In this document: piece by piece, positions 1-50,167 of the stretch | How the letters are laid out: the number at the start of each line of letters is the position of its first letter | Numbering within the stretch: position 1 is the stretch's first letter | Source: a virus | DNA length: 50,167 bases | Strand: one strand, 5' to 3' | IMG/VR virus record: IMGVR_UViG_3300025695_000018 | Span: 1 to 50,167 of that record | Made by a program: the position numbers and the translations under genes | The notes under the pieces: generated by a model | Told to the model about the DNA's origin: nothing | What the model saw: only the letters and a program-made list of their open reading frames with translations | Databases searched by the model: none

Positions 1-583
1 GTTTTGTCCCACAATAAAAGGTGATTAATTGTTTACCATTGTATCTCGTATTTCTAATTACAAATGGGACACCATCACCGGCTTGAAATAATGTAGTAGC
101 ACTAAACTCTTCATTGTAATACGACATGGTCTGACCTGTAACATTACTCGAAGCGTAACTCAAATAGGCAGTCCAATTATATGTGAATGCACTCTTACTA
201 ACAAAAGGAACATGACCCTCAACAGCAGACGTTCTAAAGAAGTTAAACTCATCAAACTGAGGGTACCCTCTCCACACACCAGTCTGAACAGACGTGACGG
301 GGTCTAAATAATATAAATCGTTCTTAAAAGGTGTGTAATTTGTAGAACCTGAAATAACATTATTAAATATATTTGTAATCTTTCCCGTAATCCTAAATGT
401 CGAACTCTGTTGTCTCTCTTGGTCAAACCTCTCAGCCAAATTAAGAATTACCGTCCTGTCACCATCGACCATAGTTCTTCTATCACCATTTAGTCCAATA
501 GATAACGTGATGTCCTCAGTAGGTGCACCTTTATATCTATCCTCACTTGGTACTATCCTTATATTGTTTGGTTCCTTACTCAC
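1..583 (-). CDS. Partial tail/baseplate-type protein (N-terminal 194 residues)
   Basis: An open frame runs off the left edge. Read on the minus strand it starts with GTG at 583 and begins VSKEPNNIRIVPSEDRYKG; no stop occurs in the remaining 194 codons. The GTG overlaps the TGA stop of the 1731-aa gene upstream in a GTGA arrangement, which suggests translational coupling and supports this start although there is no obvious Shine-Dalgarno sequence. The visible part is polar, rich in Asn, Thr, Phe and Tyr, and lacks a signal peptide or membrane segment, as expected for a beta-rich virion protein. I do not recognise the family. Its place after the 1731-aa tail protein and the gp6/gp25 genes makes a baseplate or tail-fibre role likely, but that is inference from context only. 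Confidence 0.8.
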   Translation of the reverse strand, partial: MSKEPNNIRIVPSEDRYKGAPTEDITLSIGLNGDRRTMVDGDRTVILNLAERFDQERQQSSTFRITGKITNIFNNVISGSTNYTPFKNDLYYLDPVTSVQTGVWRGYPQFDEFNFFRTSAVEGHVPFVSKSAFTYNWTAYLSYASSNVTGQTMSYYNEEFSATTLFQAGDGVPFVIRNTRYNGKQLITFYCGTK

Positions 584-3500
584 AATGTATCTTGATTTAA
601 TACAAATTTATCAATGAACCTATTCATAGAACTATTACCCTTTCTTAACCCAAAGTAGAAGAAGTATGGTGAACCTAACATAAATTTATTAGGTCTACTT
701 GTCATACTAATTTTTGGTTGTATCTCGTTACCCACAATTTCAGAGTTATAAATGAAACCAGGTCTTCTTGTTGACGGTGAAGACCCATCTGAATTAAATT
801 CAGGACCAGGTAACATCCTATCTATAGATTGGTAATTAATAGAACCAATACCATCCCCACCAGCACTTCTCTTAGTCACCCAATCATTAACATCAGTTCC
901 AAAAATAGTTGTTGGACCACCATAAAGTTCCCATTTATAGAACGGAACCTCTTGGTCATTGTGTCCATAATAATCGTATAGGAAACTACCATTAATATCT
1001 TGGAAGGTAAATCTACCCGGTGTAATCATATCTCGGTTAACAGTATTCGCTTGGAAGAATACACCCAATGTCGGGTCTCCGTTTACCTCATAATATAATA
1101 CATCATCATCAGTATAGTTAGAACCTAAATACGGAATAACACCATACTCAGAATTAATACTAATAAGTTGTGCTATATCACCATCTAATCTACTATTATC
1201 TCTTGAGAATAAACGAGCAATTGATGCGTCACCTAATCCGAATATTTGATTCCAAAAACCTGAACTCGTCAATCTTGATATCGCAAATAATTGCATAATA
1301 TCGGACGTGTCGTTGTATGATGAAGTTTTAACCGTATCCACAATATATCCTTGGAATTCAGGGTTATAACACAACTCTTTGATAAACTCATCTCTTGGTC
1401 CTAAATCCATAATAGTAGTAGGATTACCTAAGAACTTTTTATTCGCAGCGTTACTTTGTCCTAAAATATTATCCTGAGGTTCGTTATCTCTACCAATAAA
1501 CCCATTATTATATGGTGTCGCTCTGTAGAAGAATGAATTGTTTTGAGTCTGATACACAATCGTATCTTCACAGTATTGATACTCAGGGTTCGTTAAGAAC
1601 TTACTACTGTTAATATCATTACTATATATGTCGTCTTTTTGGAATGCAAACATATATAATGAACCATTAACCCAGTTGTTAACAAAACTCAAAGAAACCA
1701 CATTATTACAAAGAGCAAACATCATTCTAAATCTTGCCTTCCATTCAGCAATAGATTGGAAGTCTTCACCAATAGCGAAGTTCTTAGTAATTAGATAATA
1801 ACAACCACCATACATTTTCTTAACGGTCTTAGCATTATCAACGTAGTAACATCTATCATCGGATGGTTGGACACCAATTGAGTATCCTGAACCCGAATAA
1901 CACTCCAACGGAACCATTCCCTCACATGAGAAGGTTTGATTAATCTGTGTAGCAATTGCACCTGCGTCTTCATTGAAATCATCACCTTCACCACCAAGAC
2001 TTTCAACACCAGTACTAATACCTGTAACCTCACCATCTTCAGATACTTTGTAAACCATAAATTTAGAATTTTGATGTAAGGCAAATCTAAAATTATGTTT
2101 ATCCGATGTCGGTAATCTATCTGACCTCATTAAGATATACTCATTATCAGACATAGCAATAGTATGATTAGGATATAATCTATAATACGTTGGTGACATG
2201 AATACATAATCAGTTGGCACATTAGGTGTCCCATCTTTACAGAATATTGCACCTACCCCTTCAACAATTTCCTCATCATAATAACCCCACTCGTAATTAT
2301 TTCCACTAATCATACGGTCCCAACTACCACTATCAGAAACTCTAACTGCATTATCTGTTGTTGAGATTGAATTACCTAAACTCTTAGTGGACCCAACATA
2401 CATACCAATCTGTTCCTTATCTTTAACAGAGTAAGCATTATAATGACGATGTAATTTAGTTGTATAACTTTGGTAATCACTCTGTGATGGAGTATATGTA
2501 AATGACTTAAAGTATAATCTTCTATACCCACTATTATCTGTAGAGTTATTTGTTGTTAACTCATCATGTCTAATAACGGCTTTATTATTAGAAGACGAAT
2601 ACGGTTGAATCGGTAAATTCAAATAATACCTACCTCTAACCTTAACCGAACCGTTGAATGATGTCCCACCATATAGTTTAGTTAACTCATATTCAATATC
2701 TTGTTTTGGGGTATTAACATCCACACCCCTTACTAAGAATACAATAACCAAATCTTTCCAACCATTATTCAGTTGGATATTAGGGGCATTTATTTCAAAT
2801 TTACCATTATCAAAAGTACCAGTAGAATCATCAGGATATTCATCAGGGTTATCTCCACCTGTTTTTTCGACTTTCTGCCAACCAAACAAATATCTTTGTG
2901 CAAAACTATTACTGTAGGACGAACCATACCCCGAAACCATATCACCATTAGGTAAATTCTGAGAAATATTATGATAATCCCCTACAGTGGTTGCCGTAAC
3001 TACTTGGAAGTATTCAACATCAGATACAAATTTATATGTAATATTCTGAGAACCACCAGTAATTTCATAATTAGTGGAAGTCGACGCTTGATTTGTCGAC
3101 ATGTATGGAACCGTAATATTCGCAATACCATTTGAATTAAATGTAGTGTTACCTGTTATATTAGTATTTACGTTAGGGTCAGTAGAGTTATCAGGATTCT
3201 GAAACGATATTAACTGCCCCGCAGGATAATTACCTATTTCACTAGGGTCTACCATCATCATCAAAACATTATCTGTGTGTGATTTTGATGAGTTAATCGG
3301 TAAATTCTTATTAACTTTAACCTTTATAGAGTTCCACCCACCGTGGTCATGATATTTCGCTTTAGCATTAAATAAGTTAAATTTTTCAGCCAATGGTAAG
3401 TCTCTCGACCTAAACTTTTTACTGGTTGATGCGTTATAATCTTTATCAGTAAACGGTGCTCTTGAAAATTCCTCTTCTTCATCAGTTTCTAATCCAGCCA

Positions 3501-5775
3501 TGACAGATTGAAACCCACTTGTATATTTACTACTCCAACCTTCTCTAACCTCATCATTTCTATCTACCGCATTTATTCTATTAAAGAATGTAGTAGAGTT
3601 TACGTCCACCAAACTTGATATGTTAGAATTTATAATTTCATCTTCATTTATTGAATCATTTTCACCTGCGTCACGTCCTTCACATGCACAAGCCTGACAC
3701 TCAGGATATGATAAGTTTGGTAAAGGAATAGCGGATAACGGACATTTCTTTTGTAACGTAATTGGCGTATATGTTGGACAATTTATTTTACTACCCTGAC
3801 CTATTAACCACGCCAACCCTTTAAAAATATTACATATGATAATAATAACCCCAAATAATACGGACAGTATAACACCTAACAATAATCTCAATATTGGCCA
3901 TAAAAAACAGATGACGTGACCGATAACCGTCAACGATAAAAGTACTGGTGTGAAAATTGTCAGTAATAAATTGATAATTAAGAACAACAAGTTGAAGTTC
4001 CTAACACCATCATTAACAGGGAATTTATTAGTATCACCCTCACACCCTCTATCTAACACCTCTTTAATACCTAAGAACCTCGCACGACCATAACCTTTTC
4101 TATACTCATCAATCAATTGTGATGTAGTATATACCTTATTGTAATTCATCATATAGAATGAATCCTCACATGCTATTGCCGCGTTCTTATCAGCATAGTC
4201 ATTCCAATCTAAAGAAAACGCATATGACTTTTGAAATTGGATGTAGTCATAGTCAAACTTCTCAACTTCAATAGTTGCATTATTACCAACGACCACATTA
4301 CCATTTGTAGTTGTCTTTTTGGTAACAGTTATCGTTACATTACCACCCGATGGGAAATCAATCCATTTTTGTGTTTGTAAAATATTATTAACATACACTT
4401 CAATCTTTTCCGTATCACCGTTTGGTTTAACATATATAGATTGATTAGCTCCAATCGTAATAGTCTTAGACTCAACAACCTGAGTAGTATCAAAGAAATC
4501 AACGTTAGTAATAATTGATGAACTCTTAGTTGAAGGGTCTACTCCTGAATTTGCAGTAGTCCCTGTCCATCCATGTTCCCTGATTTGTGGAACAATAAAA
4601 TTGGCTCTTTGAATCTCCCCTCTAATTGGGAATAACGCATCCCCATTGATTGCAGGACCATTCTCCTCTGATTGATATTTTACCTTAAACCTGTATTTAC
4701 CCTTAGTCGGAACACCTATAGATGGGTCATTAGAGATTACTGTCTCACCATACTCATTGGTAACAACGTAATCTAAGTTCATCGGAACATCCACAACAAA
4801 GGTCCCGTCTCCATCAATTACTTTACCACCATTTAACAGTTGGTATTGTTCCAATATTGGGTCACCATTTTCATCGATATCAATGGTCTGTCTAACGGCT
4901 AAAATTTCACCAGGACCAGTAGATAAATTACATAAGTCACCTTGTTCTGTTCTCGGTTTACAATTTTTCTTGATTGGTCTGTTGTCATTATCAGAAAAAA
5001 TTGAACCCATAAAGACCGACGTTGGTTGTATTTCAATACCCAAGTCCCTTAAATCAAAGTCCGTTCTTGTGATACCAATATTACATAGGTCTTCTTGACC
5101 CCAAAATGGTGTTACATCAATATCTTTAACACTATTAATAATCTGAGGTAAAGCATTAAGATTTTCAGAAGCTTTGAAGTTGGTTCCGTCAAACTGCTCG
5201 GCAACACCCATATTCATTCTTATCAAATCCTGAGGTCTCAAAGAGAAACAACCCATATCTGATAAGTCTAAATCCATCATAATCTTTTGACTACCTAATG
5301 GAACACCAGTAATCATAAAGTCACCACTGTCATTGGTCTTTACAACATACTTGTAGTATTTTTCATAGATTTCTAATACCTCATTCCTTGTTAAAACATC
5401 ACCTCTCGATGGGAATGTTCCTGTCGGTGTGTGTCCACCATACTGTTTCTCATAAGGTAAAAGATTGTAACGATACCCATCTTCATTTTTATCGACAGGT
5501 GACGTGTATGGGTATAAGGCTGATATTACAGGGTCTTCTAAGTCCATCTCCTCAACAGGAACGAATATAGATATCTTCGCATTAGCAATACCGAAACCAC
5601 TATTACCAACAACACGACCCACAACCACACCATAATCGGCACAGAATTGTGAGTAAACATCCTCTTGTCTTAATTTGAGAGATAAAATTTCGAGAAAATC
5701 AAAATCTTGTTCAATATTAACACGGATGTTTTGGTCGGTCCCTAATTTTGTTCTAATCCTATAAGACTTAGCCAT
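580..5775 (-). CDS. Very large tail/baseplate protein with internal membrane-type segment
   Basis: A 1731-residue protein beginning MAKSYRIRTKLGTDQNIRVN. Residues about 45-175 resemble a carboxypeptidase-regulatory/Cna-B-like beta sandwich (a VVGRVVGNSGFGIANAKISI strand pattern, then a TNDSGDFMITGVPLG turn), a fold common in phage appendages. Residues about 593-659 are almost entirely hydrophobic, long enough for two or three membrane-spanning helices. They are followed by a Cys-rich stretch (NC, KKC, PEC, CACEG) that could bind metal or form disulfides. The remaining 1000 residues are polar, Asn/Ser/Tyr-rich and beta-like. The gene lies just downstream of gp25 and gp6 and is coupled to the next gene by GTGA, so a baseplate or tail-tip role is likely. 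The exact function is unknown. A hydrophobic segment in a virion protein hints at membrane contact or penetration during infection. Confidence 0.85.
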   Translation of the reverse strand: MAKSYRIRTKLGTDQNIRVNIEQDFDFLEILSLKLRQEDVYSQFCADYGVVVGRVVGNSGFGIANAKISIFVPVEEMDLEDPVISALYPYTSPVDKNEDGYRYNLLPYEKQYGGHTPTGTFPSRGDVLTRNEVLEIYEKYYKYVVKTNDSGDFMITGVPLGSQKIMMDLDLSDMGCFSLRPQDLIRMNMGVAEQFDGTNFKASENLNALPQIINSVKDIDVTPFWGQEDLCNIGITRTDFDLRDLGIEIQPTSVFMGSIFSDNDNRPIKKNCKPRTEQGDLCNLSTGPGEILAVRQTIDIDENGDPILEQYQLLNGGKVIDGDGTFVVDVPMNLDYVVTNEYGETVISNDPSIGVPTKGKYRFKVKYQSEENGPAINGDALFPIRGEIQRANFIVPQIREHGWTGTTANSGVDPSTKSSSIITNVDFFDTTQVVESKTITIGANQSIYVKPNGDTEKIEVYVNNILQTQKWIDFPSGGNVTITVTKKTTTNGNVVVGNNATIEVEKFDYDYIQFQKSYAFSLDWNDYADKNAAIACEDSFYMMNYNKVYTTSQLIDEYRKGYGRARFLGIKEVLDRGCEGDTNKFPVNDGVRNFNLLFLIINLLLTIFTPVLLSLTVIGHVICFLWPILRLLLGVILSVLFGVIIIICNIFKGLAWLIGQGSKINCPTYTPITLQKKCPLSAIPLPNLSYPECQACACEGRDAGENDSINEDEIINSNISSLVDVNSTTFFNRINAVDRNDEVREGWSSKYTSGFQSVMAGLETDEEEEFSRAPFTDKDYNASTSKKFRSRDLPLAEKFNLFNAKAKYHDHGGWNSIKVKVNKNLPINSSKSHTDNVLMMMVDPSEIGNYPAGQLISFQNPDNSTDPNVNTNITGNTTFNSNGIANITVPYMSTNQASTSTNYEITGGSQNITYKFVSDVEYFQVVTATTVGDYHNISQNLPNGDMVSGYGSSYSNSFAQRYLFGWQKVEKTGGDNPDEYPDDSTGTFDNGKFEINAPNIQLNNGWKDLVIVFLVRGVDVNTPKQDIEYELTKLYGGTSFNGSVKVRGRYYLNLPIQPYSSSNNKAVIRHDELTTNNSTDNSGYRRLYFKSFTYTPSQSDYQSYTTKLHRHYNAYSVKDKEQIGMYVGSTKSLGNSISTTDNAVRVSDSGSWDRMISGNNYEWGYYDEEIVEGVGAIFCKDGTPNVPTDYVFMSPTYYRLYPNHTIAMSDNEYILMRSDRLPTSDKHNFRFALHQNSKFMVYKVSEDGEVTGISTGVESLGGEGDDFNEDAGAIATQINQTFSCEGMVPLECYSGSGYSIGVQPSDDRCYYVDNAKTVKKMYGGCYYLITKNFAIGEDFQSIAEWKARFRMMFALCNNVVSLSFVNNWVNGSLYMFAFQKDDIYSNDINSSKFLTNPEYQYCEDTIVYQTQNNSFFYRATPYNNGFIGRDNEPQDNILGQSNAANKKFLGNPTTIMDLGPRDEFIKELCYNPEFQGYIVDTVKTSSYNDTSDIMQLFAISRLTSSGFWNQIFGLGDASIARLFSRDNSRLDGDIAQLISINSEYGVIPYLGSNYTDDDVLYYEVNGDPTLGVFFQANTVNRDMITPGRFTFQDINGSFLYDYYGHNDQEVPFYKWELYGGPTTIFGTDVNDWVTKRSAGGDGIGSINYQSIDRMLPGPEFNSDGSSPSTRRPGFIYNSEIVGNEIQPKISMTSRPNKFMLGSPYFFYFGLRKGNSSMNRFIDKFVLNQDTL

Positions 5776-5789
5776 ATTGTAGTTTTTAG

Positions 5790-5796
5790 ATAAATA
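5790..5796 (-). promoter_or_regulatory. Late-promoter-like TATTTAT motif
   Basis: On the minus strand AAGTATTTATCTAAAAAC lies 14 nt before the ATG of the 1731-aa gene. It matches the motif that recurs before virion genes in this window. Confidence 0.5.
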
Positions 5797-5850
5797 CTTA
5801 TTTATCCATTTTACAATAATAAACCCATAAGTCTTTCTTGTAAATTATTA

Positions 5851-7689
5851 TTACTTAAAGTCGACCGTCTTTAAGTTCTTAACTCTCACCTTAATATCTT
5901 TTTCGGGAAACCTTACTTGATAGATTTGAGTTGGTTCAGCAAAGATTGTATCATCAACTGGTAATATCTTTTTAGTCTCCGCATCTGAATATCTTTGAGA
6001 TGTCTCAGATGATGAATATTGACCACCTGTCTTATTGAAGACTGATAAGTCAGAAACGGAAATAACGCCCGCAACATCTTGGATTCTTCTTCTAATATCG
6101 GACAAGAATACATTTTGACCTAAGTCTCTATCCATCGGAGCCATGACCTGATTTACCTCATCAATAATTTTTGTAATCACCTGACCCTGATTTTGTGCCG
6201 AATCAATAGCTACTGAAATATCAAATTCTAAATCAATTACTTGAGCCACATTTACAGATATATAATCATTTATCATCCTATACTTAGATAGATAGTTGGC
6301 TATGTTTTGTTTCAAGGTGTTCGAAACAGTCTGAGTTAAACTACCATTAGCATCAAATGAAAGAACTTCAATATTAATCTTATTGTCCTTTTCCGTAATC
6401 GCGGTTTTAGCAGGTGCACCGTATTTTCCTGGCATTTTCTTAATCAACGCATTATAGTCGTTTACTGTAACAGCCCTGTTCTGTGATGCAAAGTTAAAGG
6501 TCACCATATTCCTCATCTCTTCAATAGACGGCTGATTAGCACCTCCGATAGCAGCAGTAACATTGTTTACAAATAAAGAATTAACAACTTGTTGGTTAAT
6601 AGAGTTACTTGGTCCCGTAACCGCAAAGTTAATAGTCCCCAATTGATTGATTACATTTACACCTACATTTGATGCATCTCCACCACCAATTCTATATTTT
6701 ACAAATAATGTGGTGTTTGGTGATACTGTCCTACCTAAACCAATATTGTTTTGATAGTCTTGTATTCTCAATGAAACCCCATTTCTTGCGAATTCGGCTA
6801 ACTGGTCGTCAGGTGTTGTTGTTCCTCCACCAAACTGAACTTTCATGAAACCATTAGGCGTATATTCCGTAATAAACCTAAAATCCGTATCAATATACTT
6901 ACCCACCTTGAGACCTGGATTATCGGATACTTTTGTTGAGTCCTCAACAAAAACCGTACTTTCCGCTAACGCATCCATCTCATACCATCTGACCTGTGCA
7001 TTTACAAACTCTGTATATGATGGTGTAGATTGGAATGATGTCCCATCTTTTTGAATGATATCAACAACATTTAAAACATTTTTCTCAGGTAAGAAGAATT
7101 CAAAGAAAGGTCTTACATCATTGTTGTTTATTGTTTTCTTATAAACTTTAGTAATACCATTAACGACAACCTCTCTCTTAGTAATAGTGTAATTAATAAG
7201 TGTATTATTAGAATCGAAGTTAGGAATTTTAGTTCTGTTAGGGTATCCTTCGTTATTGTATTGAGAAGCAAAATCAATGTCGTAAACATTCTCAAATACT
7301 TGACCCGCACCGATAACTTGAGACCCCGCTCTTAGGATACCTAAGTATCTTGTATCTTCTTGGTCACCAGCGGGTGGAACAGTTATTGAAAAATCAACCA
7401 AAGCAACAGAAGGTCTGTTACCTGGAATCTTTAAACCATAAGTTCTGGCAATATTAAAGATAGATGAACGTTGTTGTGCATACTGTAATACTGTTTCTTG
7501 AATACTTCTATCGATATGGTAATTTAAGTTATCACCAATGGCTGCGTTCAAATCCATCAATACCGAATAAACTGCGGCATCGTTGAAGTTGTCAATAAGT
7601 TCAGGATAATACTGTCTTGTATAATTTACGAGGTCCTGTCTTAACCCTTCGAAATCTCTTTCGGTATATGATATTTTTCTATTCGCCAT
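5851..7689 (-). CDS. gp6: Baseplate wedge protein gp6-like (gpJ family)
   Basis: A 612-residue protein close in length to T4 gp6 (660 aa). The N-terminus has the hallmark start of the gp6/baseplate-J family: SYTERDFEGLRQDLVNYTRQ followed by a PELIDNFNDAAVYSVLMDLN-type stretch, in which the host-side domain of the wedge begins. The middle is beta-rich and contains FGGGTTTPDD and a YRIGGGDASNVGVN turn typical of baseplate-J proteins. The C-terminal third (VNDYNALIKKMPGKYGAPAK and later segments) is the alternating alpha/beta part that forms the inner baseplate ring in T4. It lies 6 bp from the gp25 gene, the same pairing as in many contractile tails. A TATTTAA variant of the promoter-like motif lies just before its ATG. 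Confidence 0.92.
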   Translation of the reverse strand: MANRKISYTERDFEGLRQDLVNYTRQYYPELIDNFNDAAVYSVLMDLNAAIGDNLNYHIDRSIQETVLQYAQQRSSIFNIARTYGLKIPGNRPSVALVDFSITVPPAGDQEDTRYLGILRAGSQVIGAGQVFENVYDIDFASQYNNEGYPNRTKIPNFDSNNTLINYTITKREVVVNGITKVYKKTINNNDVRPFFEFFLPEKNVLNVVDIIQKDGTSFQSTPSYTEFVNAQVRWYEMDALAESTVFVEDSTKVSDNPGLKVGKYIDTDFRFITEYTPNGFMKVQFGGGTTTPDDQLAEFARNGVSLRIQDYQNNIGLGRTVSPNTTLFVKYRIGGGDASNVGVNVINQLGTINFAVTGPSNSINQQVVNSLFVNNVTAAIGGANQPSIEEMRNMVTFNFASQNRAVTVNDYNALIKKMPGKYGAPAKTAITEKDNKINIEVLSFDANGSLTQTVSNTLKQNIANYLSKYRMINDYISVNVAQVIDLEFDISVAIDSAQNQGQVITKIIDEVNQVMAPMDRDLGQNVFLSDIRRRIQDVAGVISVSDLSVFNKTGGQYSSSETSQRYSDAETKKILPVDDTIFAEPTQIYQVRFPEKDIKVRVKNLKTVDFK

Positions 7690-7695
7690 ATACTA

Positions 7696-8160
7696 TTAAA
7701 TATTTATGATTACGAAATCTTTGGAATCAAAAGTTCCGTCATTTATTGAATAATCTATTCTTAGTTTTGCAGTATACTCTTCAGTACCTCTACCAGGTAT
7801 TCTATATATTCCACCGATACCTAATTTCTCCTGATTTAATTCTCCCTCGGCCTCTAAATCTTCAAGGTATGGTGTCAATGTAATATTATTAACAGTTAGG
7901 TTAGGAATATACTTTTCTATTGAATTTTTTACATCTTCTTTAATTGCTTCGAAACTTGTACCATCCATCGGTTCAAAAATAAACTCATAAATTCTTGTTC
8001 CAAAGTCAGGTAAATAATACCTACTACCCTTTCGAGTTAGAATTAAATGAAGTAAGTCAGTTCTAATCTCTTCATCCGTTGTTTGTGAAAGAGAAAGATA
8101 CTTACCTTCTTTACTATCCTGAAAAGGAAAATTAATACCGTATGTTTTACCGTTAGCCAT
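7696..8160 (-). CDS. gp25: Baseplate wedge protein gp25-like
   Basis: A 154-residue protein of the gp25/GPW family, close in length to T4 gp25 (132 aa). Visible hallmarks are the N-terminal YGINFPFQDS followed by SLSQTTDEEIRTDLLHLILT and RKGSRYYLPDFGTRIYEFIF. This is the family core (an I.....I..LL.T..G.R...P.FG......F pattern), and family members link the sheath initiator region to the gp6 ring. The C-terminal half continues with an NLTVNNITLTPY strand and ends in DSKDFVIINI. Old descriptions call the family a lysozyme, but no catalytic signature is visible, so a structural role is preferred. The gene is first in a unit with gp6 and the 1731-aa gene, directly after the hairpin terminator that follows nrdA. 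Confidence 0.93.
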   Translation of the reverse strand: MANGKTYGINFPFQDSKEGKYLSLSQTTDEEIRTDLLHLILTRKGSRYYLPDFGTRIYEFIFEPMDGTSFEAIKEDVKNSIEKYIPNLTVNNITLTPYLEDLEAEGELNQEKLGIGGIYRIPGRGTEEYTAKLRIDYSINDGTFDSKDFVIINI

Positions 8161-8165
8161 TACCT

Positions 8166-8172
8166 ATAAATA
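8166..8172 (-). promoter_or_regulatory. Late-promoter-like TATTTAT motif before gp25
   Basis: Minus-strand AAAGTATTTATAGGTAATG: the motif ends only 5 nt before the start codon. If it is a -10 element the transcript would be almost leaderless. It lies between the nrdA terminator and the first codon of gp25, as expected for a promoter that begins the baseplate unit. Confidence 0.5.
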
Positions 8173-8195
8173 CTTTAACAATATAAATTATAAAA

Positions 8196-8219
8196 AAAAG
8201 AGGACCGAAGTCCTCTTTT
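8196..8219 (-). terminator. Rho-independent terminator after nrdA (UUCG tetraloop)
   Basis: On the minus strand a perfect 10-bp stem, AAAAGAGGAC paired with GTCCTCTTTT, encloses a TTCG loop closed by C-G and runs into eight T residues. The C(UUCG)G tetraloop is exceptionally stable. It lies 27 bp past the nrdA stop and separates the nucleotide/replication unit from gp25. The flanking A-run would let it work in the other direction too, but no plus-strand gene ends here. Confidence 0.9.
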
Positions 8220-8246
8220 ATATTTGTTGTTTGTTAAAAATAACAA

Positions 8247-9953
8247 TTAACCTTCACAAGCAACACACTGTAAGTCATTCAAATTCAATTTCTTTCTTGC
8301 GAAAGCTTGAGCCGAATTCATTGAGTGTTGGTAATATAATGTCTTCACACCCAACTGCCAAGCTTCAATAAGAAGTTTGTTAACATCCCTTGTCGGCATG
8401 TCAGGTGAAATCATTAGGTTTAGTGATTGTGATTGGTCAATATAGTCTTGACGAACCGCAGCTTGATTAATAATTGATGATTGATTAATCTCAGCAAATG
8501 TTCTGAAGATATCCTTTTGTTCGTCACTTAAGAAGTCTAAGTGTTGAACTGAACCATCATTTTGTTTGATACTGTTCCACACCTCTTTAGTATCCTTACC
8601 TAACTCAACCAATACTTTTTTCAATACCGGATTTTTAATGGTTACTTTCATCTTAGCAACATCCTTCACATAACAGTTAGACCAAATCGGTTCAATTGAT
8701 TGTGATACCTGCCCTAAGATAAATGCTGAAGATGTTGTAGGTGCAATTGCATTCAACGTAACATTTCTTCTACCATAACCTTTTAAGTATTCTGGTTCTC
8801 CAAACATTTCAGCCAACTTCTCTGAAGCGGCATATGACTTATCTTTGATAAGTTTGAATACCTCAACATTCAATCTCGCAGTTTCTCTAGTATCAAATGG
8901 TAGACCCTTTGACTGTAATAGTGAGTGCCATCCCAATACACCTAAACCTAACGCTCTTTGTCTCTTAGCGAAGTTATAAGCTTTCTCCAAATAGAAGAAA
9001 CCTCTCCTACCTTCGATAGTTCCGTTATCTCTAATATCCTCAATCTTAGTTAAGAATTCAGTAACAACCGCGTCTAAGAACATAGTCATCGTTTCAACTG
9101 CGTCAGTGTCTTTCCACTCATCGTAGTGCAGAACATTCATTGATGACAATACACAAACGAATGACTCTTCTTCAGAGTTGTGAAGTGCAATCTCTGAACA
9201 AAGGTTAGAGTTGTAAATCTTCGCACCTTTATCTTTGTATACGTCAACTGTCTTGTTATTCATCGTGTCGTGGAACATGATGTATGGGTAACCAATTTCA
9301 CCTCTTCTTTGGATTACTTTAGCCCAAATTGCTCTCTTTTTTTCATCACCAGCAATCATCTCGTTCATAAACTCATCAGTTACAGTAACCGCGTGAGTTA
9401 AATCTTGAATTGGAAAACCTTCCGTACCAATTTCTAAGAACTCCATGATATCAGGGTGCTCCACTGGTAAATATGGTGAGAAACGACCACGACGTGTTGA
9501 CCCTTGAGATATGTTATCTACAACACTCTCGAATAAGTTCATAAAGTGAACCGAACCAGGTGCGAGACCATTGTCAGTAATCTCAGCACCTCTTTCTCTA
9601 ATGTTACCAAAGTAACCAGAGGTACCTCCACCCATCTTACTCATCTCACCAACTTCAGCTTGTGTGTAAAGAATCGACTCAATATTGTCACCAATATTAG
9701 AACCGAAACAACTTACCGGTAGACCTCTCTTCTTACCAAAGTTAGCCCATACAGGTGAAGATAGTGAATACCACCCTTTACCCATATAGTCATAAAATTT
9801 ATCTGCAAACCCTTCAATACCTAACAGATTCTCAGCATAATCTGCAATTGTTCTGATTCTCTGTAACGGTTCTTCACCCTCACTAAGATATCCTCTTTGT
9901 AAGAAGGTGATTGATTCTTCATTAATCCATTCAAATGGTTTTCTATCGCTCAT
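8247..9953 (-). CDS. nrdA: Ribonucleoside-diphosphate reductase class I, alpha subunit
   Basis: Large catalytic subunit that reduces ribonucleoside diphosphates to deoxy forms. It is 568 residues, much shorter than E. coli NrdA (761), because the N-terminal ATP-cone is absent and the sequence starts directly in the catalytic barrel region. Expected catalytic residues are visible: Cys in LPVSCFGSN (redox pair), the NxCxE motif in SNLCSEI (Asn, thiyl-radical Cys, Glu) and Cys in SFVCVLSSMN (second redox Cys). A C-terminal CVACEG supplies the shuttle CxxC pair. Stretches such as KMGGGTSGYFGNIRERG and GSTRRGRFSPYLPVEHPDI are typical of the family. The nrdB gene lies 20 bp upstream, so the two are very likely co-transcribed. 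The missing cone is compensated by a cone on the partner. Confidence 0.96.
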   Translation of the reverse strand: MSDRKPFEWINEESITFLQRGYLSEGEEPLQRIRTIADYAENLLGIEGFADKFYDYMGKGWYSLSSPVWANFGKKRGLPVSCFGSNIGDNIESILYTQAEVGEMSKMGGGTSGYFGNIRERGAEITDNGLAPGSVHFMNLFESVVDNISQGSTRRGRFSPYLPVEHPDIMEFLEIGTEGFPIQDLTHAVTVTDEFMNEMIAGDEKKRAIWAKVIQRRGEIGYPYIMFHDTMNNKTVDVYKDKGAKIYNSNLCSEIALHNSEEESFVCVLSSMNVLHYDEWKDTDAVETMTMFLDAVVTEFLTKIEDIRDNGTIEGRRGFFYLEKAYNFAKRQRALGLGVLGWHSLLQSKGLPFDTRETARLNVEVFKLIKDKSYAASEKLAEMFGEPEYLKGYGRRNVTLNAIAPTTSSAFILGQVSQSIEPIWSNCYVKDVAKMKVTIKNPVLKKVLVELGKDTKEVWNSIKQNDGSVQHLDFLSDEQKDIFRTFAEINQSSIINQAAVRQDYIDQSQSLNLMISPDMPTRDVNKLLIEAWQLGVKTLYYQHSMNSAQAFARKKLNLNDLQCVACEG

Positions 9954-9973
9954 TTTTTTTCTTTTGTTTTTAA

Positions 9974-11254
9974 TTAAAATAAATCGTTTGACGTGATTGA
10001 TTTAGATTTCTTACTGTAGTTAATACTTCTTTTGTTAAAAAAATCCGTGTGTTTGGTTGTTAAAATTTCATCATCAAACCATTCTGTTGTTTCTAATAGT
10101 GGTTCGTTAATTTCAAAAATACTATCAATACCAATAGAGTTCAAAGATATGTTAAATCTGTGTTTAATAAATTCCATTGTTTGACTTTTAGTTAAGAAAT
10201 CTAAGTCACCTTCTTCAAAAATCCAATCTATAATTTCTGTTTCCGCCTCGAATGCCTCCATAGTAGCATTAATAAGGTCTTCTTTTAAACTTTCCGTCCA
10301 CCACGATGGGTTTTCTTTTTTAATAAGGTTTACCAAATCAAAACCGAACTCAGCGTGGATATTTTCCTCTTTTGATGTTGCTTCAACCGCGTTGCTAATA
10401 CCTTTCAACATGTTTTTGTGTTTGTTGAATGATAACATAACTAAGAATTGTGAGAACAACGATACGTTTTCTACGAACATAGAGAATAATACTACAGACT
10501 CAAAGTAGTCTTTGTTTTCCACTGACTTTGAGTTTGAAATAGATTTCTCTAAGTATTTGATTCTTCTTCTAATCGCTGGTACATCCATTAAGTTTTCAAA
10601 CTCAGCGTTAAGACCTAACAACTGAACCAAATGAGAATATGCATCTGCATGTCTTACTTCTGATTCTGCGAATGTTGCACCTACATTACCAATTTCTGGT
10701 TTAGGCATCCTTTTGTAGATGTCTCCCCAGAATGATTTAACCGCAACTTCAATCTGTGAGATTGCCAACATCGCTCTTTTTACTGCAGTTTTTTCTTTTT
10801 TATCCAAGTGAACTTTAAAATCTTGGATGTCTGATGTAAAGTTAAACTCAGTATGTACCCAGTATGAATGTCTGATAGCATCTACATACTCATTTAGATT
10901 TGGGTATTCGTAAGGTTTAAGATTAGTTCTCTTCGTGAAGATGTCTGGTCTATTTTTCGCACGATATACGATGTATTCTCTTGCAACGTCATTTAAACCG
11001 TTATCCATCAATTTGTTTTCAACCATCTCATGAATTTCGTCAACATGAGGAACTTTATCCTTTTCATCTCTGAAAATTCCTTTACGAGTGATTCTAGCAA
11101 TTTTCTCAGCCATTTCATCATCAACATCACCGACCGCCTGCATAGCTTTCATGACCGCATACTTGATTTTCTCAGCCTCGAACATTACTTGTTCACCACT
11201 TCTCTTAATTACATAACTAGTTTCTTTACTGTTCATAGTATTAAAATTTACCAT
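9974..11254 (-). CDS. nrdB: Ribonucleotide reductase class I beta subunit with N-terminal ATP-cone
   Basis: Radical-generating subunit, 426 residues against about 375 for E. coli NrdB. The extra length is an N-terminal ATP-cone (about residues 14-103: YVIKRSGEQVMFEAEKIKYA through AREYIVYRAKNRPD), a domain normally found on NrdA. The ferritin-like domain follows. Metal-ligand motifs are visible: ESEVRHADAYSHL (Glu, His and the Tyr at the radical position), the Glu in ENVSLFSQF, and SKEENIHAEFG (ExxH). The C-terminal tail ends SITSNDLF, which would dock in NrdA. NrdB with its own cone is known in Leeuwenhoekiella blandensis, where it belongs to the dimanganese class Id. Whether this enzyme uses Mn or Fe cannot be read here. 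An internal ATG at 11236 (MNSKETSYV) is an alternative start. Confidence 0.95.
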   Translation of the reverse strand: MVNFNTMNSKETSYVIKRSGEQVMFEAEKIKYAVMKAMQAVGDVDDEMAEKIARITRKGIFRDEKDKVPHVDEIHEMVENKLMDNGLNDVAREYIVYRAKNRPDIFTKRTNLKPYEYPNLNEYVDAIRHSYWVHTEFNFTSDIQDFKVHLDKKEKTAVKRAMLAISQIEVAVKSFWGDIYKRMPKPEIGNVGATFAESEVRHADAYSHLVQLLGLNAEFENLMDVPAIRRRIKYLEKSISNSKSVENKDYFESVVLFSMFVENVSLFSQFLVMLSFNKHKNMLKGISNAVEATSKEENIHAEFGFDLVNLIKKENPSWWTESLKEDLINATMEAFEAETEIIDWIFEEGDLDFLTKSQTMEFIKHRFNISLNSIGIDSIFEINEPLLETTEWFDDEILTTKHTDFFNKRSINYSKKSKSITSNDLF

Positions 11255-11267
11255 AATTTATTATTGT

Positions 11268-12650
11268 TTAGTTTTGTTGTCCCTCACGTTGCTTACGCTT
11301 CTCCATGAGTTCCTTAATTCTATCCCTCTGTTTCTCTTCCTTTTGTTCTTCCAAACCTAAGAAAGTCATACTCTGTTCAGTATCAATAACCAACATCTCA
11401 TTGTCATATTTACAATTCTCAAACACAATCCCGTCCTTTCCGATACGTGACTTTGTGATTGCAATGGTCGCCAAGTTCATCTCCTTTTGTTGTAGAGATT
11501 TAGCAACAGAGATAATCACGTGACCAACCTGAGCCTTCTTAATAGAACCACCCATTTGGTCTGTTGTCACAACTTCCGATGAAATTGAAGAACGGTTACC
11601 CTGTGTTGCAGTCCATCCAACGATGTCCAACTCATGACACATCGCCTCGAACGCTCTCATCACAGAACCTTCACTCTTCCATTCATCACCCAAGTTTTTG
11701 TCAGGTGTGATACAATCAATGTAATCAACAACAATCATATCAATTTTGTTTCCTTCTGCAATCATCTTTCTAACCTGATTCTTAATTTGATTCATAGTCA
11801 GAGTATCTGATGGAAGTTTTTTAAGTGTCAAAGAGTTCGTTGTGTTCTCTTTGATTTCTCTAACCTTAGCCATCACATCATCTCTGTAATTAGATAAATT
11901 GTCAGGAGAAATACCTGTCCAAAGTGTGAAGTGTTTACGTTGGATAATCTTTGGGTTGTCCTCAAAGAAAATCTGCAGTACATTATAACCCAAATTGAAT
12001 GCGTGGTTTGAAATCTTAGTTAAGAGGGTCGTCTTACCAACACCTGTCGGTGCCAAAATAACTCCAATCTCACCTTTAGCCAATCCACCCTTCATAAGGT
12101 TATCAATACCTGGTATCCCCATCGGAATTGGATGACGGTAGTCGTCGTCCAATACCACATCCAAATTAGAGAATACATCTGAGGTACCTGTGTCCACTTC
12201 ACCAACTTGTAAAGCTTCTCTTACCATCTCCTCCAAGTGGTCGTAAGACTCAAAATCACCTTTATCAATGATTTTCTGAGCTTTACTCATCACCTTCTGT
12301 AATTCTTGTTGTTTACAGAACTTAAGTGACTTCTCTTGAACAAAGTCTGACCCTTCAATTGGTGCTTCTTTGACATCTTTTAACATGTCAAAAACCATTT
12401 TCTGAGCCATAGGAGAGGAAATTTCACTCTTCGTTAGTTGTTCCAATGTTGCAAATGTTGGAGTATGTTCGTACTTAACGTAGTACTCCTTAATCATCTG
12501 CATAATGATTTTGAAATATTGATTATCAAAATACTTCGGGTCCAACACATCAACAATTGAATTGGCAAAGTCTTTGTCAATTACGATGTTGTTTAGAAGT
12601 TGTATTTGGAATGAGTTACCGAGGTAACCGAAGTTTTTATCTTTTGACAT
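11268..12650 (-). CDS. gp41: Replicative DNA helicase, DnaB/gp41-like
   Basis: A 460-residue RecA-fold hexameric helicase. The N-terminal 150 residues form an alpha-helical domain like the DnaB N-terminal/T4 gp41 region (FGYLGNSFQIQLLNNIV start). The ATPase follows: MGIPGIDNLMKGGLAKGEIG, Walker A APTGVGKTT (about residue 200), Walker B KIDMIVVDYID, a sensor-like VGWTATQGNRSS with the conserved Gln, and an arginine-bearing ITKSRIGKDGI near the end. The C-terminal 35 residues are highly charged (QKEEKQRDRIKELMEKRK). It would unwind DNA ahead of the polymerase encoded at 43-45.7 kb. It is 13 bp upstream of nrdB and 38 bp downstream of the 150-aa gene, in one leftward replication unit. A separate primase was not seen in the window. 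Confidence 0.93.
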   Translation of the reverse strand: MSKDKNFGYLGNSFQIQLLNNIVIDKDFANSIVDVLDPKYFDNQYFKIIMQMIKEYYVKYEHTPTFATLEQLTKSEISSPMAQKMVFDMLKDVKEAPIEGSDFVQEKSLKFCKQQELQKVMSKAQKIIDKGDFESYDHLEEMVREALQVGEVDTGTSDVFSNLDVVLDDDYRHPIPMGIPGIDNLMKGGLAKGEIGVILAPTGVGKTTLLTKISNHAFNLGYNVLQIFFEDNPKIIQRKHFTLWTGISPDNLSNYRDDVMAKVREIKENTTNSLTLKKLPSDTLTMNQIKNQVRKMIAEGNKIDMIVVDYIDCITPDKNLGDEWKSEGSVMRAFEAMCHELDIVGWTATQGNRSSISSEVVTTDQMGGSIKKAQVGHVIISVAKSLQQKEMNLATIAITKSRIGKDGIVFENCKYDNEMLVIDTEQSMTFLGLEEQKEEKQRDRIKELMEKRKQREGQQN

Positions 12651-12678
12651 ATCAATGTTTTTTTCTTTCGGGTAAATA

Positions 12679-12685
12679 ATAAATA
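12679..12685 (-). promoter_or_regulatory. Possible TATTTAT promoter-like motif before helicase
   Basis: Minus-strand CATATTTATTATTTACCC lies 28 nt before the helicase ATG. It is one of the few motif copies inside the replication block, so it may be fortuitous. Confidence 0.3.
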
Positions 12686-12688
12686 TGG

Positions 12689-13141
12689 TTAACCTAACTG
12701 ATATTCCATGTATTCATACGATAAATCTTCACTCGAGAAAATCTCTGTCAGACCTCGAAGTAAACTTTTTAACTGCGGGCGTATGTCTACGGTATATCTT
12801 ATTTTTGGTGGATACAATTTTGCATCGATAATTTTATGACAAATTGTCTCATCACCAATACGAATTTTGATGTTAAAAATCTCAGGACCATCAGTATTTG
12901 ATGTATCCAAAATACTTGGGTCCAATTCAATTTGATTGTAGTGGTCCAACATATACATGTTAGTTCTCGCTTTCAAATCTCTCATTAATGTGTTAGTGAA
13001 ATCATTAATAAATTCAATGACATCAATACTCCTTCTTGCTTTCGGATTATACCCTCTAACGTTGAAGTAACGCTGTACTACGATGTTGTCGTTCAACATC
13101 AAAAGGAATTCCATTTTTGTTACGTCATTTTTTTCTTTCAT
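12689..13141 (-). CDS. Unknown 150-aa protein in replication operon
   Basis: A 150-residue protein starting MKEKNDVTKMEFLLMLNDN that I cannot assign to a family. It has no membrane segment, signal peptide or Cys cluster. The N-terminal half looks helical (SIDVIEFINDFTNTLMRDLK) and the C-terminal half mixed (EIFNIKIRIGDETICHKI, then PPKIRYTVDIRPQLKSLLRG), ending in an acidic SSEDLSYEYMEYQLG. It lies between rnh and the helicase gene with gaps of 3 and 38 bp, so it should be co-expressed with them. In T4-like phages that position could suit a helicase loader or small replication accessory, but nothing in the sequence shows it. Confidence is high that it is a real gene and low for any function. 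Confidence 0.85.
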   Translation of the reverse strand: MKEKNDVTKMEFLLMLNDNIVVQRYFNVRGYNPKARRSIDVIEFINDFTNTLMRDLKARTNMYMLDHYNQIELDPSILDTSNTDGPEIFNIKIRIGDETICHKIIDAKLYPPKIRYTVDIRPQLKSLLRGLTEIFSSEDLSYEYMEYQLG

Positions 13142-13144
13142 AAC

Positions 13145-14152
13145 TTAATTTTTGTTTTTGTAACGTTTTTTTTCTTTACGTGTAAGTTTCATAAACGGTG
13201 TTAAAAAATCCACCCAACCATCATCTTGTTTGGGTAAGTATTTGAAGATTCCATCCTTCATCATCATTCTCATGAGATTCTGATATCCTCTTCCTTCAGG
13301 GTCCAACTCTTCTGTATAGTAGAGTTCAACTTCCTCCTTACCTTCATCACTTATCATTGGGTCTGACAAATCTACAACCTTTTTGTTAATATCAAAGAAT
13401 TCTTTTCCTAAAACCCCCCTTTTAGTATTCCCTTCAATGATACTCGTTAAAATCTTGCGTTTGTCACCTTCAGATTGTAATTCTTCGGCATGTTGTATAA
13501 TATCGTCAACAGAAACTGCTTTGTCCAATATCTCAGGAAATAACTTAGCAAAAGTTTTCTCACCTAATAAGTGAATACCATCAATGTTATCAGATTTATC
13601 CCCCGATAATATCTTAAATGTCGTTACATTGTAGTGTGGTATTGAAATGTCTTTCAGAGGTATTATATCTCCGTTCTTATAGACTTTTCGGTGGTTAGGT
13701 GAGTAGACCTCTACTTTATCTGAGATAAGTTGTGTAAGGTCCTTATCTGATGAAAATATAGTTTTGTATTCATCCTCAGATATGTTACAATAGTGCGCAA
13801 TCGCGTCGTCCGATTCGCAACCATCAATACATACCTGACGGATAAACATTTCTTCAAGGTACTTCTTAGTTCGTGACAACTGCCATTCAAATGACATCTG
13901 TTGCGCCTCGTTAAGAGTTCTCTTTCTATTTCTTTTGTATTGTTCGAGTAAGTCTCTTCTCGACTGTGAATTATCCTCAACATCCCAAAATACGATTACC
14001 TTATCGTAATTGTGTTCCACCAAGAACTTTTTGAGGGTATTAACGAAATGGAAGATTGCACCAATGTGGTTACCCTCATGGTACAAATCTCTCACTCCGT
14101 GAAATCCTATTTTAAATAAATTATTTCCGTCAACTAATAGTGTCTTTGTCAA
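13145..14152 (-). CDS. rnh: RNase H / 5'-3' exonuclease (T4 rnh, FEN-like)
   Basis: A 335-residue flap-endonuclease-type enzyme, near the length of T4 RNase H (305). It would remove RNA primers and short flaps from lagging-strand fragments. Metal-binding acidic motifs of the PIN-like domain are visible in order: KTLLVDGNNLFKIGF (Asp), VIVFWDVEDN, the arch-region basic stretch RRDLLEQYKRNRKR, CIDGCESDDAIAHY, and IFSSDKDLTQL. These are followed by the helix-three-turn-helix DNA-binding segment KILSGDKSDNIDGIHLLGEK. The C-terminal 110 residues continue helical and end in a basic RKEKKRYKNKN tail. It sits between uvsX and the 150-aa gene with near-zero spacing, in line with the replication cluster. 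Confidence 0.92.
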   Translation of the reverse strand: MTKTLLVDGNNLFKIGFHGVRDLYHEGNHIGAIFHFVNTLKKFLVEHNYDKVIVFWDVEDNSQSRRDLLEQYKRNRKRTLNEAQQMSFEWQLSRTKKYLEEMFIRQVCIDGCESDDAIAHYCNISEDEYKTIFSSDKDLTQLISDKVEVYSPNHRKVYKNGDIIPLKDISIPHYNVTTFKILSGDKSDNIDGIHLLGEKTFAKLFPEILDKAVSVDDIIQHAEELQSEGDKRKILTSIIEGNTKRGVLGKEFFDINKKVVDLSDPMISDEGKEEVELYYTEELDPEGRGYQNLMRMMMKDGIFKYLPKQDDGWVDFLTPFMKLTRKEKKRYKNKN

Positions 14153-14170
14153 AATACCCTTAATTAAAGG

Positions 14171-15172
14171 TTAGACTTCTTTTACTTCTTCCAATTTGTA
14201 ATCACCATCTGTTCCGATTACTCTTTTCCAATATTCTGATTGTTCAGACTTATACTGTTCAATAGATTTCTTTTCTTCGGTAGATTCTTTTCCTGCCAAG
14301 AAACCATGAGGTGTTACGATAATCTTACCGTCCTCATATCCTAATCCATTGATGTGGTTCTTCATAACCGATACCTTTGTTCTAACCGCAAACTTAACTT
14401 TTCTTTTGTCTTTGACCGCAGCAATCTTATTGGTACCAGCATTTTTCTGATTACCAAATAAGAATACCAATGATGAGTTCAACCAAATAGCCTCACCACC
14501 TTTAGCTTTAATCTTAGGTTGACCAAAAGGATTGTCGGGTAATTCTACCCATGGTTGGTTAACAATCACCAATGTATTTTCATAGTTTGATGTTGCCTTT
14601 CTTGAACCAGCAATTCTTTGGTTAATACCCATACCGATTTTGTCGGCTAACGTTGCGGCATTGTGTTGTTTACCACCCTTACCGTCAAAGGTCATTTTAC
14701 AAGGAACAGAACCAACAGAATCCCATAAGAATAGTAAGTCGTATTCCAACTCACCTTTCTCTTGCGCATCCAACAATTCGTTGATGTAGTCTGTGATTTG
14801 TTCAATATAATCAAAGTTGTTGTTAAATAAGAAAAATCCGTCCCAATCCAACTCACCTGTTTCCTCATCAACAACTTCTTCACATTCGAAACCCATTGTT
14901 AATGCGTGGTCAAAAGACCATTTCTGTTCAGTGATGATAAAGACAGGAAGGATACCCTTCTTTTGTGCGTCTACCGCAGTTTTAACCAATGCAGTTGTTT
15001 TACCAGTATCACTATGACCCAAGAACATATTTAGGTGACCAATTGCAGGACCAGGTAAGCCTACCGCATCCAAAAATGCTTCACCCAAATCTAAAAACCT
15101 TTGAGGTTTATACTTTGCCGAAGTAGAATATTTCTGCTTCAACGATTTGAAATCTTTTTTCTTTATTGCCAT
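14171..15172 (-). CDS. uvsX: UvsX/RecA-like recombinase
   Basis: A 333-residue RecA-fold strand-exchange protein, shorter than T4 UvsX (391). Walker A is GHSDTGKTT (about residues 50-58), preceded by GPAIGHLNMF. The catalytic Glu equivalent lies in PVFIITEQKWSFDH, and Walker B is YDLLFLWDSVGSVP. The DNA-binding loop region is represented by TLVIVNQPWVELPDNPFGQP and KAKGGEAIWLNSSL. The C-terminus is acidic (GDYKLEEVKEV), a feature that tunes DNA access in RecA proteins. It would pair single strands coated by the adjacent gp32-like protein and start recombination-dependent replication as in T4. The upstream region carries a hairpin terminator, so it may have its own start of transcription or depend on read-through from gp32. 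Confidence 0.94.
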   Translation of the reverse strand: MAIKKKDFKSLKQKYSTSAKYKPQRFLDLGEAFLDAVGLPGPAIGHLNMFLGHSDTGKTTALVKTAVDAQKKGILPVFIITEQKWSFDHALTMGFECEEVVDEETGELDWDGFFLFNNNFDYIEQITDYINELLDAQEKGELEYDLLFLWDSVGSVPCKMTFDGKGGKQHNAATLADKIGMGINQRIAGSRKATSNYENTLVIVNQPWVELPDNPFGQPKIKAKGGEAIWLNSSLVFLFGNQKNAGTNKIAAVKDKRKVKFAVRTKVSVMKNHINGLGYEDGKIIVTPHGFLAGKESTEEKKSIEQYKSEQSEYWKRVIGTDGDYKLEEVKEV

Positions 15173-15190
15173 ATTTTTTTAGTAAATAAA

Positions 15191-15218
15191 GATGGTAAGG
15201 ACAGAAGCCCCTACCATC
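15191..15218 (-). terminator. Hairpin terminator between gp32-like gene and uvsX
   Basis: On the minus strand GATGGTAGGG pairs with CCTTACCATC (10 bp with one G-U) around an 8-nt loop, followed by TTTATTTACT. It lies 13 bp past the gp32-like stop. The T-tract is imperfect, so it may attenuate rather than stop transcription. That would give more single-strand-binding protein than UvsX. Confidence 0.7.
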
Positions 15219-15231
15219 ATATTAGTGTTTT

Positions 15232-16092
15232 TTAGAACGGTAAGTCCGTATCAACTTGCATTCCCGCTTGTGGGTCTTTCACTGTAGTGTTTGAGTCAGA
15301 GGCTACTGAACCTCCCAAAGTCACTTCTGTGTCGTCACCATAAACGTATTTTTTCAATTCTGTATCCCAAACAGGTGTCTCACCTCTTGCGATAGCTTCC
15401 AAATACTCAACAGGTTTTTGTGAATAAACATCCTTCCAAGTCAACTCGTCTTCAACCCATTCCTTCATCAAATCTTTGTTTGCATGAATTGATGCTGGGT
15501 CGTCATACATAATAGTTTTCACTACTGTGTATTCAATACCTGAAGGTGTCTTTGATTTAGATAAATCAACAATCAAGTCACGACCTTCGTTAGCATCAGT
15601 CACGTCACCTTTTTGTTTCCAAATTGGAATGATTTTATCCAAGATACCTTCTTGTTTGTAGTTATCCTTAAATCTCCAAAACTTAGGTCCGTGGTCTTCA
15701 TTCTCACGGTCAATTACCTTAACGATGTAGAATTTACGTGGACGGTACTGACGAGCCAATTCTTTGTCAGCCTCTTTACCTGTAGACATCAATTCTTCAT
15801 ATACCTCAGTAAGTGGTGAACGCTCACCGTCATTCTTACCCGGGTCGTACAATTTAGTCCATTTACCATCAATCTGTACTTCGTGGTACCACACCTCTTT
15901 AAATGGTGAAGAACCATCAGGTGTTGGAAGGATACGGATTACTTTTTGACCAGATTTGGTCCCTTTAGGAAGATACGTTGTAAAGTATCTTTTTAGTCTG
16001 TCTTCTTGAGACATTGTGTTACTCCCACTGTTACTTGAACGTTGGGTGTTTTTTTCATACTGTGCTAACACAGCGTCGAGTGCATTTCCCAT
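15232..16092 (-). CDS. gp32: Single-stranded DNA-binding protein, gp32-like
   Basis: A 286-residue protein close in length to T4 gp32 (301). Residues 1-35 are the polar, basic leader with a Ser/Asn-rich linker. The core contains KSGQKVIRILPTPDGSSPF, FKEVWYHEVQIDGKWTKLYD and RPRKFYIVKVIDRENEDHGP, the aromatic/basic OB-fold pattern of gp32-type proteins. No Cys occurs, so the zinc site of T4 gp32 is absent. The C-terminus is acidic and ends MQVDTDLPF, which resembles the DDxPF protein-docking tip of bacterial SSB. It is first in the replication unit, after a terminator and a good sigma70-like promoter, and is followed by uvsX. It would coat single strands during replication, recombination and repair. 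Confidence 0.88.
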   Translation of the reverse strand: MGNALDAVLAQYEKNTQRSSNSGSNTMSQEDRLKRYFTTYLPKGTKSGQKVIRILPTPDGSSPFKEVWYHEVQIDGKWTKLYDPGKNDGERSPLTEVYEELMSTGKEADKELARQYRPRKFYIVKVIDRENEDHGPKFWRFKDNYKQEGILDKIIPIWKQKGDVTDANEGRDLIVDLSKSKTPSGIEYTVVKTIMYDDPASIHANKDLMKEWVEDELTWKDVYSQKPVEYLEAIARGETPVWDTELKKYVYGDDTEVTLGGSVASDSNTTVKDPQAGMQVDTDLPF

Positions 16093-16141
16093 AATTTTTT
16101 CTTTTTACTCTGTTAATTGTTTCTCTTAAAACTCAATAATA

Positions 16142-16169
16142 AGTATAGTCTTCAAACCTTAAAAGTCAA
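16142..16169 (-). promoter_or_regulatory. Sigma70-like promoter for gp32/replication unit
   Basis: On the minus strand TTGACT (16164-16169) and TATACT (16142-16147) are separated by 16 nt, about 50 nt before the gp32-like start codon and just after the terminator at 16185-16208. Both boxes differ from the sigma70 consensus by one base. The usual Bacteroidota consensus (TAnnTTTG) is not present at that position, so the assignment is tentative. Confidence 0.5.
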
Positions 16170-16184
16170 CTGACTAAAAAGAAA

Positions 16185-16208
16185 AAGACCACTCATTTGA
16201 GTGGCCTT
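16185..16208 (-). terminator. Rho-independent terminator upstream of gp32 unit
   Basis: On the minus strand AAGGCCACTC pairs with GAGTGGTCTT (one G-U) around an AAAT loop and is followed by TTTCTTTTT. It ends the transcript of the 74-aa and acidic coiled-coil genes and insulates the gp32 promoter that lies immediately downstream. Confidence 0.85.
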
Positions 16209-16240
16209 ATAATATATAAAATTATGTGTATTGTCAAGTG

Positions 16241-16861
16241 TTATTCTTCGTCATTGATAGGTGTATCGAATGACTTTTTGATATCTGCATCTGAATAGTT
16301 TTCTACTTCATCAGAGGTCAAAACGTATTCGTTCTTACCTGTTTGTTGCATCTCAACTTCTTTGTCAGCGAAGAAGTCTGTCAACTTCTGATTGTACGGA
16401 TAACTATCCAAACTTCTCAATTGTAATTTCTCCTCTGGTGACTTCTCACGATATTTCTCAACCTTAGCTTCGATGTCATTAATCTTTGTTAAGATTTGGT
16501 CCATCTGTGACAACTTGCTTTCTAAGTCGTTCAACTTATCAAACATTGAGTCCATATACTCGTCTTGTTTATCTGAGATTTCGTTTTGCTTGTTTACTAA
16601 ATCTGTAATCTCTAACTCTTCAGTGTCACCACTCATATCTTCACCTTCAACATTACCCTCGTCGTCTAATTTCTCAACATCAGGGTCAGTTTCAATATCA
16701 ACAGGTTCAGGAATTTCTTCAGCACCCACCTCTAAATCTAATTCGTCACCCGCATCAGGTGTTTCATCACCTAAGTCTACAGGTTCTTCTTGTTCTACCA
16801 AATAAGAATTAATAGAGTTGTGTCTTTTTAATTCTTCTAATATTTTATTATCGATTGCCAT
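16241..16861 (-). CDS. Acidic coiled-coil protein of unknown function
   Basis: A protein of 206 residues from the ATG at 16861 (MAIDNKILEELKRHN). An upstream ATG at 16879 would add MVKSNT and overlap the previous stop. The later start is preferred because its leader, AAAAGTAATACT, matches that of the preceding gene. Residues about 20-85 are very acidic (Asp/Glu with Gly and Pro, low complexity). Residues about 90-140 form a heptad-like coiled coil (DKQDEYMDSMFDKLNDLESK and a following KINDIEAKVEKYREK). The C-terminal 60 residues look folded (SYPYNQKLTDFFADKEVEMQ). There are no Cys residues and no membrane segment. Such architecture suits a scaffold-like or assembly factor, but I do not recognise the family. 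It follows the 74-aa gene and ends before a terminator. Confidence 0.8.
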   Translation of the reverse strand: MAIDNKILEELKRHNSINSYLVEQEEPVDLGDETPDAGDELDLEVGAEEIPEPVDIETDPDVEKLDDEGNVEGEDMSGDTEELEITDLVNKQNEISDKQDEYMDSMFDKLNDLESKLSQMDQILTKINDIEAKVEKYREKSPEEKLQLRSLDSYPYNQKLTDFFADKEVEMQQTGKNEYVLTSDEVENYSDADIKKSFDTPINDEE

Positions 16862-16871
16862 AGTATTACTT

Positions 16872-17096
16872 TTAACCATTCAATAGTGTCTTCACACCGT
16901 GAGGTGTTTCAACTTTAAGGGTTCTGTTTACTTGTCTTGTATTGTCAACTCGCTCAATAAGTCCGTCTCTCATACTAACGGTATAACAGTCTCCTGTGTC
17001 TAAGTCACAAACCTCTTTGTAACCATTTCCGGCATCTCTTTCAGTAATTCTAGTGTCTTTCGACAAATACTGGTCTAATAATGATTTTACGTTCAT
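16872..17096 (-). CDS. Unknown 74-aa protein
   Basis: A 74-residue protein, MNVKSLLDQYLSKDTRITER then a YKEVCDLDTGDCYTVSMRDG strand-turn-strand segment with two Cys seven residues apart, ending HGVKTLLNG. It looks like a small helix plus beta fold. No family is recognised. Its start is supported by a late-promoter-like motif 16 nt upstream and an AAAAGTAATATT leader. It is the first gene downstream of the giant 2143-aa hub-like gene, with a 43-bp gap, and is followed 10 bp later by the acidic coiled-coil gene, so the pair probably share a transcript that ends at the hairpin at 16.2 kb. Confidence 0.75.
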   Translation of the reverse strand: MNVKSLLDQYLSKDTRITERDAGNGYKEVCDLDTGDCYTVSMRDGLIERVDNTRQVNRTLKVETPHGVKTLLNG

Positions 17097-17112
17097 AATA
17101 TTACTTTTCTAT

Positions 17113-17119
17113 ATAAATA
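17113..17119 (-). promoter_or_regulatory. Late-promoter-like TATTTAT motif before 74-aa gene
   Basis: Minus-strand GATATATTTATATAGAAAAG, with 16 nt between the motif and the ATG. It occupies most of the 43-bp gap after the 2143-aa gene. Confidence 0.5.
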
Positions 17120-17139
17120 TATCAAAATAGTTAATTTTC

Positions 17140-20100
17140 TTATATTGACCCTATATACCAATTAATACCTTTCTTAAATAAAGGTACAACTTGATTATAT
17201 CTTGATTGTATTTGTCTCTCATCATCGTTTGATGGATTAGTTATTATACGGTTAAAATCAGCATCACTACCAATTTGTGAGTAATAATACTTGATATAAA
17301 TTTTAGCGTACAGTTTCTCTGATTCATTTTCATACTCAGAACTACCTATCTGAGTCATATCATTATAAACTGATGATGTTGTCAATATTGTTTTAATTAC
17401 TTCCATACTAGTTTTCCAATCTGCAAAAGATGCCAAAGGTTTATTTTGATTATCTACATTAACACAAACTTGACCTTCAATATCGTTATTAGTAATTCCT
17501 CTTAATATTTTTTCAGTTATTAAATTACCAAGATTACCATTATTAAAGGTTATCTGTCCATTGTTAATTGTATTTTCAACCCACGGAATTAAACCTATTA
17601 ACCTTCGTACATTAAGATTTGATAGTGACAGGGCATCCGCATATGACTTAATTTCTGAATACGCCAGTGTTTCTGTCCTTAGAGAAACATAAGGTAAGTT
17701 TTCATATTGTTGTAACGGTGTGCAGAATGTTTGACTAACTTCCGTTTGTTGACCACTAATACCATTACTTGTTTGACCCGTATTAGTATTAACTTCACTT
17801 TCATTTTGACTACTTTCAGTCGCTTGTTGTTCCCTTCTATATGTGTCATTTAATTGTTTTAGAATATCTAAATTCACACTCATTACCAAATCTTTAACAT
17901 CAGGAAATGAATATTTTGACATTCTTACACCACTAAAGGTTGTTGTGAAATTACCTGGTGTGATTGAATGGTTAACATCTAAAATCCAATATGGACCACT
18001 AAACATTGGGACATATCTCAAATTAAAATACATCGTTGGTTGTATCATCACATTACCCATCGATAATACTTGGCAGTTATAACTTCTGTTTTTGTAAATA
18101 TTATATAATGAAGTAGATTGTTGGAAAGTTTTTGAACCTTTGGCCTGATTAGCCATATCTGTTGTAATCAAGAAAGATTCTGATGTATCTTTGAATTGTG
18201 ATTGGTCCAAACTAACTGATTGGAATATACCTTGGTTTCTCACACCAAAGTCCACATTAAATGCCACAACCTTATTCGAAAAAGCATAATCATCTTTGTC
18301 CGTTTGTTCTTCCTTTAGTGCAGGGTCTTTGAAGAAGTCTACTCCGTCATTACCATAACGGTAGTCTATATTACTCTCCATATTTAAGTGTTCAGAAACC
18401 CTATCAGTATATAGACACACAAACTTCGGTCTATTATCCAAATAGTCGACTTCAGCAAATGTCCCAAACACACTCGATGCAGAATCTTCGATACCCTCTC
18501 TTGGTGTAGCACCTGGTGAAGGTTCACTTACACCATAAAAATTAGTATAACTTGGTAACGCCATGAACAACATATTATTATCCTTAATCAGGTGACCAAT
18601 CAAAGTATAAACTGAGTTTCTACCATTTCTAGCGCTTAAGAATTTTCTTAATCCATCAACATTAACAATCAATTTATCACCGATGTTTCTATTCGCTCTA
18701 TCTAAGAATAAGAAGTCTTCAAATATTGTTCTTTCTTGGAAGTCTCCACCGGCAATCCATTTATCATTTAGTGTTTTGAAGAATTCATAAAGTTCAAGTT
18801 TAACCACATCTCCCTTCATCGAAGATTCTATTTTATCTTCATCTTGTATAATACTCGGCAAATCCTGATTCAACTGTCTAAATAAAACATTTTGAATGTC
18901 CTGTTGTGATGTATTCAGTAGTGATAGATAATCATTAAAATTATTCATAAACTGAGAAGCTGTCATCGATGGATTCTCAAATTTTTGTGAGGCATAAATC
19001 TTAATGATATGACTAAGTTGTCTCACGTTACTCTCATTAAACTCAATATCCATATCAACAAAGAAATCTGTTATTACAGACCCATTACTTGAATAGTCAT
19101 AACCCGTGGCCAAATATCTACCAACAGATAGTTGTAACGCTTCCCACGCCTGAAGATTATTCGCCTGACTCGCAGCTAAAGAGATAGTTCCACCTGAAGT
19201 AGGTAAGGTATTAGGGATATAACTACCAAAATCTATTTTTTGATTTGGTTGGTATGTGGTGTCATCACTAAATGAGTTCCATACTCTTCTATCATAATAA
19301 GAAGGGTTACCTTGTTTATATATTACTTTAGAGTCAAATAACTTTTGAACACCCCTTTTAAAACTTTCTTTTTGTGAAACGGCAATTGATTTACCGTCCA
19401 ATTCACCATTACCAACCAATGTAGGTCGGTCAACAAAAAATAGTGTTTTTAAAACATCTAATAAGAAAGGATATTCACTCTCCACACGGTCTCTATTAGG
19501 GTCCTTACAGAAAGTTAAGAATTCACTTTCAAACATATCTAAGACTTCCTCACTGAAGACTGCAAATATTTCCTCTATTGAAGAATATTCAAATGTGGAT
19601 AATAAATCAAAACTATGTTGTTCTTCTTTATTAGTGTCTATGGCTTTTACATATTCGTAATAATCAGGTCTACCTATCGCTGATGCATCAAAGTATCCAT
19701 AATGAGATACACCCCATAATGTTTTTACCGAACCGTCATACAGACTTTGTCTTAATGGTGTTTTAACATTATTATTAGCGTCCGTCACTTCAAATCTATA
19801 TTGATTGAAATCCCCACCACCAGCTGACGGATAACAAATTACTTTATCTACTGACTCAGTTTCATTCAATAATGGTGAATCATAGAAAGTATAGTTGTTA
19901 ACAACACTAACACTCTTTGATGGGTCACCTACAATAGTACCAGGTATAAAATTAAAATTCGAAAGACTATTCGTATAAACTTTCAATCCATTACCACCCA
20001 ATGCAGTGTTACCCTGACTATAATTTGTAAAATCAGATTGAGTATATCCTGTAATTATTTCTTGATATGAAAATAAATAATTAACGTCATTAACCAACTT

Positions 20101-23100
20101 CGGATAGAACCCTACATTCACTCTTTGAATTACATTACCAAAGGCATTTGTATTTGTATTGTCTAACGATACATTGGTGAATCCAGTTCCTGCAGGTATC
20201 TTATATGATGTTGTTTTCTGTGAAGTTACAGGGTCAAATAAATTATCCTCATCAATCGACTCCCAAACACCATCTAATATATCTGTCTGAGTCTGAACAT
20301 ATTTTTTATATCTATGCCATATCGAACCATACTTAACCACCCACGCATAAGGTAATTTATGTAAGGCGGCAAACTTATTATAAACGGCGAAGTTGTAATC
20401 ACTAAAGGGTTCATCTTTCTTACCACTATTCATCTTCTCCCTTAACGTTTGTAGTGGAAGTGAGTTGATAAACATGTAACCTAACGAAACATATGGATTT
20501 TCAATACCATTTTTTCTCTTTGTTACCGAGTCATCAATAGCATTAATAAAGAATGGTGTGTTTAATAACGATGTTGTTTGAACAGGATTATCAACATAAC
20601 CTGAGTAATTACCAGTATAATCAATAACACCTTCAGAAACAAAAAATTCATTCTTATCGACCTTGTCCAAATATCTTTGTTTAATAGTTTCTTTGGAAGG
20701 TAATTGTATTGGTGGAGAATCGTAATTATACCACTTAGTTAACATTGTTGGAGTATAAGAAAAATCTTTACTCTCCACAGTTGCCGGGTCAAACGAAGCC
20801 AACGCCTTTTTATAATCAACAAAGAAATATGTCTTAGTCGTTTCATTAGCTTTATTTGCTGACGCAATACCCGCACCTTTTTGAATATTCGCCCTTAACC
20901 AACTTAAATTGGTCAGTGGATAAACATCAGTAAAGGTTAACGGATTATTAGTAGTACTTTTCAAATACTCTCTAAGATTTTTTTGAATCTCTGCGGCAAT
21001 CGTTGCCTTAGGAGAATCCGCGTAATACGTTTCTAAAGAATAAATCTTTTGGAAGTTATTTTCGTATTCTTGAATATATGGAGTAACAAAAACATCTGAG
21101 ACAAACTTACCCCAACTAGGCCCTTGACCTTCATTCGATATACTCCTTAATACTGACTCAAAATTAGAGGCGTTTAAACCGTAATTTTTTAATTTTTTAC
21201 TTAAGAACGGGTCTCCTTTAATAGCCTCAATAATTGTAGTTGCTTCAAATTCACCCACAACTTGAGACATATTCAAACTACTCTTTGGTCTTCTAAATAA
21301 TTTTGTATAGTTTGAAGCTAAATAAGTTCTTTCCCACAATTCATATAAGAAATTAACTTCAGATAAATTTGTATAAGGAACAATATTATAAGGATATTCT
21401 ACCGCATTTACAGAAATAGAAGGAATAGTTTCTCTACTATTTCTATAATTCAAAGTCTTTTGTTCTTCACGTCTTTGGAGGTCTCCTCGAATAAATTGTT
21501 CAACAAATTCAACCTCAGGCCACTTATCATAAAGATACGCCCTTGTCCTACCCTCACAACTCGGGTCACCAAGATATTTAACAACGTCCCTAACATTCTT
21601 ACCGTCAACCTCTCTTTCAAAATATTGAGGCCAAGGATAAATAAAGTTTTCTTCACCAGTAGAACCTAAAACAGAATCCTTTGAGTCAACACCATTTGCA
21701 GTTTCTGGTGAAATTATCACACTCTTTCTAATTGGGTCATCTTTTAAATTCCACGCCTCTCTGTGGACCTCATCCATTAACCTATAAAAAGCGTCTACAT
21801 TGGCAATCAACATCGCCATCACATTTTTAATTGTTGGTCTAAAACCTAAACCACCATCAGGACTTTCAATTTTCTGAGCTAAGGCGGCCGATAACTCTTT
21901 CTGTATTATTTCAGAGGTATCTGTAAATTGTTTTTCAATTAAGTTTAACTTATTGAAAAAACTACCAATTTTAAACTTACTACTATCACTAATTTCACCG
22001 AAGGTATAGAACACATTACTTAAGTCCTCATCTACCGTCAAATCTTTATTGTAATATTTTTTAATCAGATTAAAGTCTACAAATGTAGAAGCTGAAAATG
22101 CCGCCAATTCAGCATCATTAGGTGTGGCGTTTAGTTGAACCATATATGTTTTCAACAAATCTAAATCATCATAAGATAAGGACGTTATAATATCATTGGA
22201 AGAAATGTCGATAGGTATTGCAGATTGTTTTGTTTTACCTAAAATAGTATATTCACCATCTTGACCAAAAGTAGCGTTAGTATTTAATCTATTATTATAA
22301 TCATTGATTTTTGCTCTGAGAGATTCTTGTGTATCCTCTTGTTTTTGTAGGTCACCATTCAATGATTTTTTTGTTAAATAATAAATGTTACCTTCTTTAT
22401 CAACATATCGCTTTCCTGAATCTAAATTTTCACCAGCCCATCTGTTTGGTCTTAAAAGTGTAATGTCTTCTCGATATATCGATATTGTTTTTTTATAAAG
22501 TTCAATATCATTTAAAACTGATAAATCCTCTTTATTGAATTGTTGTCTAACAAATTCTTCAAGGTTTTGTAACCTAAGTTCTAATTGAGCTAGACTAAGT
22601 CTAGGAAGTGTCTCATCAATTAGACCCTTACTAATATATGTCTGATATACCTTATTTAAAACATCATCACCTCTTGTTCTAACTTTCGGAATAATCGCTT
22701 CAGTTTCAATACCACTTTGTATTTTTGTGGTTAATGATTGATTAATACTTTGAGCTTGTTCAGGTGTCTCAGCAACACCATCTGAATTTTCTTGAACCAA
22801 CACATTAGTTTCATACATATGTGGTAAAGCGTATAATGCACCTAATGACAAATCAGACAACAACGCCGCGGTTCTACCAATGAATGAAATACTAATTTTA
22901 TAGTTACCATCTGTTGGGTCAAATCTTGCATTGAAACTCTTCATCATCAACTCATACTTAACAGCCTTACCGTAAAAACCTTTTACTGTTAAATAAAATA
23001 GTGGATATGGTAATTGGAAAAACGCAGAATAAGGAGAGTTCTCACCCAATTCAAATAATGTTCTACCCTGAACGTCAACCATCTCAATATCTACCTGAGG

Positions 23101-23571
23101 AATAAAGGATGAATTGTTTTTAATATTAATAGATGTTATACCCAACATCTGAGTATCCTGAACATTCCTTACATTTCTATTTCCCGTATCCGTAATCTGC
23201 GTCTGATTGATACCTTCACCTCCACGTGCGTTCTGACCTGTTAATTGGTCAGTATAAGAAGAATCAAAATAATCTTTCCCTTGAGGTTTTAAGAAGTTAA
23301 TCTTACCGTCTTGAGTTTGACCAAAATTTGCAATCGTTAATCTTGACGACATTTGGTCTGTGTTTTCACCTAAAGCAAGTTTGGTTCTTGGAATGATATT
23401 TGCCTCCAAATTGGCATACATTATCAAATTCTCATGTTCAACCAATCTTTCTTGAAGTTGACCATCAGAGTTAATAATTTTGTTTGGGTCGACTAAAACA
23501 ATATTGTCTTCCTGTTCAAACGCAATCTTCTCACCACCATAATATTTTCTGAAGTTTGAATTAGCGGCCAT
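17140..23571 (-). CDS. Giant baseplate-hub-like structural protein
   Basis: A 2143-residue protein, the longest in the window. The N-terminal 270 residues contain a tail-hub-like beta region: IKNNSSFIPQVDIEMVDVQG, SPYSAFFQLPYPLFYLTVKG and YKISISFIGRTAALLSDLSL. Most of the middle (300-1700) is polar, Tyr/Asn-rich and unassigned. Around residues 1775-1900 the pattern SYNCQVLSMGNVMIQPTMYF, then YVPMFSGPYWILDVNHSITP and NFTTTFSGVR, is the sort of hub domain in which two beta barrels stack under the tube. The C-terminal 200 residues are partly helical. The ATG overlaps the previous 105-aa gene by 11 bp. Position after tape measure, 1544-aa protein and gp53/LysM-like protein points to the hub or tail tip. 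Function is inferred, not shown. Confidence 0.85.
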   Translation of the reverse strand: MAANSNFRKYYGGEKIAFEQEDNIVLVDPNKIINSDGQLQERLVEHENLIMYANLEANIIPRTKLALGENTDQMSSRLTIANFGQTQDGKINFLKPQGKDYFDSSYTDQLTGQNARGGEGINQTQITDTGNRNVRNVQDTQMLGITSINIKNNSSFIPQVDIEMVDVQGRTLFELGENSPYSAFFQLPYPLFYLTVKGFYGKAVKYELMMKSFNARFDPTDGNYKISISFIGRTAALLSDLSLGALYALPHMYETNVLVQENSDGVAETPEQAQSINQSLTTKIQSGIETEAIIPKVRTRGDDVLNKVYQTYISKGLIDETLPRLSLAQLELRLQNLEEFVRQQFNKEDLSVLNDIELYKKTISIYREDITLLRPNRWAGENLDSGKRYVDKEGNIYYLTKKSLNGDLQKQEDTQESLRAKINDYNNRLNTNATFGQDGEYTILGKTKQSAIPIDISSNDIITSLSYDDLDLLKTYMVQLNATPNDAELAAFSASTFVDFNLIKKYYNKDLTVDEDLSNVFYTFGEISDSSKFKIGSFFNKLNLIEKQFTDTSEIIQKELSAALAQKIESPDGGLGFRPTIKNVMAMLIANVDAFYRLMDEVHREAWNLKDDPIRKSVIISPETANGVDSKDSVLGSTGEENFIYPWPQYFEREVDGKNVRDVVKYLGDPSCEGRTRAYLYDKWPEVEFVEQFIRGDLQRREEQKTLNYRNSRETIPSISVNAVEYPYNIVPYTNLSEVNFLYELWERTYLASNYTKLFRRPKSSLNMSQVVGEFEATTIIEAIKGDPFLSKKLKNYGLNASNFESVLRSISNEGQGPSWGKFVSDVFVTPYIQEYENNFQKIYSLETYYADSPKATIAAEIQKNLREYLKSTTNNPLTFTDVYPLTNLSWLRANIQKGAGIASANKANETTKTYFFVDYKKALASFDPATVESKDFSYTPTMLTKWYNYDSPPIQLPSKETIKQRYLDKVDKNEFFVSEGVIDYTGNYSGYVDNPVQTTSLLNTPFFINAIDDSVTKRKNGIENPYVSLGYMFINSLPLQTLREKMNSGKKDEPFSDYNFAVYNKFAALHKLPYAWVVKYGSIWHRYKKYVQTQTDILDGVWESIDEDNLFDPVTSQKTTSYKIPAGTGFTNVSLDNTNTNAFGNVIQRVNVGFYPKLVNDVNYLFSYQEIITGYTQSDFTNYSQGNTALGGNGLKVYTNSLSNFNFIPGTIVGDPSKSVSVVNNYTFYDSPLLNETESVDKVICYPSAGGGDFNQYRFEVTDANNNVKTPLRQSLYDGSVKTLWGVSHYGYFDASAIGRPDYYEYVKAIDTNKEEQHSFDLLSTFEYSSIEEIFAVFSEEVLDMFESEFLTFCKDPNRDRVESEYPFLLDVLKTLFFVDRPTLVGNGELDGKSIAVSQKESFKRGVQKLFDSKVIYKQGNPSYYDRRVWNSFSDDTTYQPNQKIDFGSYIPNTLPTSGGTISLAASQANNLQAWEALQLSVGRYLATGYDYSSNGSVITDFFVDMDIEFNESNVRQLSHIIKIYASQKFENPSMTASQFMNNFNDYLSLLNTSQQDIQNVLFRQLNQDLPSIIQDEDKIESSMKGDVVKLELYEFFKTLNDKWIAGGDFQERTIFEDFLFLDRANRNIGDKLIVNVDGLRKFLSARNGRNSVYTLIGHLIKDNNMLFMALPSYTNFYGVSEPSPGATPREGIEDSASSVFGTFAEVDYLDNRPKFVCLYTDRVSEHLNMESNIDYRYGNDGVDFFKDPALKEEQTDKDDYAFSNKVVAFNVDFGVRNQGIFQSVSLDQSQFKDTSESFLITTDMANQAKGSKTFQQSTSLYNIYKNRSYNCQVLSMGNVMIQPTMYFNLRYVPMFSGPYWILDVNHSITPGNFTTTFSGVRMSKYSFPDVKDLVMSVNLDILKQLNDTYRREQQATESSQNESEVNTNTGQTSNGISGQQTEVSQTFCTPLQQYENLPYVSLRTETLAYSEIKSYADALSLSNLNVRRLIGLIPWVENTINNGQITFNNGNLGNLITEKILRGITNNDIEGQVCVNVDNQNKPLASFADWKTSMEVIKTILTTSSVYNDMTQIGSSEYENESEKLYAKIYIKYYYSQIGSDADFNRIITNPSNDDERQIQSRYNQVVPLFKKGINWYIGSI

Positions 23572-23878
23572 AGTAATAGAAGTGTGTATCTAAAGCATTT
23601 TTATAATCTTGTAAGGACTGTGTCAATGGGAAAGGAATCATCAATACCGACCCATCAGGAATATCCTTTTCAAGTGAGCCGTATTGTGGATTAGCGATTT
23701 GAATTAACCACCCAAAGTATGGGGTATTGTAAAATTCAAAACTAATCTTATCTAATCTACTCATTCCTGCCCTATAAACATACCTCTTATCTGTGGTTTT
23801 TGAAGGCAATTTGACATTTGGAACAATAGTTTGTTGTCCGTTCAATAAAAAATTCTCATATCTATCGTAGTATTGCAT
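23561..23878 (-). CDS. gp53/LysM-like baseplate protein
   Basis: A 105-residue protein whose central part, VYRAGMSRLDKISFEFYNTP followed by YFGWLIQIANPQYGSLEKDI and PDGSVLMIPFP, has the pattern of a LysM-like module as in T4 gp53 and tail protein X. In these, a short helix-bearing domain with a conserved W/I..AN core connects baseplate parts. LysM domains in enzymes bind peptidoglycan; in baseplates they usually act as a structural clamp. The gene overlaps both neighbours: its ATG lies in a TAATG junction with the 1544-aa gene, and its end overlaps the 2143-aa gene by 11 bp, so the three are translationally linked. The alternative, a true cell-wall binder, cannot be excluded. Confidence 0.75.
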   Translation of the reverse strand: MQYYDRYENFLLNGQQTIVPNVKLPSKTTDKRYVYRAGMSRLDKISFEFYNTPYFGWLIQIANPQYGSLEKDIPDGSVLMIPFPLTQSLQDYKNALDTHFYYYGR

Positions 23879-26800
23879 TATTGTAACTTAACTTTATTAT
23901 TCCATTTATCCGATTCACCTTCATTGTTACCACTATATAGTTGTGCGATTTGTGTTTTCTTTGCTTCTATGGCGTTAGGGTCGTTAGTAAAGGTAAATTT
24001 CCTTACCTTACCTCTAGTATAATCATCGACATACTCTTCGTCTTGTGACGCGGTATCATTATATCCTTTGAAAAGATTTTCAATATCTTTCTTAGCACTT
24101 CTAAATTTAGAATCTTGTGCCGAAATTAAACCTGAAATTTCAACTTTCCACTTATCACTATCAGTAAACTGATTTGTTTCAACAAATTTATTTAATTCTT
24201 CAATCAAACTTTGTTTATCATTTAATATCTTATCGAAGAATAAAAGATAGAACCTCTTATCCGATTCTGTAGATATTGACGATGTCTGTATAGTAGTGTT
24301 CAAATTATCATCATACTCATAACTACTATTAGTGGTTAGAATATCTTGAATATCTAATACCGTGTTAAACCCATTTAAAGTATTACCTACCGTAGAATAA
24401 TCATATTGTAATTCATCCAATGTATTTGAAAAATTATCAGTAAAGGTTTCAGTGGTTGCCGTTATGGTATAAACAACAGGTGACCCATTTTGATTAATAA
24501 CACCATCAATCTCTGTTTGAACGACATTTATTTTATCCATCACTCCTGTCAACTCAAGTTGTCCTTTAGTAATTTTTTGTATTTCACCCGCCATACCATT
24601 ACTATAACCATTCTGATGTCTCTCGATAATCTCCTTAACCTTTTTCTTATACTTCTTAACATCTTTATTTTTATATTTAGAAGTATTGTTAGGTATTAAC
24701 GGGAACGTTCCGTTGTCAACATCGGTCAATGCCTTGGTAAACTGAGTATTTAATTTATCATCAATTTGTAATGGCTTACCAAACAAAGATATACTGTTAA
24801 CTATCGGTGCCGGGTCTATAGTTATAGTTCCGTCCGTATATTTTCTTTCTTTAGTGAATAATCTTAAACCTATCTCACCATAATAGTTGGCTACCGTCTC
24901 TAAACTACCCACTAAGGTTTCCTTATAACCAATAGACTTATCCAATAAATCATCCATTATGGTTTTATATGTAATATCACCCGAAATTGATATAGTATCA
25001 CCAGTCCCAATTTCAATATTCTGAGTAGTAATATCACCAATTGGTGTCCCTCCATCAGTAGTTTTTTGATTATCAATGTTATTCACATTAAACGGAGTAT
25101 CAAATTCTAATTGTGACGCAAATTCCGCATCTATCTCACTTCTATCCTCAGTGTAATCAGCTCTCTCATCATACATCTCAGTATTAGCGTAATAATTAAA
25201 TGACAACGCATTTTGTAATTTAGCAACAGGTTCTTTTAAACCATGACCACCAATAAAATAGAATGATAAATTAACATCTGCTAACATCGGTTGAACCCCA
25301 ATTCCCTCAGGATTTAAATCCAATTGTAATGGTTCATAACGAATACTCATTTGATTGATGGCAATCTTTGTGTGCCAGAAATCACCAACCCTTAAAATAC
25401 AAATAGGTGGGGTACCGAATGAAGTATTTAAAGCATCATTCTGAAGTGGTTTACCATCAGGACCAATCGTCGGTATGGTGTCTCCAGGTCTTAAACATTG
25501 TTGTAAGAACGTTAAACGTGAGTTTAAACCTTCAGGAGTGATTGAGTGGAATGTTGGATTAAAGTATTTAACCTTTTCCTTTATACCCTCGAACAAGAAC
25601 GATGTATCATCTGTCAACTGCTCAAAATAATCACACTCCGTTAACATTCTTCTTAACAATCTCTTTGTAATATCTTGTTTAAGTTGTAATTCATCTGTTT
25701 TGACAGGGGCTCCTTGACCCTTCTCTGTTTTCTCAACCAATAAAGGACCTTCAGGAATAACATTTTCATTTATTACTTCATCATTAGGTTCTGGTTGCTC
25801 CACTTGTTCGGGTTCAATAACCTCAATACTTGATATTGTCGTTCTACGACAACCCATGGCTTGAACTGAGTATATCTTCTTAATATCCGCATAGGTTCCT
25901 GTGAAATCTTGACTACAGTCATTACCTGCAGAACCTTGAGACGATTCTCCCTGTGAGTCTTCTCCAACTATATTAATTTTACCTTTACTACCAGCATTAA
26001 CATCTGCAACCTGTTTATTTTCGAGGATTTGTTTCTTAACCGAATCAATACGTCTTTTAGATAGGTTGATATTATAATCAGAACTGTTAGGTGACGAAGC
26101 TGAACCGGCAAGAGTAATGTTAATCGTATACCCGTTATTTGCCGCCTCAACAGCTTTAGTAATCAATGAATTTAGACTCGACATTGAATTAGTGATATCT
26201 TGGTCGAAGAATGTTTCAACCTCAGTCTGACCACTATATTTAGTTGCCTCAGTTATATAAGTTTGTTTCTTATTTTTATAAGCATTTAAATAAGTTTCAT
26301 ACTTAGAAGCCGAAGTCGTGGCATTAGTAGAATAACCTTCAGGGAAATCATTGTCAAAATACAACTTCAATCCAGTAAAGTCAGTATCCAAAGTTGGTGG
26401 TACAACATCAGGTTCAGGTGGTTTACTTGTAATCTCAGGAGTTTCTCTTGGTATCTCCTCATAGTATTTTCTAAATGTTTCAGGATTCGTAGTCTTAGTT
26501 ACAATGTCATATACATCATTGAAAGAGAATTGTCCGAACTTTCTTAATAACTCATATATATCCAATGTCTTACATCCTGAGAAAAACGAATCAACAATTT
26601 TAGTTACCTCAGAATCTGGTGTCACGTTCGCCAGCTCTTTTTTAACCAACGTATTTAATACCGATGGGTGGTCAACAATAATCTTAAACGATAAACTACC
26701 CACTCTTTGTGTATTAGAGTAAGTATAAATCGGTTCAGGTCGTCCTAAAAAGTCGTTAGTGTTCCATCTTGCTGTAACATTCTCATCAACCTTTAAATCA

Positions 26801-28512
26801 TAAGGTGGGAACCACATAATACGTCCACCGGATGGTCCTTTCTCACATTCAGGTAAATCTTGTTGTAATTTTGATGTTCTCCACGCCAAGTTTTCTAAAG
26901 ACAACATATATTTAGTAATATTCTCACCATTTCTTTGACCAAAGTTTTGAGGAACCCCACCAATCTGTTGTGGTGCAATATTAAGATTATATGTATTTGT
27001 TAATACAGAGTTTTGGAACTTTCTAATATTACCTTCTTGCTTTTGAAGGTCATTCATAGTAAAGTATGGTGTGTCTTTTGTGAATACTCTACAGTATTCC
27101 TTACCAACTTCAATACCATTCTCATTAACATATCTCTTAACTCTCGAACCTTTTGTAATTTCTCTCGTTCCATCAAAGAAAACTTTAGAAACCTGATTGA
27201 TTGCAGTTCCAACGTGTGATAATCTGGCTTGTCCTTGTAATCCGTCCGCAGCATCAACTAATTTTTGAGTATCATCTAATATTGAACCAGGTGTAAACGG
27301 ATAGTTTGTTGAACTTGATGATTGCCATTGTGACCCAATACTATTAAAGTTAGGGTCAGAACCCATAACATCACCACCAGTTCCAACTGTCTTACCCGCA
27401 GCACTATTACCTTCAGTAGAAGACCACGTAAATCCACCCTGAATATCAGGACTATCACCGGGTTCAACAGTATTTAAACCAAACTTAAATTTAATGTTAT
27501 TCTCATATAAATTACCTATCTCACCGTACCCTCTAACTGCCGTTGGAACCAAATCACCGTCTTGATTAACAGGTAATTCACCAACAGGTGCAACAATTTG
27601 ATTAGGGTCTTGAACTCGGTCACCAATATAGTAATTAGGTTCAGGGGCGAAGAAGTTAGGGTCAGATAAAAAGTTTCTCTTATAGTCAGGTCTAAACCTA
27701 TTGTATTCAAAATGTTTGAACATAGTGTTGGTCTGACCACCACCCGTATTATTTAAGAAAATATCAGAACCCGTTCTTTGTTCAGGTAATAATTTTTTGT
27801 TAGCACCAAAGAAACCTGCGATTCGATTAACACTCTCATTAAGAAAACTTTTTTTACCTTCAAAGTAATCACCAGGTATCCAAGAGAATGGAACGTAAAC
27901 ACCACTAATCCTTGATATATAATCTAATCCCTTAGCGATAACATTTGTTGGTGATGAAATAGTCCAATCAGGCTCAATCAATTCTTGTCTTCCTGTAAGG
28001 ATATCTGCCGCAATGAATGGGTCTTGTAAAGCGTTTAAGAAGTTAAACCTACCTAAGGTCTCTTGTCTAACCTCTTCATCTACCCTATATTGCATCTCAT
28101 TCTTCAATGATTTAGCGGCAATCTGCATCATCACAGAATCTTGAGAAACCGTACCATTACTACCCTGAGGGTCAGTACTAAATAAAATGTTTACTGGATT
28201 ATAAAAAGATGAAACAAACTTAAAATATTCATCTCTTTGTGTGACAATTTTTTGAACGTCTTGAACAACGTATCTGTCATCATACCCACCAGGTGGACCA
28301 TATTGATTATTGATATATAACTTAACCTCTTCTTGGTCACCGATAACCTCGACCTCAGCACTATCAACAACAGAATAATTGGTCAATGTTAATTCGGATT
28401 GACCTGGGTTTGTTGTAGGATTGAAACCATCACTGTTGAAAGGTGGTAGGTTCCTTACCAATAACTTTTTTCTGAAATCTTCAGTTGAACTAAATGATAG
28501 TGGACTCGGCAT
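23878..28512 (-). CDS. Large tail/baseplate protein with OmpA-like segment
   Basis: A 1544-residue protein. Around residues 560-640 a stretch with PSGGRIMWFPPYDL, TARWNTNDFLGRPEPIYTYS and SLSFKIIVDHPSVLNTLV matches a motif frequent in large myophage tail-hub proteins. Near residues 785-830, INITLAGSASSPNSSDYN and LSKRRIDSVKKQIL resemble the OmpA C-terminal peptidoglycan-binding domain. The LSxxR helix is present, but the usual Asp of the HTD motif is replaced (GSAS). A later region (GVQPMLADVNLSFYFIGGHG) is again tail-like. It lies between the tape measure and the gp53-like gene and shares a TAATG junction with the latter. A structural role at the tail tip, possibly touching the host cell wall, is likely; details are inference. 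Confidence 0.83.
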   Translation of the reverse strand: MPSPLSFSSTEDFRKKLLVRNLPPFNSDGFNPTTNPGQSELTLTNYSVVDSAEVEVIGDQEEVKLYINNQYGPPGGYDDRYVVQDVQKIVTQRDEYFKFVSSFYNPVNILFSTDPQGSNGTVSQDSVMMQIAAKSLKNEMQYRVDEEVRQETLGRFNFLNALQDPFIAADILTGRQELIEPDWTISSPTNVIAKGLDYISRISGVYVPFSWIPGDYFEGKKSFLNESVNRIAGFFGANKKLLPEQRTGSDIFLNNTGGGQTNTMFKHFEYNRFRPDYKRNFLSDPNFFAPEPNYYIGDRVQDPNQIVAPVGELPVNQDGDLVPTAVRGYGEIGNLYENNIKFKFGLNTVEPGDSPDIQGGFTWSSTEGNSAAGKTVGTGGDVMGSDPNFNSIGSQWQSSSSTNYPFTPGSILDDTQKLVDAADGLQGQARLSHVGTAINQVSKVFFDGTREITKGSRVKRYVNENGIEVGKEYCRVFTKDTPYFTMNDLQKQEGNIRKFQNSVLTNTYNLNIAPQQIGGVPQNFGQRNGENITKYMLSLENLAWRTSKLQQDLPECEKGPSGGRIMWFPPYDLKVDENVTARWNTNDFLGRPEPIYTYSNTQRVGSLSFKIIVDHPSVLNTLVKKELANVTPDSEVTKIVDSFFSGCKTLDIYELLRKFGQFSFNDVYDIVTKTTNPETFRKYYEEIPRETPEITSKPPEPDVVPPTLDTDFTGLKLYFDNDFPEGYSTNATTSASKYETYLNAYKNKKQTYITEATKYSGQTEVETFFDQDITNSMSSLNSLITKAVEAANNGYTINITLAGSASSPNSSDYNINLSKRRIDSVKKQILENKQVADVNAGSKGKINIVGEDSQGESSQGSAGNDCSQDFTGTYADIKKIYSVQAMGCRRTTISSIEVIEPEQVEQPEPNDEVINENVIPEGPLLVEKTEKGQGAPVKTDELQLKQDITKRLLRRMLTECDYFEQLTDDTSFLFEGIKEKVKYFNPTFHSITPEGLNSRLTFLQQCLRPGDTIPTIGPDGKPLQNDALNTSFGTPPICILRVGDFWHTKIAINQMSIRYEPLQLDLNPEGIGVQPMLADVNLSFYFIGGHGLKEPVAKLQNALSFNYYANTEMYDERADYTEDRSEIDAEFASQLEFDTPFNVNNIDNQKTTDGGTPIGDITTQNIEIGTGDTISISGDITYKTIMDDLLDKSIGYKETLVGSLETVANYYGEIGLRLFTKERKYTDGTITIDPAPIVNSISLFGKPLQIDDKLNTQFTKALTDVDNGTFPLIPNNTSKYKNKDVKKYKKKVKEIIERHQNGYSNGMAGEIQKITKGQLELTGVMDKINVVQTEIDGVINQNGSPVVYTITATTETFTDNFSNTLDELQYDYSTVGNTLNGFNTVLDIQDILTTNSSYEYDDNLNTTIQTSSISTESDKRFYLLFFDKILNDKQSLIEELNKFVETNQFTDSDKWKVEISGLISAQDSKFRSAKKDIENLFKGYNDTASQDEEYVDDYTRGKVRKFTFTNDPNAIEAKKTQIAQLYSGNNEGESDKWNNKVKLQ

Positions 28513-28528
28513 CTATTTTATTTTTTAT

Positions 28529-28535
28529 ATAAATA
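28529..28535 (-). promoter_or_regulatory. Late-promoter-like TATTTAT motif before 1544-aa gene
   Basis: Minus-strand CATCTATTTATATAAAAAAT with 16 nt to the ATG. It lies wholly in the 38-bp gap after the tape measure gene. Confidence 0.5.
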
Positions 28536-28550
28536 GATGGGTTAAATATT

Positions 28551-30371
28551 TTACGCGTTGTTATAACCCATAGTTTGAGAAGTCATTCTCTGTTTAATCA
28601 TGTTTGTTAGGTTTTCTAACATCTGAGGGTTATTGGCTAACATATCTAAAGTTAAGAATCTACCATCACCCTCCAATCTGATACTACCAGAGTGTGTAAT
28701 TTGTAAATCCTCAAATGATATACTTGGTGATTCAACAGAACCCATGTTATTCTGTAAAACATTACCTATATCCTTAGGTAAATTACCCATTATTTGAGCA
28801 GTGTTTCTATCTACATTACTCTTATCGAAGACCCCTTTAAAGGCATCAGTCACCATCTTCTGTGGGTCAGTTGTCGCAATTAGATAATCTTGAGGGTTTG
28901 TGGTTATCACATTACCTCCACTATTAATAACCGCATCATTTACAGAAAAACTACTTCCACTAAATCCACTTATAAAATTAGATACCGCACTAGTAAACCT
29001 ATTAACACCAAGAGAAAACGAATCTACCGCAGTTGTCATACCTTCAATCAATTTAACGGTACCACCCCTAATAAAGTCAGAAGTTAATAAGTCTTCAGTC
29101 TTATCAAATAATTTTTCACCATATTCTCGTATGGCAGTTCTTGTTTCTTCATAAACACCACTTTCACTGACTTCCGCAGCGGCTTTTGAAGTTACAATCA
29201 AACCACTTTGTGTAGCTCTATTATATAACTCAGTTAAAATGTCTCTTTGGTCAAGTGCAATTTGTTGAGATGTCATGGTAGAGTCTGTTTGTTGTTTCCT
29301 TAACGCCTTAATTTCCTCCCCACTTAATTCAGTAGCACTTACCAATGCAGTTTCTTCACCTCTCTTGACTGCGAATTTTAGTTCTCCTGTTTTATCAAGT
29401 TGACCAATAGACGCCAAGAATTCTTTATCTTCCTCCTTAACTCCACCCATAAAGTCGAGTTGTGACAATGCTTCTTGTCTTCTGGCAAAATTAATAGCTC
29501 CCTGAGAAAGTTCATTATAATCAACACCCAACTCTTTTGCGGTAGCCCTTAATCTTCTCATTTCAAGAGCACTCAACTCAAACTGACCACTTTCTTCGTT
29601 GAAAGAAACTGACGCTGAAGTTGCCTCAACCAAGGCATCAAATAACCCATTAATATCATTTTGAGCTAAATTCATCAATTGGAACCCATCACCCAATTGA
29701 GCTAACTGACCACCCATCATTTGTAGACTCGCAGCCGCATCAATAGCACCTTCAGGGTCTAAGAATTTTTCGGCTAAAGTGGTTACAGTATTAATATTAA
29801 TTCTTAATGCCTGAGATTTTGCAACCATATTTGCCAAACCTTCAACCCCACCTTGGAATTTGTATTGGTTCATCAATTTAAGGTTTTCACCAATAACACC
29901 CATATATTGAGCAACATTAAGACCGTAGTTTCTTGCAGTCTTAGATAGACCCTCCATTTCGTGTAAGGCACTTTCAGCTCCCACACCAATATTCTCAAAC
30001 CCAACAACTAATTTACCAACTTCTTCTGCAGATATACTTGCTGCGTCAGCAAATAACATCATATTAGTTAATTGTTCAGAACTAAAATCTACGTTTCTTT
30101 GTAAATTTGTGGATATTTGAGATAGGAGTGTAGCGTAGTCAGAAGTAGTGTATCCTAATTCTGCGGTTGCCATCACCGATTCGGCAATACTAACCCTTAT
30201 TTTTTCAGCAAATTCCGCTCCCTGACCGAAAGTATCACCAACAACTTTTCTAGCTTGAACATCAAATTCAAGCATTTTGTCAGTCAACGTGTCAAATTGT
30301 GATTTGAATTCGTTAAAAGCCCCCTTTAACGACTTACCATCATTACCTGTACCGGAATCTTGTAAAAACAT
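28551..30371 (-). CDS. Tail tape measure protein
   Basis: A 606-residue, largely helical protein directly after the tail chaperone pair, the standard place of the tape measure gene. The N-terminal 330 residues contain long amphipathic helices rich in Ala, Gln, Glu and Leu (SLKGAFNEFKSQFDTLTDKM, SAEEVGKLVVGFENIGVGAE, LGVDYNELSQGAINFARR). The later part has a more hydrophobic, Ser/Phe/Gly-rich stretch (SLGVNRFTSAVSNFISGFSG) that could be a membrane-active segment delivered with DNA. Tail length depends on tape-measure length; 606 residues would correspond to about 90 nm at the usual 1.5 angstroms per residue, which is an estimate. No peptidase or lysozyme motif was seen. Confidence 0.85.
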   Translation of the reverse strand: MFLQDSGTGNDGKSLKGAFNEFKSQFDTLTDKMLEFDVQARKVVGDTFGQGAEFAEKIRVSIAESVMATAELGYTTSDYATLLSQISTNLQRNVDFSSEQLTNMMLFADAASISAEEVGKLVVGFENIGVGAESALHEMEGLSKTARNYGLNVAQYMGVIGENLKLMNQYKFQGGVEGLANMVAKSQALRININTVTTLAEKFLDPEGAIDAAASLQMMGGQLAQLGDGFQLMNLAQNDINGLFDALVEATSASVSFNEESGQFELSALEMRRLRATAKELGVDYNELSQGAINFARRQEALSQLDFMGGVKEEDKEFLASIGQLDKTGELKFAVKRGEETALVSATELSGEEIKALRKQQTDSTMTSQQIALDQRDILTELYNRATQSGLIVTSKAAAEVSESGVYEETRTAIREYGEKLFDKTEDLLTSDFIRGGTVKLIEGMTTAVDSFSLGVNRFTSAVSNFISGFSGSSFSVNDAVINSGGNVITTNPQDYLIATTDPQKMVTDAFKGVFDKSNVDRNTAQIMGNLPKDIGNVLQNNMGSVESPSISFEDLQITHSGSIRLEGDGRFLTLDMLANNPQMLENLTNMIKQRMTSQTMGYNNA

Positions 30372-30387
30372 GAATTACTTTTTATTA

Positions 30388-30394
30388 ATAAATA
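30388..30394 (-). promoter_or_regulatory. Late-promoter-like TATTTAT motif before tape measure gene
   Basis: Minus-strand GATATTTATTAATAAAAAG, 16 nt before the tape measure ATG. It starts right after the stop of the 50-aa chaperone ORF. Confidence 0.5.
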
Positions 30395-30547
30395 TCATCG
30401 ACCTGATTTCCTTTGAGCTTCTTTTCTCTCTTCTATTTCTGTGATGAATTTATTAATGAAATATTTTCTTTCGAATGTGGGCATCATCATTATATCGGCG
30501 TATGAAAAACCCATTTCCTTGACAAGATAATAAATCTCATCAAGCAT
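30395..30547 (-). CDS. Small tail assembly chaperone ORF (gpT-like), likely made by frameshift
   Basis: A 50-residue ORF from the ATG at 30547 to a TGA at 30395-30397: MLDEIYYLVKEMGFSYADIM ... INKFITEIEERKEAQRKSGR. It is helical and charged, with the aromatic MPTFERKYF segment often seen in small proteins placed between tail chaperone and tape measure. The same frame stays open upstream through the end of the gp26-like gene, which contains six T residues (30576-30581) read as TTT TTT CGT. A +1 or -2 slip there would fuse the two products, as in lambda G/GT and Mu. It may also be made alone, since AGGAAAG lies just before the ATG. The gene order tube, G-like, this ORF, tape measure supports the role. 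Confidence 0.75.
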   Translation of the reverse strand: MLDEIYYLVKEMGFSYADIMMMPTFERKYFINKFITEIEERKEAQRKSGR

Positions 30548-30560
30548 AACTTTCCTATAC

Positions 30561-31310
30561 TCAGAAGAAAGGACGAAAAAACTCTGCCCCGAAGGTGATT
30601 CTCGCGGACACCTTTTCTCCTGACGGGGCTGTAAATACTCTTTCCAAATCCAAACGAGGTTCAGCTTCTCTTAGAGTATTTCTGATATATTTAGAGTCAG
30701 CAATAGGTAAAACTTGTATTGACTGAGCAATTTCTGCCGGGTCTGTTGTACCATCAAATTCAATAATGTGTTTTTCTAATCTCTTAGTTATTACTGGAGC
30801 AACAACACCTTCAGGATACGCGTCTTGTAACTTGCTTAACTCTTGAGTATCTCCAATCGTCAATAATTTACATTTAACAGTCTTACCCGTTTTAGGTAGT
30901 TTTAGTTCAAACAAACCTTGTTCGTTTGGTAATATAGTTGGCTCTTTTATTGATAACTCATCTAAGGTGATTGAGGTTTCAAATGTTTTTAAGGTTTTCG
31001 GGTCTCTTAAATTAAACACATATTCAGAACCAAATGATGTGTTTCTTAAAAATATAAGAATAGCCTCAACATCACAATCCAATAATGAATTGATATCCAT
31101 ACCTGGTTCATATAATTTAGACCTTAATAAATTTGGAATTAAATTGTCGGGGTTTCTTTGACCCAATAGTGTATTCTCATCTGCAGCAGTTAAATAACCT
31201 ACCTTTACTGATGATTTACCATTTTTATAAAACTTACCTTTTGAAGGTAATGAAACCACGTCATGTGGTAAATTGAAGTCTTGTTGACCGTATTGTGTTG
31301 CGTTATCCAT
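30561..31310 (-). CDS. gp26-like baseplate/tail assembly protein (G-position chaperone)
   Basis: A 249-residue protein with the LPSKGKFYKNGKSSVKVGYL start and the LTAADENTLLGQRNPDNLIP motif of the T4 gp26-type baseplate family. The middle holds DCDVEAILIFLRNTSFGSEY and the C-terminal region EPRLDLERVFTAPSGEKVSA. T4 gp26 is classed as a hub component, but here the gene occupies the slot between tube and tape measure where other phages encode their tail assembly chaperone. The final codons read AEFFRPFF and include the T6 slippery run, so a minority of ribosomes may continue into the 50-aa frame. A terminator lies upstream between it and the tube gene. Confidence 0.8.
   Translation of the reverse strand: MDNATQYGQQDFNLPHDVVSLPSKGKFYKNGKSSVKVGYLTAADENTLLGQRNPDNLIPNLLRSKLYEPGMDINSLLDCDVEAILIFLRNTSFGSEYVFNLRDPKTLKTFETSITLDELSIKEPTILPNEQGLFELKLPKTGKTVKCKLLTIGDTQELSKLQDAYPEGVVAPVITKRLEKHIIEFDGTTDPAEIAQSIQVLPIADSKYIRNTLREAEPRLDLERVFTAPSGEKVSARITFGAEFFRPFF
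30576..30581 (-). other. Candidate programmed frameshift site (T6 run)
   Basis: On the minus strand GAG TTT TTT CGT occurs 13-18 nt before the TGA of the gp26-like gene. The downstream 50-aa frame is reached by a +1 shift (UUU to UUC re-pairing, same tRNA) or a -2 shift (UUU to UUU). The Mu tail chaperone uses a -2 shift on a G6-CGA sequence, which is similar in form. No strong downstream stem was identified by eye. Confidence 0.5.
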
Positions 31311-31325
31311 ATATTAAAATAAAAA

Positions 31326-31353
31326 AACCATAGAGAGTCTCCCCTCTATGGTT
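31326..31353 (-). terminator. Rho-independent terminator after tail tube gene
   Basis: On the minus strand AACCATAGAG pairs perfectly with CTCTATGGTT around an 8-nt loop, followed by seven T residues and ATTTT. It lies 39 bp past the tube stop and 16 bp before the gp26-like start. A terminator here would let the abundant tube (and sheath) transcripts exceed those for chaperone and tape measure. Confidence 0.9.
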
Positions 31354-31391
31354 AAATATAAATGAACTGATTTTTTCGTAAAGAGTATATC

Positions 31392-31880
31392 TTAGTAAAC
31401 TAAAATACATCTATCAGGACGTAGTGTTGCAGTAATAGTTGCAATACCATCGTCACTATAACCAAGCGAATCGAAGTTCACGTCAGTTAGGAATGTTCCT
31501 TGTAAAATCCACTTTTCAACTGCCACACCTGTTGGGTCTAACATTTCCAAGTTGATATTCTTTTTGTAACCCGCAGCATAACCCATACGACCTGTTACAG
31601 ACTCTGCGTGTAGACGAACCCATTCCATCAACGCTTGAGACGCTGAAGGACCAATTGGGTCACGGAATGTTACGTTTAATGTGCTCCAAGTAAATCTACC
31701 TGCCACATATGTTGAAGTGTTCAAGAACGGAACTTCAACCGGATTAATTGACACTTGAGGACGTGAAGTAGACTCCACATACCAAGAGTTGATACCTAAT
31801 GAAGAATCAAAGGTCATAATGAACCTATTTTTTCTTTTTGGTTCATAAGGTATCGGCATTTTCATTAATAAATCAGCCAT
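31392..31880 (-). CDS. gp19: Tail tube protein gp19-like
   Basis: A 162-residue protein, the same length class as T4 gp19 (163). The N-terminal PYEPKRKNRFIMTFDSS start and SWYVESTSRPQVSINPVEVP are typical of T4-type tubes. The central TSTYVAGRFTWSTLNVTFRD and SASQALMEWVRLHAESVTGR carry the conserved beta strands and helix of the tube fold. The C-terminal YKKNINLEMLDPTGVAVEKW and GTFLTDVNFDSLGYSDDG complete it. It polymerises into the inner tail tube through which DNA passes, capped by the sheath. The long A-rich 5' leader of about 35 nt after a TATTTAT motif, and the terminator directly behind, fit a very highly expressed gene. Confidence 0.95.
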   Translation of the reverse strand: MADLLMKMPIPYEPKRKNRFIMTFDSSLGINSWYVESTSRPQVSINPVEVPFLNTSTYVAGRFTWSTLNVTFRDPIGPSASQALMEWVRLHAESVTGRMGYAAGYKKNINLEMLDPTGVAVEKWILQGTFLTDVNFDSLGYSDDGIATITATLRPDRCILVY

Positions 31881-31915
31881 TGTATTTTAGTTTTTATATT
31901 TTTTGTTTATTACTT

Positions 31916-31922
31916 ATAAATA
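31916..31922 (-). promoter_or_regulatory. Late-promoter-like TATTTAT motif before tube gene
   Basis: Minus-strand CAACTATTTATAAGTAAT, 35 nt before the tube ATG, with an A-rich leader between. The gap from 31881 to 31995 otherwise holds only A/T-rich sequence and a weak inverted repeat (GAAATTTTC with GAAAAATTTTC). Confidence 0.5.
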
Positions 31923-31995
31923 GTTGGTAGAGTGAAAATTTTTCTATTTACTTTCCATTAGAAAATTTCATTATATAGAAGCTAACTAGAAATTT

Positions 31996-32847
31996 TTATA
32001 CTTCTTTTTTCTCTCCTCCTTTAGTTAAATAAGTTTTTACTGGTTTATCATCTTTATACTCTTTATCTAAAAAGCTTTTAATAGATTCAATATTACCAGG
32101 GTCGTCATCAGAAAATCCAATCTGAGGAACGAAATTGTTTTTTACGTCGTTCTTAAAGAATGCTCTCTGGTTCAGTTTCGAAGCCATATCTTTAACATAA
32201 GAGATAAATTCTCTTAATGCTTTGATTTTTCCTTCTTCAGGGTTCGCAGCACTTCCCTCACCATAAGTCACTGGATGGAACCTCAACATATCAAGATACT
32301 TTTCAATAAGGTCTTCATCTGTCATATCGTCATCACCAGCAATTTCACGAAACTTTTTAAGGTTACTTAACAACTCCTCTTTACTGATACCTTTATGATT
32401 AGTCATAATCATATTGTAAACTGCATCCCTTAAAACAGAAGGAGTGTGACCCCTTGCTGTTATGATTGAGAAAATGGAACCACCATTAATTGCTTCAACA
32501 AAGTCATCCCAAGAAGGGCCAATATCGGCAATCATCGCATCAACAATAAATTGTGAGTCACCTTCAGTCGTGAAGTTTCTATATGGATTTTCAGCGTATC
32601 CGACAACTGTTTCACCATTATATTCAAAAGGTTCTTTACCTAAAATCCCACGATATTCTGCAAAATCCTCAGTAGAAATACCTATTTCATTACCATCTTC
32701 GGTTTTAACAATAATCTTTGTTGGCATCATCATAATGTTATCATCCCAATCAAAAGCATAATACTTCATATCAGGACGACCAGCATCGTCAAAACCTTCT
32801 TTGAGTTCTTTTTCCTCAATATATTCTTTTAAAATTGAACGAATCAT
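31996..32847 (-). CDS. HAD-superfamily hydrolase
   Basis: A 283-residue protein with HAD motifs. Motif I is YAFDWDDNIMMMPT (nucleophile Asp and second Asp two residues later, about residues 33-35). Motif II is the Thr in FSIITARGHTPS. A basic residue for motif III may be K in KNDVKNNF, and motif IV is GFSDDDPGNIE. The N-terminal 25 residues form a charged helix (RSILKEYIEEKELKEGF). The insert between motifs I and II holds the cap-like region. HAD enzymes are usually phosphatases; T4 PseT has such a 3'-phosphatase domain, but no kinase domain is present here. Its position between sheath and tube genes is unusual for an enzyme. Its ATG overlaps the TAA end of an upstream small reading frame (TAATG). 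Confidence 0.8.
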   Translation of the reverse strand: MIRSILKEYIEEKELKEGFDDAGRPDMKYYAFDWDDNIMMMPTKIIVKTEDGNEIGISTEDFAEYRGILGKEPFEYNGETVVGYAENPYRNFTTEGDSQFIVDAMIADIGPSWDDFVEAINGGSIFSIITARGHTPSVLRDAVYNMIMTNHKGISKEELLSNLKKFREIAGDDDMTDEDLIEKYLDMLRFHPVTYGEGSAANPEEGKIKALREFISYVKDMASKLNQRAFFKNDVKNNFVPQIGFSDDDPGNIESIKSFLDKEYKDDKPVKTYLTKGGEKKEV

Positions 32848-32991
32848 TACTTTGTCTCGTTTAACTTCTCAATTAATCTTTCCAATTGCTCCTCTGAAAT
32901 AACAATGTTTTGTGGTTTTTCAGAGAAAGTCTTAACACCATTCGCTTCAACGCTAAGGTGTTCCATTAATGTAGATTTTTTAAATTCCATG
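32847..32991 (-). pseudogene. Small frameshifted gene (about 47 aa if restored)
   Basis: Two overlapping frames read MEFKKSTLMEHLSVEAN then WC-stop (32932-32991), and GVKTFSEKPQNIVISEEQLE through RLIEKLNETK-stop (ending 32847). One extra T in GCGAATTGGTG (about 32943) separates them. Removing it would give a single plausible 47-residue protein with a TTATAAAAGTAAGAAC leader and a TAATG junction to the HAD gene. It may be a sequencing or assembly indel, a recent mutation, or a true recoding site. Neither half alone resembles a known family. Confidence 0.4.
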
Positions 32992-33024
32992 TTCTTACTT
33001 TTATAAACGTTTAATAAGGCTAAT

Positions 33025-33046
33025 GGAGGTCACAAGTGTGACCTCC
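33025..33046 (-). terminator. Perfect hairpin after tail sheath gene
   Basis: Arms GGAGGTCACA and TGTGACCTCC are exact inverted repeats separated by 2 nt. The element lies 20 bp past the sheath stop. It lacks a U-tract on the minus strand (ATTAGCC follows), so it may be an mRNA 3'-end stabiliser, an RNase processing site or a dyad protein-binding site instead of a classical terminator. Confidence 0.55.
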
Positions 33047-33065
33047 AAATTATAAATATATCAAA

Positions 33066-36000
33066 TTAGATATCTTCGAACGATGCTCCCGTTGGAGTAA
33101 TCAAGAATTCAATATCAATGAATTCAAGTGCTCTTGTTGGTTTCAAGTAAATTTTACCCGTCAATTGGTTATTATCCAAATCTTCAGGTGTATTTTCTAC
33201 AACCACACGGAAGTCAATCAAACCTCTATCTCTTCTAATAGAATCCAAGATTGGGTTAACTGAATCTAAGAAGTCTTGTCTTACTTGGTCGTCGTTTTGT
33301 TCGAACAACAATCTTACTGCTACCGCTGAAATCAACTTACGAGCTTGTAACAACAATCTTCTCACATTAATTCTGTCAAGTGCAGATTCTCTAACTTGTA
33401 GAGTCTTGTTACCCCAAATTACAGTACCCACATCTGAGAATGTTGCAATTGGGTTCAATCTACCTTGGTATAGTGTGTCTCTATCATCTTGAGTCAACTT
33501 CTTACGTGCTTTAACTGCTGACACCAAACCTCTTGTGTAACCCGCAGTTGCGAACCAAGGGAATGCGATGTTATCAGTCAATGCTAAGTTCTTAACAACC
33601 TCAGATGTTGGTGGAATGTAAACTTGTGTGTTGTTTACACTATCTCTCGTCAAAATCCATGGATAGTAAGTTGCAGTGTAGTTAGAGTCGATGTTAGTCT
33701 CCTCCAAATTATCAACTGCCTCATCAGGGTAGATGAAGTCTGTGTCAAACGATGATGTATTAGGAACATACATGTCATAGTCAGGTGTTGTACAAATGTA
33801 GATAGAATCCGCTCTGTCCGTCTCAATCATATCAATAGCTTCTTCAACCAAGTTTGAGTGGTTTACATAGTCAACACCTGGTGTTGAGAAGATATTAATG
33901 TTAACTGCTTCAGGGTTCTCGAATGTTTTCTGACCTAATAAGTAAGCGTAGTAATCAGAGTTAGCCCAATCCGTTGAATCTTCACCTACCGTGATTTGTT
34001 TGAACTGACCCCATCCTGTAGCGTCCGGGAATGAAGGTGAAGGTGCAGCACCTGCCAAGTAACCCGTTCCACCTAAACGGAACGAATCTTGATTTGAACG
34101 GAACTCTCTATAGATATCCCATCCATCAAAACCTCCCTTGGGTGCCACCGTGAATTTACGTGCATTTAACTTATAGTAGGGGTTTGTTTGTGATGTTGGT
34201 TCACTTCTGAATTCTGCATCACCCACTTCAAACGCTGTTTCACCTGAAGTAACATAACCACCAGCAATTGAAACTACCGTAGCTCCTGAGTCCATGTGGA
34301 AACCTTTTGTTAAGTATGCCCAATCATTTCCTTCAGTTGCAGTAGAAATGTTAGTTGGGTTTTGTTTACCACCATACATAAAGAAGTCAGAATCAATACC
34401 AACAGTGTTAGAAACACCTAAGTATGTCTTTCTTACTTTATCACCCGCACTTCTTGTTGAGTTATCACTTCCCGAAGTAGTACCGAATGGTGGGTTAAAA
34501 ATAACTTCACCTGGTGTGTTGTATTTTGTTTTATAAACAATGAATGGACTCTTAACTCCTGAATATTCTCTGAATACGTAACCTTCAAAACCACAAGGAA
34601 GTGCATCTATCGGCGCATCCTCGTCCATTTCTAACATTATGTATTTAGATTTCAATTCAAATTCACCATTAGATGTACCCACTTTCTTAGCTACGAAATT
34701 ATTTTCACCTGGATTCATACCACAGTTAGTAAACTTCTCTAAAATTACAGGATTAGCGTCCGTATCAAAATAATCACGAACAAGAACATCAAATGTTAAA
34801 TTAGCGAATGAGATATTAGCCACAGAAATCTTAACTAAGTTGTTTGCCACATTACCGTCAGAAATTAAGATAAATCTAAATAGACGGTCAACTTGTGAAC
34901 CACGTAACTCAGAAACTAAGTAAGGAGTAGATGGTGTTTGGTATTGTTCTAAATACCAACCGATAGAACTGTTAGTTCCCTCATCTTCTCTTGCCGAAGG
35001 AAGAGCAGTTAAATCAGAATTCAAACCTCTAATCTTTCCTAACCTATAACCGTTAGTTAATAAGTTGTAATATGTCTCTTCAATAAACAATGGTACTTCA
35101 GTTCTGTTTTTACCGAAGTTAGTTCCACCGAATACTTTACTTAAGTAATTCGTATCAGTTACACTGAATGATGTTTTGAACGTGAAGTTATCACCAACAT
35201 TAGTAACACCTGAAATACCGAATGAAGAATATGGATTTTTAAGAACATCAGCATATGTTCCTGATACATCCATAACCACTTGAGATGTTCCACTTGCCAT
35301 ATAAACAGGACCACCGTCACTGTTATTATTAATACCTCTTGAACGTAATGTTGCAACTACTAAGTCGTTGTATTCTGTAAATGCTGTTGCCACATAATTA
35401 ACAACAGTACCCGAAACAGTTCCTGAGAATGAATCCACTGCGAATTCATCTAAAGTGGTTACTGCTGCGTTGAAAGAAATACCTGAGTAGTTATCACCTG
35501 TACCAGGTTCGAAACAACCGTAGTACCAAGGGTCCATTAATGAATCATCGTAATCTGCTACTGAGTTATATAGACCATCAACCGAAAGTTGGTTGTTTGA
35601 ATCTGAAATAGTGTAACCATCACCAATAAACGAGTTGTAAACTGCGTCAGTCATAACACCCCATTGTGCCCCTGTAGTTGCACTTAACGCATTACTATTA
35701 ACGATACTCATTAAGAATGTTGATAGTTGACCCGACATAGTTGTTGAGTCACCATTATATAGTGAAATTGAATCAGTGATATAATCACTTAATGGTGCTG
35801 AGAATGAACCTAAGAAGTCAACAATAGTTGAACCTGTAGTTGCACTAAAATCAACTGACCATGTAGATGTTGTAGATGCCGATAATGTTGCCGGGTCTAA
35901 GTTTGCTTGTGTCGTAATAGACCAAGATGGACCCGCATCATAACCTGACAAACCTAATACTCTTGTTACAAATAACTGATTAGACTGTTGTAAATATGCT

Positions 36001-36245
36001 TTCGCTATGTAAGCGGCTTCATATTTTGGAATTTGCGTATTTACAAATTTTGTTGGATTAGTACCTCCGAAGTACGCTTGAAATTCGTCGAAGTTTGAGA
36101 TGTAAATAGGTTCAAAAGCGGGACCTGATAAAGTCTCACCTACAATACCTAAAGTTGTTACACCCACACTCTGTGCTACGAAACTCAAGTCTCTTTCTGA
36201 GGTGTAAACACCTGGAGATACAAAGACTTTGTTTGAACTTGCCAT
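33066..36245 (-). CDS. gp18: Tail sheath protein gp18-like, oversized
   Basis: A 1059-residue sheath, against 659 for T4 gp18. The N-terminal FVSPGVYTSERDLSFVAQSV and GETLSGPAFEPIYISNFDEF are typical of T4-type sheaths. The C-terminal part carries the conserved contractile core: VYIPPTSEVVKNLALTDNIA, ATAGYTRGLVSAVKARKKLT, LYQGRLNPIATFSDVGTVIW, DRINVRRLLLQARKLISAVA and LRPTRALEFIDIEFLITPT-like ending. The extra 400 residues lie between, roughly residues 110-700, and are Ser/Thr/Gly/Asn-rich, probably surface domains on the outside of the tail. Contraction of the sheath drives the tube through the cell envelope. Its leader is A-rich after a TATTTAT motif, and a perfect hairpin follows the stop. 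Confidence 0.95.
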   Translation of the reverse strand: MASSNKVFVSPGVYTSERDLSFVAQSVGVTTLGIVGETLSGPAFEPIYISNFDEFQAYFGGTNPTKFVNTQIPKYEAAYIAKAYLQQSNQLFVTRVLGLSGYDAGPSWSITTQANLDPATLSASTTSTWSVDFSATTGSTIVDFLGSFSAPLSDYITDSISLYNGDSTTMSGQLSTFLMSIVNSNALSATTGAQWGVMTDAVYNSFIGDGYTISDSNNQLSVDGLYNSVADYDDSLMDPWYYGCFEPGTGDNYSGISFNAAVTTLDEFAVDSFSGTVSGTVVNYVATAFTEYNDLVVATLRSRGINNNSDGGPVYMASGTSQVVMDVSGTYADVLKNPYSSFGISGVTNVGDNFTFKTSFSVTDTNYLSKVFGGTNFGKNRTEVPLFIEETYYNLLTNGYRLGKIRGLNSDLTALPSAREDEGTNSSIGWYLEQYQTPSTPYLVSELRGSQVDRLFRFILISDGNVANNLVKISVANISFANLTFDVLVRDYFDTDANPVILEKFTNCGMNPGENNFVAKKVGTSNGEFELKSKYIMLEMDEDAPIDALPCGFEGYVFREYSGVKSPFIVYKTKYNTPGEVIFNPPFGTTSGSDNSTRSAGDKVRKTYLGVSNTVGIDSDFFMYGGKQNPTNISTATEGNDWAYLTKGFHMDSGATVVSIAGGYVTSGETAFEVGDAEFRSEPTSQTNPYYKLNARKFTVAPKGGFDGWDIYREFRSNQDSFRLGGTGYLAGAAPSPSFPDATGWGQFKQITVGEDSTDWANSDYYAYLLGQKTFENPEAVNINIFSTPGVDYVNHSNLVEEAIDMIETDRADSIYICTTPDYDMYVPNTSSFDTDFIYPDEAVDNLEETNIDSNYTATYYPWILTRDSVNNTQVYIPPTSEVVKNLALTDNIAFPWFATAGYTRGLVSAVKARKKLTQDDRDTLYQGRLNPIATFSDVGTVIWGNKTLQVRESALDRINVRRLLLQARKLISAVAVRLLFEQNDDQVRQDFLDSVNPILDSIRRDRGLIDFRVVVENTPEDLDNNQLTGKIYLKPTRALEFIDIEFLITPTGASFEDI

Positions 36246-36277
36246 GTTTTTTTAATTTCTTTAGAATTTATTTAACT

Positions 36278-36284
36278 ATAAATA
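36278..36284 (-). promoter_or_regulatory. Late-promoter-like TATTTAT motif before sheath gene
   Basis: Minus-strand TTAAATATTTATAGTTAAAT, about 32 nt before the sheath ATG, followed by an A-rich leader. A plus-strand copy (TATATTTATCAATT, 36320-36330) lies 40 bp away and faces the small RHH gene, giving a divergent pair. Confidence 0.5.
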
Positions 36285-36370
36285 TTTAAGAAAATCTCAA
36301 AAAACATTTACCCCAGAGGTATATTTATCAATTAGGGAGAATTTTTTCTACCTTTTTTCTACCTTTAATT

Positions 36371-36520
36371 ATGAAAGAGATAAAGAATATTAAGATATCC
36401 ACTGAGGTTCACACCACACTAAAAGAATACTGTGAAGATAACGGATTAAAGATGTATAAATTTTTGGAGAAGTTAATAATGGACAAGTGTTCTCGTCCTA
36501 AAGACATCTACGGTGAGTGA
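36371..36520 (+). CDS. Small ribbon-helix-helix-like protein
   Basis: A 49-residue ORF, MKEIKNIKISTEVHTTLKEY ... FLEKLIMDKC ... DIYGE, on the strand opposite to its neighbours. The pattern is that of an RHH/Arc-type DNA-binding protein: a short basic beta strand (KNIKIS), a first helix (TEVHTTLKEYCEDNG) and a second helix (KMYKFLEKLIMDKC). Such proteins dimerise and bind operators as repressors. It fills the only sizeable gap between the sheath gene and the gene ending at 36521, and its TGA abuts that stop without a spare base. A plus-strand TATATTTATC motif lies about 40 nt upstream. It could be a local or late-gene regulator; the target is unknown. Confidence 0.7.
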   Translation: MKEIKNIKISTEVHTTLKEYCEDNGLKMYKFLEKLIMDKCSRPKDIYGE

Positions 36521-37567
36521 TTACAAAAGTTTTGCCGTGGTGAAAATTTTAGACTCTCCCGATGATTTTTTAGTAATCACAAACTTAACTAAGTCATTTG
36601 TATTGATTTGAACTTTATTATTCTCATCATTTAGTTCTCCGACATAATCATTATTAATATAAACCTCACAGGTTTCAACATTATCAGTTCTTTCTAAGAA
36701 TATATCCGCTGTATATCTGAAAATTTCACTTAACTCAGTATTACCACTTACAAATAATAAATCTACAGGAAACTCGTTAGGATTTTCAGGTTGTGGTTCT
36801 ACTTTTCTTGCCTTATTTAACAATGGAACCTCATACATTGTTAGTGCTCTTGTAATTGCAGGACTAACCTCAAACTCATCTTCATCCATTAAAAATCCTA
36901 ACATAGTGAATTCGTAATTTTGAATATAATATTTTCTTCGGTCAATATCTAAAACAGACTCATCAGAAATGTTGTTAAGAATAATCGGAATATAGTGTCC
37001 TTTAATATTTGTATAAGCTTGTCGTGACGCAAAATTTTGTAACACATTTTTGTTGAACTCATTCAACGACCTCATACGGTTTACAAACAGTTTAACATTA
37101 TAAGTAATGTCAACAGGAATAGGTTGAGGTATTTTATATACGTCAACACCTTTTCTTTGTCCGTCCCAAGTTGGTACCTTTGCATAATAAAATTGTTTTC
37201 TATTTGGTATAGTATATTGTAATGATGGGTTAGAACCATAAGGAACCTCAGGTTGTCTTACCGTCGATATAAATGGTGGTTTAACATTCTTATCTAAATC
37301 TTGGAAGTTCCAAGTCTCAGTAAATTGTGACCAGTTCTGAGTGGTGATGATAATATCCACCGTAGGAATAACCTTTCCATCCATAAATGTTTTAAGGTCA
37401 TTCTTTACGAAGTCTAACATCCCACGGTCCAAATCCGCATGGCCGATACCTTTAGGTAAATACGTTCCGTCCCTTTGGATATCTTCCAAAAGTTCGACCC
37501 TTCTTTCAAACCCTGTTTTCTTAGGGATTAGGTTCAATGTCTTTTTTATCTTTTTTGGTAGTGCCAT
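36521..37567 (-). CDS. Probable tail completion/sheath stabiliser protein (gp15-like position)
   Basis: A 348-residue protein beginning MALPKKIKKTLNLIPKKTGF. Recognisable segments are DGKVIPTVDIIITTQNWSQF, KQFYYAKVPTWDGQRKGVDV, a Pro-rich strand (YKIPQPIPVDITYNVKLFVN) and RKYYIQNYEFTMLGFLMDED. It is mixed alpha/beta without membrane segments. It is transcribed just before the sheath gene, and its ATG sits in a TAATG junction with the preceding 171-aa gene. T4 places gp14 and gp15 just before the sheath, so a tail terminator or sheath-stabiliser role is the best guess. Sequence recognition is weak and the assignment rests mainly on position and size. Confidence 0.75.
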   Translation of the reverse strand: MALPKKIKKTLNLIPKKTGFERRVELLEDIQRDGTYLPKGIGHADLDRGMLDFVKNDLKTFMDGKVIPTVDIIITTQNWSQFTETWNFQDLDKNVKPPFISTVRQPEVPYGSNPSLQYTIPNRKQFYYAKVPTWDGQRKGVDVYKIPQPIPVDITYNVKLFVNRMRSLNEFNKNVLQNFASRQAYTNIKGHYIPIILNNISDESVLDIDRRKYYIQNYEFTMLGFLMDEDEFEVSPAITRALTMYEVPLLNKARKVEPQPENPNEFPVDLLFVSGNTELSEIFRYTADIFLERTDNVETCEVYINNDYVGELNDENNKVQINTNDLVKFVITKKSSGESKIFTTAKLL

Positions 37568-38082
37568 TAGATTCCGTTGAATTCATCATTTGTAACCGGC
37601 GATGCAGTGATACTGCGGTAATATGGTTTATAACCACCATAAGTGTGCCTGTTATCCGAGGTGATACGACCGTCATCAACGACGGAATAGTATCTAACTC
37701 TATCTTCTTTTTCATAATAACCAATGTAGTCTCCGAATTCTATGTCCACACCTATCTCCTCTAAATAAGATTGATAGATACCGACTTTAAGATTACCAGG
37801 TTCAACCTGTCCAATTCTTGATGACCCCATAAACGCATTCGTCGGAGCCTCAATCTGAACATAACCCTTAAGTTCAACAGGTGCGTGATATTGTACCCCT
37901 TCGGATACCACCTCACCATAGACATCGTCTTTTTTAGTTCTTTGTCTGTCTACACGATACAATACAAACGTAAAGTTCATATCTCCATGCAACCATTCTT
38001 GGCCGATGGAAATATCTAAATCAAAATCTTCATCCGCGAAGAATTTGTTTAATCTCGTTATTGGAACTTTTCTTTGACTCAT
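37567..38082 (-). CDS. Probable neck protein (gp14-like position)
   Basis: A 171-residue protein from the ATG at 38082 (MSQRKVPITRLNKFFADEDF). An in-frame TTG at 38085 directly before it is a less likely start. The sequence looks beta-rich: ISIGQEWLHGDMNFTFVLYR, LKGYVQIEAPTNAFMGSSRI, QSYLEEIGVDIEFGDYIGYY and VRYYSVVDDGRITS. No enzymatic motif or membrane segment is visible. The gene starts the leftward neck/tail unit and faces the SNF2 helicase gene across a 49-bp divergent region. It ends in a TAATG overlap with the next gene. A neck or head-completion role is inferred from its place upstream of the sheath; I cannot confirm the family. Confidence 0.75.
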   Translation of the reverse strand: MSQRKVPITRLNKFFADEDFDLDISIGQEWLHGDMNFTFVLYRVDRQRTKKDDVYGEVVSEGVQYHAPVELKGYVQIEAPTNAFMGSSRIGQVEPGNLKVGIYQSYLEEIGVDIEFGDYIGYYEKEDRVRYYSVVDDGRITSDNRHTYGGYKPYYRSITASPVTNDEFNGI

Positions 38083-38131
38083 CAATTGATAAATATCTAT
38101 AAATTGATTATTATTATGGGTATTTAGCTGT
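38083..38131. promoter_or_regulatory. Divergent intergenic promoter region
   Basis: This 49-bp gap separates the leftward neck gene from the rightward helicase gene. On the minus strand GATATTTATCAATTG ends 6 nt before the neck ATG. On the plus strand GGGTATTTAGCTG lies 4 nt before the helicase ATG. Both are variants of the recurrent motif, so two back-to-back promoters with very short leaders are possible. Confidence 0.4.
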
Positions 38132-39889
38132 ATGGAAGAAAATAAAGTTGTATCAAATATACCTGAGATAAAGGCGACTCGTATTTTAGAAGATTACGAG
38201 GGGTATAATAATTATATCCTGTCCATCAAGAAAAAAATGAAAATCAAAAAGCATTTTAAGATGACTCGTGCTCAGGCGGACTACATTATTGACTTTCACG
38301 ATGTCACCCCAAAGATAGCCAGAAAATGGGTGGAGTTGGACGAATACTTCGGAAAGAAGATGATGGAAGAGAAACTCCTAACCAAAAGACCCACACAAAT
38401 CTATGTTGAAAAGATATTGGTGGAGAAGGACAAATCATTCCATATCTACGGTAAGTTGTTTGAGAACCAAGAAATGTATGAGTTTTGGTTACCTCGAGCG
38501 GCTATCATCCAAAACAAAGAGAGACAAGTAGAGGTAGACTATTCAAAGTATTCTCATCGTCCACCATTGGAACACCAAAAACTTGCAGTTGAAAAGTTGG
38601 TGGGTAACGACAAATACATCCTTGCTGACGATATGGGATTGGGTAAAACTACCTCAACTGTGATTGCTACGTTAGAAACGGGAGCTAAGAAAATATTAAT
38701 CATCTGCCCCGCCTCCCTTAAGATTAACTGGCAACGTGAGATTGCTAATTATACTGATAGAGAAGTTTCTATTGTTGAAGGAAAGAAATGGGAACCTGCA
38801 GACTTCACCATCATCAACTTTGATATTCTTAAGAATTTTCACGACCTAAAGAAAGTGAAAGAGTCTTTGGTATTGAAAGAAGAGTTTGATTTGGTGATTA
38901 TTGACGAAGCCCATTATATTCAAAACAAACAAGCACAGAGAACAAAGATTGCCAATGATATCTGTAAGAAGGTTGGTAAGGTTTGGTTGTTAACTGGTAC
39001 GCCGATGACATCTCGTCCCATCAACTACTTTAACCTTTTAGATTTGGTGGACTCACCTATCGCCTACAATTGGATGGCATATGCTATTCGTTATTGTGAA
39101 GGTTATCAATTCAATGTTGGTAACAGAAAAGTATGGAATGTCAATGGAGCTTCCAACCTAATAGAACTTAGAGACCGAACAAAAACACACGTCCTAAGAA
39201 GATTAAAAGAAGACATCTTAGATTTACCCGATAAAATTCTTACACCTGTTTATCTAAGACTAAAGTCAAAACAATACGAAGCCCTTATGGGTGAATACTT
39301 CGATTGGTATGACAACAACTCAGAGGAATCATCCTCATTAACCGTGCAGTTTTCAAAACTGATGAAAGTAAGACAAGTAATTGCCGAAGAAAAGGTAAGA
39401 GACACCATTGAGATTGCACAGAATATTATTGAACAGGGAAAAAAAGTTATTATCTTTACAAACTTTACCGACACATTAAACCAAGTCAAATCACATTTTG
39501 GAAAGGCTGCCGTCGCATTGGACGGAAGGATGAGCAAACCCGCGAGACAACACTCGGTGGATGAATTTCAAAATAATGAAAAGGTAATGGTATTTGTTGG
39601 TAATCTCAAAGCCGCAGGTGTGGGTATCACACTGACCGCAGCTGAAGCTGTTATTATGAATGACCTCTCGTTCGTTCCTTCTGACCATTCACAAGCAGAA
39701 GACCGAGCATATAGATATGGACAGAAATCAAACGTATCCGTTTTTTATCCAATTTTTGAAAATACAATTGAAGGTGTTATTTACGACATCTTATCCAACA
39801 AGAAAAATGTATTTGAAACAGTTATGGGTGATAACGTAGACAAAGGGACCATTGTAGAGGAAATCTTAAATACAATTTCGAGAAGATAA
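38132..39889 (+). CDS. SNF2-family DNA helicase/translocase
   Basis: A 585-residue superfamily 2 ATPase. Motifs in order: Q-like HRPPLEHQKLAVEKL, I ILADDMGLGKTTST, Ia LIICPASLKINWQREI, II VIIDEAHYIQNKQA (DEAH), III VWLLTGTPMTSRP, IV VIIFTNFTDTLNQVKSHF, V NLKAAGVGITLTAAEAV and VI SQAEDRAYRYGQKS. This is a complete SNF2 core of the compact SMARCAL1-like kind. The N-terminal 140 residues lack a recognised domain, and no nuclease domain is fused. In T4-like phages a related helicase, UvsW, remodels forks and recombination intermediates; an equivalent role here is inference. It is the first gene of the plus-strand island and lies 44 bp before the superoxide dismutase fusion gene. Confidence 0.93.
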   Translation: MEENKVVSNIPEIKATRILEDYEGYNNYILSIKKKMKIKKHFKMTRAQADYIIDFHDVTPKIARKWVELDEYFGKKMMEEKLLTKRPTQIYVEKILVEKDKSFHIYGKLFENQEMYEFWLPRAAIIQNKERQVEVDYSKYSHRPPLEHQKLAVEKLVGNDKYILADDMGLGKTTSTVIATLETGAKKILIICPASLKINWQREIANYTDREVSIVEGKKWEPADFTIINFDILKNFHDLKKVKESLVLKEEFDLVIIDEAHYIQNKQAQRTKIANDICKKVGKVWLLTGTPMTSRPINYFNLLDLVDSPIAYNWMAYAIRYCEGYQFNVGNRKVWNVNGASNLIELRDRTKTHVLRRLKEDILDLPDKILTPVYLRLKSKQYEALMGEYFDWYDNNSEESSSLTVQFSKLMKVRQVIAEEKVRDTIEIAQNIIEQGKKVIIFTNFTDTLNQVKSHFGKAAVALDGRMSKPARQHSVDEFQNNEKVMVFVGNLKAAGVGITLTAAEAVIMNDLSFVPSDHSQAEDRAYRYGQKSNVSVFYPIFENTIEGVIYDILSNKKNVFETVMGDNVDKGTIVEEILNTISRR

Positions 39890-39910
39890 GAATATTTTCC
39901 CATACGATAT

Positions 39911-39917
39911 TATTTAT
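39911..39917 (+). promoter_or_regulatory. Late-promoter-like TATTTAT motif before SOD fusion gene
   Basis: Plus-strand GATATTATTTATAAGAAAAT with 16 nt to the ATG at 39934. It shows that the motif follows the direction of transcription, since this gene is on the plus strand. An inverted repeat (CCATACG at 39900-39906, CGTATGG at 39931-39937) brackets it and includes the start codon. Confidence 0.5.
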
Positions 39918-39933
39918 AAGAAAATGAAAACGT

Positions 39934-41475
39934 ATGGAATTCAAAAAAAGCCAACAAAGAATTCATGAGATAGAAAAACAAATCTCAGATTCTGAAAAAA
40001 AAGAAATAATTCAAGAACAAGAAAACAAAATGAAAAGGATAACGGCAATTAAGTTACCGTATTCTTATTCTTCATTAGACCAATTCATTGACAAAGAGAC
40101 AATGAATGTTCACTACAATCAACACTACAAAGGGTATATTAAGAAACTCAACAACGCTCTGAAGTCGATAAACGACAAAGACTTGGATTTAGAACTTATT
40201 ATCAAAGGTATATCTCGTTACAACAGAACCATCAGAAACAACGCAGGTGGTGCTTACAACCACGAACTATTTTGGCAAATGTTATCACCAAAAAAACAAG
40301 AACCGACAGGACCTGTTTTAGATAAAATTAAGAAGAAGTTTAAGACTTACGCTAACTTTAAAAAAGAATTTAAGAATAAGGCTCAACAACAATTTGGTTC
40401 AGGTTGGGTATGGTTGGTATTAACAAAAGGTGGAGATGTAAAAGTAATGACCACCTCAAATCAAGACAATCCAATGATGAACACTATGAAAAATGGTGGT
40501 ATTCCATTGTTAGGGTTGGATTTGTGGGAACACGCTTACTACTTAAAATACAAAAACAAAAGGGATGAATATGTTGATAACTTCTTTGGTGTAATCAACT
40601 GGTCGTTCGTCAACAAACAGTTTGACCAATTTCAAAAGGGTAAACTAAACGAATCAAGAGTGGTAAAAGAACTTATAACCGAAGGAGTATCACGTGGGTG
40701 TTCCCCAAAACAAGTGAATACATACAGAATGATATTCAACAAAAATCCTCAGGTTAAAAAGAAATTTATGTATGCCATCATGGATATCTTGAAAGAGGTA
40801 TTCTCTGATTTCTACTATGATAAAAATAAATACGCTCAAGGTCAGATGTCAGGTATATATGATTTTGAACAACCAGGTCGCTCAGTTATCAACAAATTAA
40901 ACACCAACTACAGTGCGTTCTGTATCTTAGTTAATGACTTAAATGCAGTTCTAAAACACTACGGACAGGACCCATTAAACTTCGTCGACAAAGACTTCAA
41001 AGGTCAATTATACGAAGTTCAAAGAATGATTAATATGATGGTTCAGTTCAGACACCGTATCTTCAACCAAGATTCCGCAACATTCCAAACAATTATGGCT
41101 TCATTAGATAAGTCAAATAAGTTCGGAGATGAAAGAGAACTTAAAGCGGTTGTAAACATGAAGGATATTTTTAACACAAAGAAGGTATTCAAAGTTGGGG
41201 AACTCGGAGGTAAAGATGATATGATTGGTGGTATCGACGCAACAGTTGATATTGATGGACAAACAAAGACCATTCAAATTAAACCATTTAACGGTCACGA
41301 TGAAGAAGAAGGTAGAATCGTAGTATATGGAACTGGTAACGTAAAACCTTATTCGACTGACTATATAGCTTTCCACAGTGACTCAAAAGGTACTATCGTA
41401 TTCAAAAACGACGACACAAAGATTGTTAACGGTAGATTTACCTTCCCCGCTGATAGTTGGGTAAATCCTAAATAA
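39934..41475 (+). CDS. Superoxide dismutase (Mn-type) fused to a PD-(D/E)XK-like domain
   Basis: A 513-residue two-domain protein. After a charged N-terminal helix (to about residue 35), residues 36-225 are a full Fe/Mn superoxide dismutase: LPYSYSSLDQF, metal ligand His in NVHYNQHYKGYI (with the second-sphere His and gateway Tyr), ligand His in GGAYNHELFW, FGSGWVWLVL, and ligands Asp and His in LDLWEHAYYLKY. Gly in NNAGGAYNH and Gln in TSNQDNP are the MnSOD versions of the residues that separate Mn from Fe enzymes. Residues 230-400 are helical and unrecognised. Residues 405-495 have E...GGIDATVDIDG...IQIKPF, a pattern like a PD-(D/E)XK nuclease core with QxK, then STDYIAFHS and TIVFKND strands. 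No signal peptide is present. The catalytic state of each half is inferred. Confidence 0.9.
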   Translation: MEFKKSQQRIHEIEKQISDSEKKEIIQEQENKMKRITAIKLPYSYSSLDQFIDKETMNVHYNQHYKGYIKKLNNALKSINDKDLDLELIIKGISRYNRTIRNNAGGAYNHELFWQMLSPKKQEPTGPVLDKIKKKFKTYANFKKEFKNKAQQQFGSGWVWLVLTKGGDVKVMTTSNQDNPMMNTMKNGGIPLLGLDLWEHAYYLKYKNKRDEYVDNFFGVINWSFVNKQFDQFQKGKLNESRVVKELITEGVSRGCSPKQVNTYRMIFNKNPQVKKKFMYAIMDILKEVFSDFYYDKNKYAQGQMSGIYDFEQPGRSVINKLNTNYSAFCILVNDLNAVLKHYGQDPLNFVDKDFKGQLYEVQRMINMMVQFRHRIFNQDSATFQTIMASLDKSNKFGDERELKAVVNMKDIFNTKKVFKVGELGGKDDMIGGIDATVDIDGQTKTIQIKPFNGHDEEEGRIVVYGTGNVKPYSTDYIAFHSDSKGTIVFKNDDTKIVNGRFTFPADSWVNPK

Positions 41476-41490
41476 ATGACCTTTACTGGA

Positions 41491-41497
41491 TATTTAT
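41491..41497 (+). promoter_or_regulatory. Late-promoter-like TATTTAT motif before neck gene
   Basis: Plus-strand GGATATTTATAAATAAAAG, 15 nt before the ATG at 41513. It fits the ATATTTATA form seen on the other strand and also contains TATAAATA, the T4 late promoter sequence, shifted by five bases. Confidence 0.5.
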
Positions 41498-41512
41498 AAA
41501 TAAAAGTCTGAG

Positions 41513-42625
41513 ATGTCAATTATTACAGAACCACAAAGAACCAAACTTTATACGAGAATTCGTCATCTTTTAGGTGCACCTTTAAGGGGTATTGAAATAG
41601 AAGATGAAATGATGGATTCATTATTGGAGTTATCTATTGAAGATTACTCACAATATGTAAATGATTGGTTAATTGAATCACAATGGACATCACTATACGG
41701 ACTAAACCAAGATACTCAATCAGTTGCTAAAGCACTTATCACACGTTCTTTAGATTGGGAAACACAATACACTTACGCATATTCTAAAATTGTAGGTTTA
41801 CAAGCGGGTGGTGACTCTGAATTAAAAAAGGATTATTTTGACCTTAAGGCAAACCAACAAATTTATGAAATACCTGCGGGTAGAGAAATAAATGAACTTT
41901 TATGGTTTACACGAGCAGAACTTGACGCTGCGTTTTTTGACCCATTCATGGGTGGTTTCGGAGGATTTGGTGGTATTGGTCTTGGTGGTGGTGCGGGTTT
42001 CTCACAAATGGGTGGTCAGGGTAATTACTTTGTTTCACCAGGTTTTGATATCTTACTTAGAATGCAAGATATTAATATTAAAAGAAGACTTATAGGTGGT
42101 GAATTAACTTATCGAATAACCGCATTACCTGAGGGTAAAAAGGCCATACATCTTTATAACGTACCTGGAGGTAAGTTTGATTTTGGTAACATGGCTAACA
42201 ATAACTATAGAGTGTGGTATTGGTATTATGAAACAGACGATAGAGAAAGTTGTTTGGCTAAAAACCCTGATATTGTTAGATTACCTTCAGATGTAAATAT
42301 GGACAACCTTAGATGGGATGAACTTAACTCACCGGCACAAACATGGGTTCGTAGATGGTTTACTTCTTATGTTAAAGAGACATTAGGAAGGGTCAGAGGT
42401 AAATTCAGTGGTAATCTAAAAACCCCTGATTCTGAACTCCAACTAGAATATGATTCATTACTTAGCGAATCGAAAGATGAGAAGTCTAAGTTAGAGGAGG
42501 AACTAAAAATGAGATTAGAAAGACTCCGTCCTGATAAAATGATGGAAGTTAAAGCAAGTCAGGCAGAAAGTCTGAACAAACAACTACAATACAGAGCACT
42601 TCCACGACAAATTTATATTGTCTAA
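41513..42625 (+). CDS. Neck protein, gp13-like
   Basis: A 370-residue virion protein. The N-terminal 110 residues are helical (EPQRTKLYTRIRHLLGAPLR, EDEMMDSLLELSIEDYSQYV) and include RSLDWETQYTYAYSKIVGLQ, then DYFDLKANQQIYEIPAGREI and NELLWFTRAELDAAF. This order recalls T4 gp13-type neck/head-completion proteins (gp13 is 309 aa). Residues about 143-165 are a Gly/Phe-rich low-complexity loop (FMGGFGGFGGIGLGGGAGFS). The C-terminal part has PAQTWVRRWFTSYVKETLGR and a charged helix. It would help connect the head to the tail. It follows the superoxide dismutase gene by 37 bp and overlaps nothing; the 110-aa gene starts one base past its stop. The family assignment is moderate. Confidence 0.8.
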   Translation: MSIITEPQRTKLYTRIRHLLGAPLRGIEIEDEMMDSLLELSIEDYSQYVNDWLIESQWTSLYGLNQDTQSVAKALITRSLDWETQYTYAYSKIVGLQAGGDSELKKDYFDLKANQQIYEIPAGREINELLWFTRAELDAAFFDPFMGGFGGFGGIGLGGGAGFSQMGGQGNYFVSPGFDILLRMQDINIKRRLIGGELTYRITALPEGKKAIHLYNVPGGKFDFGNMANNNYRVWYWYYETDDRESCLAKNPDIVRLPSDVNMDNLRWDELNSPAQTWVRRWFTSYVKETLGRVRGKFSGNLKTPDSELQLEYDSLLSESKDEKSKLEEELKMRLERLRPDKMMEVKASQAESLNKQLQYRALPRQIYIV

Positions 42626-42626
42626 T

Positions 42627-42959
42627 ATGTCTGTTGAAAAATTTAATCCTGTAGTAAAAATCATTAATGGTATTACTGTTAGTTCATCTGACTTAGCAAT
42701 AGTATCCGAATCATCTTATACCACTGATGCTGAAAGTGTTATTGTAGTTAAAGATGTAGAAAATTGTGATATCATATTAGACGAAACTACAACAGACCAC
42801 ATTACAATTAAATCTATGACTAACGTAACCATCAAAAGTGATAAACTTATTGATGATGAATATAATCAGATTGAAACTGCAAGAGGTGCATCTGTTGAAT
42901 TAAGATTCGTGGGACAAGGTTGGTATATTATGTCGTCTGATGGACTGAAGAATTCATAA
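42627..42959 (+). CDS. Small beta-rich structural protein
   Basis: A 110-residue protein from the ATG at 42627 (MSVEKFNPVVKIINGITVSS), which follows the TAA of the neck gene by one base. A TTG at 42618 would add three residues but overlap that gene. The sequence alternates short hydrophobic strands (SVIVVKDVENCDIILD, HITIKSMTNVTIKSD) and ends with VELRFVGQGWYIMSSDGL, a common finish for phage beta-helix or decoration domains. No catalytic motif or membrane segment is visible. Its last 32 bp overlap the 3' end of the polymerase gene on the opposite strand. It is probably a virion component co-expressed with the neck protein; the family is unknown. Confidence 0.8.
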   Translation: MSVEKFNPVVKIINGITVSSSDLAIVSESSYTTDAESVIVVKDVENCDIILDETTTDHITIKSMTNVTIKSDKLIDDEYNQIETARGASVELRFVGQGWYIMSSDGLKNS

Positions 42960-45687
42960 GACTTCTATTCTTTTTAACATACTCACCATCAACTAATTCT
43001 ATAGTGTTATCCACATACATGTAATATGGGTCAATACCCACACTATTCCAAAACGAAATCTCACCATCTGAAATAGTCAAAACCTCATCCAATGTATCTT
43101 GGTCACCTTCACGACGAGGATATCCTCTCACCAATTCTGTTTGTGTTTTAGTAAAGAACGGTCTGCTTTTTGGGTCCTCAATAAGAATTTCATCACGGAT
43201 ATCCGTAGAGAAAACAACTAATAATGGTTCAATACGTTTGTTAAATGCCGCAAGATAACGAGGAACGTTGTATTCACCCAACATATCAGGTTTTTCGGTA
43301 ATATAAGTCTCATCTATGTGATAACAATTAAGAACAACCTCATCTTTTTTCTTTTGAACATCACCGTGAGACTTTCTTTCACCGTTATTCACATAATAGA
43401 TAGTATCACCCAAACCAACAGGTAAATCATGTTTCATGGCTAACTCCATGTGAGCTTGACGAGACATAAATGAACCTGATTTTGTTCTTTTTGTTATGTG
43501 AACTTTATACTCCGCAATACTTTGTTTTACACGTGCTTTGTTTGCAATCTTAGAAATAGGAATCTGACGGTTGTAAATAGTGTCTACGTAATCATAGTAA
43601 TATTCTAAGAATTCATGTCCTTTACCATCTAACAACATACGAAGACCTTTATCCAAAAACTCTGCAACATAGGTTGGAAGTTTTTTAGACTTAATCGTAT
43701 TACCAGTAAGTTTTACTTTACCTGTATCCGTAAGTAGCGCGTAGTTCTTACGTGCCACATTAATAGTTGACGGCCAAACACCATCAGTGTCAAGACCCAT
43801 CTCACCTCTCATAAAGATGTCGTTATACTCGGCGACATCAGCTTCAGTTCCGTAATATGTTTTACCTTCTTTTACCAATCCATTTAGACCCTTACCCACA
43901 TAGGTATGTGATTCTATTCCTGGTGGAGATGAGAAGTTTACACCATCAGTATCCATTACAAGAGGTTTATAACCTCTTTCCATAAACCACATAATCATCT
44001 GACGTAGGTATTGACGACCAGTGCAAGTAATCTGTTCACCCATATCCATATCACCCCATGGGAATACGTGAGGTGCTGAGAGTGAACCGAAGAATGCGTT
44101 GATGAATATTTTAATTGGTAGTTGTTTACGGTTATACTGTGACGATAGTTTCTTATCTGTTGATGAGTATTCTGCTGCGAGTTGTTTGTATTTGATACGG
44201 GTATCACGGAAATACTTTAACATACTTTTCATCACACCTGTAACATCACACTTAGGGAACACATCGTGAACCAACTGAATAGAGGGGTATAGAGACGAGT
44301 AGTCAAGTTTTAATACGTCAGTGGAATATCCCACAGCAAGAAGACGAGAAAGTCCACCTGTGAACGGTCGTTTGTCCCCTTTTGCTGGAATTGCTAATCC
44401 ATTCTTATATGACCATGAAGCCATAATCATTTTCCATAGAGTTGCAGTACCCATAGTTGAAAGACGTTCGTAGGTTGTTGGTACCAACTTAGCAAGAAGG
44501 AAGTTAGCTTGGTTGTATTCTTCATCTACAACCATTGTTTCCCAAATATCGTCATATAGGTATCGTTCAATAATGTAATTACCATTAACCTTTTCATAAT
44601 GACCAGGGAATCTCTCCATAAGGTTTTCAGTACCAGGTGTACCAACTTCTTTATAACCACCCGACTTTGGATTGAAGTAGTAGTCTTTATTGTCAAAATA
44701 GATTTTACCAATCTTATCACCCTGAACATACACACGATTCTCTTTTTCAGCACCAATGAATTGGGTAATATACTTAAGACCCCAACTCTTTATGTCTGAG
44801 TTGATGGCCTGTGCTCTACGAACTGCGTGTGCAATATCCACTACGTTGTATCCCCACATCTGCATCTGAACATAGTCTTCCATTTCATTTGCAAGTTTCA
44901 ACATTCCATCCTTAGTTCTAAACTTAACTTCAGGATTTAGTGTTTTGATAATCTTTTTCGGGTCCAAACCTAATATCTCTGCTCTACGAATCAAGAACGG
45001 AAAATCGAAGAACGCTGAGTTGTACCCACCGATAAGGGTTGGTTTAAGGTGATTTATAATGTCGAAGAAACGGATGATAAGTTCTCTTTCTTCATCTGCA
45101 TTTTCGGCAGAAATCACTTTCTCATAACCTTTATTATCCTTCATTCCGATAAGGAATATCTGACTGTCCTCAGGTGAAAGACCTGTGGTCTCAATATCAA
45201 ATACAAATCTATGAACCTCATCGTATTCATCAAAACCCTTGAAAAGTCGTTTACCCTTCTGACATAGGTATTGTTCCGTTGGTGGAAGAATCATAATATC
45301 GTTGGAGTTATCTCTACCCCACGGGTCCAAACCACCACCCTTGAAGAAGTTAACTAAGTTTGAGTATGACTTTGTGGTTTTAACCATATATTTCAAACCT
45401 TTCTCCATTCTTTCATCTCCGTGAGTATCCAACTTCTCAATAAGAATACCGTGAGTGGACATTGCTTGTTTTTGAGCAGCTTTGGAACCACCATAGAATC
45501 TCTTACCATGAAGGTCACCAACCCACGCAAAAGGAATGAATGTGTCTGATTTGATTTGCTTACCCTGAATAGGGTCTTGAATTACTTTGAAAATTTTTCC
45601 TGAACGGTAGTCGTATTCTAACGCTACAATGTATTTTTCAGGGTCCTCGCCTAAGAGGAATTCTTCGATTACATCTTGTGATACCAT
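42928..45687 (-). CDS. gp43: Family B DNA polymerase with 3'-5' exonuclease
   Basis: A 919-residue replicative polymerase, near T4 gp43 (898). Exonuclease motifs: Exo I FVFDIETTGLSPE, Exo II LIGGYNSAFFDFPFLIRR, with a later Exo III candidate near MWGYNVVDIAHAVRR. Polymerase motifs: A VLKLDYSSLYPSIQLV, B QLPIKIFINAFFGSLSAP, C PLVMDTDGVNFSSP, and the downstream ARKNYALLTDTGKVKLTG. Motif C reads DTDG where most family members have DTDS. The N-terminal 100 residues fit the gp43 N-terminal domain. It would copy the phage genome together with the gp41-type helicase and gp32-like protein. The gene stands apart from the replication cluster. Its 5' leader has a hairpin (45718-45736), where T4 gp43 represses its own mRNA through a leader hairpin. 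Confidence 0.96.
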   Translation of the reverse strand: MVSQDVIEEFLLGEDPEKYIVALEYDYRSGKIFKVIQDPIQGKQIKSDTFIPFAWVGDLHGKRFYGGSKAAQKQAMSTHGILIEKLDTHGDERMEKGLKYMVKTTKSYSNLVNFFKGGGLDPWGRDNSNDIMILPPTEQYLCQKGKRLFKGFDEYDEVHRFVFDIETTGLSPEDSQIFLIGMKDNKGYEKVISAENADEERELIIRFFDIINHLKPTLIGGYNSAFFDFPFLIRRAEILGLDPKKIIKTLNPEVKFRTKDGMLKLANEMEDYVQMQMWGYNVVDIAHAVRRAQAINSDIKSWGLKYITQFIGAEKENRVYVQGDKIGKIYFDNKDYYFNPKSGGYKEVGTPGTENLMERFPGHYEKVNGNYIIERYLYDDIWETMVVDEEYNQANFLLAKLVPTTYERLSTMGTATLWKMIMASWSYKNGLAIPAKGDKRPFTGGLSRLLAVGYSTDVLKLDYSSLYPSIQLVHDVFPKCDVTGVMKSMLKYFRDTRIKYKQLAAEYSSTDKKLSSQYNRKQLPIKIFINAFFGSLSAPHVFPWGDMDMGEQITCTGRQYLRQMIMWFMERGYKPLVMDTDGVNFSSPPGIESHTYVGKGLNGLVKEGKTYYGTEADVAEYNDIFMRGEMGLDTDGVWPSTINVARKNYALLTDTGKVKLTGNTIKSKKLPTYVAEFLDKGLRMLLDGKGHEFLEYYYDYVDTIYNRQIPISKIANKARVKQSIAEYKVHITKRTKSGSFMSRQAHMELAMKHDLPVGLGDTIYYVNNGERKSHGDVQKKKDEVVLNCYHIDETYITEKPDMLGEYNVPRYLAAFNKRIEPLLVVFSTDIRDEILIEDPKSRPFFTKTQTELVRGYPRREGDQDTLDEVLTISDGEISFWNSVGIDPYYMYVDNTIELVDGEYVKKNRSLMNSSVHQTT

Positions 45688-45717
45688 AATATTTTTTTTT
45701 CGTCTGAGACATTATAC

Positions 45718-45736
45718 TCACATCGTAATGATGTGA
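45718..45736 (-). promoter_or_regulatory. Leader hairpin before DNA polymerase gene
   Basis: On the minus strand TCACATC and GATGTGA form a 7-bp stem with an ATTAC loop, 30 nt before the polymerase ATG. By analogy with T4, where gp43 binds a hairpin at its own start, this could be a translational operator. There is no T-run, so a terminator is unlikely. Confidence 0.4.
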
Positions 45737-45763
45737 TTACTCTTTGACATTTATACTATGGAA

Positions 45764-45792
45764 ATGATAAGAATGAATCTTGGTCTTGTCAA
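45764..45792 (-). promoter_or_regulatory. Sigma70-like promoter for DNA polymerase gene
   Basis: Minus-strand TTGACA (45787-45792) and TATCAT (45764-45769) are 17 nt apart. They lie about 75 nt before the polymerase ATG and overlap the end of the 117-aa gene. This suggests early or middle expression independent of the tail-fibre genes upstream. Confidence 0.45.
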
Positions 45793-46142
45793 ATGATATT
45801 GATGTAAAGATTTTCTCTGATTGGTGCAATTAGTTCACCCATTGAATTGATGATTGAAAACTCACCAATGTAACGACCTTTTCGTTTTGTGTCTCTACTC
45901 AACCACTTATAGTAGATGTAATATTCTGCAGGTACATCAGGGTTGTCTTGTAATTTTTCTGTGATGAATGCGTTATTCATAACAATCTTTGGAATTCCTG
46001 TTGCCTCTTCTTTCATAGAAAATCGGATAGTTGCATTATCCAAATCCGCATCAAAAGTTTTCCATGAATCTGTTCGACCATCACGGACAACCTCCATTTT
46101 TAAGATTGGGAGTTCACTATGTTGTTTTATGAAGAATTCCAT
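45789..46142 (-). CDS. Small baseplate/fibre-type protein (BppU-like N-domain)
   Basis: A 117-residue protein that starts MEFFIKQHSELPILKMEVVR. The order of short strands, ATIRFSMKEEATGIPKIVMN, then YYIYYKWLSRDTKRKGRYIG and EFSIINSMGELIAPIRENLY, resembles the beta sandwich at the start of baseplate upper proteins (BppU) of Gram-positive phages and of several tail-fibre subunits. No Cys, catalytic motif or membrane segment is present. Its ATG lies in a TAATG junction with the 223-aa fibre-like gene. It is the last gene of the fibre cluster and is followed by the polymerase promoter. The fold assignment is by eye and tentative. Confidence 0.78.
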   Translation of the reverse strand: MEFFIKQHSELPILKMEVVRDGRTDSWKTFDADLDNATIRFSMKEEATGIPKIVMNNAFITEKLQDNPDVPAEYYIYYKWLSRDTKRKGRYIGEFSIINSMGELIAPIRENLYINII

Positions 46143-46813
46143 TAGTAAATTTTATTTAAAGCAAATATATCAGTATAAATTGAATTATCAGGACTATTAG
46201 AACTAAACTCGACTGTAACCTCCAATGTGTTATTAATTGTAGTATCAAATGTCGTATTATTAACTGTATTAAAAGCAAAACCTTGAGGGGCACCATTAGA
46301 TTGTTTTGTAGTATGAAACACACCAAGAGAAACAATAGATGATACTCCGGGACCTCCTAGTTTTCTAACTGTAAAGTTTACTGAAAATTGATAAACATCA
46401 TCAACAGCCGCTGTCATTGTTTGAACTCCACTATCTGCTAATATTGCTGAACCTGCTTTTACTCTAATTCTTATGGTGTCATTATTTTTAGAAGATAGTA
46501 ACCCACCAAAATCGGCCCTAAAACTATCACCAATACTAAAACCGTTTGCGGGTATGGATAATGAACCAACACCACCACCAATTAATGAACTTTCAACAGA
46601 TGTTCCACTAACTACCTGACTATCACCTGTTTGGGCAAATAAACCATAAACAGGTTGGTTCACAGGTGTTGGGTTAAATTGTGAAGTTAACGCTGAGAAA
46701 GGTATTGAATACGTTACTCCTGAAGGAACTATATCGTAGTTTACGATAACCATTAACGAATCAGGACTTCCTGATAACGATTCGGGTAATTGAGAGATTG
46801 GTAAGTTTGGCAT
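46142..46813 (-). CDS. Tail-fibre-like protein
   Basis: A 223-residue protein with an N-terminus, MPNLPISQLPESLSGSPDSL followed by a VVNYD..PSGVTY-type strand, that is the common opening of short phage fibre or tip proteins (ISxLP then a V...GG.T repeat). The rest is beta-rich, with DSFRADFGGLLSSKNNDTIR, VYQFSVNFTVRKLGGPGVSS and NTLEVTVEFSSNSPDNSIYT, as in a jelly-roll-like trimeric tip. It lacks Cys and has no signal peptide. It probably forms part of the receptor-binding apparatus together with the Thr/Pro-rich adhesin encoded immediately upstream. The motif ATATTTATAAAATAAAAAG stands 13 nt before its ATG. Receptor specificity cannot be inferred. Confidence 0.82.
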   Translation of the reverse strand: MPNLPISQLPESLSGSPDSLMVIVNYDIVPSGVTYSIPFSALTSQFNPTPVNQPVYGLFAQTGDSQVVSGTSVESSLIGGGVGSLSIPANGFSIGDSFRADFGGLLSSKNNDTIRIRVKAGSAILADSGVQTMTAAVDDVYQFSVNFTVRKLGGPGVSSIVSLGVFHTTKQSNGAPQGFAFNTVNNTTFDTTINNTLEVTVEFSSNSPDNSIYTDIFALNKIY

Positions 46814-46826
46814 ATCTTTTTATTTT

Positions 46827-46833
46827 ATAAATA
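46827..46833 (-). promoter_or_regulatory. Late-promoter-like TATTTAT motif before fibre gene
   Basis: Minus-strand ACAATATTTATAAAATAAAA, 13 nt before the ATG of the 223-aa gene, within the 40-bp gap after the adhesin gene. Confidence 0.5.
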
Positions 46834-46853
46834 TTGTTTTTATTTGAATTACA

Positions 46854-49800
46854 TTACAAACATGATGAACATTCTAAATATGGGCCTTCTGACATAGTTA
46901 CATTTACCGTACCAGGTGATTCATTAACCACTAAGTAACAGAAACCATCCGCACCTTTTATGTATTCTGAAGAGACCGCATTTAACGTATTATTTGCTCG
47001 GTAAACAGTTCCGTCTATTGAACAATCACCAAAATTACTAATTCTCCTCATTTGCCATACTGATGAAGATATCACACTTGAAGACGGTGTTGGTGTTACA
47101 GGTGGAGTTCCTGTAGGAGTGTTAGTCGGTGTTAATGTAGGTGTTGGAGTTGGTGTTATACAATCATCCGCAACATATCCAGAAACCCCACCTCCGTTAT
47201 CTTGGAAAATGTTTCTTAGTGTTACAAAACTTGGTTTAGTTAAAACTGGTGCGAAATAAGAATTAAATAAGTTATAACCTAAAATATTATTTGTTTGAAT
47301 TCCTGATGGAGTTCTCATATTATCATTCCATTCTGGAGATAATGACCCACCATCCCAAAACTCGGACATTTCCCACATACCGAAGTTTAATAAGTACATA
47401 TACTCTTTATATGCCACTTGAGCTTGACCTGTATCCCCACTCCAATCAGGTGCGTAACCACTAGGGTCGTACATACCATTATCAATGGCTTGTTTCATAG
47501 ATAAGTGTAGGTTAGTCGTTTGCCAATTTGGGTTTTCTTCCGCCATCCAATTTACTGCAGTTGATGACCCTGGAACTGCACCCATAATACCAAATAAGTG
47601 AACGGTATGGAAAATATGTTCAAATACCTCAGATATTACAGTATCACCACTTGTGGAACCACTTTGGTACCATACCATGTCATTAACTACGTGGGTATCT
47701 AAGAATTCTTGATATCCTGTATATCCTGATATACCTTCATCGGTTAACCAATTAGGGTCGTAGTCGTCTCCATTACCATATCCAACTCTTTGAGCTGTGG
47801 GTAATCCTTCGTGTATTGTACCTACATCACCTCTTAATGTTGCCACTAAATTATTTTGATATGACAAATTAATTCCCGATGCTGACGGGTCCATTATTAA
47901 TTGGAACGAACGAGCCACTTTTTTAGAGAATTCATCAGGTACCGCAACATTACCACCAACCGCGCCGGCTATAACTTCTAACACACCACTAACATTTATA
48001 CTTCTATCGAATACTGCCCCATTACTGGTATCGGCAGTTAAAGGTCCTGCGACATAACAACTAAGAAGAGATGCTGCGGATGGGGTCGGTGTTGGAGTTA
48101 CAGATGCTGTTGGTGTATTTGTAGGAGTGTTAGTCGGTGTTAATGTAGGTGTAGTGGTATTAGTTGGTGTTACTGAGGGTGTAATTGTTGGTGTTACACT
48201 GTTAGTTGGAGTAGGCGTGATAGATGATGTTGGGGTTACCGTTCTTGTAGGTTCCACTGATGATGTTGGAGTAATCGTATTAGTTGGTGTCACTGACGAT
48301 GTTGGAGTTATTGATGATGTAGGTGTTACTGTATTAGTTGGGGTAACTGAAGGGGTTGGTGATGGTAGTATGTAATTATTAACCGTACCATTATAGTTAG
48401 TTAAAATTTGAGTTGAATTTAAGGCTGTGTTATATAATCTCACCACACCATACTCACCATCAAAATATCCCGTATTGTCGGCACCTGGATTTTGTTGACC
48501 TAAGAATATGAAATTATCTTGACCACTTGATTCATAAGAAATACTTGTTTGAGAATCGTTCAATACCCCATTAATATATAAACTTTGTGTTGAGTTTGAG
48601 TAGTCCCAAACTAATACCACCTGATACCATTGTCCCTGAGTGAAAGTTGTGGTAGAATAAAGGGCATTATTTTGCCATATTTTACCTCTGAATCTACCTG
48701 ACTCAGCGGCTATTGGTGGCATGTTCCATGCAGTTTGAGGATTAGATACTGACATTGACATAATGTTACCATCATTATCGTTAGGATTAACCCACAACTC
48801 ATAAGTGAATGATTGTGTTGCATTACCGGTACCGGCAACCCTATCAATAAAAATGTAATCATTAATACCATCAGTAACAATTGACCTATATGTTGCATTG
48901 TAAGTAGGTCCATTGATTAATGTAGCATTATTATTTCCTTGTAAATCAGTCCAAGTAGTTCCACTTCCCGGATAAGAACTAAGATTATAAGCATCTAAGT
49001 TTACAAGTAAGTTAGAGGACACAACTGAAGGTGGGGTGATTGAAGGTGTAACACTAATAGATGGTGTTGTCGTATTTGTAGGTGTTAATGACGGAGTTGG
49101 AGAAGCCCCATACGTAGAACCTGTAAAGATTTCTAAATCAGGAGTGGTGCAACCTGTAGTTGATAATACTAACGAACTAAATGATGAACTTCCAATCAAC
49201 CCAGCATAGTCATCACCCAATACCGTATGTTTGTATCCTGACAACTGACCTTGAGGGACTATTACAGATACGTTATTTGTAATCGGAGAACCTGTAGTTA
49301 AGATTGTATCTGTAAATGATAATTCAATATCACAATCTAATACTGAAGTCAAGGTCATGTAATAATCGGCTTTAACCGAACCAGGATAATAAACTGATTG
49401 TAGGTTAATTGTTGGGTTTTGTTCAATGATAATTGCACTACCATCTTCCTGTTGTATCAACGCCAAATTTTCCTGTAATAAGTAATTGTTGTCAGGTAAC
49501 GACGGAGTGATAGATGGTGTCGGTGTTAATGTCTGTGTTGGGGTAGGTGTAATAGATACAGTTGGTGTCACACTTTGAGTTGGCGTAATCGTAGTTGTTG
49601 GTGTTATACTTTGAGTTGGGGTGATTGTTACTGTCGGAGTTACTGAAGATGTTGGAGTAATTGTTTGTGATGGAGTTATTGTAACTGTAGGAGTAATAGT
49701 TTGTGTTGGTGTAACCGAAGTTGTTGGGGTGATTGATTGAGTAGGTGTAATAGTTACTGACGGTGTAACCGTAGATGTTGGAGTGATAGATACAGTCGGA

Positions 49801-50167
49801 GTAACTGATTGAGTTGGGGTAATAGTTACTGTGGGGGTAATACTTTGTGTTGGTGTTATCGTTACCGATTGGGTGGGTGTGATTGTTACTGTCGGCGTAA
49901 TAGATTGAGTAGGGGTGATACTTGGGGTTACACTATTAGTTGGCGTTATTGTAGGTGTAGGTGAAACCGTAACACCTGGAGTATTAGAAATTGACGGAGT
50001 AACAGATAACGTTGGAGTGATAGTCACAGTCGGAGTGACTGTTGATGTTGGTGTCACCGTAATAGTCGGTGTAATCGACTGAGTTGGAGTTAATGTTTGT
50101 GTTGGAGTAATAGAAACAGATGGTGTTAATGTTGGGGTGATTGATTGAGTAGGGGTAATAGTTACCG
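46854..50167 (-). CDS. Partial modular Thr/Pro-repeat adhesin with LamG-like domain
   Basis: An open frame of more than 1100 codons that continues past the right edge; the apparent start at 50057 is a GTG inside the repeat. Modules in protein order: a long Thr/Pro repeat with period six ([IV]TPTxS), a beta domain with two Cys (SVLDCDIELSF, STTGCTTPD), a short repeat, a LamG/concanavalin-like jelly roll (LVNLDAYNLSSYPGSGTTWT, SFTYELWVNPNDNDGNIMSM, WYQVVLVWDYSNSTQSLYIN), a second repeat, and a domain of about 300 residues with EVFEHIFHTVHLFG. A third repeat leads to a C-terminal Cys-rich end (YLECSSCL). It is probably a long flexible tail fibre that binds glycans. The metalloprotease-like reading of the EHxxHxxH segment is only a possibility. 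Function is inferred from architecture. Confidence 0.88.
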   Translation of the reverse strand, partial: VTITPTQSITPTLTPSVSITPTQTLTPTQSITPTITVTPTSTVTPTVTITPTLSVTPSISNTPGVTVSPTPTITPTNSVTPSITPTQSITPTVTITPTQSVTITPTQSITPTVTITPTQSVTPTVSITPTSTVTPSVTITPTQSITPTTSVTPTQTITPTVTITPSQTITPTSSVTPTVTITPTQSITPTTTITPTQSVTPTVSITPTPTQTLTPTPSITPSLPDNNYLLQENLALIQQEDGSAIIIEQNPTINLQSVYYPGSVKADYYMTLTSVLDCDIELSFTDTILTTGSPITNNVSVIVPQGQLSGYKHTVLGDDYAGLIGSSSFSSLVLSTTGCTTPDLEIFTGSTYGASPTPSLTPTNTTTPSISVTPSITPPSVVSSNLLVNLDAYNLSSYPGSGTTWTDLQGNNNATLINGPTYNATYRSIVTDGINDYIFIDRVAGTGNATQSFTYELWVNPNDNDGNIMSMSVSNPQTAWNMPPIAAESGRFRGKIWQNNALYSTTTFTQGQWYQVVLVWDYSNSTQSLYINGVLNDSQTSISYESSGQDNFIFLGQQNPGADNTGYFDGEYGVVRLYNTALNSTQILTNYNGTVNNYILPSPTPSVTPTNTVTPTSSITPTSSVTPTNTITPTSSVEPTRTVTPTSSITPTPTNSVTPTITPSVTPTNTTTPTLTPTNTPTNTPTASVTPTPTPSAASLLSCYVAGPLTADTSNGAVFDRSINVSGVLEVIAGAVGGNVAVPDEFSKKVARSFQLIMDPSASGINLSYQNNLVATLRGDVGTIHEGLPTAQRVGYGNGDDYDPNWLTDEGISGYTGYQEFLDTHVVNDMVWYQSGSTSGDTVISEVFEHIFHTVHLFGIMGAVPGSSTAVNWMAEENPNWQTTNLHLSMKQAIDNGMYDPSGYAPDWSGDTGQAQVAYKEYMYLLNFGMWEMSEFWDGGSLSPEWNDNMRTPSGIQTNNILGYNLFNSYFAPVLTKPSFVTLRNIFQDNGGGVSGYVADDCITPTPTPTLTPTNTPTGTPPVTPTPSSSVISSSVWQMRRISNFGDCSIDGTVYRANNTLNAVSSEYIKGADGFCYLVVNESPGTVNVTMSEGPYLECSSCL
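49493..50167. repeat. Coding tandem repeat, 18-bp period (Thr/Pro)
   Basis: About 675 bp of imperfect 18-bp units, each encoding a six-residue [IV]TPTxS unit, extends to the window edge. Units differ mainly at synonymous third positions and at the variable fifth codon. Shorter tracts with the same repeat occur near 49020-49100, 48080-48370 and 47085-47155, between domains of the same protein. Confidence 0.85.

Follow-up and report, generated by a model that had tools for sequence, protein, structure and literature searches.

A superoxide dismutase-nuclease fusion in the helicase-neck slot of T4-like phages: a possible capsid-cargo polyprotein

The prohead protease gp21 of phage T4 cuts after the motif L/I-X-E, and the T4 propeptides are capsid-targeting sequences, such that a protein joined to one of them is packaged and delivered, while a propeptide with one substitution at the cut residue still targets the capsid (PMC9026906). 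A superoxide dismutase (SOD) that is expressed late and packaged in the virion has been described for chlorovirus PBCV-1 (PMC7019647). The window analysed here is the whole stretch of 50,167 bases of the uncultivated virus contig IMGVR_UViG_3300025695_000018, the gene content of which is T4-like, with genes for a tail sheath, tube and baseplate, a gp32-like protein, ribonucleotide reductase, DNA polymerase, a UvsW-like helicase and a neck protein. The tail sheath protein (33066-36245, minus strand) has 1059 amino acids; by tblastn, its matches to other T4-like sheaths are confined to the C-terminal ~350-700 residues. An intact open reading frame with its ATG at 39934 and its stop at 41475 encodes 513 amino acids, in which a sequence-only reading had recognised an Fe/Mn SOD joined to a nuclease-like domain, a combination for which it knew of no described enzyme. 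A literature search, in which few subscription papers or preprints were covered, likewise revealed no report of a phage protein that joins SOD and nuclease. On balance, and with a slight lean in its favour, the SOD-nuclease is here interpreted as a T4-like capsid-cargo polyprotein, in the order leader 1-SOD-leader 2-nuclease, which would be cut in the head and from which both enzymes would be injected. The features of the locus are collected in Table 1, where an arrow marks a predicted cut.

Table 1. Features of the SOD-nuclease gene and its borders, in window coordinates
Feature	Position	Strand	Basis
UvsW-like helicase, upstream slot border	38132..39889	+	PHROG DNA helicase; conserved position
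Late-promoter-like element TATTTATA	39911..39918	+	15 nt 5' of the SOD-nuclease ATG; read from the sequence
Leader 1, residues 1-28, helical, ending at the predicted prohead-protease site IIQE28↓Q29	39934..40017	+	Motif conservation in phage leaders
Fe/Mn superoxide dismutase domain, Mn type, residues 34-233	40033..40632	+	Pfam, conserved ligands, Z 24-26 to solved SODs
Linker/leader 2, residues 237-250, KLNESRVVKELITE, predicted cut site E250↓G251	40642..40683	+	Motif conservation in relatives
Largely helical part of the nuclease half, residues 253-390, containing the conserved block GRSVINKLNTNYxAFC	40690..41103	+	Alignment, model
Predicted PD-(D/E)XK nuclease core, residues 391-513; E402, D435, Q448, K450	41104..41472	+	Fold matches, invariant residues
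Neck / head-tail adaptor gene, downstream slot border	41513..42625	+	PHROG head-tail adaptor; conserved position

The first half of the protein is, by alignment and modelling, a complete Mn-type Fe/Mn SOD. The Pfam domains Sod_Fe_N (E 1.4e-20) and Sod_Fe_C (E 2.3e-38), both far over the cut-off, span residues 39-228, and the modelled half can be overlaid on solved structures of Fe/Mn SODs over ~195 residues, with the Z scores given in Table 1. Alignment with relatives shows that the metal ligands H60, H110, D196 and H200, the second-sphere H64, the gateway Y68 and the Mn-type Q177 and G194, the last of these two residues before the Asp ligand D196, are all kept, with roles that we take to be those of the equivalent residues in E. 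coli SodA. The sequence-only reading had listed every metal ligand, the gateway Tyr, the second-sphere His and the Gly/Gln discriminators of the Mn type, and alignment, Pfam and model agree with it. The ligands and second-sphere residues persist in relatives with as little as ~42% identity. Several relatives (L072-L084) have Cys or Ala, and not Gly, at the position that tunes the metal, two residues ahead of the Asp ligand. The closest cellular SODs share 33-45% identity with the phage SOD domain and come mostly from Bacteroidota, which suggests that the phages carrying the SOD-nuclease probably infect Bacteroidota. Several of the closest bacterial SODs (L407-L412) begin with Tat-type signal peptides (RRxFL), and the phage SODs may therefore descend from exported Bacteroidota SODs. 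G017 (107590-107799) and G018 (57074-57283) each contain a second stretch with weak similarity to SOD, interrupted by two stops, which may be a decayed copy.

In the second half, a GGID...QIKPF pattern (residues 432-452) had been read as a likely PD-(D/E)XK core, for which structure prediction was proposed as a check. As the full-length fold search was swamped by SOD matches, the C-terminal half was folded separately with 37 relatives, giving a mean pLDDT of 92 and a pTM of 0.86. The C-terminal ~120 residues are predicted to adopt a PD-(D/E)XK nuclease fold. They match mainly PD-(D/E)XK chains, over ~100 residues, including Hjc (2wcw; Z 7.9), I-Ssp6803I (Z 7.3), Eco15I (Z 7.1) and DpnI (Z 6.1), with PvuII and EcoRV lower, and I-Ssp6803I and Hjc also take the top Foldseek ranks for the nuclease half. 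These Z values are moderate, and that of Hjc lies within 1 of those of I-Ssp6803I, Eco15I and SPARDA, with no single PD-(D/E)XK family ahead; the case is carried by the agreement among the fold matches together with the catalytic-type residues. E402, D435, Q448 and K450 do not vary among 37 relatives, in which identity goes as low as 44%, and the same E/D/Q/K set is retained in a homologue from the 735-kb phage LR756501 at 21% identity. Predicted fold and invariant residues thus both favour the PD-(D/E)XK-like assignment. No name for the nuclease half was returned by PHROGs, Pfam, NCBIfam or PADLOC, and its sequence profile gave chance-level matches only against the PDB. A search with the distant LR756501 homologue yielded no additional relatives, and named phages gave no match to a diverged nuclease half by tblastn. 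A separate search of bacterial genomes, within its sensitivity, returned no relative of the nuclease half. The nuclease half also lies within UniProt A0A8D9CCA0 (TM 0.82, 23% identity), a BFVD match of 1113 amino acids from an uncultured marine phage; architectures larger than the SOD-nuclease may exist.

The search for the same fusion in other phages, which the sequence-only reading had recommended, returned >100 distinct relatives. Whichever half was used as the query, the same in-frame joint was recovered in dozens of independent contigs at 44-97% identity, which rules out an assembly artefact; the fusion is also an old one. UniProt A0A6J5L953 ('superoxide dismutase [uncultured Caudovirales phage]', 501 amino acids) appears to be the same SOD-nuclease fusion, its C-terminal part matching the nuclease half over 252 columns (TM 0.90, 36% identity). 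This entry is annotated only as SOD, and no description of its second domain or junction motifs was found. That the fusion is an artefact or chance joint, an idea with nothing behind it beyond the odd domain combination, has a vanishingly small probability in view of these contigs and of A0A6J5L953.

The genomic position of the gene is equally constant. Among 163 distinct relatives, a same-strand helicase lies directly upstream in 140 of 144 testable cases and the neck gene, remarked upon as a neighbour in the sequence-only reading, directly downstream in 147 of 149. Between these borders lie SOD joined to the nuclease half or to a diverged version of it in 112 of the 163, the nuclease half alone in 22 and SOD alone in three, while a metallopeptidase-like domain (HExxH) precedes SOD in 12, SOD and a NucB domain in 10, and SOD and another C-terminal domain in four. 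The slot is empty in nine of the 78 loci of a neck-anchored scan. Separate genes in relatives had been named as a finding that would speak against the fusion; separate forms were indeed seen, but as lineage variants of one slot. In L402, the metallopeptidase-like domain is a separate gene overlapping the SOD-nuclease gene. The larger polyproteins in the slot (L258, L260, L265, L268, L276, L285, L314, L317, L327 and L370) combine the HExxH metallopeptidase-like domain and SOD with a further domain showing nuclease-like E/D/xK patterns. The NucB module has its own invariant pattern (RG.DFE ... P.D ... ISCK) and, judged by eye, looks like a second PD-(D/E)XK-type module, while the C-terminal domain of L327 shows a D...QVK pattern, also judged by eye. 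In two relatives with the nuclease and no SOD (L168 and L169), a remnant of the beginning of the SOD lies between the two leader motifs, which indicates that SOD was lost in that line. No SOD was found elsewhere on the 308-kb contig G007, which has the nuclease half alone. The late-promoter-like element upstream of the SOD-nuclease gene is also found 5' of several structural genes within the window, suggesting that late expression is likely. The sequence TATTTAT[AC] occurs <=70 nt from the start codon in 59 of 79 fusion relatives. The late-type promoter motif of the sequence-only reading is the element at 39911-39918.

The junctions on either side of the SOD carry a common motif. (I/L)xE is found at both, as IIQE28↓Q29 ahead of the SOD and as LITE250↓G251 behind it, and the residues with pLDDT <50 in the full-length model (20-32 and 236-240) coincide with or adjoin both junctions; a low-confidence helix runs through the linker in the model. 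Across 40 fusions, the linker is variable except at K237, E240, I/L248 and E250, with entropies of 0.45, 0, 0.47 and 0 bits, respectively, against 1.3-3.2 bits at most neighbouring positions. At the second junction, all 64 relatives scored show [IL]xE↓[GSQ]. Of 100 distinct linkers, 94 contain the double motif, where shuffling predicts 2.9, and all 90 distinct phage leaders have [ILV]xE 7-14 amino acids ahead of the SOD core, where shuffling predicts 31.6; linker and leader sequences share descent and are not independent events, and these counts are a measure of conservation only. Such a pre-core site is carried by only two of the 69 closest cellular SODs, and none of the 69 has an added C-terminal domain.

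Similar leaders recur across the occupants of the slot. Standalone phage SODs also open with a leader, the linker forms the N-terminal leader of the nuclease-only proteins, and a linker of the same kind follows the SOD whatever module comes next; where there is no further module, the protein ends there. A standalone homologue of the C-terminal module of L269 starts MKYIITES. These sequences are most simply read as the product of in-frame joining of cargo genes that carried leaders. Degraded leaders are seen in some nuclease-only proteins (L164, L187 and L221), the second linker motif is absent from L253 and L269/L273, and L085, L086 and L091 are without leader 1 in frame as read. In L085 and L086, a C run before the SOD, at about 4300-4340, puts leader 1 out of frame, which could be a sequencing error or a real frame change.

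The window contig, a fragment, contains neither a protease nor a capsid gene of its own, and both were read from sister genomes. Three of these (G001, G002 and G004) have genes for a gp21-family protease and for a capsid protein of the gp23 family. The G001 protease retains T4 H85 and S140, which we take to be the catalytic residues of the enzyme, and in the G001 capsid protein HLINE↓A aligns with SFLTE65↓A66 of T4 gp23, presumably the position at which the latter is cut. Leaders of the form [IL]TES...(I/L)xE[GQN] are N-terminal in seven of 349 G001 proteins (0.34 by shuffling) and in six of 405 G007 proteins (0.32 by shuffling), and one leader-bearing gene adjoins the protease gene in a sister genome. 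Several unrelated proteins of no known family in G001 (L126-L141) and G007 (L232-L248) open with a leader near KKIIRLTESDLxxIVKRVLxEQ, and leaders of this type may mark head cargo. Within the window, an unannotated protein (31996-32847, minus strand) has the leader-like start MIRSILKEYIEEKELKEG, ending LKE↓G; it gave no Pfam or PHROG match and its body recalls a HAD-type hydrolase. An acidic protein of 212 amino acids (16241-16879, minus strand) has a leader-like start ending YLVE↓Q and a weak match to a virion structural PHROG.

If the SOD-nuclease is a capsid-cargo polyprotein, the protein would be made late and its leaders would carry the precursor into the prohead core. There, a gp21-type prohead protease would cut after (I/L)xE, at E28↓Q29 and E250↓G251, so that the head would contain SOD and nuclease as two separate enzymes. 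On injection, the two would enter the cell along with the genome; the SOD would clear superoxide near the entering DNA or within the infected cell, and the nuclease would cleave DNA of the host or competing DNA. We infer packaging, cleavage, injection, catalytic activity and the nuclease target alike. The cargo reading draws on the conserved (I/L)xE at both low-confidence junctions, which equals the T4 prohead-protease consensus, on the gp21-family protease and matching capsid cut site in the sister genomes, on the fixed slot beside the neck gene with its late-type promoter element, and on the similar leaders of nuclease-only, standalone SOD and unrelated proteins, which are rare on cellular SODs. 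Among the three roles offered by the sequence-only reading, that of a virion component injected with the genome is thus favoured, through junction motifs which that reading had missed. DNA processing in response to superoxide found no support, and a single fused enzyme is probably not the mature form, SOD and nuclease half occurring apart in related phages.

The main rival to the cargo polyprotein is an uncut bifunctional enzyme which acts unpackaged in the infected cell, where the SOD would protect, the nuclease would process host or phage DNA and the linker would serve as a hinge. It fits the single continuous reading frame of >100 relatives and the helix modelled, at low confidence, through the linker; (I/L)xE is also a short motif, and a role as a helix or hinge could account for the conservation of the linker. 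The identity of the junction motif with the T4 prohead-protease consensus, its recurrence before different modules and its N-terminal position in nuclease-only and unrelated proteins, however, argue against this enzyme, as does the occurrence of either domain without the other, which implies that no coupling is needed. We therefore regard it as unlikely, although it deserves to be taken seriously. A packaged but unseparated protein, targeted to the head by its leaders, cut at leader 1 only or at neither site and delivered as one chain, draws on the same targeting evidence as the cargo polyprotein and on the separation of targeting from cutting in T4 propeptides (PMC9026906). Its second site is, however, as conserved as the first, with Glu always at P1, making this version improbable. 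It is less probable by far that the SOD half lacks dismutase activity and has a structural or binding role; the setting is unusual for an SOD, but the retention of all ligands and second-sphere residues at identities as low as ~42% is not required of a dead domain.

Beyond the single gene, and with the arguments for and against nearly in balance, the helicase-neck slot is possibly a swap-in locus for cargo polyproteins, in which enzymes joined by repeated capsid-targeting/prohead-protease sites would be released in the head by the maturation protease and injected as a cocktail. As judged from the occupants of the slot, the swap-in set would comprise SOD, at least two nuclease-like families and a metallopeptidase-like domain. 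If true, this would be a phage counterpart of the viral polyprotein and, as far as the literature search showed, the first phage SOD carried as virion cargo. T4-style leader packing of head proteins would be extended to multi-enzyme polyproteins, and an antioxidant enzyme and a nuclease would be delivered together at the first moment of infection. It would also become testable why a phage needs SOD at entry, and whether the nuclease is directed at the DNA of the host, at plasmids or at rival phages. The leader motif provides a sequence handle with which to list candidate injected proteins of uncultured T4-like phages, which are mostly unannotated.

Compared with known systems, the PBCV-1 enzyme differs in belonging to the Cu/Zn family, with an unrelated fold, in a eukaryotic virus and without a fusion (PMC7019647). 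The SODs of jumbo phages (the Pseudomonas phage PA5oct group and Vibrio phage 2.275.O) are also phage-encoded Fe/Mn SODs, but are standalone single-domain genes in other genomic settings, at 25-31% identity. With the cellular Mn-type Fe/Mn SODs, mainly of Bacteroidota, the whole domain and all ligands are shared, whereas the phage forms add an (I/L)xE leader and, often, further modules. The nuclease half shares the predicted core fold and E...D...QxK residues with PD-(D/E)XK nucleases, nearest by fold to the Hjc resolvases and I-Ssp6803I, but has Q at the usual E/D position and an added helical region of ~140 residues; it is without a detectable sequence family and is placed with neither. The closest parallel is with the T4 internal head proteins (IPI-III and Alt), whose targeting sequences are cut by gp21 (PMC9026906), and with which the SOD-nuclease shares a leader ending in (L/I)xE, a late T4-type gene and, in sister genomes, a gp21-family protease with a matching capsid cut site. 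The SOD-nuclease differs in its second, internal leader between two enzymes, at which cutting is predicted, and a cargo polyprotein would, unlike the T4 internal proteins, string two or three enzymes in one precursor.
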